Shown: piece after piece, positions 1 through 64,000 of the stretch
How positions within the stretch are numbered: the stretch's first letter is position 1
Layout: every line of letters starts with the position of its first letter
Source of the DNA: Paenibacillus sp.
Lineage (GTDB): Bacteria > Bacillota > Bacilli > Paenibacillales > YIM-B00363
Assembly (NCBI RefSeq): GCF_035645195.1
Contig: NZ_DASQNA010000030.1
Location: 310,001-374,000, forward strand
Length of the DNA: 64,000 nucleotides
Reading direction: 5' to 3'
Translations under genes and position numbers: made by a program
The notes under the pieces: generated by a model
What the model saw: only the letters and a program-made list of their open reading frames with translations
Told to the model about the DNA's origin: nothing
Database searches by the model: none

Positions 1-2
1 AG

Positions 3-449
3 CAAATCGATGATGCGTATATGATGGGCGATTCGATCCTCGTCGCCCCCCTGACGGCGGACTCCAGCGAACGCACGGTGTATTTGCCCGCAGGGAGCTG
101 GAGAGACTTCTGGACGCATGAGCGCTATGAAGGCGGAAGTTCGTACTCGTTTGCATATGGGTTGGACCGAATTCCGATATTCGTCAAAGACAACGCGATA
201 TTGCCCCTCGCGGTGCCGTTGCAGCACGTCCGCGAGGATGCGGTCTTCGAGCTTACGGTTAGGATGTATGGAGATTCGCCGAAGGAATGCCTTCTCTTCG
301 AGGATGACGGCAACAGCCTATCGTATCGGGAGGGACGCTATAATTGGGTACGGCTTCGTCCCGGAGCGGAGGGAGCGGGCGAAGTCGAACGCCGCGGAAG
401 CTTCGAGGGAATGAAGTATAAGATCAAAGAATGGGTATCGTTCAAGTAG
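3..449 (+). CDS. GH31 alpha-glucosidase/alpha-xylosidase, C-terminal part
   Basis: This is the 3' end of a gene whose start lies before the window; the frame is open from base 3. The peptide begins QIDDAYMMGDSILVAP, the conserved strand of glycoside hydrolase family 31 after the catalytic barrel, and continues through the C-terminal beta-sandwich (YLPAGSWRDFW, then IPIFVKDNAILPL). Family members remove alpha-linked glucose or xylose from the non-reducing ends of oligosaccharides. The catalytic residues are outside the window, so the exact substrate cannot be judged. The same-strand regulator starts about 95 bp downstream, which makes this probably the preceding gene of the same sugar-utilisation locus. 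Confidence 0.85.
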   Translation, partial: QIDDAYMMGDSILVAPLTADSSERTVYLPAGSWRDFWTHERYEGGSSYSFAYGLDRIPIFVKDNAILPLAVPLQHVREDAVFELTVRMYGDSPKECLLFEDDGNSLSYREGRYNWVRLRPGAEGAGEVERRGSFEGMKYKIKEWVSFK

Positions 450-544
450 CTCGGGACGCGCGGCAGTGCCGCCGAATTCGTCGCGTCTTCGTTGTCGAAG
501 TGTTGGTTTATGGATAGAATAAGAGCCGAAGGGAGCGAAAAGGT

Positions 545-2779
545 ATGCCGAAGAACTGGTATAATCGACTGCTGTTATCCTATATTCCAATTTTCGTTAT
601 CGTTCCCTTGGTGCTTATCATCATATTCCTTCTCGGCGCGGCGGAGATGACGAGGAAAGAAACGGTTCGCGCGAACGAGGTGTTTTCCGGCCAGGCGTCG
701 CAATCGTTGGAGTACTCGCTGCGCGCGATCAACGAGATGATGAATCGGGAAATCATTTCTAACGGATTCAAGTCGTTCTTTGCCCAATCCGGAAATCCGT
801 ATCTTGCGGCGAACGAGGTGTCCCGCAAGTTGAACGAGATCAAGCTGTCCAATCCGCTGATCGACTCGCTCTATCTGTACCGTCACGTAGACGGCGTCGT
901 GCTCGGGCATCAATCGATGCATGCGGCGGATCAGTTTCCGGATCATGCGTTCCTGACGAGCGTACTCGAACATCCCGGCAGAACGGGATGGTCCGATCCG
1001 AGAACGCTGCATCCGGAAGGGAAGGTCGTCGTTAGTTTAACCCGCAACGTGCCTCTCCTGACCGGGGAGCACGGTTTGATGGTCGTGAACGTGTCGCAAA
1101 GCGCGTTGCGCGATTTCTTGAGGGGAATGATCGGCAACGATTTGACATTCATTCACCTGTACGACAGCCAAGGGAAGCTATGGTTCGGCACCGAAAGCGA
1201 GCATTTGGAGGCGGTGTCGGAGAACGTGGGGCGCGAATTGTCGGGCGTCGAATCGGCATACACGGGCTGGAGCATTCGAAGCGGGATGATCGGCGGTCCG
1301 CCGTTCCGGGCGTTCAAGGAGCTGTCCGATATATATATCGTGGCGGTCATTGGGACACTCGCATTCGGCCTCGCTTGGCTCATTCTCGTCTCGAGGCGGC
1401 AATACCGCCCGGTCGTCAGCATCGTGAAGCGAATACGCGATATGTCTAACCCCGGAACCGCCGCGGAAGAAAATCCGCCGGTCAAGGACGAGTTTTTATT
1501 CATTGAATCCACGCTCAGCAAAATTATGCAGCAATCCGAGGAATATCGAAAGCAGCAAGCGGCGGATGTCGTGTATAAACGCCGGCATTTCTTCCACGAA
1601 TTAATGGAGGGCGGCAGAACGATCGGGAGAGAGGAATGGGAGAAGGAGCTCCGGCGCTTCGGGATGGACCCCGAATTCGGCGTGATGGCCGCCGGCATGC
1701 TAGAGATCGATAAATACCCGACCTTCGAGCAATTGTACTCCGGCAACGGCAAGGATCTCCTTCGATACGCGCTCACGAATGTGATCGCCGAGATCGCGTC
1801 GATCCGGTCTGTACAGGTATGGCCGGAGTGGAGCTCGAGCCAGCAGCTGGGGCTGCTCTTCCTAGCGAAGCCCGGCGATGCGGAGCAAGGCTTCGAGGAT
1901 CGCTTAAGAGAGCTTTGCGAGCACATGGTCCGGTGGACGGCGGACAATCTGAACTTTTCGGTCACGCTCTCGATCGGTACGCTTACGTCGTCGATTTCGG
2001 AGCTGCATCTAAGCTACGACGACGCGACGGAGGCCATGAAGTATAAGTCCGTGCTAGGCAACGGGCGGGTCATCAGTCAGGAGGATATCCGGAACAAGTC
2101 GGAAGGCGAAGTGTACAAGGGGCTGCAGATGGTTCGCGGCATCGCTCAAGCGTACCGGATGGGCGAGGAGCAATGGGAAGAGAAGTTGAAGGAAATGTTC
2201 GACGATTTCCGAAGCCGCATTATTTCCAAAGACGATCTGATCAATGTCATGAACTATTTGATCTACCACTTGTTCCGGGAAATGATGGAGCTTCCGGGGG
2301 AAATTCAAGACAACTGGAAGGATGAAGTCGTTCCTTCGTTGAACGAAGCCATGGAACGGTTCGATACGGTTGACGAGCTGTACGAGGACGTACGCCGGCT
2401 GCTCGAGGCGAACGCCCAGAAGCTGAAGCAGCTTCGGGAGGGCAAGAGCAACCATCAAGCCATTCAAGAGGTTCGAAAGTTTATCGAGGAGCAAGCGAGC
2501 AATCCGAATTTATCGTTGTCGTTGATCGGAGAGCGGTTCCAGATGAGTACCAGCTACGTCAGCCGACTGTTCAAGGATGAATTCGGGGAAAATTTCGTCG
2601 ACTACGTCGCGAAGGTTCGCATCGAACACGCGAAGCGGCTGCTTAGGGAGACCGGTGAATCGATACACGAGATCGCGACGACCATCGGGTATACGAACTA
2701 TATGACGTTCAACCGGGTGTTTAAAAAGGTGACGGCGACGACGCCGAGCGAATACCGGAGCCGTCATCAAAAACTGTGA
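545..2779 (+). CDS. Membrane-bound AraC-family transcriptional regulator
   Basis: A 744-residue one-component regulator. It has a TM segment at about residues 9-31, an extracellular sensor region to about 260, a second TM at about 262-285, a cytoplasmic linker with a degenerate GGDEF-like stretch (LSIGTLTSSI, then YDDATEAMKYK), and a C-terminal AraC DNA-binding domain at about 640-743 with two helix-turn-helices (FQMSTSYVSRLFKDEFG and IHEIATTIGYTNYMTFNRVFKK). In Paenibacillus, proteins of this layout usually sit beside LplB/LplC-type importers and respond to an extracellular sugar. The ATG is preceded by AGGGAGCG. Its likely targets are the two matching promoters at 2880-2997 and 11759-11874; that is inference from position and shared motifs. 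Confidence 0.9.
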   Translation: MPKNWYNRLLLSYIPIFVIVPLVLIIIFLLGAAEMTRKETVRANEVFSGQASQSLEYSLRAINEMMNREIISNGFKSFFAQSGNPYLAANEVSRKLNEIKLSNPLIDSLYLYRHVDGVVLGHQSMHAADQFPDHAFLTSVLEHPGRTGWSDPRTLHPEGKVVVSLTRNVPLLTGEHGLMVVNVSQSALRDFLRGMIGNDLTFIHLYDSQGKLWFGTESEHLEAVSENVGRELSGVESAYTGWSIRSGMIGGPPFRAFKELSDIYIVAVIGTLAFGLAWLILVSRRQYRPVVSIVKRIRDMSNPGTAAEENPPVKDEFLFIESTLSKIMQQSEEYRKQQAADVVYKRRHFFHELMEGGRTIGREEWEKELRRFGMDPEFGVMAAGMLEIDKYPTFEQLYSGNGKDLLRYALTNVIAEIASIRSVQVWPEWSSSQQLGLLFLAKPGDAEQGFEDRLRELCEHMVRWTADNLNFSVTLSIGTLTSSISELHLSYDDATEAMKYKSVLGNGRVISQEDIRNKSEGEVYKGLQMVRGIAQAYRMGEEQWEEKLKEMFDDFRSRIISKDDLINVMNYLIYHLFREMMELPGEIQDNWKDEVVPSLNEAMERFDTVDELYEDVRRLLEANAQKLKQLREGKSNHQAIQEVRKFIEEQASNPNLSLSLIGERFQMSTSYVSRLFKDEFGENFVDYVAKVRIEHAKRLLRETGESIHEIATTIGYTNYMTFNRVFKKVTATTPSEYRSRHQKL

Positions 2780-2794
2780 ATAAACGGATTGGGG

Positions 2795-2834
2795 AAGGGC
2801 CTGCGGATGAAAGCCGCGGGCCTTTCTTTTTTTT
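2795..2834 (+). terminator. Intrinsic terminator after the AraC regulator
   Basis: AAGGGCCTGCGG at 2795-2806 pairs with CCGCGGGCCTTT at 2814-2825 (12 bp with two G-U pairs, loop of about 7), followed by a run of T. It separates the regulator gene from the importer operon, which has its own promoter at 2946-2990. Confidence 0.85.
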
Positions 2835-2879
2835 CGAGCGACGGCGGGCTTTTCCGGGAGGCCGCAAAAATTGTGGGGG

Positions 2880-2997
2880 GCTCAAAAACTGTTATACGGA
2901 CGCCTAACCGCGCCTTAGGGAAAGCGTTTCAAGATTTGTTAGCAGGCTCAAAAGCTGTGAGTTGTCGTTCCCGCGGCGCTTCGGTTACAGTGGGGGC
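2880..2997 (+). promoter_or_regulatory. Importer operon promoter with two AraC-type boxes
   Basis: Box A, GCTCAAAAACTGTTA, lies at 2880-2894. A related box B, GCTCAAAAGCTGTGA, lies at 2946-2960 and runs into a -35 TTGTCG (2962-2967). A 17-bp spacer leads to the -10 TTACAG (2985-2990). The heparinase-gene promoter at 11759-11874 has an identical box A, a related box B one base closer, and the same -35/-10 geometry. Box B beside a poor -35 fits activation by an AraC-family protein; the membrane regulator just upstream is the obvious candidate, which is inference. Confidence 0.7.
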
Positions 2998-3069
2998 AGT
3001 CGAACGGTCCCGCCGCAAGGCTTACGCCAGGGCAGACCGGACGGCTTACAATCAACTAGAGGTGGGCTT

Positions 3070-4026
3070 ATGCTATCGAACGAGAAAGCTTCCGCGGAGG
3101 GAACCGTCGCTGATCGGAATGCGTCGCTCCATCGCAAGAGGAGATGGAATCAAAATAAGCCTCTCCTTGTGATGTTTATTCCGGTAGCCGCGTTCTTCCT
3201 TTTATTCAAGTACGCGCCGATGTTGGGTCTTGTAATTGCGTTCAAAGACTACAACTTTGCGGAAGGCATCTGGGGGAGTCCGTGGGTCGGGTTCGCGAAT
3301 TTCGAGTATTTGTTTAACAATCCCAAGACGCTAAACATTATTCGCAATACGCTGGTGCTCAGCGCTTTAAACGTGTTCGTGGGATTTCCGTTCCCGATCA
3401 TACTCGCGATTCTCTTGAACGAGGTGCGAAGGGCTTGGTTTAAGAAATGGGTACAGACGTTGGTCTTTCTTCCCCATTTCCTGAACTGGGTCATCGTCGG
3501 CGGGTTGGTGCTGATGGTATTCGCCTTGGAGACGGGATTCGTCAATAACATGCTGTATGCGTTAACCGGACAGAAGTTCCCGTTCCTGTTCCACGAGACG
3601 TCCTGGATCGCGATTTTCGTAGGTTCCGGGATTTGGAAGGGTGCGGGATGGGCGGCGATCATCTATCTTGCGGCGTTGACGTCGATCGATCCGAGTCTGT
3701 ACGAGGCGGCGAATATGGACGGCGCCAACAAGTGGAAGCAGCTGTGGAACATTACGATACCGGGGATCCAGCCGACGATCGTGCTCATGTTTATTCTAAA
3801 TATCGGCAACGTCATGGATGTCGGCTTCGATCAGGTGTATGTATTGCAAAATCCAGTCATCGTCAACGTCGGCGAGGTGATCAGCACGTGGAACTTCAAA
3901 GTAGGCCTCGGCGCCGGACAGTTCAGCAACGCGACGGCCATGGGATTGTTCGAATCGCTGATCGGTCTCGTACTGGTGCTTACCGCGAATCAAATTGCTC
4001 GTAAATTCGACAGAGGCTTATGGTAG
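3070..4026 (+). CDS. LplB-type sugar ABC transporter permease
   Basis: A 318-residue inner-membrane permease of a carbohydrate importer, with about six TM segments and the cytoplasmic EAA loop (YEAANMDGANKWKQLWNITI) that contacts the ATPase. The reading frame is open further upstream, but the ATG at 3070 is chosen because GAGGTGG precedes it at normal spacing and the upstream extension would include the -10 region. It ends 12 bp before the second permease gene, so the two form an operon with the binding protein. No ATPase gene is present. LplB/LplC systems commonly share a housekeeping MsmX-type ATPase encoded elsewhere, which is family knowledge rather than something visible here. Confidence 0.93.
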   Translation: MLSNEKASAEGTVADRNASLHRKRRWNQNKPLLVMFIPVAAFFLLFKYAPMLGLVIAFKDYNFAEGIWGSPWVGFANFEYLFNNPKTLNIIRNTLVLSALNVFVGFPFPIILAILLNEVRRAWFKKWVQTLVFLPHFLNWVIVGGLVLMVFALETGFVNNMLYALTGQKFPFLFHETSWIAIFVGSGIWKGAGWAAIIYLAALTSIDPSLYEAANMDGANKWKQLWNITIPGIQPTIVLMFILNIGNVMDVGFDQVYVLQNPVIVNVGEVISTWNFKVGLGAGQFSNATAMGLFESLIGLVLVLTANQIARKFDRGLW

Positions 4027-4038
4027 GAGGGGATCAAC

Positions 4039-4914
4039 GTGAAACAATCTTGGGGCGAGAGAGCATTTGACGGAATCAATTACGTCATCTTATCGCTGGT
4101 CGCGATGAGCTGCTTGCTGCCGCTCATTCATCTCGTGGCGCTGAGCCTAAGCAGCGGAGAAGCGATTACGCTCGGAAAAGTAGGTCTTTGGCCGGTCGAA
4201 CCGACGTGGGAGGCGTACAAAAAGCTGATTCACGGGACGGACATCGTCAACGCGCTGCGGAACAGCCTCGTCATTACGGTCGTCGGGACAGCATTAAATA
4301 TGGTCTTCACGGTACTGGCGGCGTATCCGCTGGCGAAGAAACACTTTTATGCGCGAAAATATTTGACGCTTGCGATCGTATTCACGATGCTGTTCTCCGC
4401 CGGTCTTATTCCGAACTATATGCTTGCGAAAGCGTTAGGCCTCGTGAACACGTACGGCGCATTGTGGCTGCCCGGTCTCGTAAGTGCCTACAACATGTTA
4501 ATATTGCGGTCGTTCTTCGAGAACATTCCGGATGAACTCGAAGAGGCTGCGCGGATCGACGGCTGCGGAGAATGGCGCATCATCGGCCAAATCGTCCTTC
4601 CGTTATCGCTCCCGGCGATCGCGACGGTAGCCCTGTTCTACGGCGTCAACCATTGGAATTCGTTCTTCAATGTGTTGATGTATATCAACGATTCGGAAAA
4701 GTTCAATTTGTCCGTCCTCGTGCAAAATATGATCCAAAGTCAATCGCTCCTCATGGAGATGGCGCAGCTCGATCCGGACGCGTTTACGCAGCTTACGCCG
4801 GAGTCGATCAAGTCTGCGGGGGTGCTCGTCATGGTCGTCCCGATGCTGATCGTTTATCCGTTCCTGCAAAAGTATTTCGTGAAGGGCGCGCTCATCGGTT
4901 CCGTCAAAGGCTAA
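4039..4914 (+). CDS. LplC-type sugar ABC transporter permease
   Basis: The second permease, 291 residues, with about six TM helices and an EAA loop EEAARIDGCGEWRIIGQIVL. It pairs with the upstream LplB-like protein to form the membrane channel. It starts at GTG 4039, after AGGAGG at 4025-4030 that overlaps the stop of the previous gene. The C-terminus (FLQKYFVKGALIGSVKG) is typical of this subfamily, so the protein appears full length. The substrate is not readable from the permease itself; the neighbouring lyase, GH38 and GH88 genes suggest an acidic, mannose-containing oligosaccharide. Confidence 0.93.
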   Translation: MKQSWGERAFDGINYVILSLVAMSCLLPLIHLVALSLSSGEAITLGKVGLWPVEPTWEAYKKLIHGTDIVNALRNSLVITVVGTALNMVFTVLAAYPLAKKHFYARKYLTLAIVFTMLFSAGLIPNYMLAKALGLVNTYGALWLPGLVSAYNMLILRSFFENIPDELEEAARIDGCGEWRIIGQIVLPLSLPAIATVALFYGVNHWNSFFNVLMYINDSEKFNLSVLVQNMIQSQSLLMEMAQLDPDAFTQLTPESIKSAGVLVMVVPMLIVYPFLQKYFVKGALIGSVKG

Positions 4915-5025
4915 CGCGGGGAAGGACAGGGAAAGGGGGAATGCCGGCGCTCGGCAACATTTTCCGGATGTACATGGTAAGCTAGTTGCATGATAAGGAT
5001 TGGATGATAAAAGGGAGGCAATTGC

Positions 5026-6675
5026 ATGTTTACACAACGAACGAAGAAGAACATCGCTTGGTCCACATCGGCCGTATTATCGCTATCCGTCTTGGCGGCT
5101 TGCGGCAGCGGCGGAGCGGCGAACGAGCCGAAGGCCGAAGCGCCGGCACCGGCAACCGCCGGGGAAACGAAAGCGGAACCTAGAGGGAAAATAACCGTCT
5201 CGATCTACGATCGCGGACAGATTCCGAAGGAAGAGGGGACGTATTCGGATAACCGATGGACGCGCTGGATCAACGAGAATGGCCCGGTGGACGTTGAGTT
5301 CGTACCCATTCCTCGGAACGAATCGCAGCAGAAGTACAGCATGCTCTTCGCGTCAGGGGAGGCGCCGGACTTGGTGCTGGAATATGACAACGCTTTCGTC
5401 AATACGCTGTGGGCGCAGAAGCAGCTCCTGCCGTTGGACGACCTCATCGCGGAGCACAGCACGGAGTACAAGAAGCTGCTCGAGAAATTTCCGGAGCTGA
5501 AGAAGCTGGCGACAAAGCCGGACGGCAAAATGTACGAAATCGCTCGCATTATGAAGCCGGAAGTGCTCGGGATGATGGTCATCCGCAAGGATTGGCTGGA
5601 TAAGCTCGGTCTGCAGGTGCCGCAAACGATCGAGGAGCTGTACCAAGTGGCCGACGCATTCGCGAACGGCGACCCGGACGGGAACGGCAAGAAGGATACG
5701 TTCGGCATTAACCTGAGCCAGCACGCTACGTATTACGTGGACGCTATGTTCCAGAACGAGATGTTCATCGTCGAAAACGGCGAACTGATCCGCCAATTCG
5801 ATCGGATCAAGCCGGCGTACGAATTCAAGCGTCGTCTGTTCGAGAATAACATCGTAGATAAAGATTTCCTTACCGATACGAACGGTCAGAAGGCGGAACA
5901 GGATTTCGCGAGCGGCAAGCTTGGCATCTACTTGGCGTACAGCTCCGTAATCAGCAGAAACTTCGATACGCTGAAGCAGAATACGCCGGGGGCCGAAATC
6001 GTGGCGATGCCGTTCCCGAAGACGGAGTACGGGCAGTTCGGACCGGACTTCAACCCTCCCTTCCAGTTGACGGGCTCCGTGAACGCGAAGGCCAAGGACC
6101 CGGTCGCGGTGATGAAGTATATCGACTTCATGGTTTCCGAACCGACGGTTCAATATTTCGCGAACGGCGAAGAAGGCGTTCACTACACCGCATCGGCGAG
6201 CGGTTGCCCGCAGCCGATCGACCGCGAGAAGAACAAAACCGAAATGGGTTATATCAACGACTATAAGATGTTCATGCCGACGTATTTGTTGAAGACATGC
6301 GCGGTGAACGAGCGCTCGCTCGAATCGACGAATGCGATCGACCAAGAGTGGATTCAAATCGCGACGGAAGCGCAAAAGCTCTACTTGGATCCGAATCGAC
6401 CGCATCCGGGCTTTACCCATGCGAAGTTCCGTCCGGCGCTGGAAAAAGATTTGAATACGCTCTTCAATGACGGCAGGAACACAATGAACGAAATTATGGC
6501 GAAGACGATCGTGAGCGGAAATGCGTATACGGTCGATCAAGGCGTTGCCGACGTCGTCAGCGCTTGGAATCAAGCGGGCGGCAAGAAACTCGAGGAATGG
6601 TATAAGAACTGGTATCAAGAAAACAAAGACAGTTGGTTGTTCATGCAGGACCTGTATCAAATGGAGTTCGAATAA
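5026..6675 (+). CDS. Extracellular sugar-binding lipoprotein
   Basis: A 549-residue solute-binding protein of the LplA type. The N-terminus has basic residues, a hydrophobic stretch and the lipobox SVLAAC, so it should be lipid-anchored outside the membrane. Residues after a linker rich in A, P and E (about 30-50) form the two-lobed binding fold, with the recurrent DPDGNGKKDTFGI calcium-like loop found in these Paenibacillus proteins. GGGAGG precedes the ATG. It is the third gene of the importer operon and delivers the oligosaccharide to the two permeases. A hairpin between this gene and the next may reduce transcription of the very large downstream gene. Confidence 0.92.
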   Translation: MFTQRTKKNIAWSTSAVLSLSVLAACGSGGAANEPKAEAPAPATAGETKAEPRGKITVSIYDRGQIPKEEGTYSDNRWTRWINENGPVDVEFVPIPRNESQQKYSMLFASGEAPDLVLEYDNAFVNTLWAQKQLLPLDDLIAEHSTEYKKLLEKFPELKKLATKPDGKMYEIARIMKPEVLGMMVIRKDWLDKLGLQVPQTIEELYQVADAFANGDPDGNGKKDTFGINLSQHATYYVDAMFQNEMFIVENGELIRQFDRIKPAYEFKRRLFENNIVDKDFLTDTNGQKAEQDFASGKLGIYLAYSSVISRNFDTLKQNTPGAEIVAMPFPKTEYGQFGPDFNPPFQLTGSVNAKAKDPVAVMKYIDFMVSEPTVQYFANGEEGVHYTASASGCPQPIDREKNKTEMGYINDYKMFMPTYLLKTCAVNERSLESTNAIDQEWIQIATEAQKLYLDPNRPHPGFTHAKFRPALEKDLNTLFNDGRNTMNEIMAKTIVSGNAYTVDQGVADVVSAWNQAGGKKLEEWYKNWYQENKDSWLFMQDLYQMEFE

Positions 6676-6691
6676 GGGATCGGGTCGGGAG

Positions 6692-6737
6692 TTCGGCGGG
6701 GCGTACCGCCCCGCCCGCTTACCGAATTTTTTTAAAC
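6692..6737 (+). terminator. Terminator or attenuating hairpin before the beta-helix gene
   Basis: GGCGGGGC and GCCCCGCC form an 8-bp stem with a short loop, flanked by an outer TTCGG/CCGAA pairing and followed by seven T. It ends about 20 bp before the start of the next same-strand gene and no clear promoter follows. It may therefore act as a partial terminator that lowers expression of the 1640-residue protein relative to the binding protein. Confidence 0.6.
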
Positions 6738-6755
6738 AAGTATGAAAGGGGTTAC

Positions 6756-9700
6756 ATGATGCGAATTCGAAGAAGTTCATTGGCATTCCTTCTCGCGATT
6801 TCCTTGCTGGTTGGCGTCGCGGTTCCCGGCGCCGGAGCGGCAACGGCTGCGGCGAGCGGCGATGGAGCTGCGCCGGAGCCGATCGTCTATCGAGCGTCGG
6901 CGGGGTTTTCCGGTACGCAGGGCGGGAACGGCTGGCATTACTGGAAGCAGCGCAGCGGCGTGCGATCCGACTTGGTGTACGCGGAGACGCCGACGGGCAA
7001 TCCGGTCGTGCCGCGTTGGAAGGACGCCGTGTCGAACACGCCGTGGATTTCCGCGACGGCGATGCATCCGGGAGCGTCCGACGACGTCGTACGCGCGTGG
7101 AAAGCGCCGAGTCATGGGACGGTCGGCATCGGCGGTTCCGCTCGCAAAGGCGATAATCTCGGCGATGGCGTGCTGGTTTCGATCGAGAAGAACGATGCGG
7201 TGCTGTGGAGCGCCCATTTGACGACGACGGAGCCGTCGCTGCCGACGGGCGTCGAGTCGGTGCCGGTCGCCGAAGGCGATATCATCGCTTTTGTCGTCCG
7301 CAAGAACGTCACGCTGAACAACGACCATACGAATTGGGATCCGATCGTTACGTTCACGCCCGGCGGCGGGAACGGCGGGGAGCCGGGCGAAGAAGCGCCC
7401 GACGCGATTCCGGTCGCAGCCGCGGTGAATACGCGGGGCGGACCGCATGCGGACGTGAACCAGAAGATGCTCGTCGCGAACGGGAGCGAATTCGTGATTA
7501 AGCATTTCCTGAAGAACGGCGCTACCGACGCGCCGACGCATCGGGAAGGATATCTTCAGGCGGACTTTGGCATTCTAATAGGTCGGGCGGAGGCGGTCGA
7601 CACCGTTACGATGAACGTCTATGTGCCCGAGGCTGCGGGGAAGGATGTGCCGATTACGATCCGAGGTTTGCAGAACGCCGAGTGGACGGAGTCGGAGATT
7701 ACATACAATAACGCGCCTGCGGAGCCGGGAGTTGTGTTGGACACCGTCGTCGTGAACAATGCCGGCTGGTATCGCTTCGACGTCACATCCTATGTGCTAG
7801 CACGGATCGAAGCGGGGCTGCCGGTCGTCTCGTTCCGTGTGACAGACGACGCCGCGACCGATACGCTGGTTCGGTTTCGCTCTAACGATGCGTCCGAGCC
7901 GGAGCTGCGCCCTTACTTATCGCTGGATGAAGCCGGCGGGGGCGACGGGCGGTTGAGCCGCGGCACCGTCGCCAACTTGCCGGAGAGCTTCTACGCGCGG
8001 CCCGGATTGGAAGGGATGCCGCGCATCGATTACGCATCCATGTACGTTGCCGATGTGAAGAAGTTCGGAGCCGCGGGCGACGGCGAGACGAACGACCGAG
8101 AGGCGTTCGACCGGGCGATCGCCGCGCTCGAACAGGTCGGAGGCGGCATCGTATATATGCCTGCGGGTAGATATTATTTCGCGGCGACGCCCCCGCCGGG
8201 GACGGATGCGCGGGACCGGCGATTCTGGGATCGGACCGACGAGCGTGCGCTTGAAAATATTCATTTCGTCGGCGAAGGCGATGCCACGACGATCGTATTT
8301 CGGAGCCCGGGTCTCGCGGCGCTGCCGGAAGGGCAGCTATTCCATACCGCTAACGGTGCCTATAACGGCCGCCCGTACGGCTGGAGAATCGATGGCGTGA
8401 ATATTTCGTTCCGCAGCTTCGGGACGTCCTGGTCGCCTCGGTTGGATATGCGCGCGATCAACGGACCTTATAATATCGGGCTCAGCGGGGAAAACATTCA
8501 AGCCATCGACTTAAATGTCGACCAAGGCGCGATCGGCATCGTCTTCTGGCAGGGCACTAAGAATGTCTGGGCCGTCGATAACGAGGTGCGAAATACGGGC
8601 GCGGACGGGATTCATTTCGCCAATGTCGTGAATGCGGTGGCGGCTTACAACTATACGGAAAATATTAACGACGACGCGATCGGGTTCGTATCCGACGCTC
8701 CGGGTACGAGAGGGTGGCCCGTCTCGGAAAATAACTTCGCGCTGCACAACACGATTGTACGGACGACGTGGGGGAGAGGCGTCAGCGCCGGCGGAATCGG
8801 GCACCGCATCGAAGGGAACTGGATCGAAAGCTCGCTGCTCGCGGGCGTGTTTACGAATTCTCTGGGGCAAGCCGGCGAGACCGGCGTGCCGGTCGAACGT
8901 ATTTCGATCAAGAATAATACGATTCTTCGTTCGGATCAGAACAACAGAGCCGACAACAATTTCAACCAAAGCCACCTGTACCGGGGCGCGATCGCGATGA
9001 ACAACCTCGCGAACGAGGTGACGATCGAGGACAATCGCATTTTCGGCACCCCGGGCAGCGGCATCTTGTTAAGCGCATGGGGTTCCGCGCTGCGAGCCGC
9101 GAATCTTGCGATCCGCGGGAACGAGATCGCCGATTCTGCGGCGGGTGCGATCAAGATTAACAATAATGCAACGATACACGGGCTGGACATCTCGAATAAC
9201 CGATTGCTCGGGAACGCGAATAGCGTGTTGTTCGGAGGGACGTTGTCCGGCGAAACGTATGCCGGCAATCTGGTATCGCAGCCGACGGTTCCTGCGAAGG
9301 AAGGGTTTGAGGTTTCGGCGGCCGCGCCGTCGTTCACAGATATCTACGACGCCATGGAGAACGCGCCGAACGAGACGGCTTGGGCGAACGCCCCGGAGGT
9401 GAACGTACCCGAAACGATCGTCAACGTCAAGGCGTACGGGGCGAAGGGGGACGGGACCGGCAACGATCTCGTTGCGTTCTACGATGCCCTGGACGCGATT
9501 CCGGAGACCGGCGGCGTACTCTATGTGCCGCAAGGCATCTATAACTTGGAGCCGATTGCGGAACGATCCAACGTCCCGTTCACGGCGATCCGCCACCATC
9601 TGTTGATCCAGGGGCGCAGCCATATCGAGCTTCGGGGAGACGGGGAAGGCTCCGTTCTGCGCTTCCGCTCCGAGGATCATCAAGGGATCCGGCTATTGGG

Positions 9701-11678
9701 CGCAAACCAAGCGAAGGTGACCGGACTTCGGCTGGAGCTGGCCGATCCGCCGACGCAACGCCATAATCGGGCGTTACTCGACGTATCCGCCAGCACGGGG
9801 GTCGAGATCGACGGCGTCCGCCTGGTCGATTCGGGCGGCCCGGGCTTGCTCGTGGATGCATCGACGGGCGTCGCCGTGCGCAACAGCCGCGTGGACGGCG
9901 CCGGAACGGCGGGTATCGAAATCCTGGGCAGCCGGCAAGTGTTCGTTGAGGATTCGACGATCGCAGGCGCTCGGGACAGCGGTATTCATCTGAACAAGCT
10001 TGGCGCCATCGCGCGCGAGCCTCAATACGTAAGATTGCAAGGCAACCGCATCGAAGGCTCTCGCGACCATGCGGGCATTTCGATCGCAAGCGGGAATCAT
10101 ATCGAAATTCAAGGAAATCTCATTTCGGATACGCATATGGCCGGCATCTTGCTGTATTACACAAGCGAAGCTTTCTCTCACGAGAAGGTCAAGGTCGTCG
10201 GCAATACGTTGGTGAATACGAACAGCGGCCCGCTCACGTACCATTACGGGGCGATTACGGTGCAGCACAGTCGGAAAGGCGATTTGGAAGTACACAGTAA
10301 TCGGATCCAGGGAACGCCGTATTCCGGCTTCGCCGTAGACCGCAGCACGCTGACGAGGCTCCAACTCGGTAGGAACGTCTATGAAGGCGTCGGCGGAGAA
10401 GCGGTGCTGCTGTGCCCGCCGAACGCTCAGAATCAGGCTTGTACGATCGCGTCTTTCGTCGATCTCGACAGGACCGTCAATGTGAATGCGATCAAGCCGA
10501 AGCTCCTCGATTCGAACGATTGGCAGCGTTGGGCGGTTGAGGTGGAGCTTGAGAACATTGGCGAGACGGTGATCGACGGGGAAGTCGTCGTAACGGTCCC
10601 CTACGACTCTTCCCCGGTTCCGTTCACGGCTGCGCCGGGAGAGATCGTTCGCCGGATCATCGAGGTGCCCGCGGATGTATTGTCCCGCACGGAAGCCGTT
10701 CCGCTTCGCATCGAGGCGCGCCTTCCCGGCGGGATCACGGTTCCGGCCGAGGCGGCCGTGAACTTCCTCGCCGCGGCGAAAACGATTGTACCGCCATCCG
10801 TTGACGGCGATCTCCGGGAATGGGAGCAGGCGATGGCGTTCCGATTGGAGTCGCCGCGCCAATATAAGACGGTGAGCGGGGGTACGACGCCTTGGGGCGG
10901 AATCGCCGATCTGAGCGGGTCGGGAATGGTGATGTGGGATGACGAAAGTCTCTATCTCGCCGCCGCCGTTCGCGATAACGTGCACCGCCAAGGGCAGACG
11001 GACGGAGCGGCCTGGATGGGCGACAGCATTCAATTCATGATCGATCCGGGCCGGGTGGAAGGCCCCGGAAGCAAGGGATACAGCGAATTGTTGTTCGCGC
11101 TCGCGGATACGGGCGACATCGTGAAATGGCGTTGGGCGTCGGTTGCCGGCCGTCCGATCGGTTCGCTGGCGAACAGCGAAGCGGCGATCGTACGCGACGG
11201 GGATACAACGAAATACGAAATACGCATCCCTTGGTCGGAGCTGCTCCCCGCGGGGGAGGCGGCGCCGGAATCGCTGATCGGCTTCTCGTTCCTCGCGAAC
11301 GATGACGACGGTCCCGGGCGGCACGGCTGGTTGGAGTACATGAGCGGGATCGGCAGCGGGAAGAACGCCGCGTTGTTCGGGGATCTGACTCTTGCGCCGG
11401 CGCCTCCGGTCCAACTTGAGCATTTGCAAGCCTTACTGGATTATTTCGCGGAAGCGGGCGAGCTCGAGCATTCGCTGTATGCGGCGTTACGAAACTCGGC
11501 AATGGCTGCGAAGCAGCACGCGGAGAAGGAACGGTTCGAGCAAGCGGCTAAGCAGCTCGAGGATTTTGTAAAGCATATCGAACGACCCTCCGGGGCGGCG
11601 CTGACGCCCCAGGCGGAGGCGCGCCTGAAGCGAACGGCGGAGACGCTGATCGCGGAGTGGCGCAACTCCGGACTCTAA
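6756..11678 (+). CDS. Secreted double beta-helix (pectate-lyase-3-like) protein with CBMs
   Basis: A 1640-residue secreted protein. It has a signal peptide (about 1-30), an N-terminal beta domain, a DNRLRE/CBM96-like module (about 215-390), a first right-handed beta-helix opening with VADVKKFGAAGDGETNDREA, a second one opening with VNVKAYGAKGDGTGNDLVA, then a CBM9-like module (PPSVDGDLREWEQA to the end of the beta-sandwich, about 1345-1550) and a short helical tail. Pectate_lyase_3 domains occur in polysaccharide lyases, glycosidases and epimerases, so the reaction is not fixed by sequence. ATG 6756 is chosen over the frame's earlier codons because it follows AAAGGGG and gives a signal peptide. 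It probably attacks the polymer outside the cell. Confidence 0.85.
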   Translation: MMRIRRSSLAFLLAISLLVGVAVPGAGAATAAASGDGAAPEPIVYRASAGFSGTQGGNGWHYWKQRSGVRSDLVYAETPTGNPVVPRWKDAVSNTPWISATAMHPGASDDVVRAWKAPSHGTVGIGGSARKGDNLGDGVLVSIEKNDAVLWSAHLTTTEPSLPTGVESVPVAEGDIIAFVVRKNVTLNNDHTNWDPIVTFTPGGGNGGEPGEEAPDAIPVAAAVNTRGGPHADVNQKMLVANGSEFVIKHFLKNGATDAPTHREGYLQADFGILIGRAEAVDTVTMNVYVPEAAGKDVPITIRGLQNAEWTESEITYNNAPAEPGVVLDTVVVNNAGWYRFDVTSYVLARIEAGLPVVSFRVTDDAATDTLVRFRSNDASEPELRPYLSLDEAGGGDGRLSRGTVANLPESFYARPGLEGMPRIDYASMYVADVKKFGAAGDGETNDREAFDRAIAALEQVGGGIVYMPAGRYYFAATPPPGTDARDRRFWDRTDERALENIHFVGEGDATTIVFRSPGLAALPEGQLFHTANGAYNGRPYGWRIDGVNISFRSFGTSWSPRLDMRAINGPYNIGLSGENIQAIDLNVDQGAIGIVFWQGTKNVWAVDNEVRNTGADGIHFANVVNAVAAYNYTENINDDAIGFVSDAPGTRGWPVSENNFALHNTIVRTTWGRGVSAGGIGHRIEGNWIESSLLAGVFTNSLGQAGETGVPVERISIKNNTILRSDQNNRADNNFNQSHLYRGAIAMNNLANEVTIEDNRIFGTPGSGILLSAWGSALRAANLAIRGNEIADSAAGAIKINNNATIHGLDISNNRLLGNANSVLFGGTLSGETYAGNLVSQPTVPAKEGFEVSAAAPSFTDIYDAMENAPNETAWANAPEVNVPETIVNVKAYGAKGDGTGNDLVAFYDALDAIPETGGVLYVPQGIYNLEPIAERSNVPFTAIRHHLLIQGRSHIELRGDGEGSVLRFRSEDHQGIRLLGANQAKVTGLRLELADPPTQRHNRALLDVSASTGVEIDGVRLVDSGGPGLLVDASTGVAVRNSRVDGAGTAGIEILGSRQVFVEDSTIAGARDSGIHLNKLGAIAREPQYVRLQGNRIEGSRDHAGISIASGNHIEIQGNLISDTHMAGILLYYTSEAFSHEKVKVVGNTLVNTNSGPLTYHYGAITVQHSRKGDLEVHSNRIQGTPYSGFAVDRSTLTRLQLGRNVYEGVGGEAVLLCPPNAQNQACTIASFVDLDRTVNVNAIKPKLLDSNDWQRWAVEVELENIGETVIDGEVVVTVPYDSSPVPFTAAPGEIVRRIIEVPADVLSRTEAVPLRIEARLPGGITVPAEAAVNFLAAAKTIVPPSVDGDLREWEQAMAFRLESPRQYKTVSGGTTPWGGIADLSGSGMVMWDDESLYLAAAVRDNVHRQGQTDGAAWMGDSIQFMIDPGRVEGPGSKGYSELLFALADTGDIVKWRWASVAGRPIGSLANSEAAIVRDGDTTKYEIRIPWSELLPAGEAAPESLIGFSFLANDDDGPGRHGWLEYMSGIGSGKNAALFGDLTLAPAPPVQLEHLQALLDYFAEAGELEHSLYAALRNSAMAAKQHAEKERFEQAAKQLEDFVKHIERPSGAALTPQAEARLKRTAETLIAEWRNSGL

Positions 11679-11683
11679 AGGCA

Positions 11684-11724
11684 AACATGTCCCGCGTCGG
11701 AACCGGCGCGGGGCATGTTGTTTT
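11684..11724 (+). terminator. Intrinsic terminator after the beta-helix gene
   Basis: A 17-bp stem (AACATGTCCCGCGTCGG with CCGGCGCGGGGCATGTT, two U-G pairs) has a loop of only AA and is followed by GTTTT. It ends the importer/beta-helix transcription unit. The lyase operon then restarts from its own promoter. Confidence 0.9.
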
Positions 11725-11758
11725 CGCGGTCCCAAGCGATATTCAAAATATGCAAGTT

Positions 11759-11874
11759 GCTCAAAAACTGTTAGATCGGACCATCAACGGCGTTCTCCTG
11801 CGCGGACGCAAGCGTTGTTAGCGTTGCAAAACTTGATAGTTGTTACCTGCTCCTCCGCTCCGTTACATTGGGGC
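11759..11874 (+). promoter_or_regulatory. Lyase operon promoter matching the importer promoter
   Basis: Box A GCTCAAAAACTGTTA (11759-11773) is identical over 15 bases to the one at 2880. Box B, TTGCAAAACTTGATAGTTGT (11824-11843), aligns with the second importer box. The -35 TTGTTA (11840-11845), a 17-bp spacer and the -10 TTACAT (11863-11868) follow. The distance from box B to the -10 is the same as at the importer promoter (38 bp from box start to the GTTACA), and box A to box B is 65 versus 66 bp. Confidence 0.7.
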
Positions 11875-11914
11875 TGTGGCGAACGGAAGAGTCATGTGAG
11901 GGGGAGTGCAGACC

Positions 11915-14161
11915 GTGCTATACGATGCATCGGCGCTCGCCGAAATCGGCGATAAGCGCGAATCGATTCCGGCGGTTCGCGAGGGATGGGAACGCTTCGC
12001 AGCGAGAATGCGGGCGATCGACGAGCGTTCAATCGCGGCATACGAGAGCAAGCTGGAAACGCTGCGCAATCGGGCGAGAGAACTCGGAGGAAACAAACGG
12101 TTTACGTTGGGCAATTTCGTAAGGGAGCTCTCGAAGGAGGCGCATCGCCTTGCGTTCTACTACAACATGACGGCCGAGCCCGCGGCGGCCGATGGCGCGC
12201 GGCGATTGCTGTCGGCGCTATGCCTTGAGGAGGCGTGGTTATATCAAGAGGGCGGGAACCGAAAATCGGATTTGTGGACCGCGGATATCGGCGTGAACGC
12301 CTCGATCGCCTTCGCTTCGATTCGTTCCGTTCTGAGCGACGAGGAGCGGGATACGATCTCGGGTTGTTTGCGAGAGAAAGCGTTCTTGCCGCTGTATGAC
12401 GATTGGCTGCATCCGTCGAGACGCATCCATGCGCTGGACACGATGGGACATAACTGGTGGAGCGTATGCGTGGCGGGGGCAGGCGTCGTTTTGTTGGCGT
12501 TGGGGGAGGACGGGGACGAAGACGATGCGTACTTGCACGCCGTCGCCGAAGGCCTGAAGGAATGGTTTGCGTATCCGGGCAACGTGCTGCAAAACAAAAA
12601 GGGCAACTTCGGGACCGGCGGGGATTATATCGAGACGATGAGTTATCTCGATTACGCGTTAAGCAATGTCGTCGTCTTCGAATCGCTGTACCGCAGACGC
12701 ACCGGGGACGACGGACTGCTGCGTCTGCCGATGCTCGAAGGGGTGCCCGATGCTTATATCGCTACGGTGTATCGCGCGGCGGACGGCGCCATGAAGACAC
12801 TCAATTTCGGAGACGTCGGCGATCGGGCGAGTTACACGTACGTGTGGCTGCGGCTCGGCGAGCTGCTGCGGCGGGGGGATATGCTCGCGTTCTATCATGC
12901 CTTCAAGTCCGCGCCGGACGGTCCGCTCGAGCTGTTCTATTATCCTTCGGCGTTGGCGCCGACGCCTTCCCTTCCGAGCGCCGACACGGCGGTGCTGGCG
13001 CATTCCGGTTACGCCGTGCTGCGGACCGAACGGCAAGACGGCGGCGAGACGTTGTTCGCGATCAAGACCGGCGAAAGTTGGAACCACAATCATTTGGACG
13101 TCGGAACGTTCCAACTGATCAGCCGCGGGAAAGAAATTATCGTGGACTCCGGCTATTGCGTCTATTCCAAACCGTTGTATAACAGCTACTACCGACAATC
13201 CCGGGCGCATAATGTCGTGCTGCTGAACGGCGAGGGTCAGCCGCCGGAGATGATCGAATTCGGGACGAAATTCGAAGGGACGATCCCCGTGACGCTGGAA
13301 GCGCCGGGGTACCGATACGTACTTGCGGATTGCACCGGGCCTTATATGCATCTGTATCACCGTTTCTACCGTCACGTGGTATTGGCGGACCGGTTCCTTG
13401 TGATGTTGGACGACCTGCATGCGAATCGGGACGGCGACTTCGAATGGCTGCTGCATTACGACGGGGCAGCAGAACGGCACGACGATACGACACGCATCGT
13501 AATCGACGGGGAGACGCTCGAGGTTCGCCATCTGTATCCCGAGCGGAAGACGTACGCGACGGAGCAAGGCTACCTCAGCTCCTTCCACCGGAGCAGCGGA
13601 ATGGAGGATGTGTTCCCGGAAGCGGAGTATGTCTCGATTCGGGCGAGCGCTGCAGAGCGGCGGTTGAAATTCGTCAACCTGTTCCTGCTTCCCGGCGAGG
13701 ACCCGGCGAGCTTTGGGATCGAGAAGTTCGGCGACGAACGCGTGCACGCGTTCCGCATTCGGGAGCCGCATGGGGACGAGACCGTATTTTACTGCAACAC
13801 GCTGGCCGACGGCCGCGTCATGCATGACAACTCTCATGTCCGATTCGAGCGAATCGAGACGGACGCGTTTCTCGTTTCGCTGACCTTCGACGGGGGAGGG
13901 CGGTTGATTCGAGCTAGCCTGCACAACGGAAGCTATGTGAAGGTAGACGGGGTTTGTCTGTTCAGCACGCTGCTCAAATGCGACGCGACGTTAGATTATC
14001 GGGACGGGCTCGAGATCCGGACCGTCATGACTGCGGCCGCATGGTGCCACTTCAAATATGACGGCGACGCCACGGCAGACGGCATCCGGTACGATCCGAA
14101 CGCCGGCATGTATCGGAAGCGATTAGAGGCGGGGGCCGGAACGGTACGACTGCAATCTTAA
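11915..14161 (+). CDS. Heparinase II/III family polysaccharide lyase
   Basis: A 748-residue protein with an N-terminal alpha/alpha toroid and a C-terminal beta-sandwich of the heparinase II/III fold. Conserved signatures are visible: SWNHNHLDVGTF (metal/active-site His-Asp region) and SRAHNVVLLNG, plus GGDYIETMSYLDYA in the toroid. These lyases cleave uronic-acid glycosidic bonds by beta-elimination and leave a 4,5-unsaturated uronate. No signal peptide is seen, so it probably acts on imported oligosaccharides. Two GTG codons compete; 11915 is preferred because GAGGGGGA lies at proper spacing, whereas it abuts the GTG at 11906. It is the first gene of the operon with GH38 and GH88. The precise PL family cannot be told by eye. 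Confidence 0.88.
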   Translation: MLYDASALAEIGDKRESIPAVREGWERFAARMRAIDERSIAAYESKLETLRNRARELGGNKRFTLGNFVRELSKEAHRLAFYYNMTAEPAAADGARRLLSALCLEEAWLYQEGGNRKSDLWTADIGVNASIAFASIRSVLSDEERDTISGCLREKAFLPLYDDWLHPSRRIHALDTMGHNWWSVCVAGAGVVLLALGEDGDEDDAYLHAVAEGLKEWFAYPGNVLQNKKGNFGTGGDYIETMSYLDYALSNVVVFESLYRRRTGDDGLLRLPMLEGVPDAYIATVYRAADGAMKTLNFGDVGDRASYTYVWLRLGELLRRGDMLAFYHAFKSAPDGPLELFYYPSALAPTPSLPSADTAVLAHSGYAVLRTERQDGGETLFAIKTGESWNHNHLDVGTFQLISRGKEIIVDSGYCVYSKPLYNSYYRQSRAHNVVLLNGEGQPPEMIEFGTKFEGTIPVTLEAPGYRYVLADCTGPYMHLYHRFYRHVVLADRFLVMLDDLHANRDGDFEWLLHYDGAAERHDDTTRIVIDGETLEVRHLYPERKTYATEQGYLSSFHRSSGMEDVFPEAEYVSIRASAAERRLKFVNLFLLPGEDPASFGIEKFGDERVHAFRIREPHGDETVFYCNTLADGRVMHDNSHVRFERIETDAFLVSLTFDGGGRLIRASLHNGSYVKVDGVCLFSTLLKCDATLDYRDGLEIRTVMTAAAWCHFKYDGDATADGIRYDPNAGMYRKRLEAGAGTVRLQS

Positions 14162-14184
14162 TTTGAAAACGGGGAGAATGCGCG

Positions 14185-17100
14185 ATGTTTTATACAGAGG
14201 AAAAGCTATCGATGCGCATCGATGAAATCGGCGTGCTGCGATATCGGCATGCCCAGCCGCTCGAGGCGATGGAGACGCTGCCCGACGACGAGACGAGGAA
14301 CGGCGTATACCCGCCCGAAGGCGGCGTGCGGTCGATAGTTCGCATGGGGGACCGCTGGAAAGGGCGGGATGCGTACATCTGGCTATTGGCGAAAGTACGC
14401 CTTCCGGACCCGCTTCCGGGACACCGTATCATCGGCAGGTTCGACTTCGGCAAGACGTACCATGGCAACAACCAAGGCTTCGAGTCCTTGCTGTTCGTTG
14501 ACGGGAAGCCGTATCAAGGGGTCGACTCGAACCACCAGGAGGTGTTCCTCGACCGCTTCGGCAGCCGTTCCGTCGAGCTCGCGTTCCGCTTATGGTCCGG
14601 GTTGGAGGGCGGAGGGGCGCCGACGCCGCAGGAGCACGAGATCAAACGGGCGGAAATCGCGTATTTGCACGAAGGAGCCGACGATCTGTATTACACGGCA
14701 CGCGCGACGGCAAGCACGGTTCGGGTTTTGTCCGCGGACTCGCCGGAACGGCATCGGCTGCTCTCGGCGCTGGATCGGGCGTTCAAGCTGATCGATTGGA
14801 CCTGTCCCGGCTCCGATGCGTTCTACGCATCTGTCGCGGATGCGCGGGCTGCGCTAAGCGCTTCCCTCGCGGAGATGGAATCGAATCATCCCGTGACGGT
14901 GCGCTGCATCGGACATACCCATATCGATGTCGCTTGGCTGTGGCGGCTTCGCCATACGAGGGAGAAGGCGGCCCGCTCGTTCTCGACGGTGCTCCGTTTA
15001 ATGGAAGAATACCCGGATTACATCTTCCTTCAGACGCAGCCGCAGCTGTACGAGTATATGAAGCAGGATTATCCGGAAATTTACGAAAAGATCCGGGAGC
15101 GCGTGAGCTCGGGCGCATGGGAAGCGGGCGGGGCGATGTGGCTGGAATCCGATTGCAACCTGACGTCGGGGGAATCGCTCGTTCGGCAAATTTTGTTCGG
15201 CACTCGGTTTTTCCGCGAAGAATTCGGGGTGGAATGCCGGTATTTATGGCTGCCGGACGTGTTCGGGTACAGCTCCGCGCTGCCGCAAATTTTGCGTAAA
15301 TCCGGAATTACGTCCTTCATGACCACGAAGATCAGCTGGAGCCAGTACAATCGTATGCCGCACGATACCTTCTATTGGCGGGGCATCGACGGCTCGGAAT
15401 TGCTAACCCACTTCATCACCACGCCGGAGATCGAATTTCCGCATGAAACGTATTATACGTACAACGGTTATGTGGTGCCGGAGACCGTTAGCGGCATCTG
15501 GCGCAACTATCGGGATAAGTCGGTGAATCAGGAGCTGCTCCTTTGCTACGGTTACGGGGACGGCGGCGGCGGCGTCAACCGCGATATGTTGGAGATGCGG
15601 AGGCGCCTTGAATCGATGCCGGGCCTCCCGAAGGCGGTGCCGGGCCGCGCGGACGACTATTTCGCGAAGCTGGAAGAGACCGTCGCCGCAACGGACCAAT
15701 ACGTTCACGTCTGGGACGGCGAGCTGTATATGGAGAACCACCGCGGCACGTATACGAGTCAAGCGTTCATCAAGAAGGCGAACCGCCGCATGGAGCTCTC
15801 GCTTCGCGCCGCGGAGCTTCGCGCCGTGACAGCGGGTCTGTTGGGCGGCTACGATCTTGCGCGGGGACAGGCGTTATTGAACGAGGCGTGGAAAATTACG
15901 CTTCGGAATCAGTTCCACGATATTATCCCGGGTTCCTCGATCGCAGAGGTGTACGATGACGCACGCCTCGAATACGAAGAGGCCGAGCGCCTCGTCGCGG
16001 CGGCGGATCGGGAGGCGAACGACGCGCTGATGGCTCCGGCGGCGGCGGCGAACGTCGGGTCACCGACTGTTCGTGCGTACACGATTTACAACAGCGCCTC
16101 TTGGGAGCGCGACGGCTTGGTCGCCGTACCGGAGGAGCAGGCGGAGAACGGGCTCTGGCGCCGGTCGGACGGAACGCTTCTTGAGGCGCAGCGCACCGAG
16201 AACGGGTGGCTCGTTGCGGCCGCGGCTATGCCGGCGATGGGGTTCGAGACGGTAACGTTCGAACCGAACGAAGCAGCCCGGGAGAATGAAGCGGACAGCT
16301 TCGTGTGGCTCGGGGACGGAATCGATACGCCGTACTACCAGCTTCGTTGGAACGCCGCCGGTCAGCTGGAGCGCATCTACGATAAGACGTTCGGGCGCGA
16401 CGTGCTGGCGCCTGGGGCGCTCGGCAACGAACTGCAGGTGTTCGAGGATAAGCCGATGCAATTCGACGCATGGAACATCGACTTGTTCTACCAGGAGAAG
16501 ATGCGCACGGTTGATGCCTTGTCGTCGGTCGAGCTCGTCGAACTGGGGTCTCTCCGCGCGATCGTCGCGTTCGAGTGGACGTATGCGGATTCGACGATTC
16601 GCCAAGAGATGCATCTGTATGCGAAACGCCGCCGGATCGACTTCCGCACCGAGGTCGATTGGCGCGAGCATCACCAGCTGCTGAAGGCGGCGTTCCCGGT
16701 GGACGTTCGCGCCGCGGAAGCGACCTACGACATTCAATACGGCAACGTGAAGCGCCCGACTCACTGGAACACAAGTTGGGACTACGCGCGCTTCGAGACC
16801 GTGGGCCATCAATGGGCCGATTTGTCGGAACGGGGGTACGGCGTCAGCTTGTTGAACGACTGCAAATACGGCTACGACATCAAGGATAACGTCATGCGCA
16901 TCAGCTTAATTAAGTCCGCGACGTACCCGGATCCGAACGCCGACCAAGGGGCGCATGCGTTCACGTATTCGTTGCTGCCGCACGGCGACGATTGGGCGGC
17001 CGGCGGCACCGTGGAAGAAGCTTGGGACTTGAACGACCCGGCGAGGGCGGCGGCCGGCGCGGCACTGCGCGAGCGCTTCTCCTTCTTGCGCGCCTCCGCG

Positions 17101-17337
17101 GGACACATCGCCTTCGACGCCGTGAAGAAGTCCGAGGACGGCGACGGCATCATCGTCCGGTTCCATGAATTCGAGGGACGGCGCGGGACGGTCACGATCG
17201 ACTCCGACCTGACGATCGACTCCTGGCAGGAAACCGACTTAATGGAACGGCCGATCGGAGACGTGCGGGACGGAGCGCTGGAATGCTTGGTGAGGCCATA
17301 CGAAATTAAGACGTTCCTTGTGAGGTTCCGACCATGA
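14185..17337 (+). CDS. GH38 alpha-mannosidase
   Basis: A 1050-residue cytoplasmic glycoside hydrolase family 38 enzyme. The zinc/active-site motif HTHIDVAWLW is at about residues 244-253 and the nucleophile region WLPDVFGYS is at about 354-362. Both are intact, as are the C-terminal beta-sandwich domains (MHLYAKRRRIDFRTEVDW). Family members release alpha-mannose with retention of configuration. The length is normal for bacterial GH38 enzymes. ATG 14185 follows GGGGAGA, 23 bp after the lyase gene. The last codons overlap the GH88 start by 4 bp, which implies translational coupling and joint action on the same oligosaccharide. Confidence 0.95.
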   Translation: MFYTEEKLSMRIDEIGVLRYRHAQPLEAMETLPDDETRNGVYPPEGGVRSIVRMGDRWKGRDAYIWLLAKVRLPDPLPGHRIIGRFDFGKTYHGNNQGFESLLFVDGKPYQGVDSNHQEVFLDRFGSRSVELAFRLWSGLEGGGAPTPQEHEIKRAEIAYLHEGADDLYYTARATASTVRVLSADSPERHRLLSALDRAFKLIDWTCPGSDAFYASVADARAALSASLAEMESNHPVTVRCIGHTHIDVAWLWRLRHTREKAARSFSTVLRLMEEYPDYIFLQTQPQLYEYMKQDYPEIYEKIRERVSSGAWEAGGAMWLESDCNLTSGESLVRQILFGTRFFREEFGVECRYLWLPDVFGYSSALPQILRKSGITSFMTTKISWSQYNRMPHDTFYWRGIDGSELLTHFITTPEIEFPHETYYTYNGYVVPETVSGIWRNYRDKSVNQELLLCYGYGDGGGGVNRDMLEMRRRLESMPGLPKAVPGRADDYFAKLEETVAATDQYVHVWDGELYMENHRGTYTSQAFIKKANRRMELSLRAAELRAVTAGLLGGYDLARGQALLNEAWKITLRNQFHDIIPGSSIAEVYDDARLEYEEAERLVAAADREANDALMAPAAAANVGSPTVRAYTIYNSASWERDGLVAVPEEQAENGLWRRSDGTLLEAQRTENGWLVAAAAMPAMGFETVTFEPNEAARENEADSFVWLGDGIDTPYYQLRWNAAGQLERIYDKTFGRDVLAPGALGNELQVFEDKPMQFDAWNIDLFYQEKMRTVDALSSVELVELGSLRAIVAFEWTYADSTIRQEMHLYAKRRRIDFRTEVDWREHHQLLKAAFPVDVRAAEATYDIQYGNVKRPTHWNTSWDYARFETVGHQWADLSERGYGVSLLNDCKYGYDIKDNVMRISLIKSATYPDPNADQGAHAFTYSLLPHGDDWAAGGTVEEAWDLNDPARAAAGAALRERFSFLRASAGHIAFDAVKKSEDGDGIIVRFHEFEGRRGTVTIDSDLTIDSWQETDLMERPIGDVRDGALECLVRPYEIKTFLVRFRP

Positions 17338-18524
17338 GGAAGACGGGGAGCGGCGAAACGGAGGTACGCGAATCGGTGGATCAGTTGATCGAGCGGGCGC
17401 TGCGGGACGCCGTCGCGAAGACGAAGCGGAATACGCTGAGACACGGCGATCGCTTCCCGTATATTACGGAGGAGCAGCGTTACGACTGGCGAGACAGCAA
17501 CGACGAGTGGATCGAGGGCTTCTATGCCGGACTGGCGTGGCTGGGGTTCGAGTGCGAGCGGGATGCCGCGCTCGGCGACGCGGCGCGGCGCTTGACCGCG
17601 CGACTCGTCGAACGCATGGAAGCGAATCGCGCGATGGGGCATCACGATATAGGATTTCTTTATTCGTTATCGACGAAAGCGGAATGGATCGTCGACGGGG
17701 CATGCGCGTCGCGCGACCGGACGGTGCAGGCGGCGGATGTGTTGATGCAACGATGGCGAACCGGAGGCCGATTCCTGCAGGCATGGGGGGAAGAGGGGCA
17801 TGCGGAGCACGGCGGGCGGATTATTATTGATTGCTTAATGAATTTGCCGCTGCTCTTCTGGGCTTCCGAATCGACGGGGAATCCGCGGTATCGGGAAGTC
17901 GCAGAGACGCAAGCGGCGCGCTCGTTGAAGTATTTGATGCGCGGAGACGGTTCTTCGTATCATACGTTCCGATTCGATCCGGTCACGGGCGAACCGATCC
18001 GCGGCGAGACGCACCAAGGCTACCGCGACGGCTCGACGTGGGCGCGCGGGCAGGCGTGGGCGGTCTACGGCTTCGCGCTCGTGCATCGGTACACGGGGGA
18101 ACGGCGGTACCTGGACGCGGCGGTCCGTGCGGCGGCGTATTTCCTCTCCCGGCTGCCGGACGACGGAGTCGCGCACTGGGACTTCGATGCCGCGAAGGAT
18201 GGACTAGACAACCGGGACAGCTCCGCTTCGGCGATTGCCTTGTGCGGACTGCTCGAGCTTGGACAGCTTCTTGAAGAGCACGCTCCGGAGAGGGAGTCGT
18301 TCCGACAAGCAAGCGAGCGCCTTATGCGCGCGTTAATCGTCTCCTGTTCGACGCTGGACGACCCCGACGCCGAAGGGCTGCTGAGGCACGGCGCTTATAA
18401 TGTCTTGGCCGGCAAAGGGCCGGACGATTATATGATCTGGGGCGATTATTTCTATGTCGAGGCCCTCATGCGCGTCGCAAGAGGCGTGCCTGGGTACTGG
18501 TACGAGAGAAAGCGGGAAGTTTGA
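17334..18524 (+). CDS. GH88 unsaturated glucuronyl hydrolase
   Basis: A 396-residue alpha/alpha toroid enzyme of glycoside hydrolase family 88. Characteristic segments are DEWIEGFYAGLAWLGFE near the N-terminus, then HQGYRDGSTWARGQAWAVYG and NRDSSASAIALCGLLE. GH88 enzymes hydrate the 4,5-unsaturated uronate that a lyase leaves at the non-reducing end, so it fits the lyase two genes upstream. The start overlaps the GH38 stop as ATGA. No signal peptide is seen, so the enzyme is cytoplasmic. GH105 is a related family and cannot be fully excluded, but the WARGQAW context favours GH88. Confidence 0.92.
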   Translation: MRKTGSGETEVRESVDQLIERALRDAVAKTKRNTLRHGDRFPYITEEQRYDWRDSNDEWIEGFYAGLAWLGFECERDAALGDAARRLTARLVERMEANRAMGHHDIGFLYSLSTKAEWIVDGACASRDRTVQAADVLMQRWRTGGRFLQAWGEEGHAEHGGRIIIDCLMNLPLLFWASESTGNPRYREVAETQAARSLKYLMRGDGSSYHTFRFDPVTGEPIRGETHQGYRDGSTWARGQAWAVYGFALVHRYTGERRYLDAAVRAAAYFLSRLPDDGVAHWDFDAAKDGLDNRDSSASAIALCGLLELGQLLEEHAPERESFRQASERLMRALIVSCSTLDDPDAEGLLRHGAYNVLAGKGPDDYMIWGDYFYVEALMRVARGVPGYWYERKREV

Positions 18525-18547
18525 AACGGACGCAAGGTTAGCGTACG

Positions 18548-18603
18548 AAGCAGTCCTCCTCCGGCGTTCCGACGGAGTGGGGCTGCTTTTGTTTGCCGAT
18601 GCG
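18548..18603 (+). terminator. Terminator closing the polysaccharide operon
   Basis: AAGCAGTCC and GGGGCTGCTT pair across a nested CTCCG/CGGAG stem and are followed by TTTTGTTT. It lies 24 bp after the GH88 stop and marks the end of the locus. The remaining sequence to 18755 shows no further gene and no promoter I could place with confidence. Confidence 0.8.
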
Positions 18604-18755
18604 GGGACGAGCTGAAGCGTAGAGTGAATTGATCGAGATGGGTCCCGGCTTATTTAACACGAGCTTTTCGGCGCCGCAACGCGGCTTCCTCCTTGTTTGC
18701 ACCATGTGATACACTGATGTTACTTTATCGAAACGCTGGGGAAGGGCAGAGAGAC

Positions 18756-20405
18756 ATGATGGGACGAACGATTCCGGTGCATATCGTCGCCGGTTTTTTG
18801 GGCAGCGGGAAAACGACGGCGCTCCGGCGCGCGATCGACGCGTATCAGCTTCGAGGGCTGCGTCCGGTCGTCATTATGAACGAGCTCGGCGACGTCAATC
18901 TGGACGGCGAGGCTCTTGGGGCGAGCGGCGAGCCGGTGCCGACGGCGGAGATGCTGGGCGGCTGCATCTGCTGCACGATCCGCGGCGACATCGCATTGCG
19001 GCTGCAGGAGCTGGTGCGCGAATACGAGCCGGACGCGGTGTTTATCGAAACGACCGGCGTCGCGAATCCGATGGAGCTGATGGACGCGGTCACAGAAGCG
19101 TCGCTGTATTTGCCGGTTACGCTCGAGTCGGTCGCGACGGTTGTCGACGCGGCGTTCGTCGCGGGCGAAGCGGGGAAGCCGACGGCGCGAACGATGCGGC
19201 TGCTGCGCGATCAGGTGCGGTGCGCGACCCGCATCGCGCTGAACAAAACCGACCGCGTGTCGCCGGAGGCGGCGGACCGGGCGGAGGCGCAGGTGCGGGA
19301 GTGGAATCCGGTTGCGCCGCTAGTCCGCACGGCGTACGGGGCGCTGCCCGCGGCATGGTGGTTCGAGCGCGGCGGCGGCGCGCGTTCGGAGCGGGACGCC
19401 GCATCGTCGGACGCTCATGCCTGCGGACCGGATTGCGGCCATGATCATCATGGCGGACACGACGTTCGCGCACATGGCGCCCGGGGGCATCACGATTCGC
19501 ACGAGCATGTGTCGGCGTATACGCGTTATTTCCAAGCGCCGGTCGACAGCCTCGCGTTCGAGTCGTTCGTCAAATCGCTGCCGGACAACGTGTACCGGGC
19601 GAAAGGCGTCGTCACATTCACGGATACGGCGAGCCGCTTTTTGTTCCAGTACGCTTATAAGGAGCTCGACTTCATCCGGATCCAGCCGCAGGGACATGTG
19701 AACGACGTTGCGGTGTTTCTCGGGGAGCAATTCACGCCGGAATCCATCGAAGCGGGGCTTGCGGCGCTCGAGCGGCCGGCATCGGTGCGAGCCGGATTGC
19801 GGGAAGCGTACGACCGGCATGCGGAGGAGCGGGACGGCGGCGGCATCCAGGATTGGAAGGTCGCCGAGCGGGACCGGTTTTTGGCGGCGCTGCGGGAAGC
19901 GAAGGCGGAGTCTCTGCTGGAAATCGGCGCGGGTCCGGGGCGCGACAGCCTATTTTTCGCGGAGAACGGCCTGCGCGTCACGGCGGTCGACCTGTCGGCC
20001 GAAATGGTGCGTCTGTGCCGGGAGAAAGGGCTCGACGCGCGGCAAATGGACATGGCGGAGCTCGATTTTCCCGACGATTGTTTCGACGCCGTGTACGCTT
20101 TGAATTGCTTGCTGCACATCCCGAAGGCGGAGCTCGATTCCGTGCTCCGGGAAATTCGGCGCGTGCTGAAGCCCGGCGGGATGTTTTACATGGGCGTGTA
20201 CGGCGGGATCGATTCGGAAGGCGTATGGGAGCAGGACGTGTACGAGCCGAAGCGGTTTTTCGCCATGTACGAGGACGACGATATGCGGGAGGCGGTCGGA
20301 CGCGTGTTCGAGGTGGCGTATTTCGGCACCGTGAAGATGGCCGACGGCGGGCGTCAGCCGCATTTTCAATCGATGATCTTGCGGAAATCCGCCAATTTAT
20401 GGTAA
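18756..20405 (+). CDS. COG0523/CobW-type GTPase fused to a SAM methyltransferase
   Basis: A 549-residue two-part protein. Residues 1-~340 form a G3E GTPase: Walker A GFLGSGKTT at 13-21, metal motif GGCICCTI at 68-75, NKTD at about 163, a His-rich loop at about 218-253 (HACGPDCGHDHHGGHD) and a CobW C-terminal domain. Residues ~367-549 form a class I methyltransferase with motif I LLEIGAGPGRDS and the VLKPGGMFYMGVYGG strand. COG0523 proteins insert or deliver metals such as zinc; the methyltransferase substrate is unknown. ATG 18756 is preferred over an earlier in-frame ATG at 18693 because it follows GAAGGGCAGAGAG and begins directly at the GTPase fold. The frame crosses the junction without a stop. 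No Zur-like operator was recognised upstream. Confidence 0.88.
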   Translation: MMGRTIPVHIVAGFLGSGKTTALRRAIDAYQLRGLRPVVIMNELGDVNLDGEALGASGEPVPTAEMLGGCICCTIRGDIALRLQELVREYEPDAVFIETTGVANPMELMDAVTEASLYLPVTLESVATVVDAAFVAGEAGKPTARTMRLLRDQVRCATRIALNKTDRVSPEAADRAEAQVREWNPVAPLVRTAYGALPAAWWFERGGGARSERDAASSDAHACGPDCGHDHHGGHDVRAHGARGHHDSHEHVSAYTRYFQAPVDSLAFESFVKSLPDNVYRAKGVVTFTDTASRFLFQYAYKELDFIRIQPQGHVNDVAVFLGEQFTPESIEAGLAALERPASVRAGLREAYDRHAEERDGGGIQDWKVAERDRFLAALREAKAESLLEIGAGPGRDSLFFAENGLRVTAVDLSAEMVRLCREKGLDARQMDMAELDFPDDCFDAVYALNCLLHIPKAELDSVLREIRRVLKPGGMFYMGVYGGIDSEGVWEQDVYEPKRFFAMYEDDDMREAVGRVFEVAYFGTVKMADGGRQPHFQSMILRKSANLW

Positions 20406-20450
20406 GCTGATTCGTAAGTTTTCAACTTCGGTAGATAAGGAGGTGTCAAC

Positions 20451-20579
20451 ATGTTGTCGATCGCCGCTCGTAGCAAAGGCGCCCAAACCTGGGTCCGTCA
20501 AGCTACCATCGTATTCCGTTTCGCTGCGAACGGGAGAGGTGTGTCCAAATTCGGCGATGACAACGCGTTGACCCTTTAG
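20451..20579 (+). CDS. 42-residue leader peptide upstream of the ABC-F gene
   Basis: A short ORF starts at ATG 20451 behind a perfect AAGGAGGTG (20438-20445). It encodes 42 residues, beginning MLSIAARSKGAQTW and ending KFGDDNALTL. It stops at TAG 20577, 41 bp before a strong terminator that precedes the ABC-F gene. The layout (strongly translated short ORF, then terminator, then resistance-type ATPase) is that of ribosome-mediated attenuation, where a drug-stalled ribosome on the leader changes RNA folding. I do not recognise the peptide itself as a characterised stalling sequence. Confidence 0.75.
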   Translation: MLSIAARSKGAQTWVRQATIVFRFAANGRGVSKFGDDNALTL

Positions 20580-20608
20580 CGTTCGGAGCTGCAGTCGGCT
20601 TGTTTAGC

Positions 20609-20660
20609 GCGACGGCTTTGGCCGCGGGTGGAAGGTTGTCCTTTCGCCTGCGGCTTTTTT
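20609..20660 (+). terminator. Attenuator: terminator with a competing anti-terminator arm
   Basis: The terminator stem is GCCGCGGGTGGAAGG (20621-20635) with CCTTTCGCCTGCGGC (20640-20654): 15 bp including G-U pairs, a 4-base loop, then six T. Its left arm can instead pair with GCGACGGC at 20609-20616 (loop TTTG, one bulged A), a plausible anti-terminator. The hairpin sits between the leader ORF and the ABC-F start at 20704, so it should stop transcription unless the upstream RNA is remodelled. Confidence 0.8.
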
Positions 20661-20703
20661 GCGTGCTCTGAATTCCAAAAATTTACACCGAAGGTGATGC
20701 TAT

Positions 20704-22671
20704 ATGTTGCTGTGCGCAGCGGATCGAATTTCGAAAAACTGGGGCGGCGCCCCTGTCTTGAACGAATGTTCATTGGAAATTCGCGAAGGCGAGCGGATCG
20801 GCCTCGTCGGGCCGAACGGTTGCGGCAAAACGACGCTGCTGACGCTGCTGTCCGGTGCGGAAGCTCCCGATGCCGGAGCGATTCATTATAAGAAAGGCTG
20901 CCGGGCGGCGCTGCTCTCGCAAATCCCGGACTTCGGCCCGACGCGTACGGCGGGCGAGGTGCTCGCGGAGGCGTTCGAGGAGCTGCTCGCGATGCGGCGT
21001 CGGCTGACCGAGCTGGAGCGGGACATGGCGGACCCGGACCCGGCGTCGGCGGAGAAGGCGATGAAGGCGTACGGGCCGCTGCTCGACGCGTTCGGGGCGA
21101 GGGGCGGATACGAGATGGAGGCCCAGCTGTCGCGCGTGGCCGACGGGTTAGGCATCTCGGGGCTGCTCGATCGCCCGTTCGGGCAGCTCAGCGGCGGGGA
21201 GCGGACGAAGGTCGGGCTCGGGCGCATTTTGCTGCTGAAGCCGGACGTGCTGCTGCTCGACGAACCGACGAATCATCTCGATTTGCCGTCGGTCGAGTGG
21301 CTCGAGTCGTATCTGCTCGATTACCCGGGCGCCGTGCTCATCGTGTCCCACGACCGGTATTTCCTCGACCGGGCGGCGACGAAAATCGTCGACCTCGAAG
21401 GCGGCGCGGCTGAGACGTATCACGGGAACTACTCGTATTTCGTCGAGGAGAAGGAGCGGCGGCTGCTCGCGGAGTTCGCGGCGTATCAGGAGCAGCAGAA
21501 GAAAATCAAGAAGATGGAGGAAGCGATCAAACGGCTGCGCGCCTGGGCGTCGCAGGCGGACAATCCGGCGCTGTTCAAGCGGGCGGCGGCGATGCAGAAG
21601 GCGATCGACCGGATGGACCGGATTCAAAAGCCCGTGCTGGAGCGAAAGCGGATGGGGCTCGCGTTCGATATGACGGAGCGGAGCGGCAAGGACGTCGTCG
21701 TCATGGAGGGCGTCGGCGCCGTCTTCGGCGGGCGGCGGCTGTTCGCCGGCGTCGACCTGCTCGTCCGGTTCCGGGAGTCGGCGGCGATCGTCGGCGAGAA
21801 CGGGAGCGGCAAGTCGACGCTGCTGCGGATGGTGACGGAGGGGCTGGCGCCGGCGGAAGGCGAGGTGCGCGTCGGCGCGGGCGTGAGCGTCGGATATTTG
21901 GCGCAGCACGACTTGTTCCCGGATCCCGAGCGGACGATCCTCGATGCGTTCCGCGACGAGGTGCCGGTCGAGGAAGGCGAGGCGCGGCATTTGCTCGCGA
22001 AGTTTTTGTTTTACGGTGCGTCCGTGTTTCGGAAGGTGAAGCATTTGAGCGGCGGCGAACGGATGCGGCTGCGGCTCGCGCAGCTGATGCACCGGGACGT
22101 GAACTTCCTGGTGCTCGACGAACCGACGAACCATCTCGACATCGACGCGCGGGAGGCGCTGGAAGACACGTTGGCGTCGTTCCCCGGCACCATTCTGTGC
22201 GTATCGCACGACCGATATTTTTTGAATAAGCTGTTCCCGGTCACGTACTGGCTGGAGGGCGGACGGCTGACGCGATACGAAGGCGGATACGACGAAGCGA
22301 AGCGCAAGCGCGCCGAGCTGGCTGCGCGGCCTAGGGCGCCGGTGCCGGGCGTTGGCGCGGGCGCAGGAGCGGGCGCAGGCGAAGGCGCGGGGTCGGGCGC
22401 AGGCACGGGCGCCGGTGCGGCGCGAGGCGGCGGGGCGGCCGCTGGCGCGGCGGCGCGGAAGCGGCCGTCCGAAGCGGGCGCGAAGTCGGGCGGCCCGGCG
22501 GAGGCGGCGCGGCTCGAGCGCGACATCGAGACCGCGGAGCGGCGCATCGCGCTGCTCGACGAGGCGATGGCGCAGGAGATCGACGCGGCGAAGTTGGCCG
22601 CGCTTTACGCCGAGCGCTCCTTGCTCGAAGCCGAACGGGAGCTGCTATACGATCGGCTTGCGCGGCCGTAG
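20704..22671 (+). CDS. ABC-F ATPase, antibiotic-resistance/translation-factor type
   Basis: A 655-residue soluble protein with two ABC domains and no TM segments. Walker A motifs are GPNGCGKTT (about 36-44) and GENGSGKST (about 363-371). Signatures are LSGGERTKVG and LSGGERMRLR, and both Walker B/ABC-F motifs read DEPTNHLD. The interdomain linker (about 255-310, EEKERRLLAEFAAYQEQQKK onward) is the part that reaches the ribosome in this family. After the second ABC domain come a Gly/Ala-rich stretch and a coiled-coil C-terminal extension. ABC-F proteins bind the ribosomal E site and either dislodge antibiotics or rescue stalled translation. The attenuator upstream favours a drug-inducible resistance role (Vga/Lsa/TaeA-like), but the specific drug class cannot be read from sequence. 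Confidence 0.88.
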   Translation: MLLCAADRISKNWGGAPVLNECSLEIREGERIGLVGPNGCGKTTLLTLLSGAEAPDAGAIHYKKGCRAALLSQIPDFGPTRTAGEVLAEAFEELLAMRRRLTELERDMADPDPASAEKAMKAYGPLLDAFGARGGYEMEAQLSRVADGLGISGLLDRPFGQLSGGERTKVGLGRILLLKPDVLLLDEPTNHLDLPSVEWLESYLLDYPGAVLIVSHDRYFLDRAATKIVDLEGGAAETYHGNYSYFVEEKERRLLAEFAAYQEQQKKIKKMEEAIKRLRAWASQADNPALFKRAAAMQKAIDRMDRIQKPVLERKRMGLAFDMTERSGKDVVVMEGVGAVFGGRRLFAGVDLLVRFRESAAIVGENGSGKSTLLRMVTEGLAPAEGEVRVGAGVSVGYLAQHDLFPDPERTILDAFRDEVPVEEGEARHLLAKFLFYGASVFRKVKHLSGGERMRLRLAQLMHRDVNFLVLDEPTNHLDIDAREALEDTLASFPGTILCVSHDRYFLNKLFPVTYWLEGGRLTRYEGGYDEAKRKRAELAARPRAPVPGVGAGAGAGAGEGAGSGAGTGAGAARGGGAAAGAAARKRPSEAGAKSGGPAEAARLERDIETAERRIALLDEAMAQEIDAAKLAALYAERSLLEAERELLYDRLARP

Positions 22672-22680
22672 GCGGCGGGT

Positions 22681-22717
22681 AACTCCCGGATTCCGTAGGG
22701 GATCCGGGAGTTTCTTT
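22681..22717 (+). terminator. Intrinsic terminator after the ABC-F gene
   Basis: AACTCCCGGAT (22681-22691) and ATCCGGGAGTT (22702-22712) form a perfect 11-bp stem followed by TCTTT. Confidence 0.9.
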
Positions 22718-22797
22718 ATGTTGCGATCCGCACGCCGCGTTTTTCCGAACTTACATCCTTCCCGGCTTGCGGCCCATGCGCCCGAGGTTCCAATCAA

Positions 22798-22826
22798 TTT
22801 ACAACAATTAGAAAATGTGATATCAT
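22798..22826 (+). promoter_or_regulatory. Sigma-A-type promoter of the SPFH gene
   Basis: TTTACA (22798-22803), 17-bp spacer, TATCAT (22821-22826), with an extended -10 TG one base upstream. It lies 35 bp before the start codon. Confidence 0.65.
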
Positions 22827-22861
22827 ATAAATATCAAAATGATGTGGAGGGGATATGTCCC

Positions 22862-23710
22862 ATGAAAGAAACCGGCGCGTGGAAACTGAACGGGTTCGTC
22901 GCTCTGCTGGTGGCGTTCGTCCTGGCGGGCTTAGGCGCTTACGCGTTAACATTGGCTTCCTTCTTTCCGATCATCGGCGTGCTCTTCATCGCTGCGGCGG
23001 TTATCGCGCTCAGTTCCATTACGGTCGTTCAGCCGAATCAGGCGACGGTGCTGACGTTTTTCGGCGAGTATAAGGGGACGGTTCGGCAGGACGGCATTTG
23101 GATGGTGCTGCCGTTCTCGGCGCGCAAGAAGCTGTCTTTGCGGGTGCGCAACTTCAACAGCGCGAAGTTGAAGGTGAACGACGTCGAAGGCAACCCGATC
23201 GAGATCGCGGCCGTCATCGTCTTCAAAGTCGTCGAGACGGCGAAGGCGTCCTTCGAGGTCGACAACTACGGAGAGTTCGTGGAAATTCAGAGCGAAGCGG
23301 CGCTCCGGCACGTGGCGAGCAAGTACCCTTACGATAACTTCAAGGAGGACGGCATGTCGCTGCGCGGCAACTCCGACGAAGTATCGGCGGAACTGGCGTT
23401 AGAATTGCAGGCTCGGCTGGCGGTGGCCGGCGTCGAAGTGATCGAAGCGCGGCTGACACACCTCGCGTATTCGACCGAAATCGCCGGCGCGATGCTCCAG
23501 CGCCAGCAGGCGTCCGCGATTATCGCCGCCCGCCAAAAAATCGTCGAAGGCGCGGTCGGCATGGTGAAGGACGCGCTGGAGCAGCTCGAGCGGGAGAGCG
23601 GCGTCGCGCTCGATCCGGAGCGTAAGGCGGCGATGGCGAACAATTTGATGGTCGCCATCGTATCGGACCGCTCCGCGCAGCCGGTCATTAATACGGGCAG
23701 CCTGTACTAG
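22862..23710 (+). CDS. SPFH/band-7 domain membrane protein
   Basis: A 282-residue protein with an N-terminal hydrophobic hairpin (about 8-50) and a prohibitin-homology domain (VVQPNQATVLTFFGEYKGTV onward), then a helical C-terminus (QASAIIAARQKIVEGAVGMV). SPFH proteins oligomerise on membranes and organise proteases or lipid domains. ATG 22862 follows GGAGGGG at 22846-22852; the frame is open upstream into the ABC-F gene but has no better start. A small ribbon-helix-helix gene follows at 15 bp and is probably co-transcribed. The exact role is unknown. Confidence 0.88.
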   Translation: MKETGAWKLNGFVALLVAFVLAGLGAYALTLASFFPIIGVLFIAAAVIALSSITVVQPNQATVLTFFGEYKGTVRQDGIWMVLPFSARKKLSLRVRNFNSAKLKVNDVEGNPIEIAAVIVFKVVETAKASFEVDNYGEFVEIQSEAALRHVASKYPYDNFKEDGMSLRGNSDEVSAELALELQARLAVAGVEVIEARLTHLAYSTEIAGAMLQRQQASAIIAARQKIVEGAVGMVKDALEQLERESGVALDPERKAAMANNLMVAIVSDRSAQPVINTGSLY

Positions 23711-23725
23711 GGGCCGGACGGACCG

Positions 23726-23917
23726 ATGCCGGGCAAGAAACAGTACCCGCTGCGCATCGACGCGGACGTATACGAAGCTTTGGAGCGGTGGGCGGCCGAC
23801 GAGTTTCGCAGCGTCAACGCGCATATCGAATTCGTGCTTCGCGAAGCGCTCCGCCGGGCGGGACGTTTGCCCGGGGCGGCGCCGCGGCGGGACGAGGGCA
23901 ACGAGGCGCGCGAGTAG
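23726..23917 (+). CDS. Small Arc-type ribbon-helix-helix protein
   Basis: A 63-residue protein with the pattern of an Arc/CopG ribbon-helix-helix fold: a beta strand [20 protein letters not shown] followed by a helix and [20 protein letters not shown]. Similar small proteins bind DNA as dimers, and some are antitoxins. No toxin gene adjoins it; the only partner is the SPFH gene 15 bp upstream. The ribosome binding site is weak (GGGGCCGGA), consistent with translation coupled to the upstream gene. Confidence 0.75.
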
Positions 23918-24181
23918 CGGCGGCGGGGGATCGAGCGTATTCCTACGGGTGGAAAGCATGCGAAACAGGGGCAGGACGGCGGCGAGGGGAGCTGCCATCC
24001 GGCCCCTGTTTGCTTTGTCGGGGGAAACGGGCGACGCCGCGGCTGCACGCTCGGGGGTCGGCTCGCGCCCCCGGGTGTCGGGCACGCCCCTTGGCCGTGC
24101 TCCCGGTTCGCGGCGTGCCCACGGCCGGCGGATCCCGGGACTGACGGGCACGCCCACCCAGTCCGCGCTCCCGGGGCAGCC

Positions 24182-24258
24182 GGCATACATTATGTGTACC
24201 ACGTATGCAAAACAAAGGAAGGGTGGTTGCATAAGAAGCCACCACCCTACCCATAATG
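24182..24258. repeat. 77-bp palindromic intergenic repeat, copy A
   Basis: The unit starts GGCATACATTATG and ends ACCCATAATG; CATTATG near the left end and CATAATG at the right end are inverted. Internally GCATAC pairs with GTATGC, and AGGGTGGT with ACCACCCT. Copy B at 24288 differs at only 4 of 77 positions. It looks like a REP/MITE-like unit. Confidence 0.85.
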
Positions 24259-24287
24259 GCCCCAGGACCATGCTCCCGGGGCAACTT

Positions 24288-24364
24288 GGCATACATTATG
24301 TGTACTACGTATGCAAAACAAGGGTAGGGTGGTTGCATAAGAAGCCACCTCCCTACCCATAATG
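24288..24364. repeat. 77-bp palindromic intergenic repeat, copy B
   Basis: Direct repeat of copy A, 106 bp downstream. In this copy GGGTAGGG pairs with CCCTACCC around an internal TGG/CCA, so hairpin potential is kept despite the substitutions. The sequence between the copies (CCCAGGACCATGCTCCCGG) resembles the flank before copy A and the tandem array that follows. Confidence 0.85.
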
Positions 24365-24367
24365 CCC

Positions 24368-24540
24368 TCGGCCAGCGCTCCCGGGGCTCCCGGACCCCGG
24401 CCCTCGGCCAGCGCTCCCCGGGCCCGGCCCTCGGCCAGCGCTCCCGGGGCTCCCGGACCGCTGTCCTCGACCAACGCCCCTGGGGCATCCAGGCCCGACT
24501 CTCGGCCAGCGCTCCCGGGGCTCCTAGGCCCGGCTCCCGG
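24368..24540. repeat. GC-rich degenerate tandem repeat, five copies
   Basis: Units begin TCGGCCAGCGCTCC at 24368, 24404, 24431 and 24502, with a diverged copy at 24467. The period is about 36 bp, with one 27-bp copy that appears to lack nine bases. There is no sign that it is translated. Confidence 0.8.
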
Positions 24541-24654
24541 CCGCCCTCCCGCCGCTGGCCCGGCATTTTCCAATAAGGAAAGCGCGCCTGCGCGAAACTT
24601 TCGGCCCTCGTCTTGCGTTTGAAAGGTACCTTGATTCTTCAGGAGGCTGCGCCT

Positions 24655-25086
24655 ATGCTTCGGAATTACGCCAAAGAGCTGCTGTTTCAATTGTTCGCCG
24701 TGTCGGTGACGGTCGTCACCTTCCCGGCGGTCGCCGCGCTGCTGTTCATGCGCCAGGGCGGTTTCGCGGGCATGTACTTTTTCCTGCTCGTTATGTCCGC
24801 GCCCGCCTTTTACTTCCTCGGCGTTCCGTTGTCTGCGGCGATCCAGCAAGCGAAACGGGCCGCTTTCCGCGGCCGGCCGGCCGCGGGCTTGGCGTTCGAA
24901 CTGACGGCGTACGCCGCGCTAGGCGCGGCCGCGATGTACGTGTACCTGGTCACCGCGCTGGCGGGTCTCCAGCTGCACCGCGCCGGCGAACTCGACCGGC
25001 TGCTCGCGATCGGCGCAGGCGCGGCCTTATATTTGGGCCTTGCGAATCTTGCGCTGTCGCGCCTCCGCGCCCGCGCAAAAAAGTAG
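24655..25086 (+). CDS. Four-TM membrane protein of unknown function
   Basis: A 143-residue protein with four predicted TM segments (about 10-32, 38-60, 79-103 and 112-133) joined by a basic loop QQAKRAAFRGR and ending in a basic tail RLRARAKK. I do not recognise a family. ATG 24655 is chosen over an upstream in-frame ATG at 24613 because AGGAGG lies at 24641-24646. It stands alone between the repeat region and a secreted glycosidase gene that has its own promoter. Confidence 0.75.
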   Translation: MLRNYAKELLFQLFAVSVTVVTFPAVAALLFMRQGGFAGMYFFLLVMSAPAFYFLGVPLSAAIQQAKRAAFRGRPAAGLAFELTAYAALGAAAMYVYLVTALAGLQLHRAGELDRLLAIGAGAALYLGLANLALSRLRARAKK

Positions 25087-25106
25087 AACCGGGTCCGAAA
25101 GTCCCG

Positions 25107-25115
25107 TGATATAAT
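25107..25115 (+). promoter_or_regulatory. Extended -10 element before the GH26-like gene
   Basis: TGATATAAT gives a TG-N-TATAAT extended -10 with no recognisable -35. The start codon lies 45 bp downstream. Confidence 0.55.
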
Positions 25116-25160
25116 ACCCCCATGCTAATCACGACTCGAACGATCATTGGGGGAGCTTTC

Positions 25161-27104
25161 ATGAGATTCGGAAAACCGTTTGCCGCGCTGCTGGCCGCGG
25201 TATTACTCGTCGGCGGGCTGCCTTCGGGAACCGCGCAGGCCGTCAACATTTGGGCGCTGTACAACCAAGCGCTCGCCGCCGAGGCGAAGGGCGACTGCGC
25301 CGCCGCCGTCGACAAGCTGACGGGCATGATCCCGACGCTGGTCGATGAGAAAAACTATACGAACGCCGCGAACATCTACAAAAAAATCGGTGACTGTAGG
25401 GCGAAGCTGAAGCAGTACGACCTCGCCGTGCAAGCGTGGGATCAAGAGTCGGCGAACTGGAAGCTTGCCGGACTCTCCGCGGAGACGGCCGCGTCGAAGC
25501 GGCGCGCGGACTATTTGCGCAGCACGGTGAAGCTGTTCGCGGCGGTGCAGCCGCAGGCGCTCGCGGATACATACGATCACGGCGCGCGGTTCGAGCCGAC
25601 CGTCGGCGCGTACCTCGGGGCGTACGCCGAATCGAACGCGAAAGTGCACGATACGAAGCATTGGAAATATTTTTATACGGAAAAGTTTCCGGAGCTGACC
25701 GGCCGCAAGCATGCCGCTTACCTGTTGTACACGACGTGGGGAAGAACGTTCCAGGAGCTGTCCCAACACGTGAAAGAGGCGAAAGAGCACGGCACTGCCC
25801 TTCAAATCGCGCTCCAGCCGATGAACGGACTGTCGGAGGTCGTCGATGGACCGTATTTGCGCGAGTACGCGAGAGCGGCGGGGGAATCCGGCGTGCCGAT
25901 TTTCCTCCGTTTCGCGAACGAAATGAACGGCAACTGGGTACCGTGGTACGGCAATCCGCAGCAGTATATCGAGAAGTTTCGCCTCGTCGCTAACGTGTTC
26001 CGCGAAGAGGCGCCGGACAACGTCGTTATGGTGTGGGCGCCGAACGACATTCCGGTCGACACGATTACCCAGTACTATCCGGGCGACGAGTACGTCGATT
26101 GGATCGGCGTCAGCCTGTACAGCATCTATAATCCCTCGCTCGATCCGTTGAAGGCGGGCGTCGATCGGTCGAATCATTTGCAGAAATTCGAGTACATTTA
26201 CAACCTCTATGCGAAAAAGAAGCCCTTGTTCATCTCCGAAGGCGCGATTTCGTATGTATACCCGGAGGAGAACCGGCTCGTCGACGAATGGGCGGCCTAC
26301 CGGACGAAGGAGTTTTACGCGACACTGCCGATGCTGTACCCCGGCGTGAAGGGCGTGTTCTGGTTCGACGCGACGAAGACGGAAGCGGCGCGCGAAAAGC
26401 ATTTCATGCTGACGGCGAACGAGGCGATGCTGGAGGCGTATCGCGATGCGGTCCAGCACCCGTTCTACCTGGACACGGTCGGCGAGGAAAGCCAAAAAGC
26501 GTACATCAACGTCGCCGAGGCGGGCGTGCCGCCGCGGCCGACGGAGCTGAGCGCCTACGTGCAGACGCTCGAGCCGATGCTCGGCAAGGTCGAATACGCG
26601 ATCCAAGGTCGAACGATCGGCTCCGCGACGGCGCCGCCATGGACGATACGGCACGATTTCGCGCCGTACCGGGGAAAGCCGGTGACGATCACCGTCAAAG
26701 CGTACGCGCGCGACGGCACGCTCGTGACGACGCAGCAGGTGAAGGCGGCGGTCGGCGACGCGCTGGTGACGCTGAAGGGCGAGCGCATCGATTTCGATTC
26801 GCAGCCGAAAATCGTGAACGGCCGCATGTTCGTCCCGGTGAAGCAAATCGCGGACGCGCTGCTGGCGAACACTGTTTGGAATGCGGCGACGCAGTCGATT
26901 TCGCTGAAAGACGAGGCCAAGGGGCTGTCGGTCGAGTTCGCCATCGGCTCGACCGCGGCACGGAAGAACGGGATGCCAGTGACGCTGGAGGCGGCGCCGT
27001 TCGCCCATAACGGACGGACGTACATTCCGCTCAGCTTCGTCGCCGAGGCGTTCGGCCTTGCGAAGTCGTGGGACGACAAAACCGGCACCGCCGTTTTCCA
27101 ATAA
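25161..27104 (+). CDS. Secreted GH26-like glycosidase with copper-amine-oxidase-N domain
   Basis: A 647-residue exported protein. It has a signal peptide (about 1-27, ending near GTAQA), a TPR-like helical region (about 30-125) and a TIM-barrel domain resembling glycoside hydrolase family 26, with the acid/base glutamate in FLRFANEMNG (about 254) and the nucleophile glutamate in PLFISEGAISY (about 359). A beta domain and a C-terminal stalk/copper-amine-oxidase-N-like domain follow (VTLKGERIDFDSQPKIVNGR to the end, about 535-647). GH26 includes beta-mannanases and beta-1,3-xylanases; the substrate is not determined. ATG 25161 follows GGGGGA; an ATG at 25122 would spoil the signal peptide. The C-terminal domain is common in Paenibacillus cell-surface proteins and may bind the wall. 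Confidence 0.82.
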   Translation: MRFGKPFAALLAAVLLVGGLPSGTAQAVNIWALYNQALAAEAKGDCAAAVDKLTGMIPTLVDEKNYTNAANIYKKIGDCRAKLKQYDLAVQAWDQESANWKLAGLSAETAASKRRADYLRSTVKLFAAVQPQALADTYDHGARFEPTVGAYLGAYAESNAKVHDTKHWKYFYTEKFPELTGRKHAAYLLYTTWGRTFQELSQHVKEAKEHGTALQIALQPMNGLSEVVDGPYLREYARAAGESGVPIFLRFANEMNGNWVPWYGNPQQYIEKFRLVANVFREEAPDNVVMVWAPNDIPVDTITQYYPGDEYVDWIGVSLYSIYNPSLDPLKAGVDRSNHLQKFEYIYNLYAKKKPLFISEGAISYVYPEENRLVDEWAAYRTKEFYATLPMLYPGVKGVFWFDATKTEAAREKHFMLTANEAMLEAYRDAVQHPFYLDTVGEESQKAYINVAEAGVPPRPTELSAYVQTLEPMLGKVEYAIQGRTIGSATAPPWTIRHDFAPYRGKPVTITVKAYARDGTLVTTQQVKAAVGDALVTLKGERIDFDSQPKIVNGRMFVPVKQIADALLANTVWNAATQSISLKDEAKGLSVEFAIGSTAARKNGMPVTLEAAPFAHNGRTYIPLSFVAEAFGLAKSWDDKTGTAVFQ

Positions 27105-27123
27105 CCTGACATCACGAATGAGG

Positions 27124-27160
27124 CCCTCGGACGTTTCGACACGTTCGGGGGTTGTTTGTT
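27124..27160 (+). terminator. Intrinsic terminator after the GH26-like gene
   Basis: CCCTCGGACGT and ACGTTCGGGGG form an 11-bp stem with G-U pairs, followed by TTGTTTGTT, which also supplies the next promoter's -35. Confidence 0.75.
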
Positions 27161-27180
27161 ACAATCTAGTTATCTATTAA
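27152..27180 (+). promoter_or_regulatory. Promoter of the beta-lyase gene
   Basis: TTGTTT (27152-27157), 17-bp spacer, TATTAA (27175-27180); it is followed by GAGGTGG and the ATG at 27198. Confidence 0.6.
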
Positions 27181-27197
27181 GCAGAGGTGGGAGTTCG

Positions 27198-28391
27198 ATG
27201 AAATACGATTTCGACCGCGTCATCGACCGGAGGAATACGGCTTCTTATAAATGGGATCAATTGACGGCGCTGTTCGGCGGCGAAGACGTCCTGCCGCTAT
27301 GGGTGGCCGACATGGATTTCGCCTGCGCGCAGCCGATCGTCGACGCGCTCGTCCGACGCGCCGAGACGGGCGTCTACGGCTACACGTTCCGCACGGACGA
27401 TTGGTACGCAGCGATTCAAGGCTGGTACGGCCGGCGTCACGGCTGGCAGATCGAGAAGGAGTCGATTCTCATGTCGCCGAGCGTCGTGACATCGCTGTCG
27501 CTCGCCGTCGAGCTGTTCTCGGAGCCGGGGGACGGCGTCATCCTGCAGTCGCCGGTATACTACCCGTTCTACGACGTCATCCGGTCGAACGGGCGGCGCG
27601 TCGTGAAAAATCCGCTGACGATCGGCGAGCGCGGCGTGTTCGAGATGGACTTCGCGGCGCTGGAAGAGCGGATGCGCGAAGGCGCGAAAATGCTGCTCTT
27701 GTGCAATCCGCACAACCCGGGCGGCCGGGTGTGGACGAAGGAAGAGCTTGCGAGGGTCGCCGCCCTGGCGGCGCAGTACGGCGTAACCGTCGTCTCCGAC
27801 GAAATTCACGGCGACCTCGTGTTCGCTCCGAACGCGTACACCCCGTTTGCGACCGTCAGCGAGGAAGCGGCGAAGACGTCTATCACGCTGCTCGCGCCGA
27901 CGAAGACGTTCAATTTGCCCGGCGTGCAGTCGTCACTTATTGTCGCGGACGAACCAACCATGCGCGTGAAGCTGGCCAACCGAATCCACTCGCTGGCGCT
28001 GCATATGCAGAACTACTTCTCGCACGCGGCGACGATCGCGGCGTACAACGAAGGCGACGAATGGCTCGATCAGCTGCTGCCGTACCTGAAAGCGAATATC
28101 GACTACGCTGTGGAAACGCTGCGCGAGAAGGCGCCGATGCTTAGGCCCATGATGCCGGAGGGGACGTACCTGCTTTGGATCGACGGTCGGGAGCTCGGGT
28201 TGAATGCGAAGGGAATGAAGCAATTCATGTACCAAGAGGCGAAAGTCGCGTTCAACGAAGGCTCGACGTTCGGCGACGAGGGAGAGGGCTTCGTGCGCAT
28301 CAACTGCGCTTGCCCGCGTTCTGTGCTGGAAGAGGCGCTGCGCCGATTCGTCGCGGCGATCGAACGAAAAACCGCTCTGCAAGGAGGTTGA
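27198..28391 (+). CDS. PatB/MalY family cystathionine beta-lyase (PLP enzyme)
   Basis: A 397-residue fold-type I PLP enzyme of the aminotransferase class I/II superfamily, MalY/PatB branch. Landmarks are NTASYKWD near the N-terminus, the substrate/PLP segment CNPHNPGGRVW, VVSDEIHGDLVF, and the Schiff-base lysine in APTKTFNLPG (about residue 235). These enzymes cleave the C-S bond of cystathionine or cysteine conjugates to a thiol, pyruvate and ammonia. ATG 27198 follows GAGGTGGG. The sugar dehydrogenase gene starts 5 bp after the stop, so the two are probably co-transcribed although no functional link is evident. Confidence 0.93.
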   Translation: MKYDFDRVIDRRNTASYKWDQLTALFGGEDVLPLWVADMDFACAQPIVDALVRRAETGVYGYTFRTDDWYAAIQGWYGRRHGWQIEKESILMSPSVVTSLSLAVELFSEPGDGVILQSPVYYPFYDVIRSNGRRVVKNPLTIGERGVFEMDFAALEERMREGAKMLLLCNPHNPGGRVWTKEELARVAALAAQYGVTVVSDEIHGDLVFAPNAYTPFATVSEEAAKTSITLLAPTKTFNLPGVQSSLIVADEPTMRVKLANRIHSLALHMQNYFSHAATIAAYNEGDEWLDQLLPYLKANIDYAVETLREKAPMLRPMMPEGTYLLWIDGRELGLNAKGMKQFMYQEAKVAFNEGSTFGDEGEGFVRINCACPRSVLEEALRRFVAAIERKTALQGG

Positions 28392-28396
28392 CCGGC

Positions 28397-29533
28397 ATGC
28401 TGCTGATACCGTGGAAGCTGCTGGCGCTGCTCGCGGCGGCGGGGCTTGCGGGCGGCTGCTTCGGCGTCGCCGAAGCTCCGCCGCCGCCTGCCGCGCCGTT
28501 GCCGGCGGCGGGAACGCCGACGCCGGCGAAGGAGGCCGCGCAGGAGCCGGTCGAGGCGGGCGTTCGGACGCTCGCAGAGAAGCTTCGCACGCCGTGGGCG
28601 ATCGAGTTCGCGGGCGACGCGATCTACATCAGCGAACGGGAAGGCAGTATCGTGCGCATCGAACAGAACGGAACGGCGGAGCGCAAGCCGGTCCGGTTGA
28701 AGGAAGCCGCCTATCCGACGGGCGAGGCGGGCTTCCTCGGGTTCGTCCTGGCGCCGGATTTCGCCGAATCGAAGTCGGCGTTCGCTTACCACACGTACGA
28801 GCAAGGCGGACGCGCGCTGAACCGCGTCGTCCGGCTGGAGGAGCGCGAGACGGAATGGGTCGAGACGGGCACGCTGCTCGAAGGCATTCCGGGCGCGCGC
28901 GTGCACGACGGAGGCCGGATGGCGTTCGGGCCGGACGGCATGCTGTACGTCACGACGGGCGACGCGGGCGAAGAAGAGCTGGCGCAGGACTTGGACAGCC
29001 TCGCTGGAAAAATTTTGCGGATCGGCCCCGCCGGCGCCGTGCCCGAGGACAACCCGTTCCCGGGCTCGTACGTGTATTCGTACGGCCATCGCAATCCGCA
29101 GGGGCTCGCCTGGACCGCGGACGGCATCATGTATGCCGCGGAGCACGGGCCGTCCGGCCAGCCGGGCGGGCATGACGAAATCAACGTCATCCGCCCCGGC
29201 GGCAACTACGGCTGGCCGCATGTGTACGGCGACGCCGAACAACAAGGAATGATCGGGCCGCTGTACCATTCCGGCGAGCCGCCGGCGATCGCGCCTTCCG
29301 GCATCGCGGCGGACGAGACAGGTCGGCTGTACCTGGCGACGCTGCGCGGCGAAACGCTGTTCCGCTTCGACCCGAAGACGCAGGAGCTTGTCCCCGTGCT
29401 GCAAGGCGAGGGCAGGCTGCGCGACGTCGCCATCCGCGGCGAATACCTCTACGTGCTGACGAACAACACGGACGGCCGCGGCACGCCCGCGGCGAACGAC
29501 GACCGGCTGCTCCGCCTGCCGCTGCCGAAGTAA
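28397..29533 (+). CDS. PQQ-type glucose/sorbosone dehydrogenase, lipoprotein
   Basis: A 378-residue six-bladed beta-propeller of the GSDH family. The N-terminus ends in a lipobox-like LAGGC, so it is probably anchored outside the membrane, followed by an Ala/Pro-rich linker. Family motifs are LRTPWAIEF, the catalytic-His segment YGHRNPQGLAW, EHGPSGQPGGHDEIN and GGNYGWPHVYG. Members oxidise aldoses with PQQ as cofactor, though many have an unproven substrate. The ATG follows AAGGAGG inside the end of the preceding gene. No PQQ-synthesis gene is in the window. Confidence 0.85.
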   Translation: MLLIPWKLLALLAAAGLAGGCFGVAEAPPPPAAPLPAAGTPTPAKEAAQEPVEAGVRTLAEKLRTPWAIEFAGDAIYISEREGSIVRIEQNGTAERKPVRLKEAAYPTGEAGFLGFVLAPDFAESKSAFAYHTYEQGGRALNRVVRLEERETEWVETGTLLEGIPGARVHDGGRMAFGPDGMLYVTTGDAGEEELAQDLDSLAGKILRIGPAGAVPEDNPFPGSYVYSYGHRNPQGLAWTADGIMYAAEHGPSGQPGGHDEINVIRPGGNYGWPHVYGDAEQQGMIGPLYHSGEPPAIAPSGIAADETGRLYLATLRGETLFRFDPKTQELVPVLQGEGRLRDVAIRGEYLYVLTNNTDGRGTPAANDDRLLRLPLPK

Positions 29534-29547
29534 GGGGCGCGAGGCCC

Positions 29548-30432
29548 TTACGGCTTCAACCCGTCGCGGAAGCGCGCCCGGTACGCGGTCGGCGTTTCGC
29601 CGTATGCGCGGCGAAACTGCTTCGAGAAATACAGCGCGTCCGCGAAGCCGACGGACGAGGCGACCTGCTCGACCGTCAGCTCGAGCCGCTCGCGCAGCAG
29701 CCGTCTGGCCCGGTCGAGCCGCAGGCGCGACAGGAACACGATCGGGCTGACCCCCGTCCGCTCCTTGAACGTTCGCGACAAATACGCCCGGTTGTAGCCT
29801 AGGCTCTCCGCCATCAGCTCGATGGTGATCGGCTCCGCGTACTGGGTCGTCATGTAATGAATCGCCTGCCGGACGAGCGCCGCGCCGGGTCCGCCGTCGG
29901 CGGCTCCGGCGCGCGCTGCGTCCGGCGCTTCCCCGGCGCCGCGCGCGTCCGCGTATTCGGCGAGCAGCAGCTGCAGGCAGCCGTTCGCCCGCAGGTTGAC
30001 GCCCTGCAGGCCTTCGCGGAACGCGCGCATGACGCGCTCGAACCAGCGTCCTACGCGCGCGTCGGCGGCGGTTCGCACCGTCGGCGCGTCCGGCGCGATG
30101 CCGGCCGCCTCGACGAGCGCGGCCGCGTCGCTCCCCTTGAAGGCGATCCACCGATACTGCCAAGGATCGGCTTCGTCCGCGGCGTAGCTGACCAGCGCCT
30201 CCGGGTAAATAACGAAGCTGTCTCCCGCCTCCAGCGCGTATTCGCGCCCTTCCACCGCATATGTACCTCTGCCGCTTTCTATGTAATGGATCAGAAAATG
30301 GTCGAACACTTTCGGTCCGAGCCGGTGCCCGGGCTTCGTTTGGCTGCGTCCGGAAAACAGCACCTGCAGCGAAGGAAGCGCTTCGTCGGGATCCGGGTTG
30401 GACACGACGGCGTAGGTCGATTTCGGGGGCAC
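29548..30432 (-). CDS. AraC-family regulator next to galKET
   Basis: A 294-residue regulator with an N-terminal cupin-like sensing domain (HYIESGRGTYAVEGREYALE, then GDSFVIYPEALVSY) and a C-terminal double helix-turn-helix (ESLGYNRAYLSRTFKERTG and VASSVGFADALYFSKQFRRAYG). The start is GTG 30432, with AAAGGAGG seven bases upstream; the ATG just before would abut the binding site. It is divergent from galK, and paired TTCCATA sites in the shared 137-bp region suggest it controls that operon. The inducer may be galactose or a galactoside, which is inference. It converges with the sugar dehydrogenase gene at a 14-bp gap. Confidence 0.9.
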   Translation of the reverse strand: MPPKSTYAVVSNPDPDEALPSLQVLFSGRSQTKPGHRLGPKVFDHFLIHYIESGRGTYAVEGREYALEAGDSFVIYPEALVSYAADEADPWQYRWIAFKGSDAAALVEAAGIAPDAPTVRTAADARVGRWFERVMRAFREGLQGVNLRANGCLQLLLAEYADARGAGEAPDAARAGAADGGPGAALVRQAIHYMTTQYAEPITIELMAESLGYNRAYLSRTFKERTGVSPIVFLSRLRLDRARRLLRERLELTVEQVASSVGFADALYFSKQFRRAYGETPTAYRARFRDGLKP

Positions 30433-30470
30433 GTCGCATCCTCCTTTTTTTCATTCATCATATCACATTA

Positions 30471-30525
30471 TTCCATATCGGACGCACATCGTTCCATAGC
30501 CGCCGGCGCCGAGAACCTCTATACT
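30471..30525 (+). promoter_or_regulatory. galK promoter with paired AraC-type half-sites
   Basis: TTCCATA occurs at 30471-30477 and again at 30492-30498, exactly 21 bp apart in direct orientation. The -10 is TATACT (30520-30525), and the -35 position (about 30497-30502) is poor and overlaps the second repeat. Two-turn-spaced direct repeats overlapping the -35 are the usual arrangement for AraC-family activators. Confidence 0.55.
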
Positions 30526-30569
30526 TAAGGCATATGAAGAACTCATAATGGAGCAAAGGAAGGGTTTCG

Positions 30570-31751
30570 ATGGAGGAGTTACGGCAACTGCAGGACGAAT
30601 TCATCCGGCTGTACGGGGGCGGCGAAGAAGGAATCGCGGCGTTCCATGCGCCGGGACGCGTCAACTTGATCGGCGAGCATACGGACTACAACGGGGGATA
30701 CGTGTTCCCCGCGGCGCTGACGTTCGGCACCGCGCTGCTGATCCGGCCGCGCGACGACCGAAGAATCGGACTGGCATCCCTGAATTTTCCGGGGCCGGTG
30801 AAACATTTTTCCATAGATGAACTCGCATACGACGAAGCCGACGACTGGATGAATTACCCGAAAGGCGTCGCCGCGTTCCTCCAAGAAGAAGGGCATCGGT
30901 TCCAGCGCGGATACGACCTGCTGTTCTCCGGCAAAATTCCGAACGGCGCCGGGTTGTCTTCCTCCGCTTCGATCGAAGTGGTGACGGGCTTCGGGCTGCT
31001 TGCGATGGAAGGCAAGGAGAACATCGACACCGTGCAGCTGTCGCTGCTCGCGCAGAAGGTAGAAAACCGGTTCATCGGCGTCAACTGCGGCATCATGGAC
31101 CAGTTCGCGGTCGCCAACGGCAAGAAGGACCACGCGATCCTGCTCATGTGCGACACGCTCGAATACGAGCTCGTGCCGTTCAACAGCGGGGCGTACAAGG
31201 TCGTCATCGCGAACACGAACAAACGGCGCGGTCTCGTCGACTCCGAATACAATACGCGGCGCGCGCAGTGCGAGCAGGCGGTGCGGGATTTGCAGACGCG
31301 CCTTCCGGGGCTCAAGCTGCTCGGCGAGCTGACGATCGAGCAGTTCGAAGCAAACAAGCACGCAATCGAGGACGACATCGTCCGGAAGCGGGCGCAGCAC
31401 GTCGTCGAGGAAATCGACCGCGTCAAGCGGGCGGTGGCGGCGCTCAAGGAAGACGATCTCGCGGGCTTCGGCCGGTTGATGAACGGATCGCACGAAAGCT
31501 TGCGCGACTTGTACGAGGTCAGCTGCGAGGAGCTCGACACGCTGGTGGAAGAGGCGCGCGCCATTCCCGGTACGCTCGGCTCGCGCATGACGGGCGGCGG
31601 CTTCGGCGGCTGCACCGTGTCGCTCGTGCATGAGGACTCTATTGAAGGATTCCAGCGCCAAGTCGGCGAAAATTATAAGAAACGTACAGGATTGACGGCG
31701 TCGTTCTACGTCGCCGATATCGGAGACGGGGTGAAAGCATGGCGGTTTTAG
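30570..31751 (+). CDS. galK: Galactokinase
   Basis: A 393-residue GHMP kinase that phosphorylates galactose at C1 with ATP. The galactokinase signature GRVNLIGEHTDYNGGYVFP, the ATP loop NGAGLSSSASIEV and the C-terminal TGGGFGGCTVSL are all intact, and the length is standard. ATG 30570 follows AAAGGAAGG. It is the first gene of a galK-galE-galT operon and overlaps galE by 13 bp. The divergent AraC gene probably controls it. Confidence 0.97.
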   Translation: MEELRQLQDEFIRLYGGGEEGIAAFHAPGRVNLIGEHTDYNGGYVFPAALTFGTALLIRPRDDRRIGLASLNFPGPVKHFSIDELAYDEADDWMNYPKGVAAFLQEEGHRFQRGYDLLFSGKIPNGAGLSSSASIEVVTGFGLLAMEGKENIDTVQLSLLAQKVENRFIGVNCGIMDQFAVANGKKDHAILLMCDTLEYELVPFNSGAYKVVIANTNKRRGLVDSEYNTRRAQCEQAVRDLQTRLPGLKLLGELTIEQFEANKHAIEDDIVRKRAQHVVEEIDRVKRAVAALKEDDLAGFGRLMNGSHESLRDLYEVSCEELDTLVEEARAIPGTLGSRMTGGGFGGCTVSLVHEDSIEGFQRQVGENYKKRTGLTASFYVADIGDGVKAWRF

Positions 31752-32737
31752 TGACGGGTGGCGCAGGGTATATCGGCTCGCACACGGTGGCGGAGCTGCT
31801 TGCGCTCGGAGAGGACGTCGTCGTCGTCGACAGCTTGGAGACGGGGCATAAGGAAGCGGTCCTTGGCGGGAAGCTGTACGTGTGCGACCTGCGCGACGAA
31901 GCGGCGATGCGAAAGGTGTTCGCGGAGAACGACATCGACGCGGTCATCCATTTCGCGGCGAACTCGCTCGTCGGGGAGAGCATGACGAATCCGGGAAAAT
32001 ATTATCACAACAACGTGTACGGCACGCTGTGCCTGCTCGAGCGGATGGTGGAAGCCGGCGTGAAGCGAATCGTCTTCTCGTCGACGGCGGCGACGTACGG
32101 CAATCCGGAGCGGGTGCCGATCGAAGAGAGCGACCGGACGGAGCCGACGAACGCGTACGGCGAAACGAAGCTCGCGATGGAGCGCATGATGCGCTGGTTC
32201 GATACGGCGCACGGGATCAAATTCGTGTCGCTGCGCTACTTCAACGCGGCGGGCGCCCACGAGAACGGGCTGATCGGCGAAGACCACAAGCCGGAGACGC
32301 ATCTCATACCGCTCGTGCTGCAGGTCGCGCTCGGACAGCGCGAGGCGATCGCGATGTTCGGCGACGATTATCCGACGCCGGACGGCACGTGCATCCGCGA
32401 CTACATCCACGTGCAGGATTTGGCGGACGCGCATGTGCTCGCGGTGAAGAAGCTGCGCGAGGGCACAGGCAGCGCAGTCTATAACCTCGGCAACGGCCGC
32501 GGCTACACGGTGCGCGAGGTCGTCGAAGCGGCGCGCCGGGTGACCGGCCATCCGATTCCGGCCAAGGTGGAAGCGCGGCGCGCGGGCGACCCGGCGGTGC
32601 TCGTCGCTTCGTCGGCGCGCACGGTCGCCGAGCTCGGCTGGAATCCGAAGCGCGCGTCGCTCGAGGACATTATCGCGAGCGCATGGGCTTGGCATCAGGC
32701 GCATCCGAACGGGTACGGCGGAGGCGAGCGGTCATGA
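31739..32737 (+). CDS. galE: UDP-glucose 4-epimerase
   Basis: A 332-residue short-chain dehydrogenase-type epimerase interconverting UDP-galactose and UDP-glucose. The NAD-binding motif TGGAGYIGSHT is near the N-terminus and the catalytic pair sits in NAYGETKLAMERM (Tyr/Lys spaced by three). The active-site segment FSSTAATYGNP is intact. It overlaps galK by 13 bp and galT by 4 bp (ATGA), so all three Leloir enzymes are translated from one message. Confidence 0.97.
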   Translation: MAVLVTGGAGYIGSHTVAELLALGEDVVVVDSLETGHKEAVLGGKLYVCDLRDEAAMRKVFAENDIDAVIHFAANSLVGESMTNPGKYYHNNVYGTLCLLERMVEAGVKRIVFSSTAATYGNPERVPIEESDRTEPTNAYGETKLAMERMMRWFDTAHGIKFVSLRYFNAAGAHENGLIGEDHKPETHLIPLVLQVALGQREAIAMFGDDYPTPDGTCIRDYIHVQDLADAHVLAVKKLREGTGSAVYNLGNGRGYTVREVVEAARRVTGHPIPAKVEARRAGDPAVLVASSARTVAELGWNPKRASLEDIIASAWAWHQAHPNGYGGGERS

Positions 32738-34281
32738 CGGCGCCGCGGGTCGACGCCGCGTACGAGGTCGAGCGGCTCCTGCGGTTCGCCCTGCAGAAGC
32801 GGCTGCTCGAATCGTTCGACGTCGCCTTCGCGCGCAACGCCCTGCTCGAGACGCTGCGTCTCCCCGAGCCGCACGAGGGACCGATGCCGGAGGAGGCGCT
32901 GAGCGACCCGTACGAACCTCTCTCGCGCCTCGCCGATTATGCGGCGGCGGAAGGGCTGCTCGAAGCGGATACGTTCACGCACCGCGATTTGTTCGAGACG
33001 CGGCTGATGGGCTTCTTGACGCCACGGCCGTCCGAGGTGGTGCGCGAATTCCGCGGCATCCTGTCCGCCGAAGGCGTCGAAGCGGCGACGGACCGGTTTT
33101 ACGCGATGTCGATCGACTCGGCGTACATTCGGATGGACCGCATCCGGAAGAACTTGTATTGGCGTACGACGACCGACTTCGGCGAGCTCGAGATCACGGT
33201 CAACCTGACGAAGCCGGAGAAAGATCCGCGCGAAATCGCGCTGCTGAAGACGGCGCCGGCGGTCGCTTACCCGAAATGCTTGCTGTGCGCGGACAACGTC
33301 GGCTACCCGGGGCGGCTCAATCACCCGGCGCGCCAAAACCTGCGCGTGCTGCCGCTTGCGATCGGCGGCGAAGACTGGCATTTCCAATACTCGCCTTACG
33401 TGTACTACAATGAGCACTGCATCGTGCTGCACGGCCGGCACGTGCCGATGCAAATCAGCGACAAGACGTTCGACCGGCTGTTCGATTTCTTGGACCAATT
33501 CCCGCATTATTTCATCGGCTCCAATGCGGATTTGCCGATCGTCGGCGGCTCGATCCTGAACCACGACCACTTCCAGGGCGGCCGCCACGTGTTCCCGGAG
33601 GAGCGGGCGCCGCTGACGCGAACGTTCGCGAATCCGGCGTTTCCGGACGTGCGAGCGGGGCTCGTGCGGTGGCCGATGTCGGTCGTCCGGCTGTCGTCGC
33701 CGAACCGCGCGCAGCTCCACGCGGCCGCTTCGGCTATGCTCGCCGCCTGGCGCGGGTATTCGGACGAATCCGTCGGCGTTCTCGCCTTCACCGGCGATAC
33801 GCCGCACAACACGATTACGCCGATCGCGCGGCGGAAGCCGGACGGCGCCTACGAGCTCGATCTCGTGCTGCGCAACAACCGCACGAGCGACGAGCATCCG
33901 GAAGGCATCTTCCACCCGCACCGCGAGCTGCATCACGTGAAGAAGGAAAACATCGGCCTCATCGAGGTCATGGGGCTCGCCGTGCTGCCCGGCCGTCTGA
34001 AGGATGAGCTCGGCGGCATCGCCGCGCTGCTGACGGGGCGTACCGCGGACCGCGGCTGGGTGACGGACGAAGCGCACCCGCTCCATAAGCACGCCGAATG
34101 GATCCGGCGGCTGCTGGCGGCGCACGGGACGTCGCTCGGCGAAGCGGAGGCGGAACGGCTGCTGCAGGACGAGGTCGGACGCATTTTCTTGAACGTGCTG
34201 ACGCATGCCGGCGTGTTCAAGCAGGACGCGCAGGGGCAGGCGGCGTTCGCCGCGTTCCTGCAGTCGATCGGGTATCGATAA
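32734..34281 (+). CDS. galT: UDP-glucose--hexose-1-phosphate uridylyltransferase
   Basis: A 515-residue enzyme of the Firmicute-type (class II) GalT family, longer than the E. coli type. Family segments include LYWRTTTDFGELEITVNLTK, FQYSPYVYYNEHCIVLHGRH and GGSILNHDHFQGGRH, which belong to the nucleotide-transfer fold. It exchanges UMP between UDP-glucose and galactose-1-phosphate. The start at 32734 overlaps the galE stop and follows GGAGGCGAG; the frame is open upstream but extends inside galE. A terminator lies 14 bp after the stop. Confidence 0.95.
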   Translation: MTAPRVDAAYEVERLLRFALQKRLLESFDVAFARNALLETLRLPEPHEGPMPEEALSDPYEPLSRLADYAAAEGLLEADTFTHRDLFETRLMGFLTPRPSEVVREFRGILSAEGVEAATDRFYAMSIDSAYIRMDRIRKNLYWRTTTDFGELEITVNLTKPEKDPREIALLKTAPAVAYPKCLLCADNVGYPGRLNHPARQNLRVLPLAIGGEDWHFQYSPYVYYNEHCIVLHGRHVPMQISDKTFDRLFDFLDQFPHYFIGSNADLPIVGGSILNHDHFQGGRHVFPEERAPLTRTFANPAFPDVRAGLVRWPMSVVRLSSPNRAQLHAAASAMLAAWRGYSDESVGVLAFTGDTPHNTITPIARRKPDGAYELDLVLRNNRTSDEHPEGIFHPHRELHHVKKENIGLIEVMGLAVLPGRLKDELGGIAALLTGRTADRGWVTDEAHPLHKHAEWIRRLLAAHGTSLGEAEAERLLQDEVGRIFLNVLTHAGVFKQDAQGQAAFAAFLQSIGYR

Positions 34282-34294
34282 ACGCAACATTCTC

Positions 34295-34328
34295 GAAGCC
34301 TTCGGCGGCGCCGCCAAAGGCTTCTTTG
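34295..34328 (+). terminator. Terminator of the gal operon
   Basis: GAAGCCTTCGGCGGC and GCCGCCAAAGGCTTC are near-perfect inverted arms with one mismatch, meeting directly (the loop forms from the central GGCGCC), followed by TTTG. Confidence 0.75.
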
Positions 34329-34418
34329 CGCGCGCAGCTCCTCGCGCCGTCCGGGCGCGCTGCCGTATGGTCATCGCACGGTCGGGGTACGCTATGGGAA
34401 AATTAAGGAGGTGGGCCG

Positions 34419-34583
34419 ATGGACAAGCTGGAGATCATTCCGGGCCGCCGCGTCGAAATCGGCGGACTCGGCGAAGGAACGATCGTGGAAAATCGCGAAG
34501 ACGAGGTCGAGATCGCGCTGTCGGAAATCGAGACGGTCCGCGTCCGGCCGGAGGAGCTGGAGGGCGAGCGCGGCGAGGAATGA
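34419..34583 (+). CDS. 54-residue acidic small protein, unknown
   Basis: A short ORF with a strong AAGGAGGTG six bases before ATG 34419. It encodes an acidic peptide beginning MDKLEIIPGRRVEIGGLG and ending in a Glu-rich tail. The pattern of alternating beta strands (VEIGG, TIVENREDEVEIAL) hints at a small SH3-like or beta-barrel fold, but I recognise no family. It ends 63 bp before the membrane protease gene and could be co-transcribed with it. Confidence 0.65.
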   Translation: MDKLEIIPGRRVEIGGLGEGTIVENREDEVEIALSEIETVRVRPEELEGERGEE

Positions 34584-34646
34584 ATTTCGGGCCTTCGTTT
34601 GGTATGATGGAGAAGAATGCCATCGATCGAACGGAGGTTTTTTCTT

Positions 34647-35534
34647 TTGCTCAAAGCATTAGGCAAGGTCGCGTTCGCCGCCGTCGTATTCCTCGCGCTG
34701 AACGTGATCGTCAGCATCCCGCTCGGCATCGTCGGGGGCATTATCGCCGCGATGCAATCCGCGGGGCCGCTGACGGCGGAATCCATCACGGAGCTAATGA
34801 TGAGCCATCCGCTGCTGAAAACCGCCGCCTTCTCGTTGAGCGCCGCGGCCGGCGTCGGCACGGCGGCGCTGCTGTATCATACGATGGAGAAGGACCGGTC
34901 GTGGTCGCTCGGATGGAAGCAGGAACGCTGGTTCCCGAAGCTCGTGGCCGGTTTGGTTTGGGGCGCCGCACTGATTACGCTATGTTATCTGATCGTATTG
35001 TCGCTCGGCGGCATCCGCGTCGCCGGAACCGGCGAAGGCGGCGCGCTGGCGCTGCTGCTCGCGCTCGACGTCATCGTGTTCGCCGCCGTGGCGATCGGCG
35101 AGGAGACGTTCAGCCGCGGTTACGTGTACGGCGTCGTGAAGCGGCAGGGCGGCATCGCGGCCGCGGTCGCCGTGTCTTCGCTGCTGTTCGCGCTGCTGCA
35201 TGCGAATAACGCCGCCGTCTTCGAGACGCCGTTTCCGATGCTGAATCTGACGCTGGCGGGCGTCATGCTGGCGCTGTTCCGCGAATGGAGCGGCGGTCTG
35301 TGGCTGCCGATCGGCGTCCATCTGACGTGGAACTATTTCCAAGGCGACGTGCTCGGCATGGCGGTGTCGGGCGTGCGGACGCCGTCGCTGCTCGAGGTCG
35401 ACATTCTGGATCCGTTCCTCGCGGGCGGCGACTTCGGGCTCGAAGGCAGCTTCGTCACGACGCTCGTGATGCTCGCCGTATCGGCGTGGCTGTGGCTGCG
35501 CATCCGGCGGCGGAGCCGGCTTCAGAATGGATGA
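34647..35534 (+). CDS. CPBP family intramembrane metalloprotease
   Basis: A 295-residue membrane protein with about eight TM segments and the three CPBP (Abi/Rce1-like) motifs: EETFSRG (EExxxR), the FALLHANN histidine segment, and GVHLTWNY. Members are intramembrane proteases, some linked to bacteriocin self-immunity; no bacteriocin gene is nearby. The start is uncertain. TTG 34647 is preferred because GGAGG lies at 34633-34637, whereas ATG 34617 would have only GGAG at close spacing and a non-hydrophobic extension. Confidence 0.85.
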   Translation: MLKALGKVAFAAVVFLALNVIVSIPLGIVGGIIAAMQSAGPLTAESITELMMSHPLLKTAAFSLSAAAGVGTAALLYHTMEKDRSWSLGWKQERWFPKLVAGLVWGAALITLCYLIVLSLGGIRVAGTGEGGALALLLALDVIVFAAVAIGEETFSRGYVYGVVKRQGGIAAAVAVSSLLFALLHANNAAVFETPFPMLNLTLAGVMLALFREWSGGLWLPIGVHLTWNYFQGDVLGMAVSGVRTPSLLEVDILDPFLAGGDFGLEGSFVTTLVMLAVSAWLWLRIRRRSRLQNG

Positions 35535-35552
35535 GACGCCGAAGCGAAATCG

Positions 35553-35596
35553 AATCGCCCTTGACCCGGCCGGCAGCCGAGGCAAGGGCGATTTTT
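35553..35596 (+). terminator. Terminator after the CPBP gene
   Basis: AATCGCCCTTG (35553-35563) and CAAGGGCGATT (35583-35593) pair perfectly over 11 bp and run into TTTTT. It lies just before the hairpin array. Confidence 0.85.
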
Positions 35597-35602
35597 GCGT
35601 TC

Positions 35603-35976
35603 GTCGGAGTTTCTCCGACTGCTGCCGCGAATTCGGCCGTCGGGCCGCGGATAGTCGGAGAAACTCCGACTGCTGCCGCGAGTTCGGCTGTCGGGCCGCG
35701 GATAGTCGGAGTTTCTCCGACTGCTGCCGCGAATTCGGCCGTCGAGCCGCGGATAGTCGGAGTATCTCCGACTGCTGCCGCGAGTTCGGCTGCCGGATCG
35801 CCAATAGTCGGAGTTTCTCCGACTGCTGCCGCGAATTCGGCCGTCGGGCCGCGGATAGTCGGAGTTTCTCCGACTGCTGCCGCGAATCCGGCCGTCGAGC
35901 CGCGGATAGTCGGAGTTTCTCCGACTGCTGCCGCGAATTCGGCCGTCGGGCCGCCAATAGTCGGAGTTTCTCCGAC
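35603..35976. repeat. 51-bp tandem array, each unit carrying a perfect hairpin
   Basis: GTCGGAG-NNN-CTCCGAC occurs eight times at 35603, 35654, 35705, 35756, 35807, 35858, 35909 and 35960, exactly 51 bp apart. The arms are invariant, while the 3-base loop varies (TTT mostly, AAA at 35654, TAT at 35756). The 34 bp between hairpins is also repeated (TGCTGCCGCGAATTCGGC and variants), so this is a minisatellite rather than a CRISPR. It fills the space between convergent genes. The 51-bp period keeps frames open on both strands, but no start signals support translation. Confidence 0.92.
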
Positions 35977-36010
35977 TCCGTGAACGACTTCCGGCGCGAC
36001 TAGCGTGTGA

Positions 36011-37024
36011 TCACTTCAAGCCGCCGATGCCGAACGCGCCGGCCAGCAGCTCGTAGGAGCGAATGCGCGCCTCTGGATCGTGGATCGGGGAGACGACCAT
36101 GAATTCGTCCGTCCGGTACCGCTCGCCCGCCTCGAGCAGCGAGGCCTTCACCTTCTCCGGCGTGCCGACGAACCGGCGCTCGCGGCCAAGGCGAATGCGG
36201 TACAGATCGTACTCGGTGTACGGATAATCCATCGCCGTGTCGACGGACGGCAGATGGTTCAGCTCGAGGCCCAGCTCGAGCCGGAGGAAGAACAAATCGG
36301 TGCTCAGGGCGAGCCGGTTCGCTTCTTCCTCCGTCTCGCCGCAGACGACGAGCACGGCGGCGAGGGAGCGCGGCGCGGCGTTCCAAGCGGACGGACGGAA
36401 CTCTTCGCGATAGATGCGCATCGCCCGTTCGCCTTCGGTGACGCCGAAGAACTGCGCGAAGCCGTACGCGAGCCCCATCCGGGCGGCGATGCGCGCGCTC
36501 TCGTCGCTCGAGCCGAGCAGCCACACGTCGGGCGCCGTATCGATGACGGGCGCCGCCTTGAGCCGCGCGAACGGGTGCCCCTCCGGCAAATCGTCATGCA
36601 GGTAGCCGATCAGATCGGCTACCTGGTCCGGATAACGGTCGATTTCGACCAATTTGCCCTCCTGCAGCGCCCGCGAGGCGATCGGCATGCCGCCCGGCGC
36701 TCTCCCGAGGCCGACGTCGATGCGGCCGGGATGCAGCGCTTCGAGCAGCCGGAAATTTTCCGCGACCTTGTACGGGCTGTAATGGGGCAGCATGACGCCG
36801 CCCGAGCCGAGCCGGATGCGCGACGTATGCGCGCCGAGATGGGCCAGCAGCACCTCCGGACTGGAATGCCCGAGCGACGGCATGCCGTGGTGCTCCGACA
36901 CCCAATACCGGGTGTAGCCGAGGCGGTCGGCGGCTTGAGCGAGCGCCGTCGTTTCCCGGAGCGCGTCGCCCGGCGTCCTTCCTTCCGGCACGTGAGTTTG
37001 ATCCAACACGCTTAAACGTACCAT
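36011..37024 (-). CDS. LLM-class flavin-dependent oxidoreductase
   Basis: A 337-residue bacterial-luciferase-like TIM-barrel protein, probably of the MsnO8/YhbW type. Features are LSVLDQTHVPEG at the N-terminus, YWVSEHHGMPSLGHSSPEV, RIRLGSGGVMLPHYSPYKV and VGLGRAPGG. Members use FMN or F420 to oxidise small molecules; the substrate is unknown. ATG 37024 follows AAGGAG at 8 bases; the frame is open upstream but without a start signal. It lies 34 bp downstream of the RNA methyltransferase gene on the same strand. Confidence 0.88.
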   Translation of the reverse strand: MVRLSVLDQTHVPEGRTPGDALRETTALAQAADRLGYTRYWVSEHHGMPSLGHSSPEVLLAHLGAHTSRIRLGSGGVMLPHYSPYKVAENFRLLEALHPGRIDVGLGRAPGGMPIASRALQEGKLVEIDRYPDQVADLIGYLHDDLPEGHPFARLKAAPVIDTAPDVWLLGSSDESARIAARMGLAYGFAQFFGVTEGERAMRIYREEFRPSAWNAAPRSLAAVLVVCGETEEEANRLALSTDLFFLRLELGLELNHLPSVDTAMDYPYTEYDLYRIRLGRERRFVGTPEKVKASLLEAGERYRTDEFMVVSPIHDPEARIRSYELLAGAFGIGGLK

Positions 37025-37058
37025 GGACTGCACTCCTTGATCCGACCCGCCGGACACA

Positions 37059-38447
37059 TCAGCCGCCCATGCGGCGAAGTCCTTTGGGATACATGTTTTT
37101 GATCGTGCCTTTCGCTTCTTTGCCCCAGCCGACGGGGAAGCCATGATACGTGACGGCGAGCCAGCCGCGGTCGGCCGAGCCGGGCAGCGTCTCGCCGCGA
37201 AAATACGCGTCCGCCGCGCGGTCGCCCGCCTCCGTCAGCTCGAAAGCGTGGCGGAACCGCTCCGCCGGCAAGGCGAGGGCGAGCGCGTGATTCGGCTCGA
37301 AGCGATCCTTCTTCACTTCCCCGAGATGCAGCCCCGGCCGGACGACGCGAAGGCCGGCGAGATCCGGACAGCCGTCCGGGAGCAGGTACAGCTGCGACCC
37401 GAGCAGCGCGAAGGCGCCGTCCAGCCGGCCGCGAAGCGCGCGCTCCTCGAAATCCCGGTACAGCGCCATCGGCTGCCGGGGGACCGACCCCGCGGCGAGC
37501 TTCCCTCTCCATTCCGCCGCGGGCGCCGTCTTGCGGAGCTTCGCCGCGTAATGGCCTTCGCCGCGCACGCGATGCGGCCACAGCCGCGCCGTCGCCGCCA
37601 GCCGTTCGTCGCCGGACGCCGACCAAGCGGGCACGCCGCCGGCGACGCCGCCGTCCTGGGGTAGCGGCTGCAGCTCCAAATCCGGATAGCGCTCGAGCAG
37701 CGACTCTATGGTCCGCTCGTTCTCCTCCGGGGAGAACGTGCACGTCGAGTAGACGAGGACGCCGCCTTCCCTTAGCATCGCATACGCCGCGTCGAGCACG
37801 GCGGATTGCAGCCTCGCGCATGCCGCGACATGCGCCTCGCTCCAATAGGTTGCCGCTTCCGGATCTTTCCGAAACATGCCTTCCCCGGAGCACGGCGCGT
37901 CGACCAGGATGCGGTCGAAGAAGCCGGGGAACCGGTCCGCGAGCCGCTCCGGCGTTTCGTTCAGCACAAGGCAGTTCGTCAGGCCGAGCCGCTCGACGTT
38001 CTCGGACAGCGCCTTCGCGCGCTTCGCTTCGTATTCGTTCGCGACGAGCAGCCCGCGGCCGCCCATGGCGCCGCCGATGTGCGTCGTTTTGCCGCCGGGC
38101 GCGGCGCACAAGTCGAGCACGCGCTCGCCGGACGCGGCGTCCAGCTGCGCCGCCGGATACATCGCGCTCGGCTCTTGGATATAGTACAGCCCTGCTGCAT
38201 GGTAGGGGTGTTTTCCCGGCGCCGCGTCTTCGCGGCATGTGTACCCCGTCGCGCACCAAGGCACGGGGGAGGCGTCGAACGGGAGCTTCGCCGCGAACGC
38301 GGCGGGTTCGACCTTCAGCGGGTTGAGCCGCACGCCCACCGCCTTCGACGCCTCGTAGCTTGCGAACAGTTCGTCCGCTTCGCCGCCCAGCAATCGTCTC
38401 ATTTTTTCCTTGAACGCTTCCGGAAGCATGTCCGTCGTTGCCGTCAC
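37059..38447 (-). CDS. RsmF/NOP2-type RNA cytosine-C5 methyltransferase
   Basis: A 462-residue SAM-dependent RNA methyltransferase. The SAM motif LDLCAAPGGKTTHI, the catalytic segment DAPCSGEGMF and the second cysteine in VYSTCTFSPEENE are intact. The C-terminal half holds the RsmF-type RNA-binding domains. It methylates a cytosine in rRNA or tRNA; the target cannot be told from sequence. The start is taken as GTG 38447 with AAGGGCGAG upstream; the next in-frame ATG at 38429 has no binding site. It is divergent from the sugar epimerase gene. Confidence 0.9.
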   Translation of the reverse strand: MTATTDMLPEAFKEKMRRLLGGEADELFASYEASKAVGVRLNPLKVEPAAFAAKLPFDASPVPWCATGYTCREDAAPGKHPYHAAGLYYIQEPSAMYPAAQLDAASGERVLDLCAAPGGKTTHIGGAMGGRGLLVANEYEAKRAKALSENVERLGLTNCLVLNETPERLADRFPGFFDRILVDAPCSGEGMFRKDPEAATYWSEAHVAACARLQSAVLDAAYAMLREGGVLVYSTCTFSPEENERTIESLLERYPDLELQPLPQDGGVAGGVPAWSASGDERLAATARLWPHRVRGEGHYAAKLRKTAPAAEWRGKLAAGSVPRQPMALYRDFEERALRGRLDGAFALLGSQLYLLPDGCPDLAGLRVVRPGLHLGEVKKDRFEPNHALALALPAERFRHAFELTEAGDRAADAYFRGETLPGSADRGWLAVTYHGFPVGWGKEAKGTIKNMYPKGLRRMGG

Positions 38448-38577
38448 CGTCGATCTCGCCCTTCGTTTTTACGTACGTTGTTTCCATGATATGATGATTT
38501 TACGTAAAAAGAAAGGCGACCCCGAAGGAGCAGCGGCGCGAAGCGCGGGCAGCGACGGGGCGCGGACGGAGGCAAGG

Positions 38578-39585
38578 ATGGAAACGGCGATCGTCACCGG
38601 CGCGGCCGGTTTTATCGGATTTCATACGGCGAAACGGCTGCTGCGGGACGGCTGCCGCGTCGTCGGCATCGACGACTTGAACGACTACTACGACGTCGGG
38701 CTGAAGCGCTCGCGGCTCGAGCTGCTGCGGGGGGAGGAACGCTTCGCTTTCGTCGAAGGCTCCGTCGCGGACCGAGCGGCGCTGGACGCAGCGTTCCGGG
38801 AGCGGCCCGATTACGTCGTTCATCTCGGGGCGCAGGCCGGCGTTCGCTACAGCTTGAAGCATCCGGAGAAATACGCGTCGGCGAACCTTGTCGGCTTCGT
38901 CAATATATTAGAAGCTTGCCGTCAGGCAAACGTCGGTCACCTCGTGTACGCGTCGTCGAGCTCGGTGTACGGCGCCAACGTCAATCAGCCGTTCCGCACG
39001 AGCGATCCGGTCGATCACCCGGTCAGCCTGTACGCCGCTACGAAAAAATCGAACGAGCTGATGGCGCACGCGTACAGCCATTTATTCGCGCTGCCGACGA
39101 CGGGACTGCGCTTTTTCACCGTGTACGGGCCTTGGGGGCGGCCGGACATGGCCTATTTCTCGTTCACGCGCGACATGCTCGCCGGCCGGACGATCCGGCT
39201 GTTCAACGGCGGGGACATGCGCCGCGATTTCACGTACATCGACGACGTCGTGGAGGGCGTCGTTCGCGTCATGCGCCGCCCGCCGTCGCCGGATCCCGCA
39301 TGGGACCGCGAGCGGCCGGATCCGAGCGGAAGCTATGCGCCTTACAAAATCTACAACATCGGCAATCATGAGCCGGTATCGCTGGGCGAATTTGTCCGCA
39401 CGCTCGAGGAACTGCTCGGCGTGAAGGCGAACATCGAGCTTGCGCCTATGCAGCCGGGGGACGTGCATGCGACGTTCGCGGACATAACCGATTTGCAGCG
39501 AGACGTCGGGTTCCGGCCGAACACGCCGCTTCGCGAAGGGCTGCGCCGGTTCGTGGAGTGGTATCGGTCGTATTACGGAGAGTAA
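38578..39585 (+). CDS. UDP-glucuronate 4-epimerase-like NAD-dependent epimerase
   Basis: A 335-residue extended SDR. The NAD motif is TGAAGFIGFHTAKRLL and the catalytic YxxxK is in SLYAATKKSNELMAH. The segment TTGLRFFTVYGPWGRPDMAYF is typical of CapI/GAE UDP-glucuronate 4-epimerases that supply UDP-galacturonate for capsule or wall polymers. ATG 38578 follows GGAGGCAAGG; the frame extends upstream into the divergent methyltransferase gene without start signals. No glycosyltransferases adjoin it, so its pathway is not visible here. Confidence 0.87.
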   Translation: METAIVTGAAGFIGFHTAKRLLRDGCRVVGIDDLNDYYDVGLKRSRLELLRGEERFAFVEGSVADRAALDAAFRERPDYVVHLGAQAGVRYSLKHPEKYASANLVGFVNILEACRQANVGHLVYASSSSVYGANVNQPFRTSDPVDHPVSLYAATKKSNELMAHAYSHLFALPTTGLRFFTVYGPWGRPDMAYFSFTRDMLAGRTIRLFNGGDMRRDFTYIDDVVEGVVRVMRRPPSPDPAWDRERPDPSGSYAPYKIYNIGNHEPVSLGEFVRTLEELLGVKANIELAPMQPGDVHATFADITDLQRDVGFRPNTPLREGLRRFVEWYRSYYGE

Positions 39586-39600
39586 TTCCTTACGTGGTAA

Positions 39601-39655
39601 AGAATTACAAATAAATTCTGATTTATTTTATCGAAAAATTCGCTCCGGCTACTAT
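39601..39655 (+). promoter_or_regulatory. Candidate control region of the first RCC1 gene
   Basis: AGAATT (39601-39606) and AATTCT (39614-39619) form a 6-bp inverted repeat with a 7-bp spacer in an AT-rich stretch. A possible -10 TACTAT lies at 39650-39655 with no clear -35. The start codon is 66 bp further on. Confidence 0.35.
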
Positions 39656-39721
39656 TTTCATGAGACGAATCTTGGTACTATTAAACAATCATCTCATGCT
39701 AATAGAATTGGAGAGAAGCGA

Positions 39722-42700
39722 GTGGCGAACAAGTCAGCTTGGAAAACGTGGACCGCGAAGCTTGCGGCGCTTGCGACGGCGGCGTACGCGATCATACCAG
39801 TCGCCCCCGCGGCGGCTGCGGAAACGCTCGGTTACAAAGAGATCGGGGGCGCGCTCGAAGCGGGCATCGGACTCGATACGAACGGGAAGGTCTGGGGCTG
39901 GGGCGATTATCCGAAAATCGGTTCCGACTGGAATTACACCTTACATAAGCCGATGCCGATTCGCACGGCCGACGGTCAACAACTCGACAACATCGCTGAT
40001 ATCGCCAACGGCATCGATTTCGCATTGGCGCTCGAGGATAACGGAGCGCTGGATACCGTGTGGGCGTGGGGGGTCAACGATTACGGGCAGCTCGGCAACG
40101 GATCGTACAGCGACTCGATCATACCGGTTCAAGTGCAGCTTCCGGCTGGAGACGTTAGAAAGATCGCGGCAGGGGAGCAATTCGGCCTGGCTCTCGTCGG
40201 CGGCATCGTATACGCATGGGGCCTTAACACGGACGGTCAAGCGGGCTCGTCATCCGACAGCGCCGTAATCACGCCGGCGCCGATTCGGACGCTCGACGGC
40301 CTTCTGCTCGAAGGCGTCGTCGATATCGCGGCGGGCAACAATTTCGCGTATGCCGTCGTTGAGCAACTTAATGAAGATACGAACGCGACCGAGCGAATCG
40401 CGTATGCGTGGGGCGACCCCGAATGGTCGGGAGGTTCGTACGGATATCCGTACCAAGCGGCTCCTCTGAGCGCATTAGGCACGGACGTCGACCGAGTGTT
40501 CGCGGGCTGGGCCGGCGAGCACAGCTTCGCGACGGTTGGCGGCGCCGTATACGGGTGGGGCAATAATTCCCGCGAGCAGATTCGACCGGGCGCCGCGCCG
40601 AACATTACGACGCCCGCGCTCATCGAAGGTTTGGACGGCTATAGCACGTCAACGATCGTTCCCGGCTGGACGCATACGTTGCTGATCAGCAACGGCAGCG
40701 TCTACGGCATGGGAGCGAACGGGAACAATCAGCTTGGGTTCGCGGATCCGTCAGAGGATATTTCGCAGCCGACCCCGCTTGTCGACGGGCATGGGACGCC
40801 GCTCGCCGGCGCGGTGTCCGTCTTTGCCGGGGAGTATAACGGAGGCGCGGTGTTCGGTCCGGGGTCGTCGTTCGGCGCCGGCGGGGCGCTCGCTTGGGGG
40901 AGAAACACGAACGGGCAGCTCGGCGTCGGGTCCGAATACGTGTTCACGACCGTGTCGACGCCGAAGCAGGTTCTAGCCCCTGCGTATTCCGGGCGATCGA
41001 TCTCGTTCTCGCTCATCGACCCTGAGCGGGCAACCGTGAACAAATGCGGCGAGACGTACCTGGCGTCGCCCATCGGGGGGATGGACCCCATGAAGCTCCC
41101 GGACGGGACCTGTCTGTTCCCGGACGTCGAGCTGGGCGACACGCCGACGATCGAGTACTATTCCTACGACGCAAGATACCATGGGCAAAACATCCGACTC
41201 GGGCCGATTACCGAAGATGTGAACCTCGGGGCGATTGCTTTGACTCCGTCGTATATAGCGAGCTTCGTTTCGTTCGAAGACGATCATCCGACGGCGGGGC
41301 GGATTCAAGGGTATCTTTCTTGGCAGATGAACAATTGGCCGGGCACGCACGAGATGAAGAGCCGAGTCTATTTCGTCAAAACGGACGGCTCCGAGGCGGG
41401 AACGATCGCGGAGAATCTGGAATCCAACGCATTCGCTCTCGGCGATACGGAAATCCCGGAGGGCGCGGTCGGCATTCAAATCGAAACGACGAACACGCTT
41501 GCCCCGGATCAGTCGTATGAAATGCCGAAGCCGTACTATTTCCTCGACGCGCCGACGCATTTGCCGAAAGTCGCGGTCCGCGACATCGACCCGAGAGCGT
41601 ACGGGTACGATAACGAATACATCGGTTTGAAGCCGGAAATCGCCATCGAGGCGCCTGCGGATTTGCGATACGACGCGTACGATGTGCGATTTTATATGGC
41701 GGGCGAAGGATATTACTTTAAACCCGTAGGAGTTTTCGAAGCCGTCGCGAACGAGACGCTCGTGATTAACGAAGAGCTTCAAGAGCTTTCCTTTACGTCC
41801 CGGAACAACTTTTTCTACATTGATTTGCTCGACGAGGACGGCAACGCCGTATACGAGAGCTTCTCGATGGCGGGCATCGAGTTCGACTACATCGCTGCGG
41901 AACAAGTAGCGTTCACGGCGAGCGACCTGACGACGCCGAACGTGTCGTTCGCGGACGAAGACGAAACGGAGGGAGAAGTCGGCGGCGTCGTGTCCTGGTC
42001 GTGGACGGACGAGGCGGCGCCTGGAAGCTTCACTGGCTACGTCTTGTATTTCGTCGACGAGAGCGGCTTTAAGGTGGAACCGATCGCCAAAAGCCGTTCC
42101 TACGGCCCGACCAGCTACGAGCTGCCGATGAACACGGTCGTCCCGGAAGGCGCCGCCGGCATCGGGGTGTTCCCGTATTACATCGACGGCGGCGTTTCGC
42201 ACGAACCGGCCAGCACGGCGTATTATGCGCCGGCCGAAGGCGCGTCCGAAGGCCCGGGAGAACCGGCGTTCTCGGTATGGAAGCTTACGTTCATCGACCA
42301 AAACGCGCAGCCGAACCAAATCGCCGGTCTGCTTCGCTGGGAACAGGGCGCCGACGAATCGTGGTTCGACGAATACGCCGTGCTGAACGAGAGCAGAACG
42401 GAAATCGGCACCGTGGCGAAAGGAATGACGGGTCCGTATTACGAATTCGAGCTTCCGCCCGCGGGAAGAGACGGCGGTTCGACGTATTGGATCGCTCCGA
42501 AAAAGAACGGGACCGTCGTGTTAACCTCGAGTCTTCCCGAAATCGCGGTGTACGACGAAACGTCGGGCGCGTCCGTCGGTACGCCGGGGACGAACGGGGA
42601 CTTGCTGCCGACGGTATACGCTTCGTACTCGGGTCAGATTACAGGGAGAACGCTGACCGGCGGAAGCGTCGCCTGGAGCAGCGTCCTGAATGAGGCGGCG

Positions 42701-45364
42701 GCAGGGTATCAGCTGTACTTCATGGGCGCGAACGGCAAGCGGGTCTCCTCGATCGCGTACGTCCCGAAACGGGGCCCGACGCTGACGAGCGCTTACCCGC
42801 TGCACATACCGAAATACGTTCCGGACGAGGCGTATTATATCGGCATTTTCACGGTCGGTCACGACGGCCGGGAAAGCGCGGCGCATTACCAGCTCAATCT
42901 AGGACTGACGCCGATCCCGGGCGGCGGTTATGGCCATCCGCCGCTGCGACCGACCTTCTTCGATCACGACGACGACGCGCTGCAAATCGGCGGACAGCTG
43001 TACGTGCCGAACTACGGCGGAGCGGGGACGGTATCGGGCTATCAAGTGCTGATCGCGCAGCCGGACGGCACGCCGATCGTGGGCCCGGTCGCGACGGCGC
43101 CGGCGGAAGCGGCTACGATCGACGTTCCGTACGACACTGTAATTCCGGACGGGAGAGCGCGTATCATCCTCCGCGTATTGTTGACCGAAGGCGGGCATAC
43201 GGACCTATCCGCGCAAATCTGGGATTCGCCTTTGTTCCGCCCGGAAGATATGGATTTCCTCGACGATCACAAGGCGCGAGGAACGGTAGCGGGACGGCTC
43301 GAGTGGGCGAAGCCGGAGAAAGAATCGCTGTTCGATGCGTACTTGATCGATACGGACAAACCGGCGGAGGTCACCTATCCGAGCATCCCGAACGTGCCGG
43401 TCGATCCGTCGAAGCAGCGGTATTCGGTTGCGGTGCCGTCGTTCTCGTCGGATCAAATCGAGTATTTCCGACTGTCGGAAGCGACCGACGGCGGGGAGCA
43501 ATCGAATACGTGGCACATCGTCTCGATCGCGGACAATACGACGGAAGAACCGTACTTGAACACGGCGCAATCTTCGGCGATACCGGGACCGGCGAACGTG
43601 AAAGGGTATTTCTATCCTTCGGAAGATAGCGTCATCGACGGCTGGATGGAATGGGAGCATCCGGCGGATCGGTCCGCATTGCACGGTTACCAATTGTATT
43701 TCTTGGACGCGGCCGGACAGCGCGTCGGCTCGTACGTGTTCATCAAATACTGGGCGCCGGAGCCGGGCGAGTACGAACGCAGCATGGAATATTTCGAGCT
43801 GCCGCCTCATATTCCGTTCCCGGCGAGCGCGGCGTCGATCGCCGTCCACGCCGTCGACAACGAATATACCGAGAGCGCGGACAAGGGCGTCGTGCCGCTG
43901 TCGAGATTGAACGTTTCGTTCTACGACGCGGATCATGGCGCGAACGTCATCGGCGGCGCGGTGAACTGGCATGTATCTTGGGAGCCGGCCTCGGTGACCG
44001 GGTACGAGATTTTCTACGGCGATGCGGCCGGACAACCGATCGGGCAGCCGATCGGCACCGTCTCGGCGACTGCCCCGCGTCCGTACGCCATGACGATCCC
44101 CGCGAACACGACGCCGCCGCAAGGGGCCGAGACGTTCGTCGTCCGCATGGCGTCGGCGTCCGGGACGGTGGCGCAAGCGCACGCGGTCATATGGGACCGG
44201 CCGACGGAGTTTCCGCGATGGGAGCACGCGGTCGACGCCGATGCGTCCGCAGGCGTCGTTCGCCCGGTCATCCGATGGGTCGGGGCGACGGACGAAACGG
44301 ACATCGATGCGTATTTGATCGAGGCGCGCGCAGGAATCAATCAGTATCCGATCGAAATCGCCAAAGTCGATGTTCAAACCAACAGTTCGTACTACCAATA
44401 CGAAGTTCCAGCGGAATTGGCGGCGAACGTGTCGCAGTTTCGGGTCGTTCCGCTTACGGCCGGCGGCGAAAGCCCGGGGGCGAATTTTATCCCTCTATAT
44501 GACGACATTTCGGCGAGCGCCATGCCGGCTGTAACGGTCGACGCTGGACTGCCGAAGCCGGAGCTCGCTTGGCTGGAGAAAGCGGAAGCGGCGGATTACG
44601 CCCAAGGCAGAGTCAGCTGGCGTACCGTCGCCGGCACAGCGACCGTGACGGGGTATCGCGCGTACTTCCTCGATCAGAACGGCGCGAAGCTTCGGCCGCT
44701 GGCGTACGTGAAGCACGACGCCGTCACAACGACATACATGCTGCCGCTGGCGAAGGAACTCGCGATTCCGGCGGAAGCCGCCGCGATCGGCATCTTCGCG
44801 GCCGGCGGCGGCGCGGAAAGCGCGCAGTTCGCCTCGGTCAGCCTCGCGCTGCTGCGCGATCCGCCGAAAGTGCGCCAGCTGCACTGGGTCGATATCGATA
44901 CCGATCTGAACCGCGTCCGCGGCGCCGTGACTTGGCTGCCTCCGGCGGACGCAACGGGCGTGCAGAAGTATGAACTGTACTATGGCGACGCCCAAGGCGT
45001 GCCTTACGGGGCGCCGATCGCCTCCGTCGCGCCGGGCGGGCCGCTCGCGGTTCATATTCCGGCAGGAACGGTCCTGCAGCCGCAGCAAAAGACGATCGTC
45101 GTCGCGACGATCGCATCCGGCGGCATCGCCTACGCGGTCGTGCCGTTGACCGACGTGGCGTCGAGGGACGAGCTCGGCCGGAAGCTGCAAACGGTGCTCC
45201 GACCGACGGAGGCCGACAAGGTCCAAATGAACAACATCCGTAAATATATCCAGTCCGGCCGTCTGACGAATCTCGTCGGCGAGGAAGGCATCGGCCGGGA
45301 CGACATAGAGCTGCTGCTCGATCTGATCGAGCCGCGGTTCATGTCCGGCGCCGGTACGAATTAA
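39722..45364 (+). CDS. Giant secreted RCC1-repeat protein with about 12 novel modules
   Basis: An 1880-residue exported protein starting at GTG 39722 after GGAGAG. It has a signal peptide (about 1-35, ending VAPAAAAE) and an RCC1-like seven-bladed propeller (about 38-420) with repeats such as WAWGVNDYGQLGNGS and YAWGLNTDGQAG. About twelve diverged modules of roughly 100 residues follow, each with a pattern like FxDxD....GG.V.W......Y.LYF.D..G, and then a C-terminal helical module (VQMNNIRKYIQSGRLTNLV, then GRDDIELLLDLIEPRF). No LPXTG or SLH anchor is seen. RCC1 propellers mediate protein contacts; the role here is unknown. A paralogue follows directly. Confidence 0.82.
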   Translation: MANKSAWKTWTAKLAALATAAYAIIPVAPAAAAETLGYKEIGGALEAGIGLDTNGKVWGWGDYPKIGSDWNYTLHKPMPIRTADGQQLDNIADIANGIDFALALEDNGALDTVWAWGVNDYGQLGNGSYSDSIIPVQVQLPAGDVRKIAAGEQFGLALVGGIVYAWGLNTDGQAGSSSDSAVITPAPIRTLDGLLLEGVVDIAAGNNFAYAVVEQLNEDTNATERIAYAWGDPEWSGGSYGYPYQAAPLSALGTDVDRVFAGWAGEHSFATVGGAVYGWGNNSREQIRPGAAPNITTPALIEGLDGYSTSTIVPGWTHTLLISNGSVYGMGANGNNQLGFADPSEDISQPTPLVDGHGTPLAGAVSVFAGEYNGGAVFGPGSSFGAGGALAWGRNTNGQLGVGSEYVFTTVSTPKQVLAPAYSGRSISFSLIDPERATVNKCGETYLASPIGGMDPMKLPDGTCLFPDVELGDTPTIEYYSYDARYHGQNIRLGPITEDVNLGAIALTPSYIASFVSFEDDHPTAGRIQGYLSWQMNNWPGTHEMKSRVYFVKTDGSEAGTIAENLESNAFALGDTEIPEGAVGIQIETTNTLAPDQSYEMPKPYYFLDAPTHLPKVAVRDIDPRAYGYDNEYIGLKPEIAIEAPADLRYDAYDVRFYMAGEGYYFKPVGVFEAVANETLVINEELQELSFTSRNNFFYIDLLDEDGNAVYESFSMAGIEFDYIAAEQVAFTASDLTTPNVSFADEDETEGEVGGVVSWSWTDEAAPGSFTGYVLYFVDESGFKVEPIAKSRSYGPTSYELPMNTVVPEGAAGIGVFPYYIDGGVSHEPASTAYYAPAEGASEGPGEPAFSVWKLTFIDQNAQPNQIAGLLRWEQGADESWFDEYAVLNESRTEIGTVAKGMTGPYYEFELPPAGRDGGSTYWIAPKKNGTVVLTSSLPEIAVYDETSGASVGTPGTNGDLLPTVYASYSGQITGRTLTGGSVAWSSVLNEAAAGYQLYFMGANGKRVSSIAYVPKRGPTLTSAYPLHIPKYVPDEAYYIGIFTVGHDGRESAAHYQLNLGLTPIPGGGYGHPPLRPTFFDHDDDALQIGGQLYVPNYGGAGTVSGYQVLIAQPDGTPIVGPVATAPAEAATIDVPYDTVIPDGRARIILRVLLTEGGHTDLSAQIWDSPLFRPEDMDFLDDHKARGTVAGRLEWAKPEKESLFDAYLIDTDKPAEVTYPSIPNVPVDPSKQRYSVAVPSFSSDQIEYFRLSEATDGGEQSNTWHIVSIADNTTEEPYLNTAQSSAIPGPANVKGYFYPSEDSVIDGWMEWEHPADRSALHGYQLYFLDAAGQRVGSYVFIKYWAPEPGEYERSMEYFELPPHIPFPASAASIAVHAVDNEYTESADKGVVPLSRLNVSFYDADHGANVIGGAVNWHVSWEPASVTGYEIFYGDAAGQPIGQPIGTVSATAPRPYAMTIPANTTPPQGAETFVVRMASASGTVAQAHAVIWDRPTEFPRWEHAVDADASAGVVRPVIRWVGATDETDIDAYLIEARAGINQYPIEIAKVDVQTNSSYYQYEVPAELAANVSQFRVVPLTAGGESPGANFIPLYDDISASAMPAVTVDAGLPKPELAWLEKAEAADYAQGRVSWRTVAGTATVTGYRAYFLDQNGAKLRPLAYVKHDAVTTTYMLPLAKELAIPAEAAAIGIFAAGGGAESAQFASVSLALLRDPPKVRQLHWVDIDTDLNRVRGAVTWLPPADATGVQKYELYYGDAQGVPYGAPIASVAPGGPLAVHIPAGTVLQPQQKTIVVATIASGGIAYAVVPLTDVASRDELGRKLQTVLRPTEADKVQMNNIRKYIQSGRLTNLVGEEGIGRDDIELLLDLIEPRFMSGAGTN

Positions 45365-45367
45365 TCG

Positions 45368-45425
45368 AAAACCTCTATACCATTTCGGGCAGCGATGGCC
45401 CGAAATCGGCATAGAGGTTTTTTTT
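45368..45425 (+). terminator. Terminator between the two RCC1 genes
   Basis: Outer stem AAAACCTCTAT with ATAGAGGTTTT, inner stem ATTTCGGGC with GCCCGAAAT, then a T run. It makes the second gene an independent transcription unit. Confidence 0.9.
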
Positions 45426-45443
45426 ACGAAATTTTTTTACGAT

Positions 45444-45488
45444 TTGTGAGCGAGATCACAAGATTTTATGCCGTTTTTCCGTTATGAT
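45444..45488 (+). promoter_or_regulatory. FNR/CRP-type site in class II position with -10
   Basis: TTGTGAGCGAGATCACAA (45444-45461) is a perfect palindrome with the TGTGA-N6-TCACA consensus shared by Fnr and CRP-family regulators. A -10 TATGAT lies at 45483-45488 and the -35 position is poor. The site centre (45452.5) is about 42 bp before the expected start of transcription, the class II activator position. Confidence 0.7.
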
Positions 45489-45549
45489 AAGGGTTGGTTC
45501 AATTTTCCTACGTACGGGAAAGTAGATTTCCAGAATCGAGGAGATGCAC

Positions 45550-48500
45550 GTGCGAAAAGGCAAAACGAGATTCGTCTCTATGTGCTTGTCTGTGCTCTTG
45601 GCTTGCCCATGGGCGGCGACGGCCGCAACGCCGTCCGTCGCGGAAGCCGCGGAGCCGGTTCCGGGCGTCGCTAAAATCGAGGCCGGAGACGGCTTCGCGC
45701 TCGCGCTCGCCGAGGACGGCAGCGTGTGGGCGTGGGGGAGCAACGAAGGCACGTTCGGGAACGGCAGTTATTATGATTCCTATTATCCTACGAAAATCAG
45801 AACGCTTCCGGCCATCGCGGACATCGCCGCCGGCCCCGATTACGCGCTCGCGATCGAAGCGGGCGGCTATGCGATGTGGGCTTGGGGGGACAATTCCTCC
45901 GGCCAGCTCGGCATCGGCACGACCGGCGGCGAGCGGCCGTTCCCGGTGAAGGTCGATCTAACGTCGATCGGCCCGGCGAAGGAAGTCGAGGCCGGGGAAT
46001 ATTATAGCCTCCTGCTGACAGAGGACGGCGACGTGTACGCATGGGGCGCGAACGCCTCGGGCGAACTGGGGACGGGGCATACGGGCGGCTGGTCGGTCCC
46101 TTCGCCGGCGCCGGTGCGCATGGCGGATACGACGCCGCTCGCGAACGTGAAGGACATCGAGGCAGGGAACGACTTTTTCCTAGCGCTGACGAACGACGGC
46201 AAAGTATACGCGTGGGGGTTGAATTACAGCGGCCAAATCGGGATCGGATCATCTTCGACGTACTACGTGACGACGCCGACGGAAATTTTGAACGGGGCGA
46301 CCGGGGTGTTTTCCAACTGGGAAGCGTATCACGCATTCGCGACCGTCGGCGACGCCGTTTACGGCTGGGGGAACAACAACGTCAATCAGTTAGGATTGAA
46401 CTCCGGCTACCATGATGTGACCGTACCGACGCCGATTCCGTCCTTGACTTCGGCGAAGCATATTTCCATGGGCGAGCTGCACTCGATCGCCGTGGACGGG
46501 GCGGGCAGCGTATGGGGGACGGGAGAAAACAACGACGGCGTACTGCTGACGAAGCAGGATACGACGGCGTTCGAATTGTTACTGTCCGGGGAGGACGCAG
46601 TCAGCGTCGCGACGACGGACGAGTCCGTGTACATGCTGCGGGAGGACGGGGCGGTCGCCGTCTGGGGGCTGAACGACCTCGGGCAGCTCGGCTTGGGCTG
46701 GGTCGAGGAGGAGCCGATCGTCGAGAAGCATTTCATGCCCACGCTGACGCAGCGCGGCTTTAACGTCACGTATCGGTTCATGACGCCCCCGGCGTCGGAC
46801 GGCGACCAGCTTACGCTCGGCTGCGGCGTCGCGACGGTTCGCTCCGCTGTTTACGGCAATTTGCAAGGGCTGAGCAACGACGACGGCAGCTGCACCTACT
46901 ACGATCTGCAAAGCGGGACGCATGAGCTGCGGTCGGCCGACGGCTACGAGGTGTTGGACGCGATTCCGGCATTGACGGGCGATGCGCCGGCGAAGGACAT
47001 CGTGCTGACGCCGGGCTGGCTGCCGGAAAAAATTTCGTTCACTGACTTCGATTATCGCCGGGGCTACATTCGCGGGTATCCGAGCATCAGCGTGAACACG
47101 AGCGGGGGAGACATCACGCCGAGCTACCGGCTGTTCTTCGTGGACGAGAACGGCGTCCGCGTCTCGTCCGCGCCGATTCTGACGACCAGCGGCACCTATT
47201 CGGAGGAGCTGCCGGTGACGCCGGTTCCCGCCGGGGCGAAGGGATTGCGCTACTACGTAGATAACGCGGCGACCGAGACCGTCGAAGCGGTGCCGATGAT
47301 CGGCTGGCTGCCGCTGCTCGATACGCCTTATCAGGAACCGAGCGCCGCGTTCGTCGACGATGACAAGGACGACGGCATCGCAGGGAAGCTGATCATGAAC
47401 GATGCCGCCGGTGCGGACGTAAACATTAAGCAATATTCCGTCTACTATTACGCTTCCGGCGAACGGGTGGACGTGGCGACGTTCGCCGCAGGCTTCGGGA
47501 CGAAGGAACTCCCATTGCCGGGCGTTACGGCCAACCGGATGGTGTCGATCGATTACAAAGACGCGCACGGCAACGTGGCAAGGACTCGGGAGGTATACGC
47601 GTACGACGACATTTCCGCTCGGGCGCTGCCGAGTGCCTATTCAGATCTGCCCAATGTCCCCTTCACGTTTAACGACAAAGATTCCGATGCAGGCCAATTG
47701 GGCGGAGCGCTGTACGTTTCAACGTACAACTCGGGCGGAAAGCCGTTCTCCGGGTATCGCGCTTATTTCCTTAACGAAGCCGGCGACAGGCTGCAGGGGA
47801 TCGTCCAAGTCCCGAGCACGCAATCGTACCAAACGATATACTTGCCGGAAAATTTGGCGATTCCCGAGGGGGCCAAGCAGATTGGTGTATTCGCCTACAA
47901 TGCCGACGGGTTGGAGGGGGCTGCGGCGAACGCGTTGTTCATATGGGATGTTCCCGTGTTTTACCCGGTGGATGCGCAGTATGCGGATACGAACGAAGCG
48001 GCTGGAGCCGTCAACGGCAAGCTGACATGGAAACGGGCCGCGGACGAATCGGCCATAGACGCGTACGTCATCGTTGGGTACGACGCATCGTACAATAGAA
48101 GCACAATCGCCGAAGTTCCGGCGACGGGCCAGCCGCAGTACGAATACGCGCTGACGGCAGCCTCGGAGCTGACGGTGCTGGCGTACACCATCTCGGTGAA
48201 AAAGGACAACGCTCAAATCAATACGGATGCATACTTAGACGCGTATGACGACACGAAGGCGTCGCCGCTGGACCGGCCGACGAATCCGGCGCTGTCGCCT
48301 CCTTCGAAATACGCATTCGCCGCCGGCTCGATCGAGAACGGCGCGTTCTCGGGGCACATCGCTTGGGAAGGCAATAGCGGGGATTACGGCTACCAGCTGT
48401 ATTACGCCACCTCGGCGGGCGAGAAGCTGGAATCGATCGGCTTTTTTAAGAAGGGATTGTACAAATCCGTGTTCGGGTTCACCGCGTACGGGCGGGCGGT

Positions 48501-49122
48501 ACCGGAAGGCACGGCTAAAATCGCGATTTACACGGTCGACTCGGATCTGCGGGAAAGCCCGACCGCGCTGCTGCTTTCCATCGGCTCGGACACCCCGCCG
48601 CCTCCGCCGCCGCCGGACGCGAAGCCGACGCAGCTGTCCTTCATCGACATCAACCCGGCCGCGGGCCACATCGGCGGGACGATCTATTGGCACAAAGGGC
48701 AGGACGACAGCCAAGTGACCGAGTATCGTATTTATTTGATGGACGCCCAAGGGGTGCGGCTCGGCGAGGCGCTCGGCTCCGTGCCGAAGTCGCCGAACGC
48801 CGCGTACCGGTTCGACGTTCCGCTCGACCGTTCGGCCGCGTCCGGCGCGACGGACGTCGTCGTCGCCGCGATGGCCGGCGGAACGGAGCTCGGCTACGCG
48901 CATATCGCGTTCATCGACGCCGCGTCGGTCGACGCCGTGCTGGCGCAGGTGAAGCCGATCGTCAAACCGTCGGGGGCCGTTGCGCTGATCGACTTGATCT
49001 CGTACGCGCGGCGAACGGATCGAATGAACTTGGCGGGCGACGCCTCGTTCGGCAAAGAAGATTTCGTTATGCTGCTGCAGCTGATCGATCCCGCGTTCGT
49101 CGAACCTCCGATCCTGCATTAA
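45550..49122 (+). CDS. Secreted RCC1-repeat protein, paralogue of the preceding gene
   Basis: A 1190-residue exported protein. GTG 45550 is chosen because GAGGAG (45538-45543) sits six bases upstream, whereas it abuts the ATG at 45544. It has a signal peptide (about 1-32), an RCC1 propeller (about 38-400; WAWGDNSSGQLGIGT, YAWGANASGELGTGH, YAWGLNYSGQIGIGS), about six copies of the same ~100-residue module (for example LSFIDINPAAGHIGGTIYW), and a C-terminal helical module ending FGKEDFVMLLQLIDPAF, like that of its neighbour. A PPPPPP-rich linker (about 1016-1022) precedes the last module. It looks like a duplication with fewer modules. Function is unknown. Confidence 0.82.
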   Translation: MRKGKTRFVSMCLSVLLACPWAATAATPSVAEAAEPVPGVAKIEAGDGFALALAEDGSVWAWGSNEGTFGNGSYYDSYYPTKIRTLPAIADIAAGPDYALAIEAGGYAMWAWGDNSSGQLGIGTTGGERPFPVKVDLTSIGPAKEVEAGEYYSLLLTEDGDVYAWGANASGELGTGHTGGWSVPSPAPVRMADTTPLANVKDIEAGNDFFLALTNDGKVYAWGLNYSGQIGIGSSSTYYVTTPTEILNGATGVFSNWEAYHAFATVGDAVYGWGNNNVNQLGLNSGYHDVTVPTPIPSLTSAKHISMGELHSIAVDGAGSVWGTGENNDGVLLTKQDTTAFELLLSGEDAVSVATTDESVYMLREDGAVAVWGLNDLGQLGLGWVEEEPIVEKHFMPTLTQRGFNVTYRFMTPPASDGDQLTLGCGVATVRSAVYGNLQGLSNDDGSCTYYDLQSGTHELRSADGYEVLDAIPALTGDAPAKDIVLTPGWLPEKISFTDFDYRRGYIRGYPSISVNTSGGDITPSYRLFFVDENGVRVSSAPILTTSGTYSEELPVTPVPAGAKGLRYYVDNAATETVEAVPMIGWLPLLDTPYQEPSAAFVDDDKDDGIAGKLIMNDAAGADVNIKQYSVYYYASGERVDVATFAAGFGTKELPLPGVTANRMVSIDYKDAHGNVARTREVYAYDDISARALPSAYSDLPNVPFTFNDKDSDAGQLGGALYVSTYNSGGKPFSGYRAYFLNEAGDRLQGIVQVPSTQSYQTIYLPENLAIPEGAKQIGVFAYNADGLEGAAANALFIWDVPVFYPVDAQYADTNEAAGAVNGKLTWKRAADESAIDAYVIVGYDASYNRSTIAEVPATGQPQYEYALTAASELTVLAYTISVKKDNAQINTDAYLDAYDDTKASPLDRPTNPALSPPSKYAFAAGSIENGAFSGHIAWEGNSGDYGYQLYYATSAGEKLESIGFFKKGLYKSVFGFTAYGRAVPEGTAKIAIYTVDSDLRESPTALLLSIGSDTPPPPPPPDAKPTQLSFIDINPAAGHIGGTIYWHKGQDDSQVTEYRIYLMDAQGVRLGEALGSVPKSPNAAYRFDVPLDRSAASGATDVVVAAMAGGTELGYAHIAFIDAASVDAVLAQVKPIVKPSGAVALIDLISYARRTDRMNLAGDASFGKEDFVMLLQLIDPAFVEPPILH

Positions 49123-49123
49123 A

Positions 49124-49163
49124 CGAAAAAACCAGCCGGGCCGCCCCCGAGCTGGTTTTTTCG
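49124..49163. terminator. Bidirectional terminator between RCC1 and UPF0435 genes
   Basis: CGAAAAAACCAGC (49124-49136) and GCTGGTTTTTTCG (49151-49163) are perfect inverted arms with A and T tracts on either side, so the element can end both converging transcripts. Confidence 0.9.
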
Positions 49164-49171
49164 TGCCGTAT

Positions 49172-49396
49172 TTACGCTTTGCGCAGCTTGCCGAGCTCGG
49201 AGACGATCGCTTCGATTTCGCTGATGCTGAATCGTTCCTTGCTCATGACCATGTCGTAAATATCTTTTAAATCCTCATACATGTCTTCGTTGAAATGCGT
49301 CGATTTGATCGCCGCCCCCGTCGCCATGCGGAGCCGCGTTTTGATTTGCTCGACCATGTACTCCGCGTTTTCCGGCGTCGCTTTCGATAAATCCAT
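49172..49396 (-). CDS. yfkK: UPF0435 / DUF1128 family protein
   Basis: A 74-residue cytoplasmic protein matching the UPF0435 (YfkK) family of Bacilli over its whole length: NAEYMVEQIKTRL, then THFNEDMYEDLKDIYDMVM and the C-terminal IVSELGKLRK. Function is not known. It is divergent from the yyaC-like gene. Confidence 0.92.
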   Translation of the reverse strand: MDLSKATPENAEYMVEQIKTRLRMATGAAIKSTHFNEDMYEDLKDIYDMVMSKERFSISEIEAIVSELGKLRKA

Positions 49397-49485
49397 GAGG
49401 CTTCGTCCCTTTCGTCTAGGTTGGTTTCATTGTATCATGATTGCTAAGAAAAAGCTTCGGCGACGAAGCGGCGGAGGCGGACGGG

Positions 49486-49998
49486 ATGGACAGATGGGCG
49501 ACGGTGGACGGCGAAGGATTGAAGCGCGCGCTGCTCGACATGCGGGCGATGGTGGGCGATAGGCCGGTGACGTTCCTGTGCATCGGCACGGACCGCTCGA
49601 CCGGCGACGCGCTCGGGCCGCTCGTCGGCACCGCGCTCGCGAAAGCGGGCTACCCGCGCGTGATCGGCACGCTCGCCTCGCCGTGCGACGCGAACACGCT
49701 GCCGACGTGGATCGCCGAACTGTCGGCGGTCCCGCCGGGCAGCGAAGCGGTCATCGCGATCGACGCGGCGCTCGGGCGGCCGGAATCGGTCGGGAAATAC
49801 CAATGGACGACCGTGCCGATGCTGCCGGGCGCCTCGCTCGGGCGCAACCTGCCGCCGGTCGGCGATTTCGGCATCGCCGGCATCGTTAACGGCAACGGCA
49901 TCAAACCGTACGCCATTCTGCAAAACACGTCGCTGCACCGGGTGATGACGATGGCCGACGAAATCGTCGACGCGATTACAGCAGCGTTCCCATTGTAG
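49486..49998 (+). CDS. yyaC: YyaC family spore protein
   Basis: A 170-residue protein of the YyaC (DUF1256) family, which is structurally related to the germination protease GPR and is found only in endospore formers. Family segments are VTFLCIGTDRSTGDALGPLVG, AIDAALG and PVGDFGIAGIVN. ATG 49486 follows GGAGGCGG; the frame is open a little upstream without a start signal. The 3' end overlaps the converging SRAP gene by 23 bp. It supports assignment of the organism to spore-forming Firmicutes. Confidence 0.92.
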   Translation: MDRWATVDGEGLKRALLDMRAMVGDRPVTFLCIGTDRSTGDALGPLVGTALAKAGYPRVIGTLASPCDANTLPTWIAELSAVPPGSEAVIAIDAALGRPESVGKYQWTTVPMLPGASLGRNLPPVGDFGIAGIVNGNGIKPYAILQNTSLHRVMTMADEIVDAITAAFPL

Positions 49999-50692
49999 GC
50001 GGCGGCTCCGGCGGCGCGACCTCCTCGATGCAGGCCGGGTCGTCCCACCGGACGTTGCCGACGGACGGGGAGACCGGATACATGCGCATCGCTTCCGCCG
50101 GGTACGGGGAGAGCAGCGGCAGCAGCCGGTTCGGATCCGACACCGTGCGGTCGAGCCACAGCGGCTCGTCCTCCCGGCGCAGGATGGCGGGCATCCGGTC
50201 GTGGATCGTCGACATGAGCCGATTCGGTTCGGTCGTCACGATGACGCACGAATGATGCCTCGTCCCGTCCTCCGCTAGGTACGTATCATATAAAGCGGCG
50301 AACGAAAACAGCGGCTGATCCGTCAATACGACGCGCATCGGCTGCTTTTTTCCGTTCTCCGACGCTTTCCATTCGTAAAACCCGTCCGCCGGGATCAGGC
50401 AGCGCCTCCGGGCGAGCAGCGTCCGGAACGTCGGCTTCTCGGCGAGCGATTCGGCGCGCGCGTTCATGAGCGGCGCGGGCTTCCTGCCGCCGCGGCCGCT
50501 CCACGAAGGCGTCAAGCCCCAGCGAAGCATTCCCGCGCGGCGCTTCCCTTCGTGGGCGACGACGGCCAGCACGTCTTGGCCCGGGCCGACGTTGTACCGC
50601 GGCGCGATGCGTTCCATCTTCTCCGCCAATTCGATGAAAAACCATTCCCTGACCAGCCCCCAATCGGCCGTCAGCGTAAATCGTCCGCACAT
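49976..50692 (-). CDS. SRAP-domain protein (HMCES/YedK family)
   Basis: A 238-residue SOS-response-associated peptidase-like protein. The mature catalytic cysteine is residue 2 (MCGRFTL), which crosslinks to abasic sites in single-stranded DNA and shields them. NARAESLAEKPTFR, RCLIPADGFYEW (with the conserved Glu) and HDRMPAIL are also present. ATG 50692 follows GAGGAGG and must be the start because the cysteine has to be next to the initiator Met; the longer frame is spurious. It converges with yyaC. Confidence 0.95.
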   Translation of the reverse strand: MCGRFTLTADWGLVREWFFIELAEKMERIAPRYNVGPGQDVLAVVAHEGKRRAGMLRWGLTPSWSGRGGRKPAPLMNARAESLAEKPTFRTLLARRRCLIPADGFYEWKASENGKKQPMRVVLTDQPLFSFAALYDTYLAEDGTRHHSCVIVTTEPNRLMSTIHDRMPAILRREDEPLWLDRTVSDPNRLLPLLSPYPAEAMRMYPVSPSVGNVRWDDPACIEEVAPPEPPPTMGTLL

Positions 50693-50745
50693 GCGGCGCA
50701 CCTCCTCGGCACTATTGTCGCATGTTCGCCGCCGCCGCACAAACG

Positions 50746-52719
50746 CTAGAACTGCAGCACGACCATCGCGTGCGCAGTAAATTCGGGCACCGTGCACCGT
50801 ATGGTTCCGCCCTCTTGGACGAACGGCAGCTTCTCGCCGCTCGGCGCCAAGTAAACGTCCTTGACCGGCGCGGACGCCGCGATGCGCACGGCGACGTCCC
50901 GCAGCGGAAGGAGGTCCTCGATGACCTCGACTCCGTCGCCGCGCCGCACCGGAGACGCGTACAGCAGATGGGCGACCCACCGGTTGCGCTTCGCCTGCTT
51001 CTGAACGGTGACGACGCCCTGCGCGGGGAGGTTCGTGCGCAGCGTCCGGTTCGGCAGCAGCCGCTCGAGCGCGTACAGGACGGTTTCGCGCAGCGCCAAG
51101 CTGCCCTTCTTCGCGTAATCCTCGAATACGTTCCAAGCGATATAGATGCCGTCCTCGCCCTCCGTCATGCCGGGGCCGTCCGAGGCGAGGGCGCTCGGCG
51201 TATGCTGATGGGAGCAGAACGCGAACACGTCGCGGTTGAAGTACGGGTTCTCGCGCGCGCCGTGCGCCGCGCCGCCGTCCGCGAGCGCCACGCGCTGCCC
51301 TTGCCCGTACACGACGTACGACGCTTCCGGCAGCCCTGCGATCGCGAACGACGGACGGAAGTAGCTCGGCCGGTACGGGTTCGCTTCCACCCAGCGGGCG
51401 CCGAGCCGCAGCGCGAAGGCGTCGCCGGCGGGCGTAAGGCCGGACGCGCCGGTCGCGAGCACTTTGCCGCCGGAGCGCAGGAACGGCTCGAGCTTATCGC
51501 GCAGCGCGTCGTCGACGCAGACGCCGTCCGGCAGCACGACGACGCGGTACCGCGCGAAGTCGGCGTCGCGGTCGACGACGTCGAACAGCAGCTTGCCTTC
51601 GAGCAGCATGCGCACGGCGCCGGCGTCGGCGGGCACGCTGCGGCTCTTCGGCGCGCCGTGCAGATGCGCCTCTTGCGCCTCGAGCGACAGCAGCGCGACG
51701 TCCGCGACCGATTCGACGCCGTCGCACCACAGCTCCTTCGCCTCGACCTCCGCGTACGCCGCGCCGATCAGCGCGTATGTCGCCTCGTCCATAGCGCCCT
51801 CGGGATGCAGCTGATCGCCGATCGAGCAGCGTGCGCCGTTCGCGAGGCTGAGCGCCGTTTCGTACCGAAGCGCGTTCGGATGCTTATAGCCGCCGAACTC
51901 GCCCCACGACGTATGGAACTTGCCCGTCATGCCGAGGTAGTCGATGCCGAGCGTTTGGGCGTACCTGGCGGACAGCGGGAAGTGGTCGTACCCCCAGCCG
52001 CCCGTCGGCAGCGATTCCAGCTCGAGATGCGTGTTCTTGAACGCGAGGTCGCGGCGCCCCCGCGTAATATGCCCGCCGTTATGGAAGACGGGGAGACCGG
52101 GCTTATGCTTCCATACCGCGCGGTTCGCCGCGTCGGCGTACCGCGCGTAGGTACGCTCCCAGAGCGTCTTCATCGCTTCGGCATCGCGCGGATCGCCCCC
52201 TTCGGCGCGGATCGAGGCGACGCACGACTGGCAGTAGCATTCGCGCACGCCGACGATGTCGAGGAAGATGCCGTCGGCTTCGTAGCGCTGCGCGACTTCC
52301 TCGATTTGGGCGAGCAGGACGTCGAGGTACGGCGTATTCATGCAAAATTCGTGGTACCCCGGCGTCAGGAAGTCCGGCGCCCACTGCGTCGCCTCGTTCC
52401 GCTTTCGGATGAGCCACTCGGGGCGGCGGCGCGCCAGCTTTTCGTCGAGCCCCGCGGAGATGTACACGGGCGTCTTCACGCCGATGTCGTGCGCCGCTTC
52501 GATCTGCGCCCCGAGCAGGTCGAAGCCGAGGCCCGGATGCGTTTCGTTCGCCTCCGACGGATGGTACGCCCAGCCGTGATGGCATTTCGAGAACACCGTG
52601 ACGGAATCGACATGCCCTTTGCGCAGCATCGCTTGGAATTGTTCCTTCGAAAAGCGGCTGCCGATACCCGCAATCGCCTCGGACGTATGGAAATCGAGAT
52701 GCACCTGGCGAAATCTCAT
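50746..52719 (-). CDS. GHL6-type glycoside hydrolase with beta-galactosidase trimerisation domain
   Basis: A 657-residue protein. The N-terminal TIM barrel (VHLDFHTSEAIAGIG, then VDSVTVFSKCHHGWAYHPS, DGIFLDIVGVRECYC and VFHNGGHI) resembles the hypothetical glycosyl hydrolase 6 (GHL6) family. A Rossmann-like domain related to the GH42 trimerisation domain follows (FDVVDRDADFARYRVVVLPD), then a beta domain. No signal peptide is seen. Related proteins are often loosely annotated as alpha-L-fucosidase or beta-galactosidase; the substrate is unproven. A cre site about 40 bp upstream and a divergent AraC gene suggest carbon-source control. Confidence 0.8.
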   Translation of the reverse strand: MRFRQVHLDFHTSEAIAGIGSRFSKEQFQAMLRKGHVDSVTVFSKCHHGWAYHPSEANETHPGLGFDLLGAQIEAAHDIGVKTPVYISAGLDEKLARRRPEWLIRKRNEATQWAPDFLTPGYHEFCMNTPYLDVLLAQIEEVAQRYEADGIFLDIVGVRECYCQSCVASIRAEGGDPRDAEAMKTLWERTYARYADAANRAVWKHKPGLPVFHNGGHITRGRRDLAFKNTHLELESLPTGGWGYDHFPLSARYAQTLGIDYLGMTGKFHTSWGEFGGYKHPNALRYETALSLANGARCSIGDQLHPEGAMDEATYALIGAAYAEVEAKELWCDGVESVADVALLSLEAQEAHLHGAPKSRSVPADAGAVRMLLEGKLLFDVVDRDADFARYRVVVLPDGVCVDDALRDKLEPFLRSGGKVLATGASGLTPAGDAFALRLGARWVEANPYRPSYFRPSFAIAGLPEASYVVYGQGQRVALADGGAAHGARENPYFNRDVFAFCSHQHTPSALASDGPGMTEGEDGIYIAWNVFEDYAKKGSLALRETVLYALERLLPNRTLRTNLPAQGVVTVQKQAKRNRWVAHLLYASPVRRGDGVEVIEDLLPLRDVAVRIAASAPVKDVYLAPSGEKLPFVQEGGTIRCTVPEFTAHAMVVLQF

Positions 52720-52757
52720 GGAAAAGCGTCAGCTCCTATGCAACAATGATGATATCA

Positions 52758-52772
52758 ATGTAAGCGAAACCA
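52758..52772. promoter_or_regulatory. CcpA (cre) operator
   Basis: ATGTAAGCGAAACCA matches the cre consensus WTGNAANCGNWNNCW at every defined position. It lies in the 134-bp divergent region between the GHL6-type gene and the AraC gene, 39 bp from the former's start codon, where CcpA would block its transcription. Confidence 0.65.
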
Positions 52773-52853
52773 ACCGGCGGACGGTAGCGACGATATCGAC
52801 CATTCCTCGTACGATTTCGACCGGTTCATCCAGCGAACAGGAGCGTGACGGCC

Positions 52854-53741
52854 ATGCAATGCCTTGAGCTGGCGTATCCGCCGATGCCGCAGCTGATCAC
52901 GGTCGGCCATGCGGTGTGGACGCCCGGCATGACCCATCTGCGGCGCAATTTCCCCGTGTACGATTTGATTTTCGTGCGCAGGGGGACGTTCTTTATTTGC
53001 GAGGAAGGGGAGGAGCACGAGCTTGCGGAAGGCGGGTTCGTCGCGCTGGAGCCGGGGCGGACGCACTGGGGGCACCGGGCGGTGGAGGAGCCGACGGATT
53101 TGTATTGGGTCCATTTCGCGCACGATTCGCCGCGGCGCGCGGTCGACCGCGGCGGCATCGCCCGGCGGCGGCCGCTCGAGCGAGGAACGGACGGCCATCT
53201 CGAGCCGGTGCGCAGCCATTTGTACGTGCCGAAGCGCGCGACGATTCCGATGGAGCCGCTCGTCCCGCTGCTCGACGACATGGTGCTGCTGCACCGCTCG
53301 TTGACGCCGAGGTCGGCGATTTTGCTGCAGGCGCGGCTCGGCGAGCTGCTCGCCCGGCTGCAGCCGGAGGACGGCGACGGAGGCGGCGAGCGGAGCCGCG
53401 CCGTATGCGATGCGGTCGTCCGGTATTTGCAGGAGCGCATCGGGGAGCCGTTCGACGCGGAGCGGATGGAGCGGGAGCTGCATTATCATTTCGACTATTT
53501 GGCGCGCTGCTTGAAGCGGCATACAGGCCTCAGCCCGCTGCAATATTTGCACCGGCTTCAAATCGAGCAGGCGAAGTCGCTGCTGCTGTGCACCGATTTG
53601 CCCGTGGCGGCGGTCGGCGAGCGGGTCGGGCAGCCGAACCCGACGTATTTCGCCCGGCTGTTCCGCCGCTTCGCCGGCGCGGCGCCGAGCGCGTTCCGCT
53701 CCAGCCACAAAACGCTTGACGCGCCGGAGAACGCTTTCTAG
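52854..53741 (+). CDS. AraC-family regulator divergent from the GHL6-type gene
   Basis: A 295-residue regulator with an N-terminal cupin-like sensing domain (YDLIFVRRGTFFICEEGEEH, then FVALEPGRTHWGH) and a C-terminal AraC HTH pair (MERELHYHFDYLARCLKRHTG and VGERVGQPNPTYFARLFRRFAG). ATG 52854 lies ten bases after AGGAG (52839-52843); the in-frame GTG at 52845 is too close to it. It probably controls the divergent glycosidase gene. The exporter gene follows at 37 bp. Confidence 0.88.
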   Translation: MQCLELAYPPMPQLITVGHAVWTPGMTHLRRNFPVYDLIFVRRGTFFICEEGEEHELAEGGFVALEPGRTHWGHRAVEEPTDLYWVHFAHDSPRRAVDRGGIARRRPLERGTDGHLEPVRSHLYVPKRATIPMEPLVPLLDDMVLLHRSLTPRSAILLQARLGELLARLQPEDGDGGGERSRAVCDAVVRYLQERIGEPFDAERMERELHYHFDYLARCLKRHTGLSPLQYLHRLQIEQAKSLLLCTDLPVAAVGERVGQPNPTYFARLFRRFAGAAPSAFRSSHKTLDAPENAF

Positions 53742-53778
53742 ACTGTAGAGAACGCCAGAAAAAGGGAGAGAGCCAGCG

Positions 53779-55089
53779 ATGAGTACCACTACGACCGAAA
53801 CGCCGCCCGCCGGGTCGGGGGCCTCCGCGCCCGTATCCGCGCCGGCAGCCGCGCAGCCGAAGCCGCCCGAAGCCGGCGCCGCGGCCGCCCGCACCGTCTT
53901 CCCCGTCGTGCTCGCCGTCAGCGTCATCCATATGCTGAACGATTCGATGCAGGCGGTCGTGCCGGCCATTTTGCCCGCGCTGAAAGGCGCGCTGACGCTG
54001 ACGTACACGCAGATCGGCTTCGTCATTTTCGCTTTGAACATGACGTCGTCCGTGCTGCAGCCGGTCATCGGGATGTATTCCGACCGGAAGCCTTCGCCGT
54101 ACATGCTGCCGCTCGGTATGTTGATGAGCCTCTTCGGCATGGCCGGCATCGCGCTCGCGCCGAATTACGCGCTGCTGCTGCTGTCCGTCGTGCTCGTCGG
54201 CCTCGGCTCCGCCGTGTTCCACCCCGAGGGCTCGAAGGTCGTATACCTTGCGGCCGGGGGGCGGCGCGGGCTCGCGCAGTCGATCTACCAGGTCGGCGGC
54301 AACGGCGGAAGCTCGCTGCAGCCGATGATGACGAAATATTTGTTCCTGCCGTTCGGCCAAATCGCGGCGCTTTGGTTTACGGCCGTCGCGGCGCTCGCGT
54401 TCATCGTGTCTTGGGCCGTCTCTCGTTGGTACAAAGGGAATATGCATCTGAGGAAGCCGAAGCCCTCTCGCGCCGGCGCCGCGAAGGGCGCGGGCGGAGC
54501 GGCGGAGGCGCAGGCGCAGCCGGGGGGCGGCGCCGCCTCGTACGTGTGGCTCGGCATGGGGCTGCTCATTCTGCTCACGTTCGCCCGTTCGACGTACCAT
54601 GCGGCGATTTTGAACTATTACCAGTACTTTTACGCGGAGAAGTATGCATCGACGATCGAGGCGGCGCAGCTGCCGCTGTTCCTGTTCGGCGTCATCGGCG
54701 TCGTCGGCACGCTCGTCGGCGGACCGCTCGCCGACCGGTTCGGCTCGAAGCGGGTCATTTTCGGCTCGATGGCGGGCGCCGCGCCGTTCGCGATGCTGCT
54801 GCCGTACGTCGGCGAAGCGTGGGTTATCCCCATCATGTTCGTCGTCGGCTTTATTTTGATGCTCGGCTTTTCGGTCGTCGTCGTGTACGCGCAGCTGCTC
54901 ATGCCGAACCATATCGGCACGGCGTCCGGCCTGATCGTCGGCCTCGCCTTCGGCATGGGGGCGCTGGGCGCGGTGGCGCTCGGCTACTTCATCGACATGT
55001 TCGGCCTGCAGCCGGTGTTCGTCGCTGCGAGCCTGCTGCCGCTGATCGGCATCGTCACGTTCAAGCTGCCTGATTTATCCAAGCAGTAA
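53779..55089 (+). CDS. fsr: MFS exporter, fosmidomycin-resistance (Fsr) type
   Basis: A 436-residue 12-TM major facilitator. Fsr-type segments are present: HMLNDSMQAVVPAILPALK in TM1, then LVGLGSAVFHPEGSKVVYLA and QVGGNGGSSLQPMM. The first 40 residues are an Ala/Pro-rich tail and the central loop between TM6 and TM7 is Gly/Ala-rich. Fsr proteins export fosmidomycin and related compounds by proton antiport; the native substrate is not established. The ATG follows AGGGAGAG. The 3' end overlaps the converging TauE/SafE gene by 15 bp. Confidence 0.87.
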   Translation: MSTTTTETPPAGSGASAPVSAPAAAQPKPPEAGAAAARTVFPVVLAVSVIHMLNDSMQAVVPAILPALKGALTLTYTQIGFVIFALNMTSSVLQPVIGMYSDRKPSPYMLPLGMLMSLFGMAGIALAPNYALLLLSVVLVGLGSAVFHPEGSKVVYLAAGGRRGLAQSIYQVGGNGGSSLQPMMTKYLFLPFGQIAALWFTAVAALAFIVSWAVSRWYKGNMHLRKPKPSRAGAAKGAGGAAEAQAQPGGGAASYVWLGMGLLILLTFARSTYHAAILNYYQYFYAEKYASTIEAAQLPLFLFGVIGVVGTLVGGPLADRFGSKRVIFGSMAGAAPFAMLLPYVGEAWVIPIMFVVGFILMLGFSVVVVYAQLLMPNHIGTASGLIVGLAFGMGALGAVALGYFIDMFGLQPVFVAASLLPLIGIVTFKLPDLSKQ

Positions 55090-55842
55090 ATCCCACAGCT
55101 GTTTGCCGATGAGCAGCGTCGTCACGGAGACGAACAGCGGCTTGACGAACGCGGCGCCGCGCTTGATCGCAAAGCGCGAGCCGGTCCACGCGCCGGCGAT
55201 CATGGCGAGCGCCATCGGCACGCCGTAGACGAAGTTCACGAGCCCGAAGGCGAGGAACGTCATCAGGCTGGCGATGTTGCTCGCGAAGTTGAGCAGCCGC
55301 GCATTGCCCGCCGCCCGAACGAAATCGAAGCCGAGCAGCAGGAACGCGAACAGCAGGAACGAGCCGGTGCCCGGGCCGAAGAAGCCGTCGTAGTAGCCGA
55401 TTACGAAGGCGGCGATCGCCACGAGAACGCGCTTCGCGTTCGTAAGTCCCCGGTATACGGCGCCGGCGCCCCAGTTTTTCTTAAAGACGGTGTAGATCGT
55501 GACGGCGATGAGCAGGCAGACGACGAGCGGCTTGAGGAACTCGGAGGGCAGCAGCGTCACCGTATACGTGCCGAGCGCCGAGCCGAGGAACGACAGCGGA
55601 AACAAGGCGAAGGCGAGCCGGCGGTCGATGTTGCCGGAGCGCAAAAACTGCACGGTGCTGGTGAGCGACGAGGCGGTGCCGCCGAGTTTGTTCGTGCCGA
55701 GCACGACGCCGGGCGGCAGGCCGGCGAGCAGCAGCGCCGGCATCGAAATTAAACCGCCTCCGCCGACGACGGAGTCTACGAACGCGGCCAAAAATCCGGC
55801 GGCGATTAAAAATAATAATGTTTCTGGAAGCAGCTGTTCCAA
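55075..55842 (-). CDS. TauE/SafE family membrane transporter
   Basis: A 255-residue membrane protein with about seven to eight TM segments and the two-fold repeat typical of TauE/SafE (FVDSVVGGGGLISMPALLL at the N-terminus, then IGYYDGFFGPGTGSFLLFAF in the middle). Members export sulfite, sulfonates or other organic anions; the substrate here is unknown. TTG 55842 is preferred because AAAGGGG precedes it by about seven bases; an upstream ATG would add 18 non-conserved residues. Confidence 0.88.
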   Translation of the reverse strand: MEQLLPETLLFLIAAGFLAAFVDSVVGGGGLISMPALLLAGLPPGVVLGTNKLGGTASSLTSTVQFLRSGNIDRRLAFALFPLSFLGSALGTYTVTLLPSEFLKPLVVCLLIAVTIYTVFKKNWGAGAVYRGLTNAKRVLVAIAAFVIGYYDGFFGPGTGSFLLFAFLLLGFDFVRAAGNARLLNFASNIASLMTFLAFGLVNFVYGVPMALAMIAGAWTGSRFAIKRGAAFVKPLFVSVTTLLIGKQLWDLLLG

Positions 55843-55928
55843 GTTGGTGCCCCTTTCGGTACAATCTGGATGTAAGATGCGATGGGTGCAAGACAATATG
55901 CAAAAGTATACTGGAAGGGGAGTTATCT

Positions 55929-56306
55929 GTGAAGAAGCTGGAGCACATCGGGGTTATGGTCAAAGATATGGACGAATCGATCCGCTTTTACACCGAAGTC
56001 ATCGGCATGAACCTCGATCGCCGCGTCGCGTTGAACGAGACGCTCGAGCTCGCGTTCCTGACGTTCCCGGGGCAAGAGAGCGTAGAGGTGGAGCTGGTCG
56101 GCCGCTACGACGACAAATTGACCGAGCACGGCATCGTGAACCATATCGCGTTCACGGTGGAGGATATCGAAGCGGAGATCGCTCGGTTGAAGGCGGCGGG
56201 CGTGACGATGATCGACGAGGAGCCGCGCACGATTTTGCACGGCATTAAGATCGCGTTCTTCTACGGTCCGAATGGCGAACGGCTGGAGCTGTTCCAGCAT
56301 CCGTAA
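55929..56306 (+). CDS. VOC superfamily (glyoxalase-like) protein
   Basis: A 125-residue single-module vicinal-oxygen-chelate protein: LEHIGVMVKDMDESIRFYTEVIG opens the first beta-alpha-beta unit, and GIVNHIAFTVEDIEAEIARL opens the second, ending FFYGPNGERLELFQ. The metal ligands His and Glu of glyoxalase-type enzymes are in place, so it may be a lactoylglutathione-lyase-like or methylmalonyl-CoA-epimerase-like enzyme. GTG 55929 follows GGAAGGGGAG. A terminator lies just downstream. Confidence 0.88.
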   Translation: MKKLEHIGVMVKDMDESIRFYTEVIGMNLDRRVALNETLELAFLTFPGQESVEVELVGRYDDKLTEHGIVNHIAFTVEDIEAEIARLKAAGVTMIDEEPRTILHGIKIAFFYGPNGERLELFQHP

Positions 56307-56317
56307 ACTTACCGAAC

Positions 56318-56352
56318 GGAAGGGGCATCGATTCGCCCCTTCCTTTTCTATT
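56318..56352 (+). terminator. Intrinsic terminator after the VOC gene
   Basis: GGAAGGGGC and GCCCCTTCC form a perfect 9-bp stem with an 8-base loop, then TTTTCTATTTTT. Confidence 0.92.
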
Positions 56353-56408
56353 TTTCACAGGGAGCGGCGAGGCGATTGGAACATTAGGACAAAGGGGGAA
56401 CTCGCACG

Positions 56409-57380
56409 ATGAAGGCGATGGTCTACGAAACTTACGGTACGCCCGAAGTGCTCCGATTGGAAGAGGCGGCAATGCCGACGCCGAAGGACGACGAAGTGCT
56501 GATCGAGGTTCACGCGGCTTCGATCAATTCCTGGGATTGGGATTTGCTTCGCGGGCAGCCGTACTTAACTCGCCTCGGCGGGCTTCGCAAGCCTCGTTAC
56601 CGGATTCTCGGCGCGGACGTCGCCGGCCGGGTCGTCGCCGCGGGTGCGGCGGTTCGCCGGTTTCGACCCGGGGACGAGGTGTTCGGGGACCTTTCCGGCT
56701 GCGGCTGGGGCGGTTTCGCGGAATTCGTGTGCGCGCGCGAGGACGCTTTGACCCCAAAGCCGGCAGGGGTAAGCTTCGCGCAGGCGGCGTCCGTTCCGCA
56801 AGCGGCCGTATTAGCCCTGCAAGGGCTGAGAGATCGCGGAAAGCTGAGCAAGGGCCAACGGCTTCTGATCAACGGGGCGGGCGGCGGCGTCGGCACGTTC
56901 GGCATTCAGTACGCCAAATGGGTGGGGGCCGATGTGACCGGCGTGGACAGCGGCGGAAAGCTTGAAACGCTGCGTTCCCTCGGGGCGGACGACGTCGTGG
57001 ATTATAGGAAGCAAGATTTCGCCGCAAGCGGAAAACGATACGACGTAATCCTCGACGTCGTCGGCAATCGGTCGGTGTTCGATATGAAACGAGCGCTTGC
57101 GCCGGGCGGCGTCTATGTAATGGTCGGCGGTACCCTGCCGCGCATTCTCCAAGCATTGTTGGCGGCGCCGTTGTTGGCGCGGACCGAGCGGAAAACCGCG
57201 TCGGTCCTCGTCCATAAGCCGAACCGCGGCGATCAACAGCTTTGGAAGGAACTCCTCGAAGCGGGGCATGCCGCGCCGGTGATCGATCGGGAGTATCCGC
57301 TGAGCGATGTACCCGAAGCGCTTCGTTATTTCGGAGAAGGGCGGGCGATCGGGAAGGTCGTCGTGAACGTGAAAAGGTAG
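56409..57380 (+). CDS. Zinc-independent alcohol dehydrogenase / quinone oxidoreductase family
   Basis: A 323-residue medium-chain dehydrogenase/reductase. It begins MKAMVYETYGTPEVLRLEEA, has the NADPH-binding motif INGAGGGVGTFGIQYAKW, and continues LGADDVVDYRKQDFA and DVVGNRSVFDMKRAL. The structural-zinc cysteines of classical alcohol dehydrogenases are missing, which points to the quinone oxidoreductase branch. The substrate is unknown. It is a single gene with AAAGGGGG upstream of the ATG. Confidence 0.9.
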   Translation: MKAMVYETYGTPEVLRLEEAAMPTPKDDEVLIEVHAASINSWDWDLLRGQPYLTRLGGLRKPRYRILGADVAGRVVAAGAAVRRFRPGDEVFGDLSGCGWGGFAEFVCAREDALTPKPAGVSFAQAASVPQAAVLALQGLRDRGKLSKGQRLLINGAGGGVGTFGIQYAKWVGADVTGVDSGGKLETLRSLGADDVVDYRKQDFAASGKRYDVILDVVGNRSVFDMKRALAPGGVYVMVGGTLPRILQALLAAPLLARTERKTASVLVHKPNRGDQQLWKELLEAGHAAPVIDREYPLSDVPEALRYFGEGRAIGKVVVNVKR

Positions 57381-57385
57381 GCGGA

Positions 57386-57410
57386 AGGCGCCGCCCGGGG
57401 GGCGGCGCCT
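57386..57410. terminator. GC-rich hairpin between convergent genes
   Basis: AGGCGCCGCC and GGCGGCGCCT form a perfect 10-bp stem with a 5-base loop, six bases after the oxidoreductase stop. There is no T-tract, so termination efficiency is uncertain. Confidence 0.5.
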
Positions 57411-57444
57411 CGAATGCGGCCGTTCGGCCCGGCGCGGGGGAGCG

Positions 57445-57756
57445 TTACGCCCCCGCGAAGCCGTCCTTGAACGCGCGGACGAGGGCGTCCTCGTTGACGC
57501 CCCACAGCGGGGCGATCTCCGGGGCGACCGCCTCGGCCCACCATTCGGCCTGCTTCTTCTTGTTGGACCGATGCTCGAAAATCCACAGCAGGTTGCCGAC
57601 GACCTTCTTGTAGTAAATCGTTTCGGCTTCCTCGATTTTCTCCTGCGGCACGTACACGTCCAATCGCTTGAGCGCGCGGTACAGCTCGCGGCTGCAGGCG
57701 CGGCGAATGCTGCGCGGGGAGGGGAGCTGCGCGGTATGCTTTTGATTCGGTCTCAT
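57445..57756 (-). CDS. Conserved basic helical protein of unknown function
   Basis: A 103-residue soluble, mostly helical protein beginning MRPNQKHTAQLPSPRSIRRA, with YVPQEKIEEAETIYYKKVVG and a Trp-rich C-terminal part (KQAEWWAEAVAPEIAPLWGV). I do not recognise a named family, although the composition is that of a genuine folded protein. ATG 57756 follows AGAGGTG. It lies alone, downstream of the cupredoxin gene on the same strand and separated from it by a terminator. Confidence 0.7.
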   Translation of the reverse strand: MRPNQKHTAQLPSPRSIRRACSRELYRALKRLDVYVPQEKIEEAETIYYKKVVGNLLWIFEHRSNKKKQAEWWAEAVAPEIAPLWGVNEDALVRAFKDGFAGA

Positions 57757-57844
57757 GAGACCATCACCTCTCTCCACCATATGCACGAAGGCGGGCGGCG
57801 GTTAGCAGCCCGGCGCGGCGGAGCGAGGTTTTGGGGGATTTTGC

Positions 57845-57876
57845 CGAAAAAAAAGAAACGGCCCCTGGAGCCGTTC
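57845..57876 (-). terminator. Terminator of the cupredoxin gene
   Basis: On the minus strand AACGGC pairs with GCCGTT across a short loop and is followed by TTCTTTTTTTT. It lies 20 bp after the cupredoxin stop. Confidence 0.85.
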
Positions 57877-57895
57877 CGCTGACGAGCCGCCGCCG

Positions 57896-58345
57896 TCAAT
57901 CGACGACGATGTATCCGATCATCGGTCCGTGGTTGGCCGCGTCGGGGTGCGTGAAGCAAATGATGCGGTAAATTCCTTCCTTGGAGGCGTGGAAGCTGAC
58001 CGTCGTTTCTTCGCCCTTTTTGACGACGCCTTGAATGTTCAAACCCTCGATGATGAACGGGTGATGGTCGCCGTTCACGCCCAAAATCTTCAGCTTCACG
58101 TTCTCGCCTTTGTTGACGAACACGGTGCCGGGATCCCAACGGTACGCTTCGATCTCCTTGCCGTCTTTCGTCGTCGTCTTGTACTCGCCCGTCACCATGT
58201 GGATGACGCGCTCGCCCGCGGGCATCGCGTCGGCCGGCACCGCCCCGCCCCTTTCCCAGAGCGCCGTCGTCGCCGCGACGAAGCATATGCCTGCGGCGAG
58301 CGCCATTAGCTGCCATTTGCGCACGATCATGATTCGCGAGTTCAT
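57896..58345 (-). CDS. Membrane-anchored cupredoxin-domain protein
   Basis: A 149-residue protein with an N-terminal TM anchor (about 11-30) and one cupredoxin domain. Likely copper ligands are the His in GDHHPFII and the C-terminal Cys-His-Met cluster in ICFTHPDAANHGPMIGY, where the ligand spacing is longer than in plastocyanin and closer to nitrosocyanin/CuA-like or soluble cupredoxin_1 proteins. It may carry electrons or bind copper outside the membrane. ATG 58345 is chosen; an in-frame GTG four codons earlier overlaps the binding site. It is divergent from dedA. Confidence 0.8.
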   Translation of the reverse strand: MNSRIMIVRKWQLMALAAGICFVAATTALWERGGAVPADAMPAGERVIHMVTGEYKTTTKDGKEIEAYRWDPGTVFVNKGENVKLKILGVNGDHHPFIIEGLNIQGVVKKGEETTVSFHASKEGIYRIICFTHPDAANHGPMIGYIVVD

Positions 58346-58418
58346 CCGAACCGCCACCCACCTTCCGTGATTTGTACAAGTGTATGTGTCTCGTCCGCGT
58401 TTATGCTGGTAGGACATG

Positions 58419-58447
58419 TTCCTTTTCCGAAGGGAATACATTACAAT
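58419..58447 (+). promoter_or_regulatory. Candidate promoter of the dedA gene
   Basis: TTCCTT (58419-58424), 17-bp spacer, TACAAT (58442-58447); the ATG with GGAGAGG lies 40 bp downstream. Confidence 0.5.
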
Positions 58448-58486
58448 GGGAAACGACTCTAGGAAAAATAGATAGGAGAGGAATCG

Positions 58487-59089
58487 ATGCACGACATCGT
58501 CATGGCGATGCTGGAGTGGTTGGAAAGCCTTGGGTATTGGGGCATCATGATCGGCTTGATGCTGGAGGTCATCCCCAGCGAAATCGTATTGTCGTACGGC
58601 GGCTATCTCGTGTCGCAGGGGCGCATTTCGTTCGTCGGCGCGGTCATTTTCGGCACGATCGGCGGCGTCATCGCGCAGTTGTTCGTATACTGGATCGGCA
58701 AATACGGCGGTCGTCCGTTCCTGGAACGGTATGGCAAATACATACTGATCAAAAAGAAGCACATCGATATCGCCGAGCAATGGTTCGACCGATACGGGAC
58801 GGGGGTCATTTTCACGGCGCGGTTCATTCCGGTCGTCCGCCACGCGATTTCGATCCCGGCCGGCATCGCGAACATGCCGATCGGCAAATTTACGTTTCTC
58901 ACGACGCTGGCCGTCATTCCGTGGTCGATTTTATTCGTATGGCTCGGCATGACGCTCGGGGATCAGTGGGAGGCGATCGACGAGGTGGCGGGGCCGTACA
59001 TCAAGCCGGCGATGATCATCGCGGCGCTGGCGCTCGCGGCGTACGTGCTGTTCACCTGGTGGCGCGGCAAACAACGGAAAGTGGATTGA
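58487..59089 (+). CDS. DedA family membrane protein
   Basis: A 200-residue DedA/VTT-domain protein with re-entrant segments and about four TM helices. Diagnostic segments are EVIPSEIVLSYGGYLVSQG, GGVIAQLFVYWIGKYGGRPF and TARFIPVVRHAISIPAGIANM (the F/R-P-x-x-R motif). DedA proteins flip phospholipids or undecaprenyl phosphate across the membrane. The thioredoxin-like gene follows at 67 bp and is probably in the same transcription unit or has a weak promoter of its own. Confidence 0.92.
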   Translation: MHDIVMAMLEWLESLGYWGIMIGLMLEVIPSEIVLSYGGYLVSQGRISFVGAVIFGTIGGVIAQLFVYWIGKYGGRPFLERYGKYILIKKKHIDIAEQWFDRYGTGVIFTARFIPVVRHAISIPAGIANMPIGKFTFLTTLAVIPWSILFVWLGMTLGDQWEAIDEVAGPYIKPAMIIAALALAAYVLFTWWRGKQRKVD

Positions 59090-59156
59090 GGCCGGGACGC
59101 TTTGGTACAATAAGGGAGATACGGACATAATCGCGATAAATCGGAGGTTGGCGTAC

Positions 59157-59726
59157 ATGACGGCGAAATCGCTGGCGCATAAATTGGGACAGGGCTTAAG
59201 CCCGCAAGGCTTCATCGACGCAATGACGAAAAACCAAGAGGCGTTCTTGGAGTGGCAAAGCAAGTTCTCGTGGGCGAACGAAGACGACCGCGAGTTTTTC
59301 GAAAGCTTGAACAACCGGGACGACCTGCGCTGCGTCATTCTCGCGGCGGACTGGTGCGGCGACGTCGTGCGCAACATTCCGGTCGTGTTCAAGGCGCTGG
59401 AAAACAGCGGCATGCCGGTCGAAGTGCTGATCATGGAAGAAAACTTGGACGTCATGGATCAATTCCTCACGCTTGGCGGACGCTCGATTCCGGTCGTCAT
59501 TTTCGCGGATACGGGCGGCTTCGTGCTCGGCACGTGGGGCCCGCGTCCGAAATACGTCCAGGAGCCGATGGTGAAGTTCAAGACGGAAAACCCGGACCGC
59601 GAGGCGCCGGATTATCAGGCGAAGCTCGACGAGACGCGGAAAGAAATCAAGGCGCGCTACGGCGAAGGCACCGAATACCAACAGCTGATCGTGAAAGAGC
59701 TCCGCGAGCTCATCTCGACGTTCTAA
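59157..59726 (+). CDS. Thioredoxin-like fold protein (Thioredoxin_9 type)
   Basis: A 189-residue cytoplasmic protein with an N-terminal helical part and a thioredoxin fold. The active-site region is AADWCGDVVRNIP, with one cysteine only, followed by the conserved GGRSIPVVIFAD and LGTWGPRPKYVQE. A single-cysteine WCGD motif is common in this branch, so classical disulfide exchange is doubtful and the function is unknown. ATG 59157 lies nine bases after CGGAGG; the in-frame TTG at 59148 abuts it. The hydrolase gene follows at 13 bp. Confidence 0.87.
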   Translation: MTAKSLAHKLGQGLSPQGFIDAMTKNQEAFLEWQSKFSWANEDDREFFESLNNRDDLRCVILAADWCGDVVRNIPVVFKALENSGMPVEVLIMEENLDVMDQFLTLGGRSIPVVIFADTGGFVLGTWGPRPKYVQEPMVKFKTENPDREAPDYQAKLDETRKEIKARYGEGTEYQQLIVKELRELISTF

Positions 59727-59739
59727 GGGCGGATCCGCG

Positions 59740-60366
59740 ATGGCGATTCGTATCGAGACGTTCACGTTGGGACCGTTGCAGACGAATGCGTATTTGCTCT
59801 CCGACGACGAGAGCGGCCGCGGCATCGTCATCGATCCCGGGCAGCGTCCGGACGCGCTGCTGCGCCGCATCGAGCCGCTCGAGATCGAGGCGATCGTGCT
59901 GACGCACGCGCACTTCGACCATATCGGCGGCGTCGACGCCGTTCGCAAAGCGAAAGGCTGCCCGGTCTACCTGCACGACGCCGAGGCGGACTGGCTGACG
60001 GATCCGAAGCTGAACGGCTCGCTGAATTGGCCGGATCTCGGCGCGCCGATTCGGACGGAGCCCGCCGAGTTCGCGCTCGATGCGGGCATGTCGCTGAAAC
60101 TGCTCGGCGAGACGTTCCGGGTGCTGCATACGCCGGGCCATTCTCCGGGCAGCGTCAGCTTGATTTGGGGGCAGCACGCCTTCTGCGGCGACGTGCTGTT
60201 CAAGCAGGGAGTCGGACGGACCGACCTGAGAGGCGGCAGCTCGCGCGAGCTGTACGATTCGATCCACGATCAGCTGTTCAAGCTGCCCCCGGACACGATC
60301 GTCTACCCGGGACATGGTCCGAAGACGACGATCGGGTATGAGAAGGAACACAATCCGTACGTGTAG
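59740..60366 (+). CDS. MBL-fold hydrolase (glyoxalase II-like)
   Basis: A 208-residue metallo-beta-lactamase-fold protein. The metal-binding motif THAHFDHIGG is intact, as are HTPGHSPGSVSL, FCGDVLFKQGVGRTDL and YPGHGPKTTIGYEKEHNP, the signature of the small hydroxyacylglutathione-hydrolase-like group. It probably hydrolyses thioesters. The start follows AAGGGCGG, and the gene is packed between the thioredoxin-like and DUF2905 genes. Confidence 0.92.
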   Translation: MAIRIETFTLGPLQTNAYLLSDDESGRGIVIDPGQRPDALLRRIEPLEIEAIVLTHAHFDHIGGVDAVRKAKGCPVYLHDAEADWLTDPKLNGSLNWPDLGAPIRTEPAEFALDAGMSLKLLGETFRVLHTPGHSPGSVSLIWGQHAFCGDVLFKQGVGRTDLRGGSSRELYDSIHDQLFKLPPDTIVYPGHGPKTTIGYEKEHNPYV

Positions 60367-60380
60367 AGGAGGGATGCGGC

Positions 60381-60605
60381 GTGAATCCGACGGCGAAGCT
60401 GCTCATCATTGCCGGCGTCGCGCTGATCGTGGTCGGGCTCCTGTGGCAGGTCGGGGGAAAATATTTGCAGTTTCTCGGCAAGCTCCCCGGCGATATCGCG
60501 GTGGAGCGGGAAAACGTAAGATTTTATTTTCCGATCGTCACGTGCTTGCTGATCAGCGTCGTAGGCTCGCTGCTCCTATATTTGTTTCGGATGTTTCGCG
60601 GATGA
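60381..60605 (+). CDS. DUF2905 small membrane protein
   Basis: A 74-residue protein with two TM segments (about 7-25 and 50-70) flanking the family motif GGKYLQFLGKLPGDIAVERE. DUF2905 proteins are widespread in Firmicutes and of unknown function. GTG 60381 follows AGAGGAGGG. It is the last gene of the run before a terminator. Confidence 0.92.
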   Translation: MNPTAKLLIIAGVALIVVGLLWQVGGKYLQFLGKLPGDIAVERENVRFYFPIVTCLLISVVGSLLLYLFRMFRG

Positions 60606-60641
60606 AGGCGGCGCCCGCCGCTTGACGTCCGCTCCTTTTTT
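60598..60641 (+). terminator. Terminator after the DUF2905 gene
   Basis: GCGGA/TCCGC outer pairing and GGCGG/CCGCC inner pairing, then TCCTTTTTT. The right side overlaps the -35 of the next promoter. Confidence 0.65.
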
Positions 60642-60670
60642 GTATAGATTTAAATAAACGTTTAATTAAA
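60622..60670 (+). promoter_or_regulatory. Promoter and TetR-type operator of the permease operon
   Basis: TTGACG (60622-60627) and TATAGA (60643-60648, 15-bp spacer) are followed at once by a 22-bp inverted repeat, 60649-60670, with arms TTTAAATAAAC and GTTTAATTAAA (10 of 11 pairs match). An operator over the transcription start fits repression by the TetR protein encoded as the second gene of this operon. Confidence 0.72.
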
Positions 60671-60711
60671 AAATAAGGGTGCAAAACCCGCAGAGACAAG
60701 AGGGATATCGG

Positions 60712-61866
60712 ATGAGTGGAGTTTGGAGAGCCTTTTTTAAGCTGCCGATGACGACGGTGGGCATCGCGACGGCGGCGCTGTTTCAGCTTATTTTTTGCGT
60801 CGTTTGGATGACGGGGTACGACGGCGTGAACGAGAACGCGGATCGATTGACGGTGGCGATCGTCAACGAGGACGGCGAGGCCGGATCGGTCGCGGCGGGC
60901 GCGCTCGGCGGGCAGCTGCCGTTCCGGATCGAACACGTCCCGACGCTCGAAGACGCGCAGAAGCGGCTCGATGAGCGGCAGGTGCAGATGGTCGTCCACA
61001 TACCGAGCGGCTTCGGCGCGGCGCTGGCCGCGCCGGACGCGAAAGCCGCGCTGAATTATTACATCAACGAATCGAATCCGGCGACGATCAAGAGCATGAT
61101 GACGGCCGCTTCGTCGCAAATCACTTCGGCCGTGAACGATATGGCCGCGGCGAGAGGCGTCGAAACCGCGCTCGCGCGGCTGCAGCTGCCGGAGGCGCAA
61201 GCGTCCGCGCTGGCGAAGGGCCTCGTCTCCCGAGTCGAAGGGAACGTCGTCGCTACGAATCCGGTGAACAATATGGCGAGCCAAATGGTGCCGATGATGA
61301 TGGTGCTGGCGTCGTACGTCGGCTCGATGCTGCTGTCCATGAATCTGGAGCAGACGTCCATGGCGCTCTCCTCCCGGTTTACGCGCTGGCAGCGGTTCGG
61401 CGTGCGGCAGCTGATCAATGCCGGCACGGCGGTCGTCGTCGGGTTGTTCGCCGTTTCGCTCGTCACGCTGTTCGGCGGCGCTTACGCAGGCGGGTTTCTG
61501 GCGCTGTGGGGATTCGTTTCGCTCGTGCTGTTCTCTTTCATGACCTTATCGCAAATTTTCTTACTGCTGTTCGGTCCGGGCGGCATGGTGTTCAACATCG
61601 TGCTGCTGTCGGCGCAGCTCGTCTCTTCGGGGGCCATGGTGCCGCGGGAGCTGCTGCCCGACTTTTACCGGGAGCTCGGCGCGTTCCTGCCGGCCACTTA
61701 CGCCGTCGAAGGGCTGATGGATTTGCTGTTCGGCGGGCCTAGCGCGGCCGGAGCTGCGGCCTCGTTGGCAGCCGCTATCGCGATTTGCCTCGCGGTCGGC
61801 GCCGGCGCGGCGGCCGTCCGCCGGGCGGCGAAGCAGCCTGCGCAAAGGTCGGTGGCTGCGGCATGA
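60712..61866 (+). CDS. ABC-2/YhgE-type membrane permease
   Basis: A 384-residue membrane protein with one N-terminal TM (about 14-34), an extracellular domain (IVNEDGEAGSVAAGALGGQL, then RQVQMVVHIPSGFGAAL) and five or six C-terminal TM helices. It matches the ABC-2 permease/YhgE-Pip organisation used for drug or lipid export. No ATPase is encoded nearby. ATG 60712 follows AGAGGGA. It is the first gene of an operon with a TetR repressor (4-bp overlap) and an oxidoreductase, and is probably induced by a toxic compound. Confidence 0.85.
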   Translation: MSGVWRAFFKLPMTTVGIATAALFQLIFCVVWMTGYDGVNENADRLTVAIVNEDGEAGSVAAGALGGQLPFRIEHVPTLEDAQKRLDERQVQMVVHIPSGFGAALAAPDAKAALNYYINESNPATIKSMMTAASSQITSAVNDMAAARGVETALARLQLPEAQASALAKGLVSRVEGNVVATNPVNNMASQMVPMMMVLASYVGSMLLSMNLEQTSMALSSRFTRWQRFGVRQLINAGTAVVVGLFAVSLVTLFGGAYAGGFLALWGFVSLVLFSFMTLSQIFLLLFGPGGMVFNIVLLSAQLVSSGAMVPRELLPDFYRELGAFLPATYAVEGLMDLLFGGPSAAGAAASLAAAIAICLAVGAGAAAVRRAAKQPAQRSVAAA

Positions 61867-62480
61867 CCCCTGCTGGCGAACAAGACGTGCGGAAGCGAAT
61901 CCTGCTCGCGGCGAAATCGCTGTTCGCGGACAAAGGGTTCGAGGGCGCCTCGGTGCGCGAGGTGTGCGAAGCGGCGGGGGTGAACGTCGCGCTTGTGTCG
62001 TATCACTTCGGCGGCAAGGAGAAGCTGTTCCAAGCGCTCTTCGATGAATTTTTCCCGCCCGCGGCCGCGCTGGAGCCGTACCGCCCATTGCTTGACCGGC
62101 CGTACGAAGGCTTGGCCTTCATGATCGAGCAAGTGATGCGGACCCTCGTCCAGGAGCGGGACATGTCGGCGATCATCGAGCAGGAAATTTTGAAGCGGTC
62201 GCCGCGCCTTCCGTTCATCCAGGAGCGGGTGTTTCCGTTCTGGAGGTTCCTTAGGGACCTGCTGAACCGCGGGAAGGCGGAAGGCGTATTTCGGTTCCGT
62301 TCGCTCGATACGACGTTTTTCATGGTGCTTGGCGCTATACTGTTTCATAAGAGGGGATTCTACTTTGAACCGCTGATGCAGGAGGCGCCGCAGCGACCGG
62401 AAGACGTAATCGCGGATACGATCGCATTCGTCTACGGGGGGCTGGGCGCGGCGCCTCCGGAAGGAGGAAGGATCGAATGA
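61863..62480 (+). CDS. TetR/AcrR-family repressor
   Basis: A 205-residue regulator with an N-terminal TetR HTH (RKRILLAAKSLFADKGFEGA, then VREVCEAAGVNVALVSYHFG) and a helical ligand-binding domain resembling the CecR-type C-terminal domain (DMSAIIEQEILKRSPRLPFI). The start overlaps the permease stop as ATGA. It probably binds the 22-bp operator at 60649-60670 and so represses its own operon. Confidence 0.92.
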   Translation: MTPAGEQDVRKRILLAAKSLFADKGFEGASVREVCEAAGVNVALVSYHFGGKEKLFQALFDEFFPPAAALEPYRPLLDRPYEGLAFMIEQVMRTLVQERDMSAIIEQEILKRSPRLPFIQERVFPFWRFLRDLLNRGKAEGVFRFRSLDTTFFMVLGAILFHKRGFYFEPLMQEAPQRPEDVIADTIAFVYGGLGAAPPEGGRIE

Positions 62481-63460
62481 AAGCGATCGTAGCGGAGACG
62501 TTCGGCGGGCCGGAGGCGCTCGCCGTCGTCGATCGGCCCGCGCCCGAAACGGGCGCGGGCGAGCTGCTCGTGCGCGTGCGGGCGACCGCCCTGAACCGGG
62601 CGGACGTACTGCAGCGCATGGGGAAATATCCGCCGCCGCCCGGGGTGACCGACATCCTGGGGCTGGAGATGGCGGGCGAGGTCGCGGCGGTCGGGCCCGG
62701 CGCGGAAGGCTTTCGCGCCGGGGACCGGGTGTGCGCGCTGCTGCCCGGCGGCGGCTATGCGGAGTACGCGGTTATCCCGGCCGGCATGGCGATGCGCATC
62801 CCGGACGGCATGACGTTCGAGGAGGCGGCGGCGGTGCCGGAGGCGTTCCTTACCGCGTACCTCAACTTGTGGCGGCTCGGGGGCCTTGCGCCGGGGCATC
62901 GCGTGCTCGTTCACGCCGCGGGGAGCGGCGTCGGAACGGCGGCGATTCAGCTGATCCGGGAAGCCGGGGCGGCGTCGTACGCGACCGCCGGCGCCACGGA
63001 GAAGCTGAAGGCGGCGCTCGAGCTCGGCGCGGCCGCCGCGTGGAACTACCGCGACGGCTCGTTCCGCGAATGGCTGCTTGCGCAGACGGGCGGCCGCGGC
63101 GTCGACATCGCGCTCGACTTCGTCGGCGCGCCGTACTTCGCCGATCATCTGGCGACGCTCGCGATGGACGGGCGGCTCATCGTCATCGGCCTGCTCGGCG
63201 GCGGCGCCGTGCCGGACGGCTTCTCGCTCGGCACGCTCGTCGCGAAGCGTCTGCACGTCATCGGCACGACGCTGCGTTCGCGGCCCGTCTCCGAGAAAAT
63301 CTCGCTGACGCAGGATTTCGCCGCCTTCGCGCTGCCGCGGTTCGCGGACGGCCGGCTGAAGGCGGTCGTCGATTCCGTCTACGCGTTCGAGGACGCCGCC
63401 GAGGCGCATCGCCGCATGGAGTCGAACGCGAACATCGGAAAAATCGTGCTGCGGCTGTAG
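62477..63460 (+). CDS. NAD(P)H:quinone oxidoreductase, PIG3-like
   Basis: A 327-residue zinc-free medium-chain reductase. It begins MKAIVAETFGGPEALAVVDR and includes ATALNRADVLQRMGKYPPPP, a signature of the PIG3/TP53I3 quinone reductases, and the NADPH motif VHAAGSGVGTAAIQLI. It reduces quinones or related electrophiles. It overlaps the TetR stop by 4 bp, so the operon combines export, sensing and reduction of one class of compound, which is inference from arrangement. Confidence 0.92.
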   Translation: MKAIVAETFGGPEALAVVDRPAPETGAGELLVRVRATALNRADVLQRMGKYPPPPGVTDILGLEMAGEVAAVGPGAEGFRAGDRVCALLPGGGYAEYAVIPAGMAMRIPDGMTFEEAAAVPEAFLTAYLNLWRLGGLAPGHRVLVHAAGSGVGTAAIQLIREAGAASYATAGATEKLKAALELGAAAAWNYRDGSFREWLLAQTGGRGVDIALDFVGAPYFADHLATLAMDGRLIVIGLLGGGAVPDGFSLGTLVAKRLHVIGTTLRSRPVSEKISLTQDFAAFALPRFADGRLKAVVDSVYAFEDAAEAHRRMESNANIGKIVLRL

Positions 63461-63486
63461 CCGGCAGCATTCTATCGTCATTCCGC

Positions 63487-63546
63487 AAGCCGCAGCTGCC
63501 GGACCGTCTCCAAGAAGAGCGGAACGGCGGCTGCGGCTTCGTCTTT
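63487..63546 (+). terminator. Terminator of the permease/TetR/oxidoreductase operon
   Basis: AAGCCGCAGCTGCCG (63487-63501) and CGGCGGCTGCGGCTT (63525-63539) pair over 15 bp with one U-G, followed by CGTCTTTGCG. The T-tract is modest. Between here and 63673 I see no gene. Confidence 0.7.
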
Positions 63547-63673
63547 GCGTTCGGAGGGAAAGGGCCGGTCGGGGTTTCCTCGGGTTGACCGGCCGCGGCG
63601 CCGGTCCTGCTTCCCTCCTCGGAAGGAAACGGCATCCGCCATAAATCCTGCGACTTTAGCACCTTTTTCCACG

Positions 63674-63722
63674 TTCACTATATTTTAACGTCTAGCGAAC
63701 CGCGAGTTTACATTTGTTTGCT
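63674..63722 (+). promoter_or_regulatory. Candidate Pho box before phoX
   Basis: TTCAC (63674), TTAAC (63685), CGAAC (63696), TTTAC (63707) and TTGCT (63718) recur every 11 bp in the same orientation. PhoP of Bacillus binds direct TT(A/C/T)ACA-like repeats with about 5-bp gaps, so four consecutive half-sites with an 11-bp period fit. The nearest -10-like sequence is TTAGAT at about 63733. Confidence 0.55.
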
Positions 63723-63778
63723 ATCGTGCCTCTTAGATGCGGAGCCATCTACATTTCCCATTATAGGAGGCATCGATC

Positions 63779-64000
63779 ATGGACAAGTTTATGAGCCGCA
63801 GGTCGTTTTTGAAGTGGGGAGGCATGAGCGCGGCGGCAATGATGCTGGGGGCGGCCGGAGCGCTGACGCTCGGCAAACCGGGGAACGCGCTCGCTTCGGC
63901 GCTAGGGGGCCCGACCTCCGGGGCGGGCGGCTACGGTCCGCTCGTGAAGGATCCAGGCGGCGTGTTGAATTTGCCGGAAGGCTTCCAGTACCGCATCATT
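63779..64000 (+). CDS. phoX: PhoX-family alkaline phosphatase, N-terminal part
   Basis: The first 74 codons of a gene that continues past the window. It begins MDKFMSRRSFLKWGGMSAAA, a twin-arginine signal (SRRSFLK) followed by a hydrophobic stretch, so it is exported folded by Tat. The mature start GYGPLVKDPGGVLNLPEGFQ, then YRII, is the opening of the PhoX (DUF839) beta-propeller phosphatases, which use iron and calcium. TAGGAGG precedes the ATG by eight bases. The upstream 11-bp-periodic repeats suggest phosphate-starvation control. Confidence 0.85.
   Translation, partial: MDKFMSRRSFLKWGGMSAAAMMLGAAGALTLGKPGNALASALGGPTSGAGGYGPLVKDPGGVLNLPEGFQYRII

Follow-up and report, generated by a model that had tools for sequence, protein, structure and literature searches.

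Attenuators with an upstream ORF (uORF) have already been described in front of ABC-F, erm, mef and bmr genes (PMC9226507, PMC10201436, PMC6851288, PMC4191407, PMC4335068). The attenuation logic has been established experimentally for vmlR of Bacillus subtilis, in which stalling occurs at initiation on a 3-codon uORF (PMC9226507), and the cplR leader of Clostridioides difficile responds to induction by retapamulin and lincomycin (PMC10201436). For yxjB/tlrB of B. subtilis, a pause of RNA polymerase has been argued to be necessary for the ribosome to load before the Shine-Dalgarno (SD) sequence is sequestered (PMC6851288). No discernible homology was reported between the leader regions of mef(E) and erm(K) (PMC4335068).

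The locus described here is located in a 64,000-nucleotide stretch of DNA from a Paenibacillus species, termed the window, and consists of a long leader ORF, an intrinsic terminator and an ABC-F gene (Table 1). It is very probably a ribosome-mediated attenuator of transcription in front of the ABC-F gene, and three successive states are assigned to it. All of the parts that are characteristic of ribosome-mediated ABC-F attenuators were found, namely a uORF with an SD, a terminator, a mutually exclusive antiterminator and an anti-antiterminator that overlaps the uORF, together with conservation upstream of orthologs. The first-pass annotation had proposed a leader-peptide attenuator at this position, and the proposal is upheld by selection on the leader as coding sequence, by helices that covary, by conservation of the terminator and by a one-to-one association with the ABC-F gene. 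The 42-codon leader ORF and its ribosome binding site are indeed present, the SD being near-perfect, and the 15-bp terminator, followed by six T residues and then by the ABC-F start, is exact in the sequence; both ORF and terminator are kept in 19 genomes.

Directly upstream of the leader, on the same strand, the window encodes a fusion of a CobW-type GTPase with a SAM-dependent methyltransferase (18693-20405). The sequence immediately in front of the leader yielded no convincing sigma-A promoter, and no tRNA was found in the leader region. The ABC-F protein passes only the broad NF000355 cut-off (designated "ribosomal protection-like" by NCBIfam) and is far under every cut-off of the named resistance subfamilies (Vga, Lsa, Msr, Sal, OptrA, CplR and others). 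Its closest solved relatives include the housekeeping proteins EttA and Uup, as well as VmlR, and similarity of fold would not separate resistance from housekeeping ABC-F proteins. The window gene is probably an antibiotic-protection gene, the product of which would be expected to protect the ribosome.

Table 1. Positions of the leader elements, the ABC-F gene and the loci that share the leader motif (window coordinates unless a locus is named).
Feature	Position	Strand	Basis or remark
Shine-Dalgarno AAGGAGGTG of the leader ORF	20437-20445	+	Sequence; GGxGGTGTC invariant in the 19-row alignment
Leader ORF, 42 codons, MLSIAARSKGAQTWVRQATIVFRFAANGRGVSKFGDDNALTL*	20451-20579	+	ATG 20451, TAG 20577-20579; coding signal; kept in 19 genomes
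seg1, 5' strand of P1 (anti-antiterminator): SD end and leader ORF start	20445-20458	+	Covariation with seg2
P1b 5' strand (partner 20552-20558)	20460-20466	+	Two-sided changes at several pairs
Shared motif AACGGGAGAGGTGTGTCC	20529-20546 (core CGGGAKNNRTNTGYCY, 20531-20546)	+	Also in leaders of unrelated ribosome-drug resistance genes
seg2, GACAACGCGTTGACCC, last codons of the leader; partner of seg1 (P1) or seg3 (antiterminator)	20559-20574	+	Covariation, folding
GCGACGGC, element named in the first-pass annotation	20608-20615	+	GGC...GCC in 19/19 relatives; probable antiterminator accessory
seg3, GGGTGGAAGGTTGTC, left arm and loop of the terminator; antiterminator partner of seg2	20626-20640	+	Covariation, duplex energy
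Intrinsic terminator, 15-bp stem, TTGT loop, T6	20621-20660 (GCCGCGGGTGGAAGG/TTGT/CCTTTCGCCTGCGGC, 20621-20654; T6, 20655-20660)	+	Sequence; 98% of cells paired in the alignment
ABC-F gene, 655 aa, ribosomal protection-like ABC-F family protein	20704-22671	+	ORF, NCBIfam
Motif loci	Window 20531-20546; L031-L050, L089-L101, L133-L168, L182-L188	sense
ErmD-type leader cassette loci	L182-L188 (plasmids), L147, L153, L156, L157, L166

The ABC-F gene and its leader are present in all six genomes of the genus. In total, a leader profile detected the leader in 19 of 395 genomes of Paenibacillales, which belong to two GTDB families, and in every one of the 19 the leader is followed by the terminator and by the same ABC-F gene, at 63-83% identity to that of the window (its own genome excluded). 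Two further matches to the profile (L051 and L052) were dismissed as chance, and a match of the start pattern GGAGGTGTCAAMATGTTG on a viral contig was set aside for its unrelated context; among 104 genomes of the second GTDB family, only chance-level matches were obtained beyond those already found. The annotation had named lack of conservation upstream of orthologs as an observation that would tell against the attenuator. The leader passed this test across the 19 genomes: no ABC-F ortholog of at least 63% identity was found without it, all such orthologs being in leader-carrying genomes, and the next best ABC-F matches are at most 54% identical.

The leader is conserved as a coding sequence as well as a structured RNA. 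In the 19-row alignment its 126 coding nucleotides contain no insertion or deletion, whereas the stretch from leader to terminator is of variable length, and frame 0 alone gives a high BLOSUM-based coding score (z 4.4; 0/300 column shuffles). Together, the frame-0 signal and the lack of indels indicate coding selection in the leader in addition to the constraint on its RNA, and such selection in turn suggests that the ORF is translated. The position of the stop codon is variable: among the 19 leaders, several extend beyond codon 42 by a few codons or have a different final residue. The coding signal bears directly on a different reading of the locus, that of a ligand-binding riboswitch with an untranslated ORF, in which a small molecule, perhaps the drug itself, would choose between P1 and the antiterminator. 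The large, stable, covarying and multi-branched fold would suit a riboswitch, as would the conservation of a motif across leaders at the nucleotide level. It would not, however, account for the frame-specific signal, the absence of indels over 126 nt in 19 genomes or the invariant SD; moreover, the motif also occurs in ErmD-type leaders, for which translation is known to be important (PMC4335068). We consider the riboswitch very improbable, although it fares best among the alternatives.

Folding of the attenuator RNA is considerably more stable than that of shuffled sequences, both in the leader (z -5.7) and in the terminator region (z -4.2), and the helices P2, P2a and P3 lie inside P1/P1b. 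In the 19-row alignment, the structure formed by P1 and the terminator is paired in 96% of cells, with 14 pairs changed on both sides (35-49% paired in a control with slid partners). The antiterminator, seg2:seg3, is paired in 94% of cells and includes 3 pairs with two-sided changes (40-54% in the slid control). The two helices are mutually exclusive. Alignment column 125 covaries with column 22 in P1 and also with column 256 in the antiterminator, a dual covariation that is hard to explain unless both helices matter. The antiterminator can form 13-14 pairs, with a duplex energy of -14.8 kcal/mol in the window, and an exchange of seg2 between two sequence types weakened the pairing from -13.6 to -10.3 kcal/mol.

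The annotation had already assigned an alternative, mutually exclusive partner to the left arm of the terminator, but the GCGACGGC that it named is not the main partner. A local GCGACGGC/GCCG antiterminator would be in line with the GGC...GCC found in 19/19 relatives, but the pairing (CGGC at 20612-20615 with GCCG at 20621-20624) amounts to only 4 bp, against the 13-14 possible covarying pairs of seg2:seg3, and covariation places the main partner at 20559-20574. As the main antiterminator it is thus very unlikely and was rejected. Owing to its retention in all 19 relatives, the short pairing is probably an accessory, which would cap the antiterminator.

The seg2:seg3 switch was also apparent in folding of partial transcripts. 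When the nascent RNA was folded to the end of the terminator loop, P1 and no antiterminator was obtained in 19/19 sequences. When the 5' part of the leader was made unavailable, the antiterminator appeared in 18 of the 19 (10 of 14 pairs in the window); here an occupied leader was mimicked by deletion of everything 5' of alignment column 101, which is inside the motif, and the deletion spans more than a single stalled ribosome would cover. In the complete transcript the terminator was always the more stable, even with seg1 blocked, and the switch must therefore be kinetic, like other attenuators.

We propose the following three states. On a leader without a ribosome, seg1 would pair with seg2 to form P1, seg3 would be free and the polymerase would stop before the ABC-F gene. 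During normal translation, the ribosome would run over seg2 and be released at the stop codon just 3' of it, such that the terminator would form again. If an antibiotic were to arrest the ribosome early in the leader, on or close to its first codons (roughly codons 1-9), seg1 would be covered, seg2 would capture seg3 during synthesis and the polymerase would read into the ABC-F gene. Since unavailability of the 5' part of the leader lets the antiterminator form, a ribosome held near the leader start should turn the gene on. The switch would presumably require such a stalled ribosome, and its inducers would most likely be inhibitors of early elongation, i.e., pleuromutilins, lincosamides or streptogramin A. 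The inference of drug inducibility is strengthened by the occurrence of the motif in the leaders of Erm, Cfr, Mph, Mef and Msr genes. The motif, which is 5' of seg2, is further proposed to act as a pause for RNA polymerase, during which the ribosome would load before its binding site is sequestered; the 3' end of the pause would then fall within or just after CGGGAGAGGTGTGTCC.

Two features of the peptide deserve comment in this context. Residues R7-S8-K9 conform to R/K-X-R/K, the arrest motif for macrolides, and occupy the position at which the stall was mapped in MIIQFIRYR, the leader peptide of yxjB (PMC6851288); since the motif is absent from 5 of the 19 leaders, a macrolide signal is taken only as a lead. 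As a counterpoint to the early-stall model, the middle of the leader (WV..ATIVFR) is conserved more than the model needs, and W14-V15 and the ATIVFR region are among its most conserved residues. Such conservation might indicate that the leader peptide senses a signal other than a drug, either amino acid supply, given the invariant Trp14, or through nascent-chain arrest at WVxQATIVFR. The same codons, however, also lie in the RNA helices P2, P2a and P3, tandem Trp codons are absent, and the downstream gene encodes an ABC-F protein; we assign such a signal a very small likelihood. Least probable of all is that the terminator only ends the CobW-methyltransferase transcript and that the ABC-F gene is constitutive, for although the end of a co-oriented upstream gene lies at 20405, the leader ORF, P1 and the antiterminator would then not be conserved, and the sequence 5' of the leader differs in other genomes, whereas the leader is kept.

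The occurrence of the motif was analyzed beyond the 19 genomes. Its core is present in the leaders of 13/13 more distant ABC-F homologs, which were fetched by protein similarity alone and whose leader sequences differ from that of the window. Of 395 Paenibacillales genomes, 250 contained a match to a loose pattern of the motif, against few matches in the control, and a stricter pattern gave ∼63 matches in 300 Bacilli genomes versus none in the control. At 28 of 30 loci with the strict pattern, a resistance-type gene was detected downstream on the same strand by tblastn; 27 of these are convincing, as the match at L154 is weak and distant. The representatives carry the NCBIfam names Erm, Cfr, Mph, Mef, Msr ABC-F, RlmA-type and ribosomal protection-like ABC-F. 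A closely similar ErmD-type leader cassette is common to erm, mef, mph, RlmA-type and msr genes, some of them on plasmids, and plasmid records found with one ErmD-type leader have it in front of annotated erm(D), mef(F) and mph genes, and of an RNA methyltransferase gene that is followed by msr. At L154:447 (reverse strand), a phosphotransferase-like fragment takes the place of a macrolide gene behind an intact ErmD-type leader, and the locus may represent a rearranged cassette.

The strand that base-pairs with the leader SD lies just 3' of the motif. In ErmD-type leaders (MTHSxRLRFPTLNx) the motif is 3' of the leader stop codon, and this position outside the ORF marks it as a nucleic-acid signal. 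Within each leader type it is conserved above its flanks, in a set that was partly chosen by the pattern itself. The RNA just 3' of the motif pairs with the leader SD and start in most leaders (mean z -2.97 for 42 loci; 64% below -2), the pairings of the ErmD type being AU-rich, long and often not significant versus shuffles. In other gene families, a search for an antiterminator by duplex prediction against shuffles at 21 loci (with motif or terminator undetected in 4) was mostly not significant.

Several additional candidates were discarded. The peptide NGR(S/G)L(S/P) was rejected as a general arrest motif, since the same nucleotides follow the stop codon in ErmD-type leaders and are either after the stop or out of frame in ABC-F2 leaders; as a peptide it may be relevant in the long-ORF leaders. 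A small stem inside the motif (GGG/YCC) had weak, one-sided support. The TTNTTT that marks a NusG-dependent pause, in the non-template strand 3' of the pause hairpin, was not found, the window having CCAAATTC after the motif, and the T-run is not conserved. Genome G127 (L128, L139-L141) contains eleven identical copies of AACGGGAGAGGTCTGCCC, apparently within a repeated element, and these were not accepted as attenuators. In a second ABC-F subfamily (L024, L132-L137, L163-L165, L168), the leader is short and its stop codon abuts the motif, which in several members occupies a loop closed by TTGGCTTA/TAAGCCAA.

On balance, we lean slightly toward the view that the core CGGGAKNNRTNTGYCY is a common attenuator part for unrelated resistance genes of Bacilli (ABC-F, Msr, Erm, Cfr, Mph, Mef and RlmA/TlrB-type), where it would act as a polymerase pause or recruitment site that times ribosome loading. 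By analogy with yxjB, a role as an RNA polymerase pause before SD sequestration is plausible (PMC6851288). If the motif is functional, unrelated resistance genes of environmental and some mobile Bacilli would use one control element, which would provide a sequence handle for inducible resistance genes of unknown spectrum and would allow the part played by polymerase pausing in drug-inducible attenuation to be tested directly in several gene families.

Neither the window nor 16 loci with related leaders matched Rfam release 15 at the gathering score, and the matches at permissive thresholds were chance only. No published description of the leader family, of a switch whose strands are the two ends of the uORF itself, or of the cross-family motif was found in the open-licence literature, which constitutes weak evidence of novelty. 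The locus extends the known attenuators by a leader family whose clear three-state switch can be put to the test and is built from the two ends of the uORF.

The resemblance to the described systems is of different degrees. The erm(D)/erm(K) and mef(E) attenuators likewise combine a leader ORF with a terminator (PMC4335068), and the ErmD-type leaders carry the same 16-nt motif and an SD that pairs with the RNA just 3' of it. Unlike the leader of the window, they have a short RLR-type leader, the motif after the leader ORF instead of inside it, and other downstream genes. The yxjB/tlrB leader shares the leader peptide, the intrinsic terminator and the argued RNA polymerase pause, but its leader is a 9-codon RYR peptide, it has no antiterminator, the SD of the main gene is also sequestered and the pause is NusG-dependent. 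The bmrB leader of B. subtilis bmrCD, compared by its description, is similar in its long translated leader (53 codons), anti-antiterminator, antiterminator and terminator (PMC4191407); in contrast, its terminator is inside the leader ORF and an efflux ABC transporter is controlled. The cplR leader also precedes an ABC-F gene, with a uORF in a 5' hairpin and a terminator upstream of the gene (PMC10201436), but the uORF has 3 codons (MRI) and the terminator stem additionally masks the SD of the gene itself. In the vmlR leader, as in the window, an ABC-F gene is preceded by a uORF inside an anti-antiterminator hairpin, an antiterminator and an intrinsic terminator, and a stall at the uORF start frees the antiterminator strand, a likeness of logic that is drawn from the description. 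The ABC-F relatives that are 48-54% identical to that of the window also have long leaders, of different sequence. The 3-codon uORF at the base of the first stem-loop, which defines vmlR-type leaders, is not present in the window, whose leader would work alike without being a member of that type: in place of the three codons of vmlR (MIN) it has 42, the last of which form the switching strand itself.
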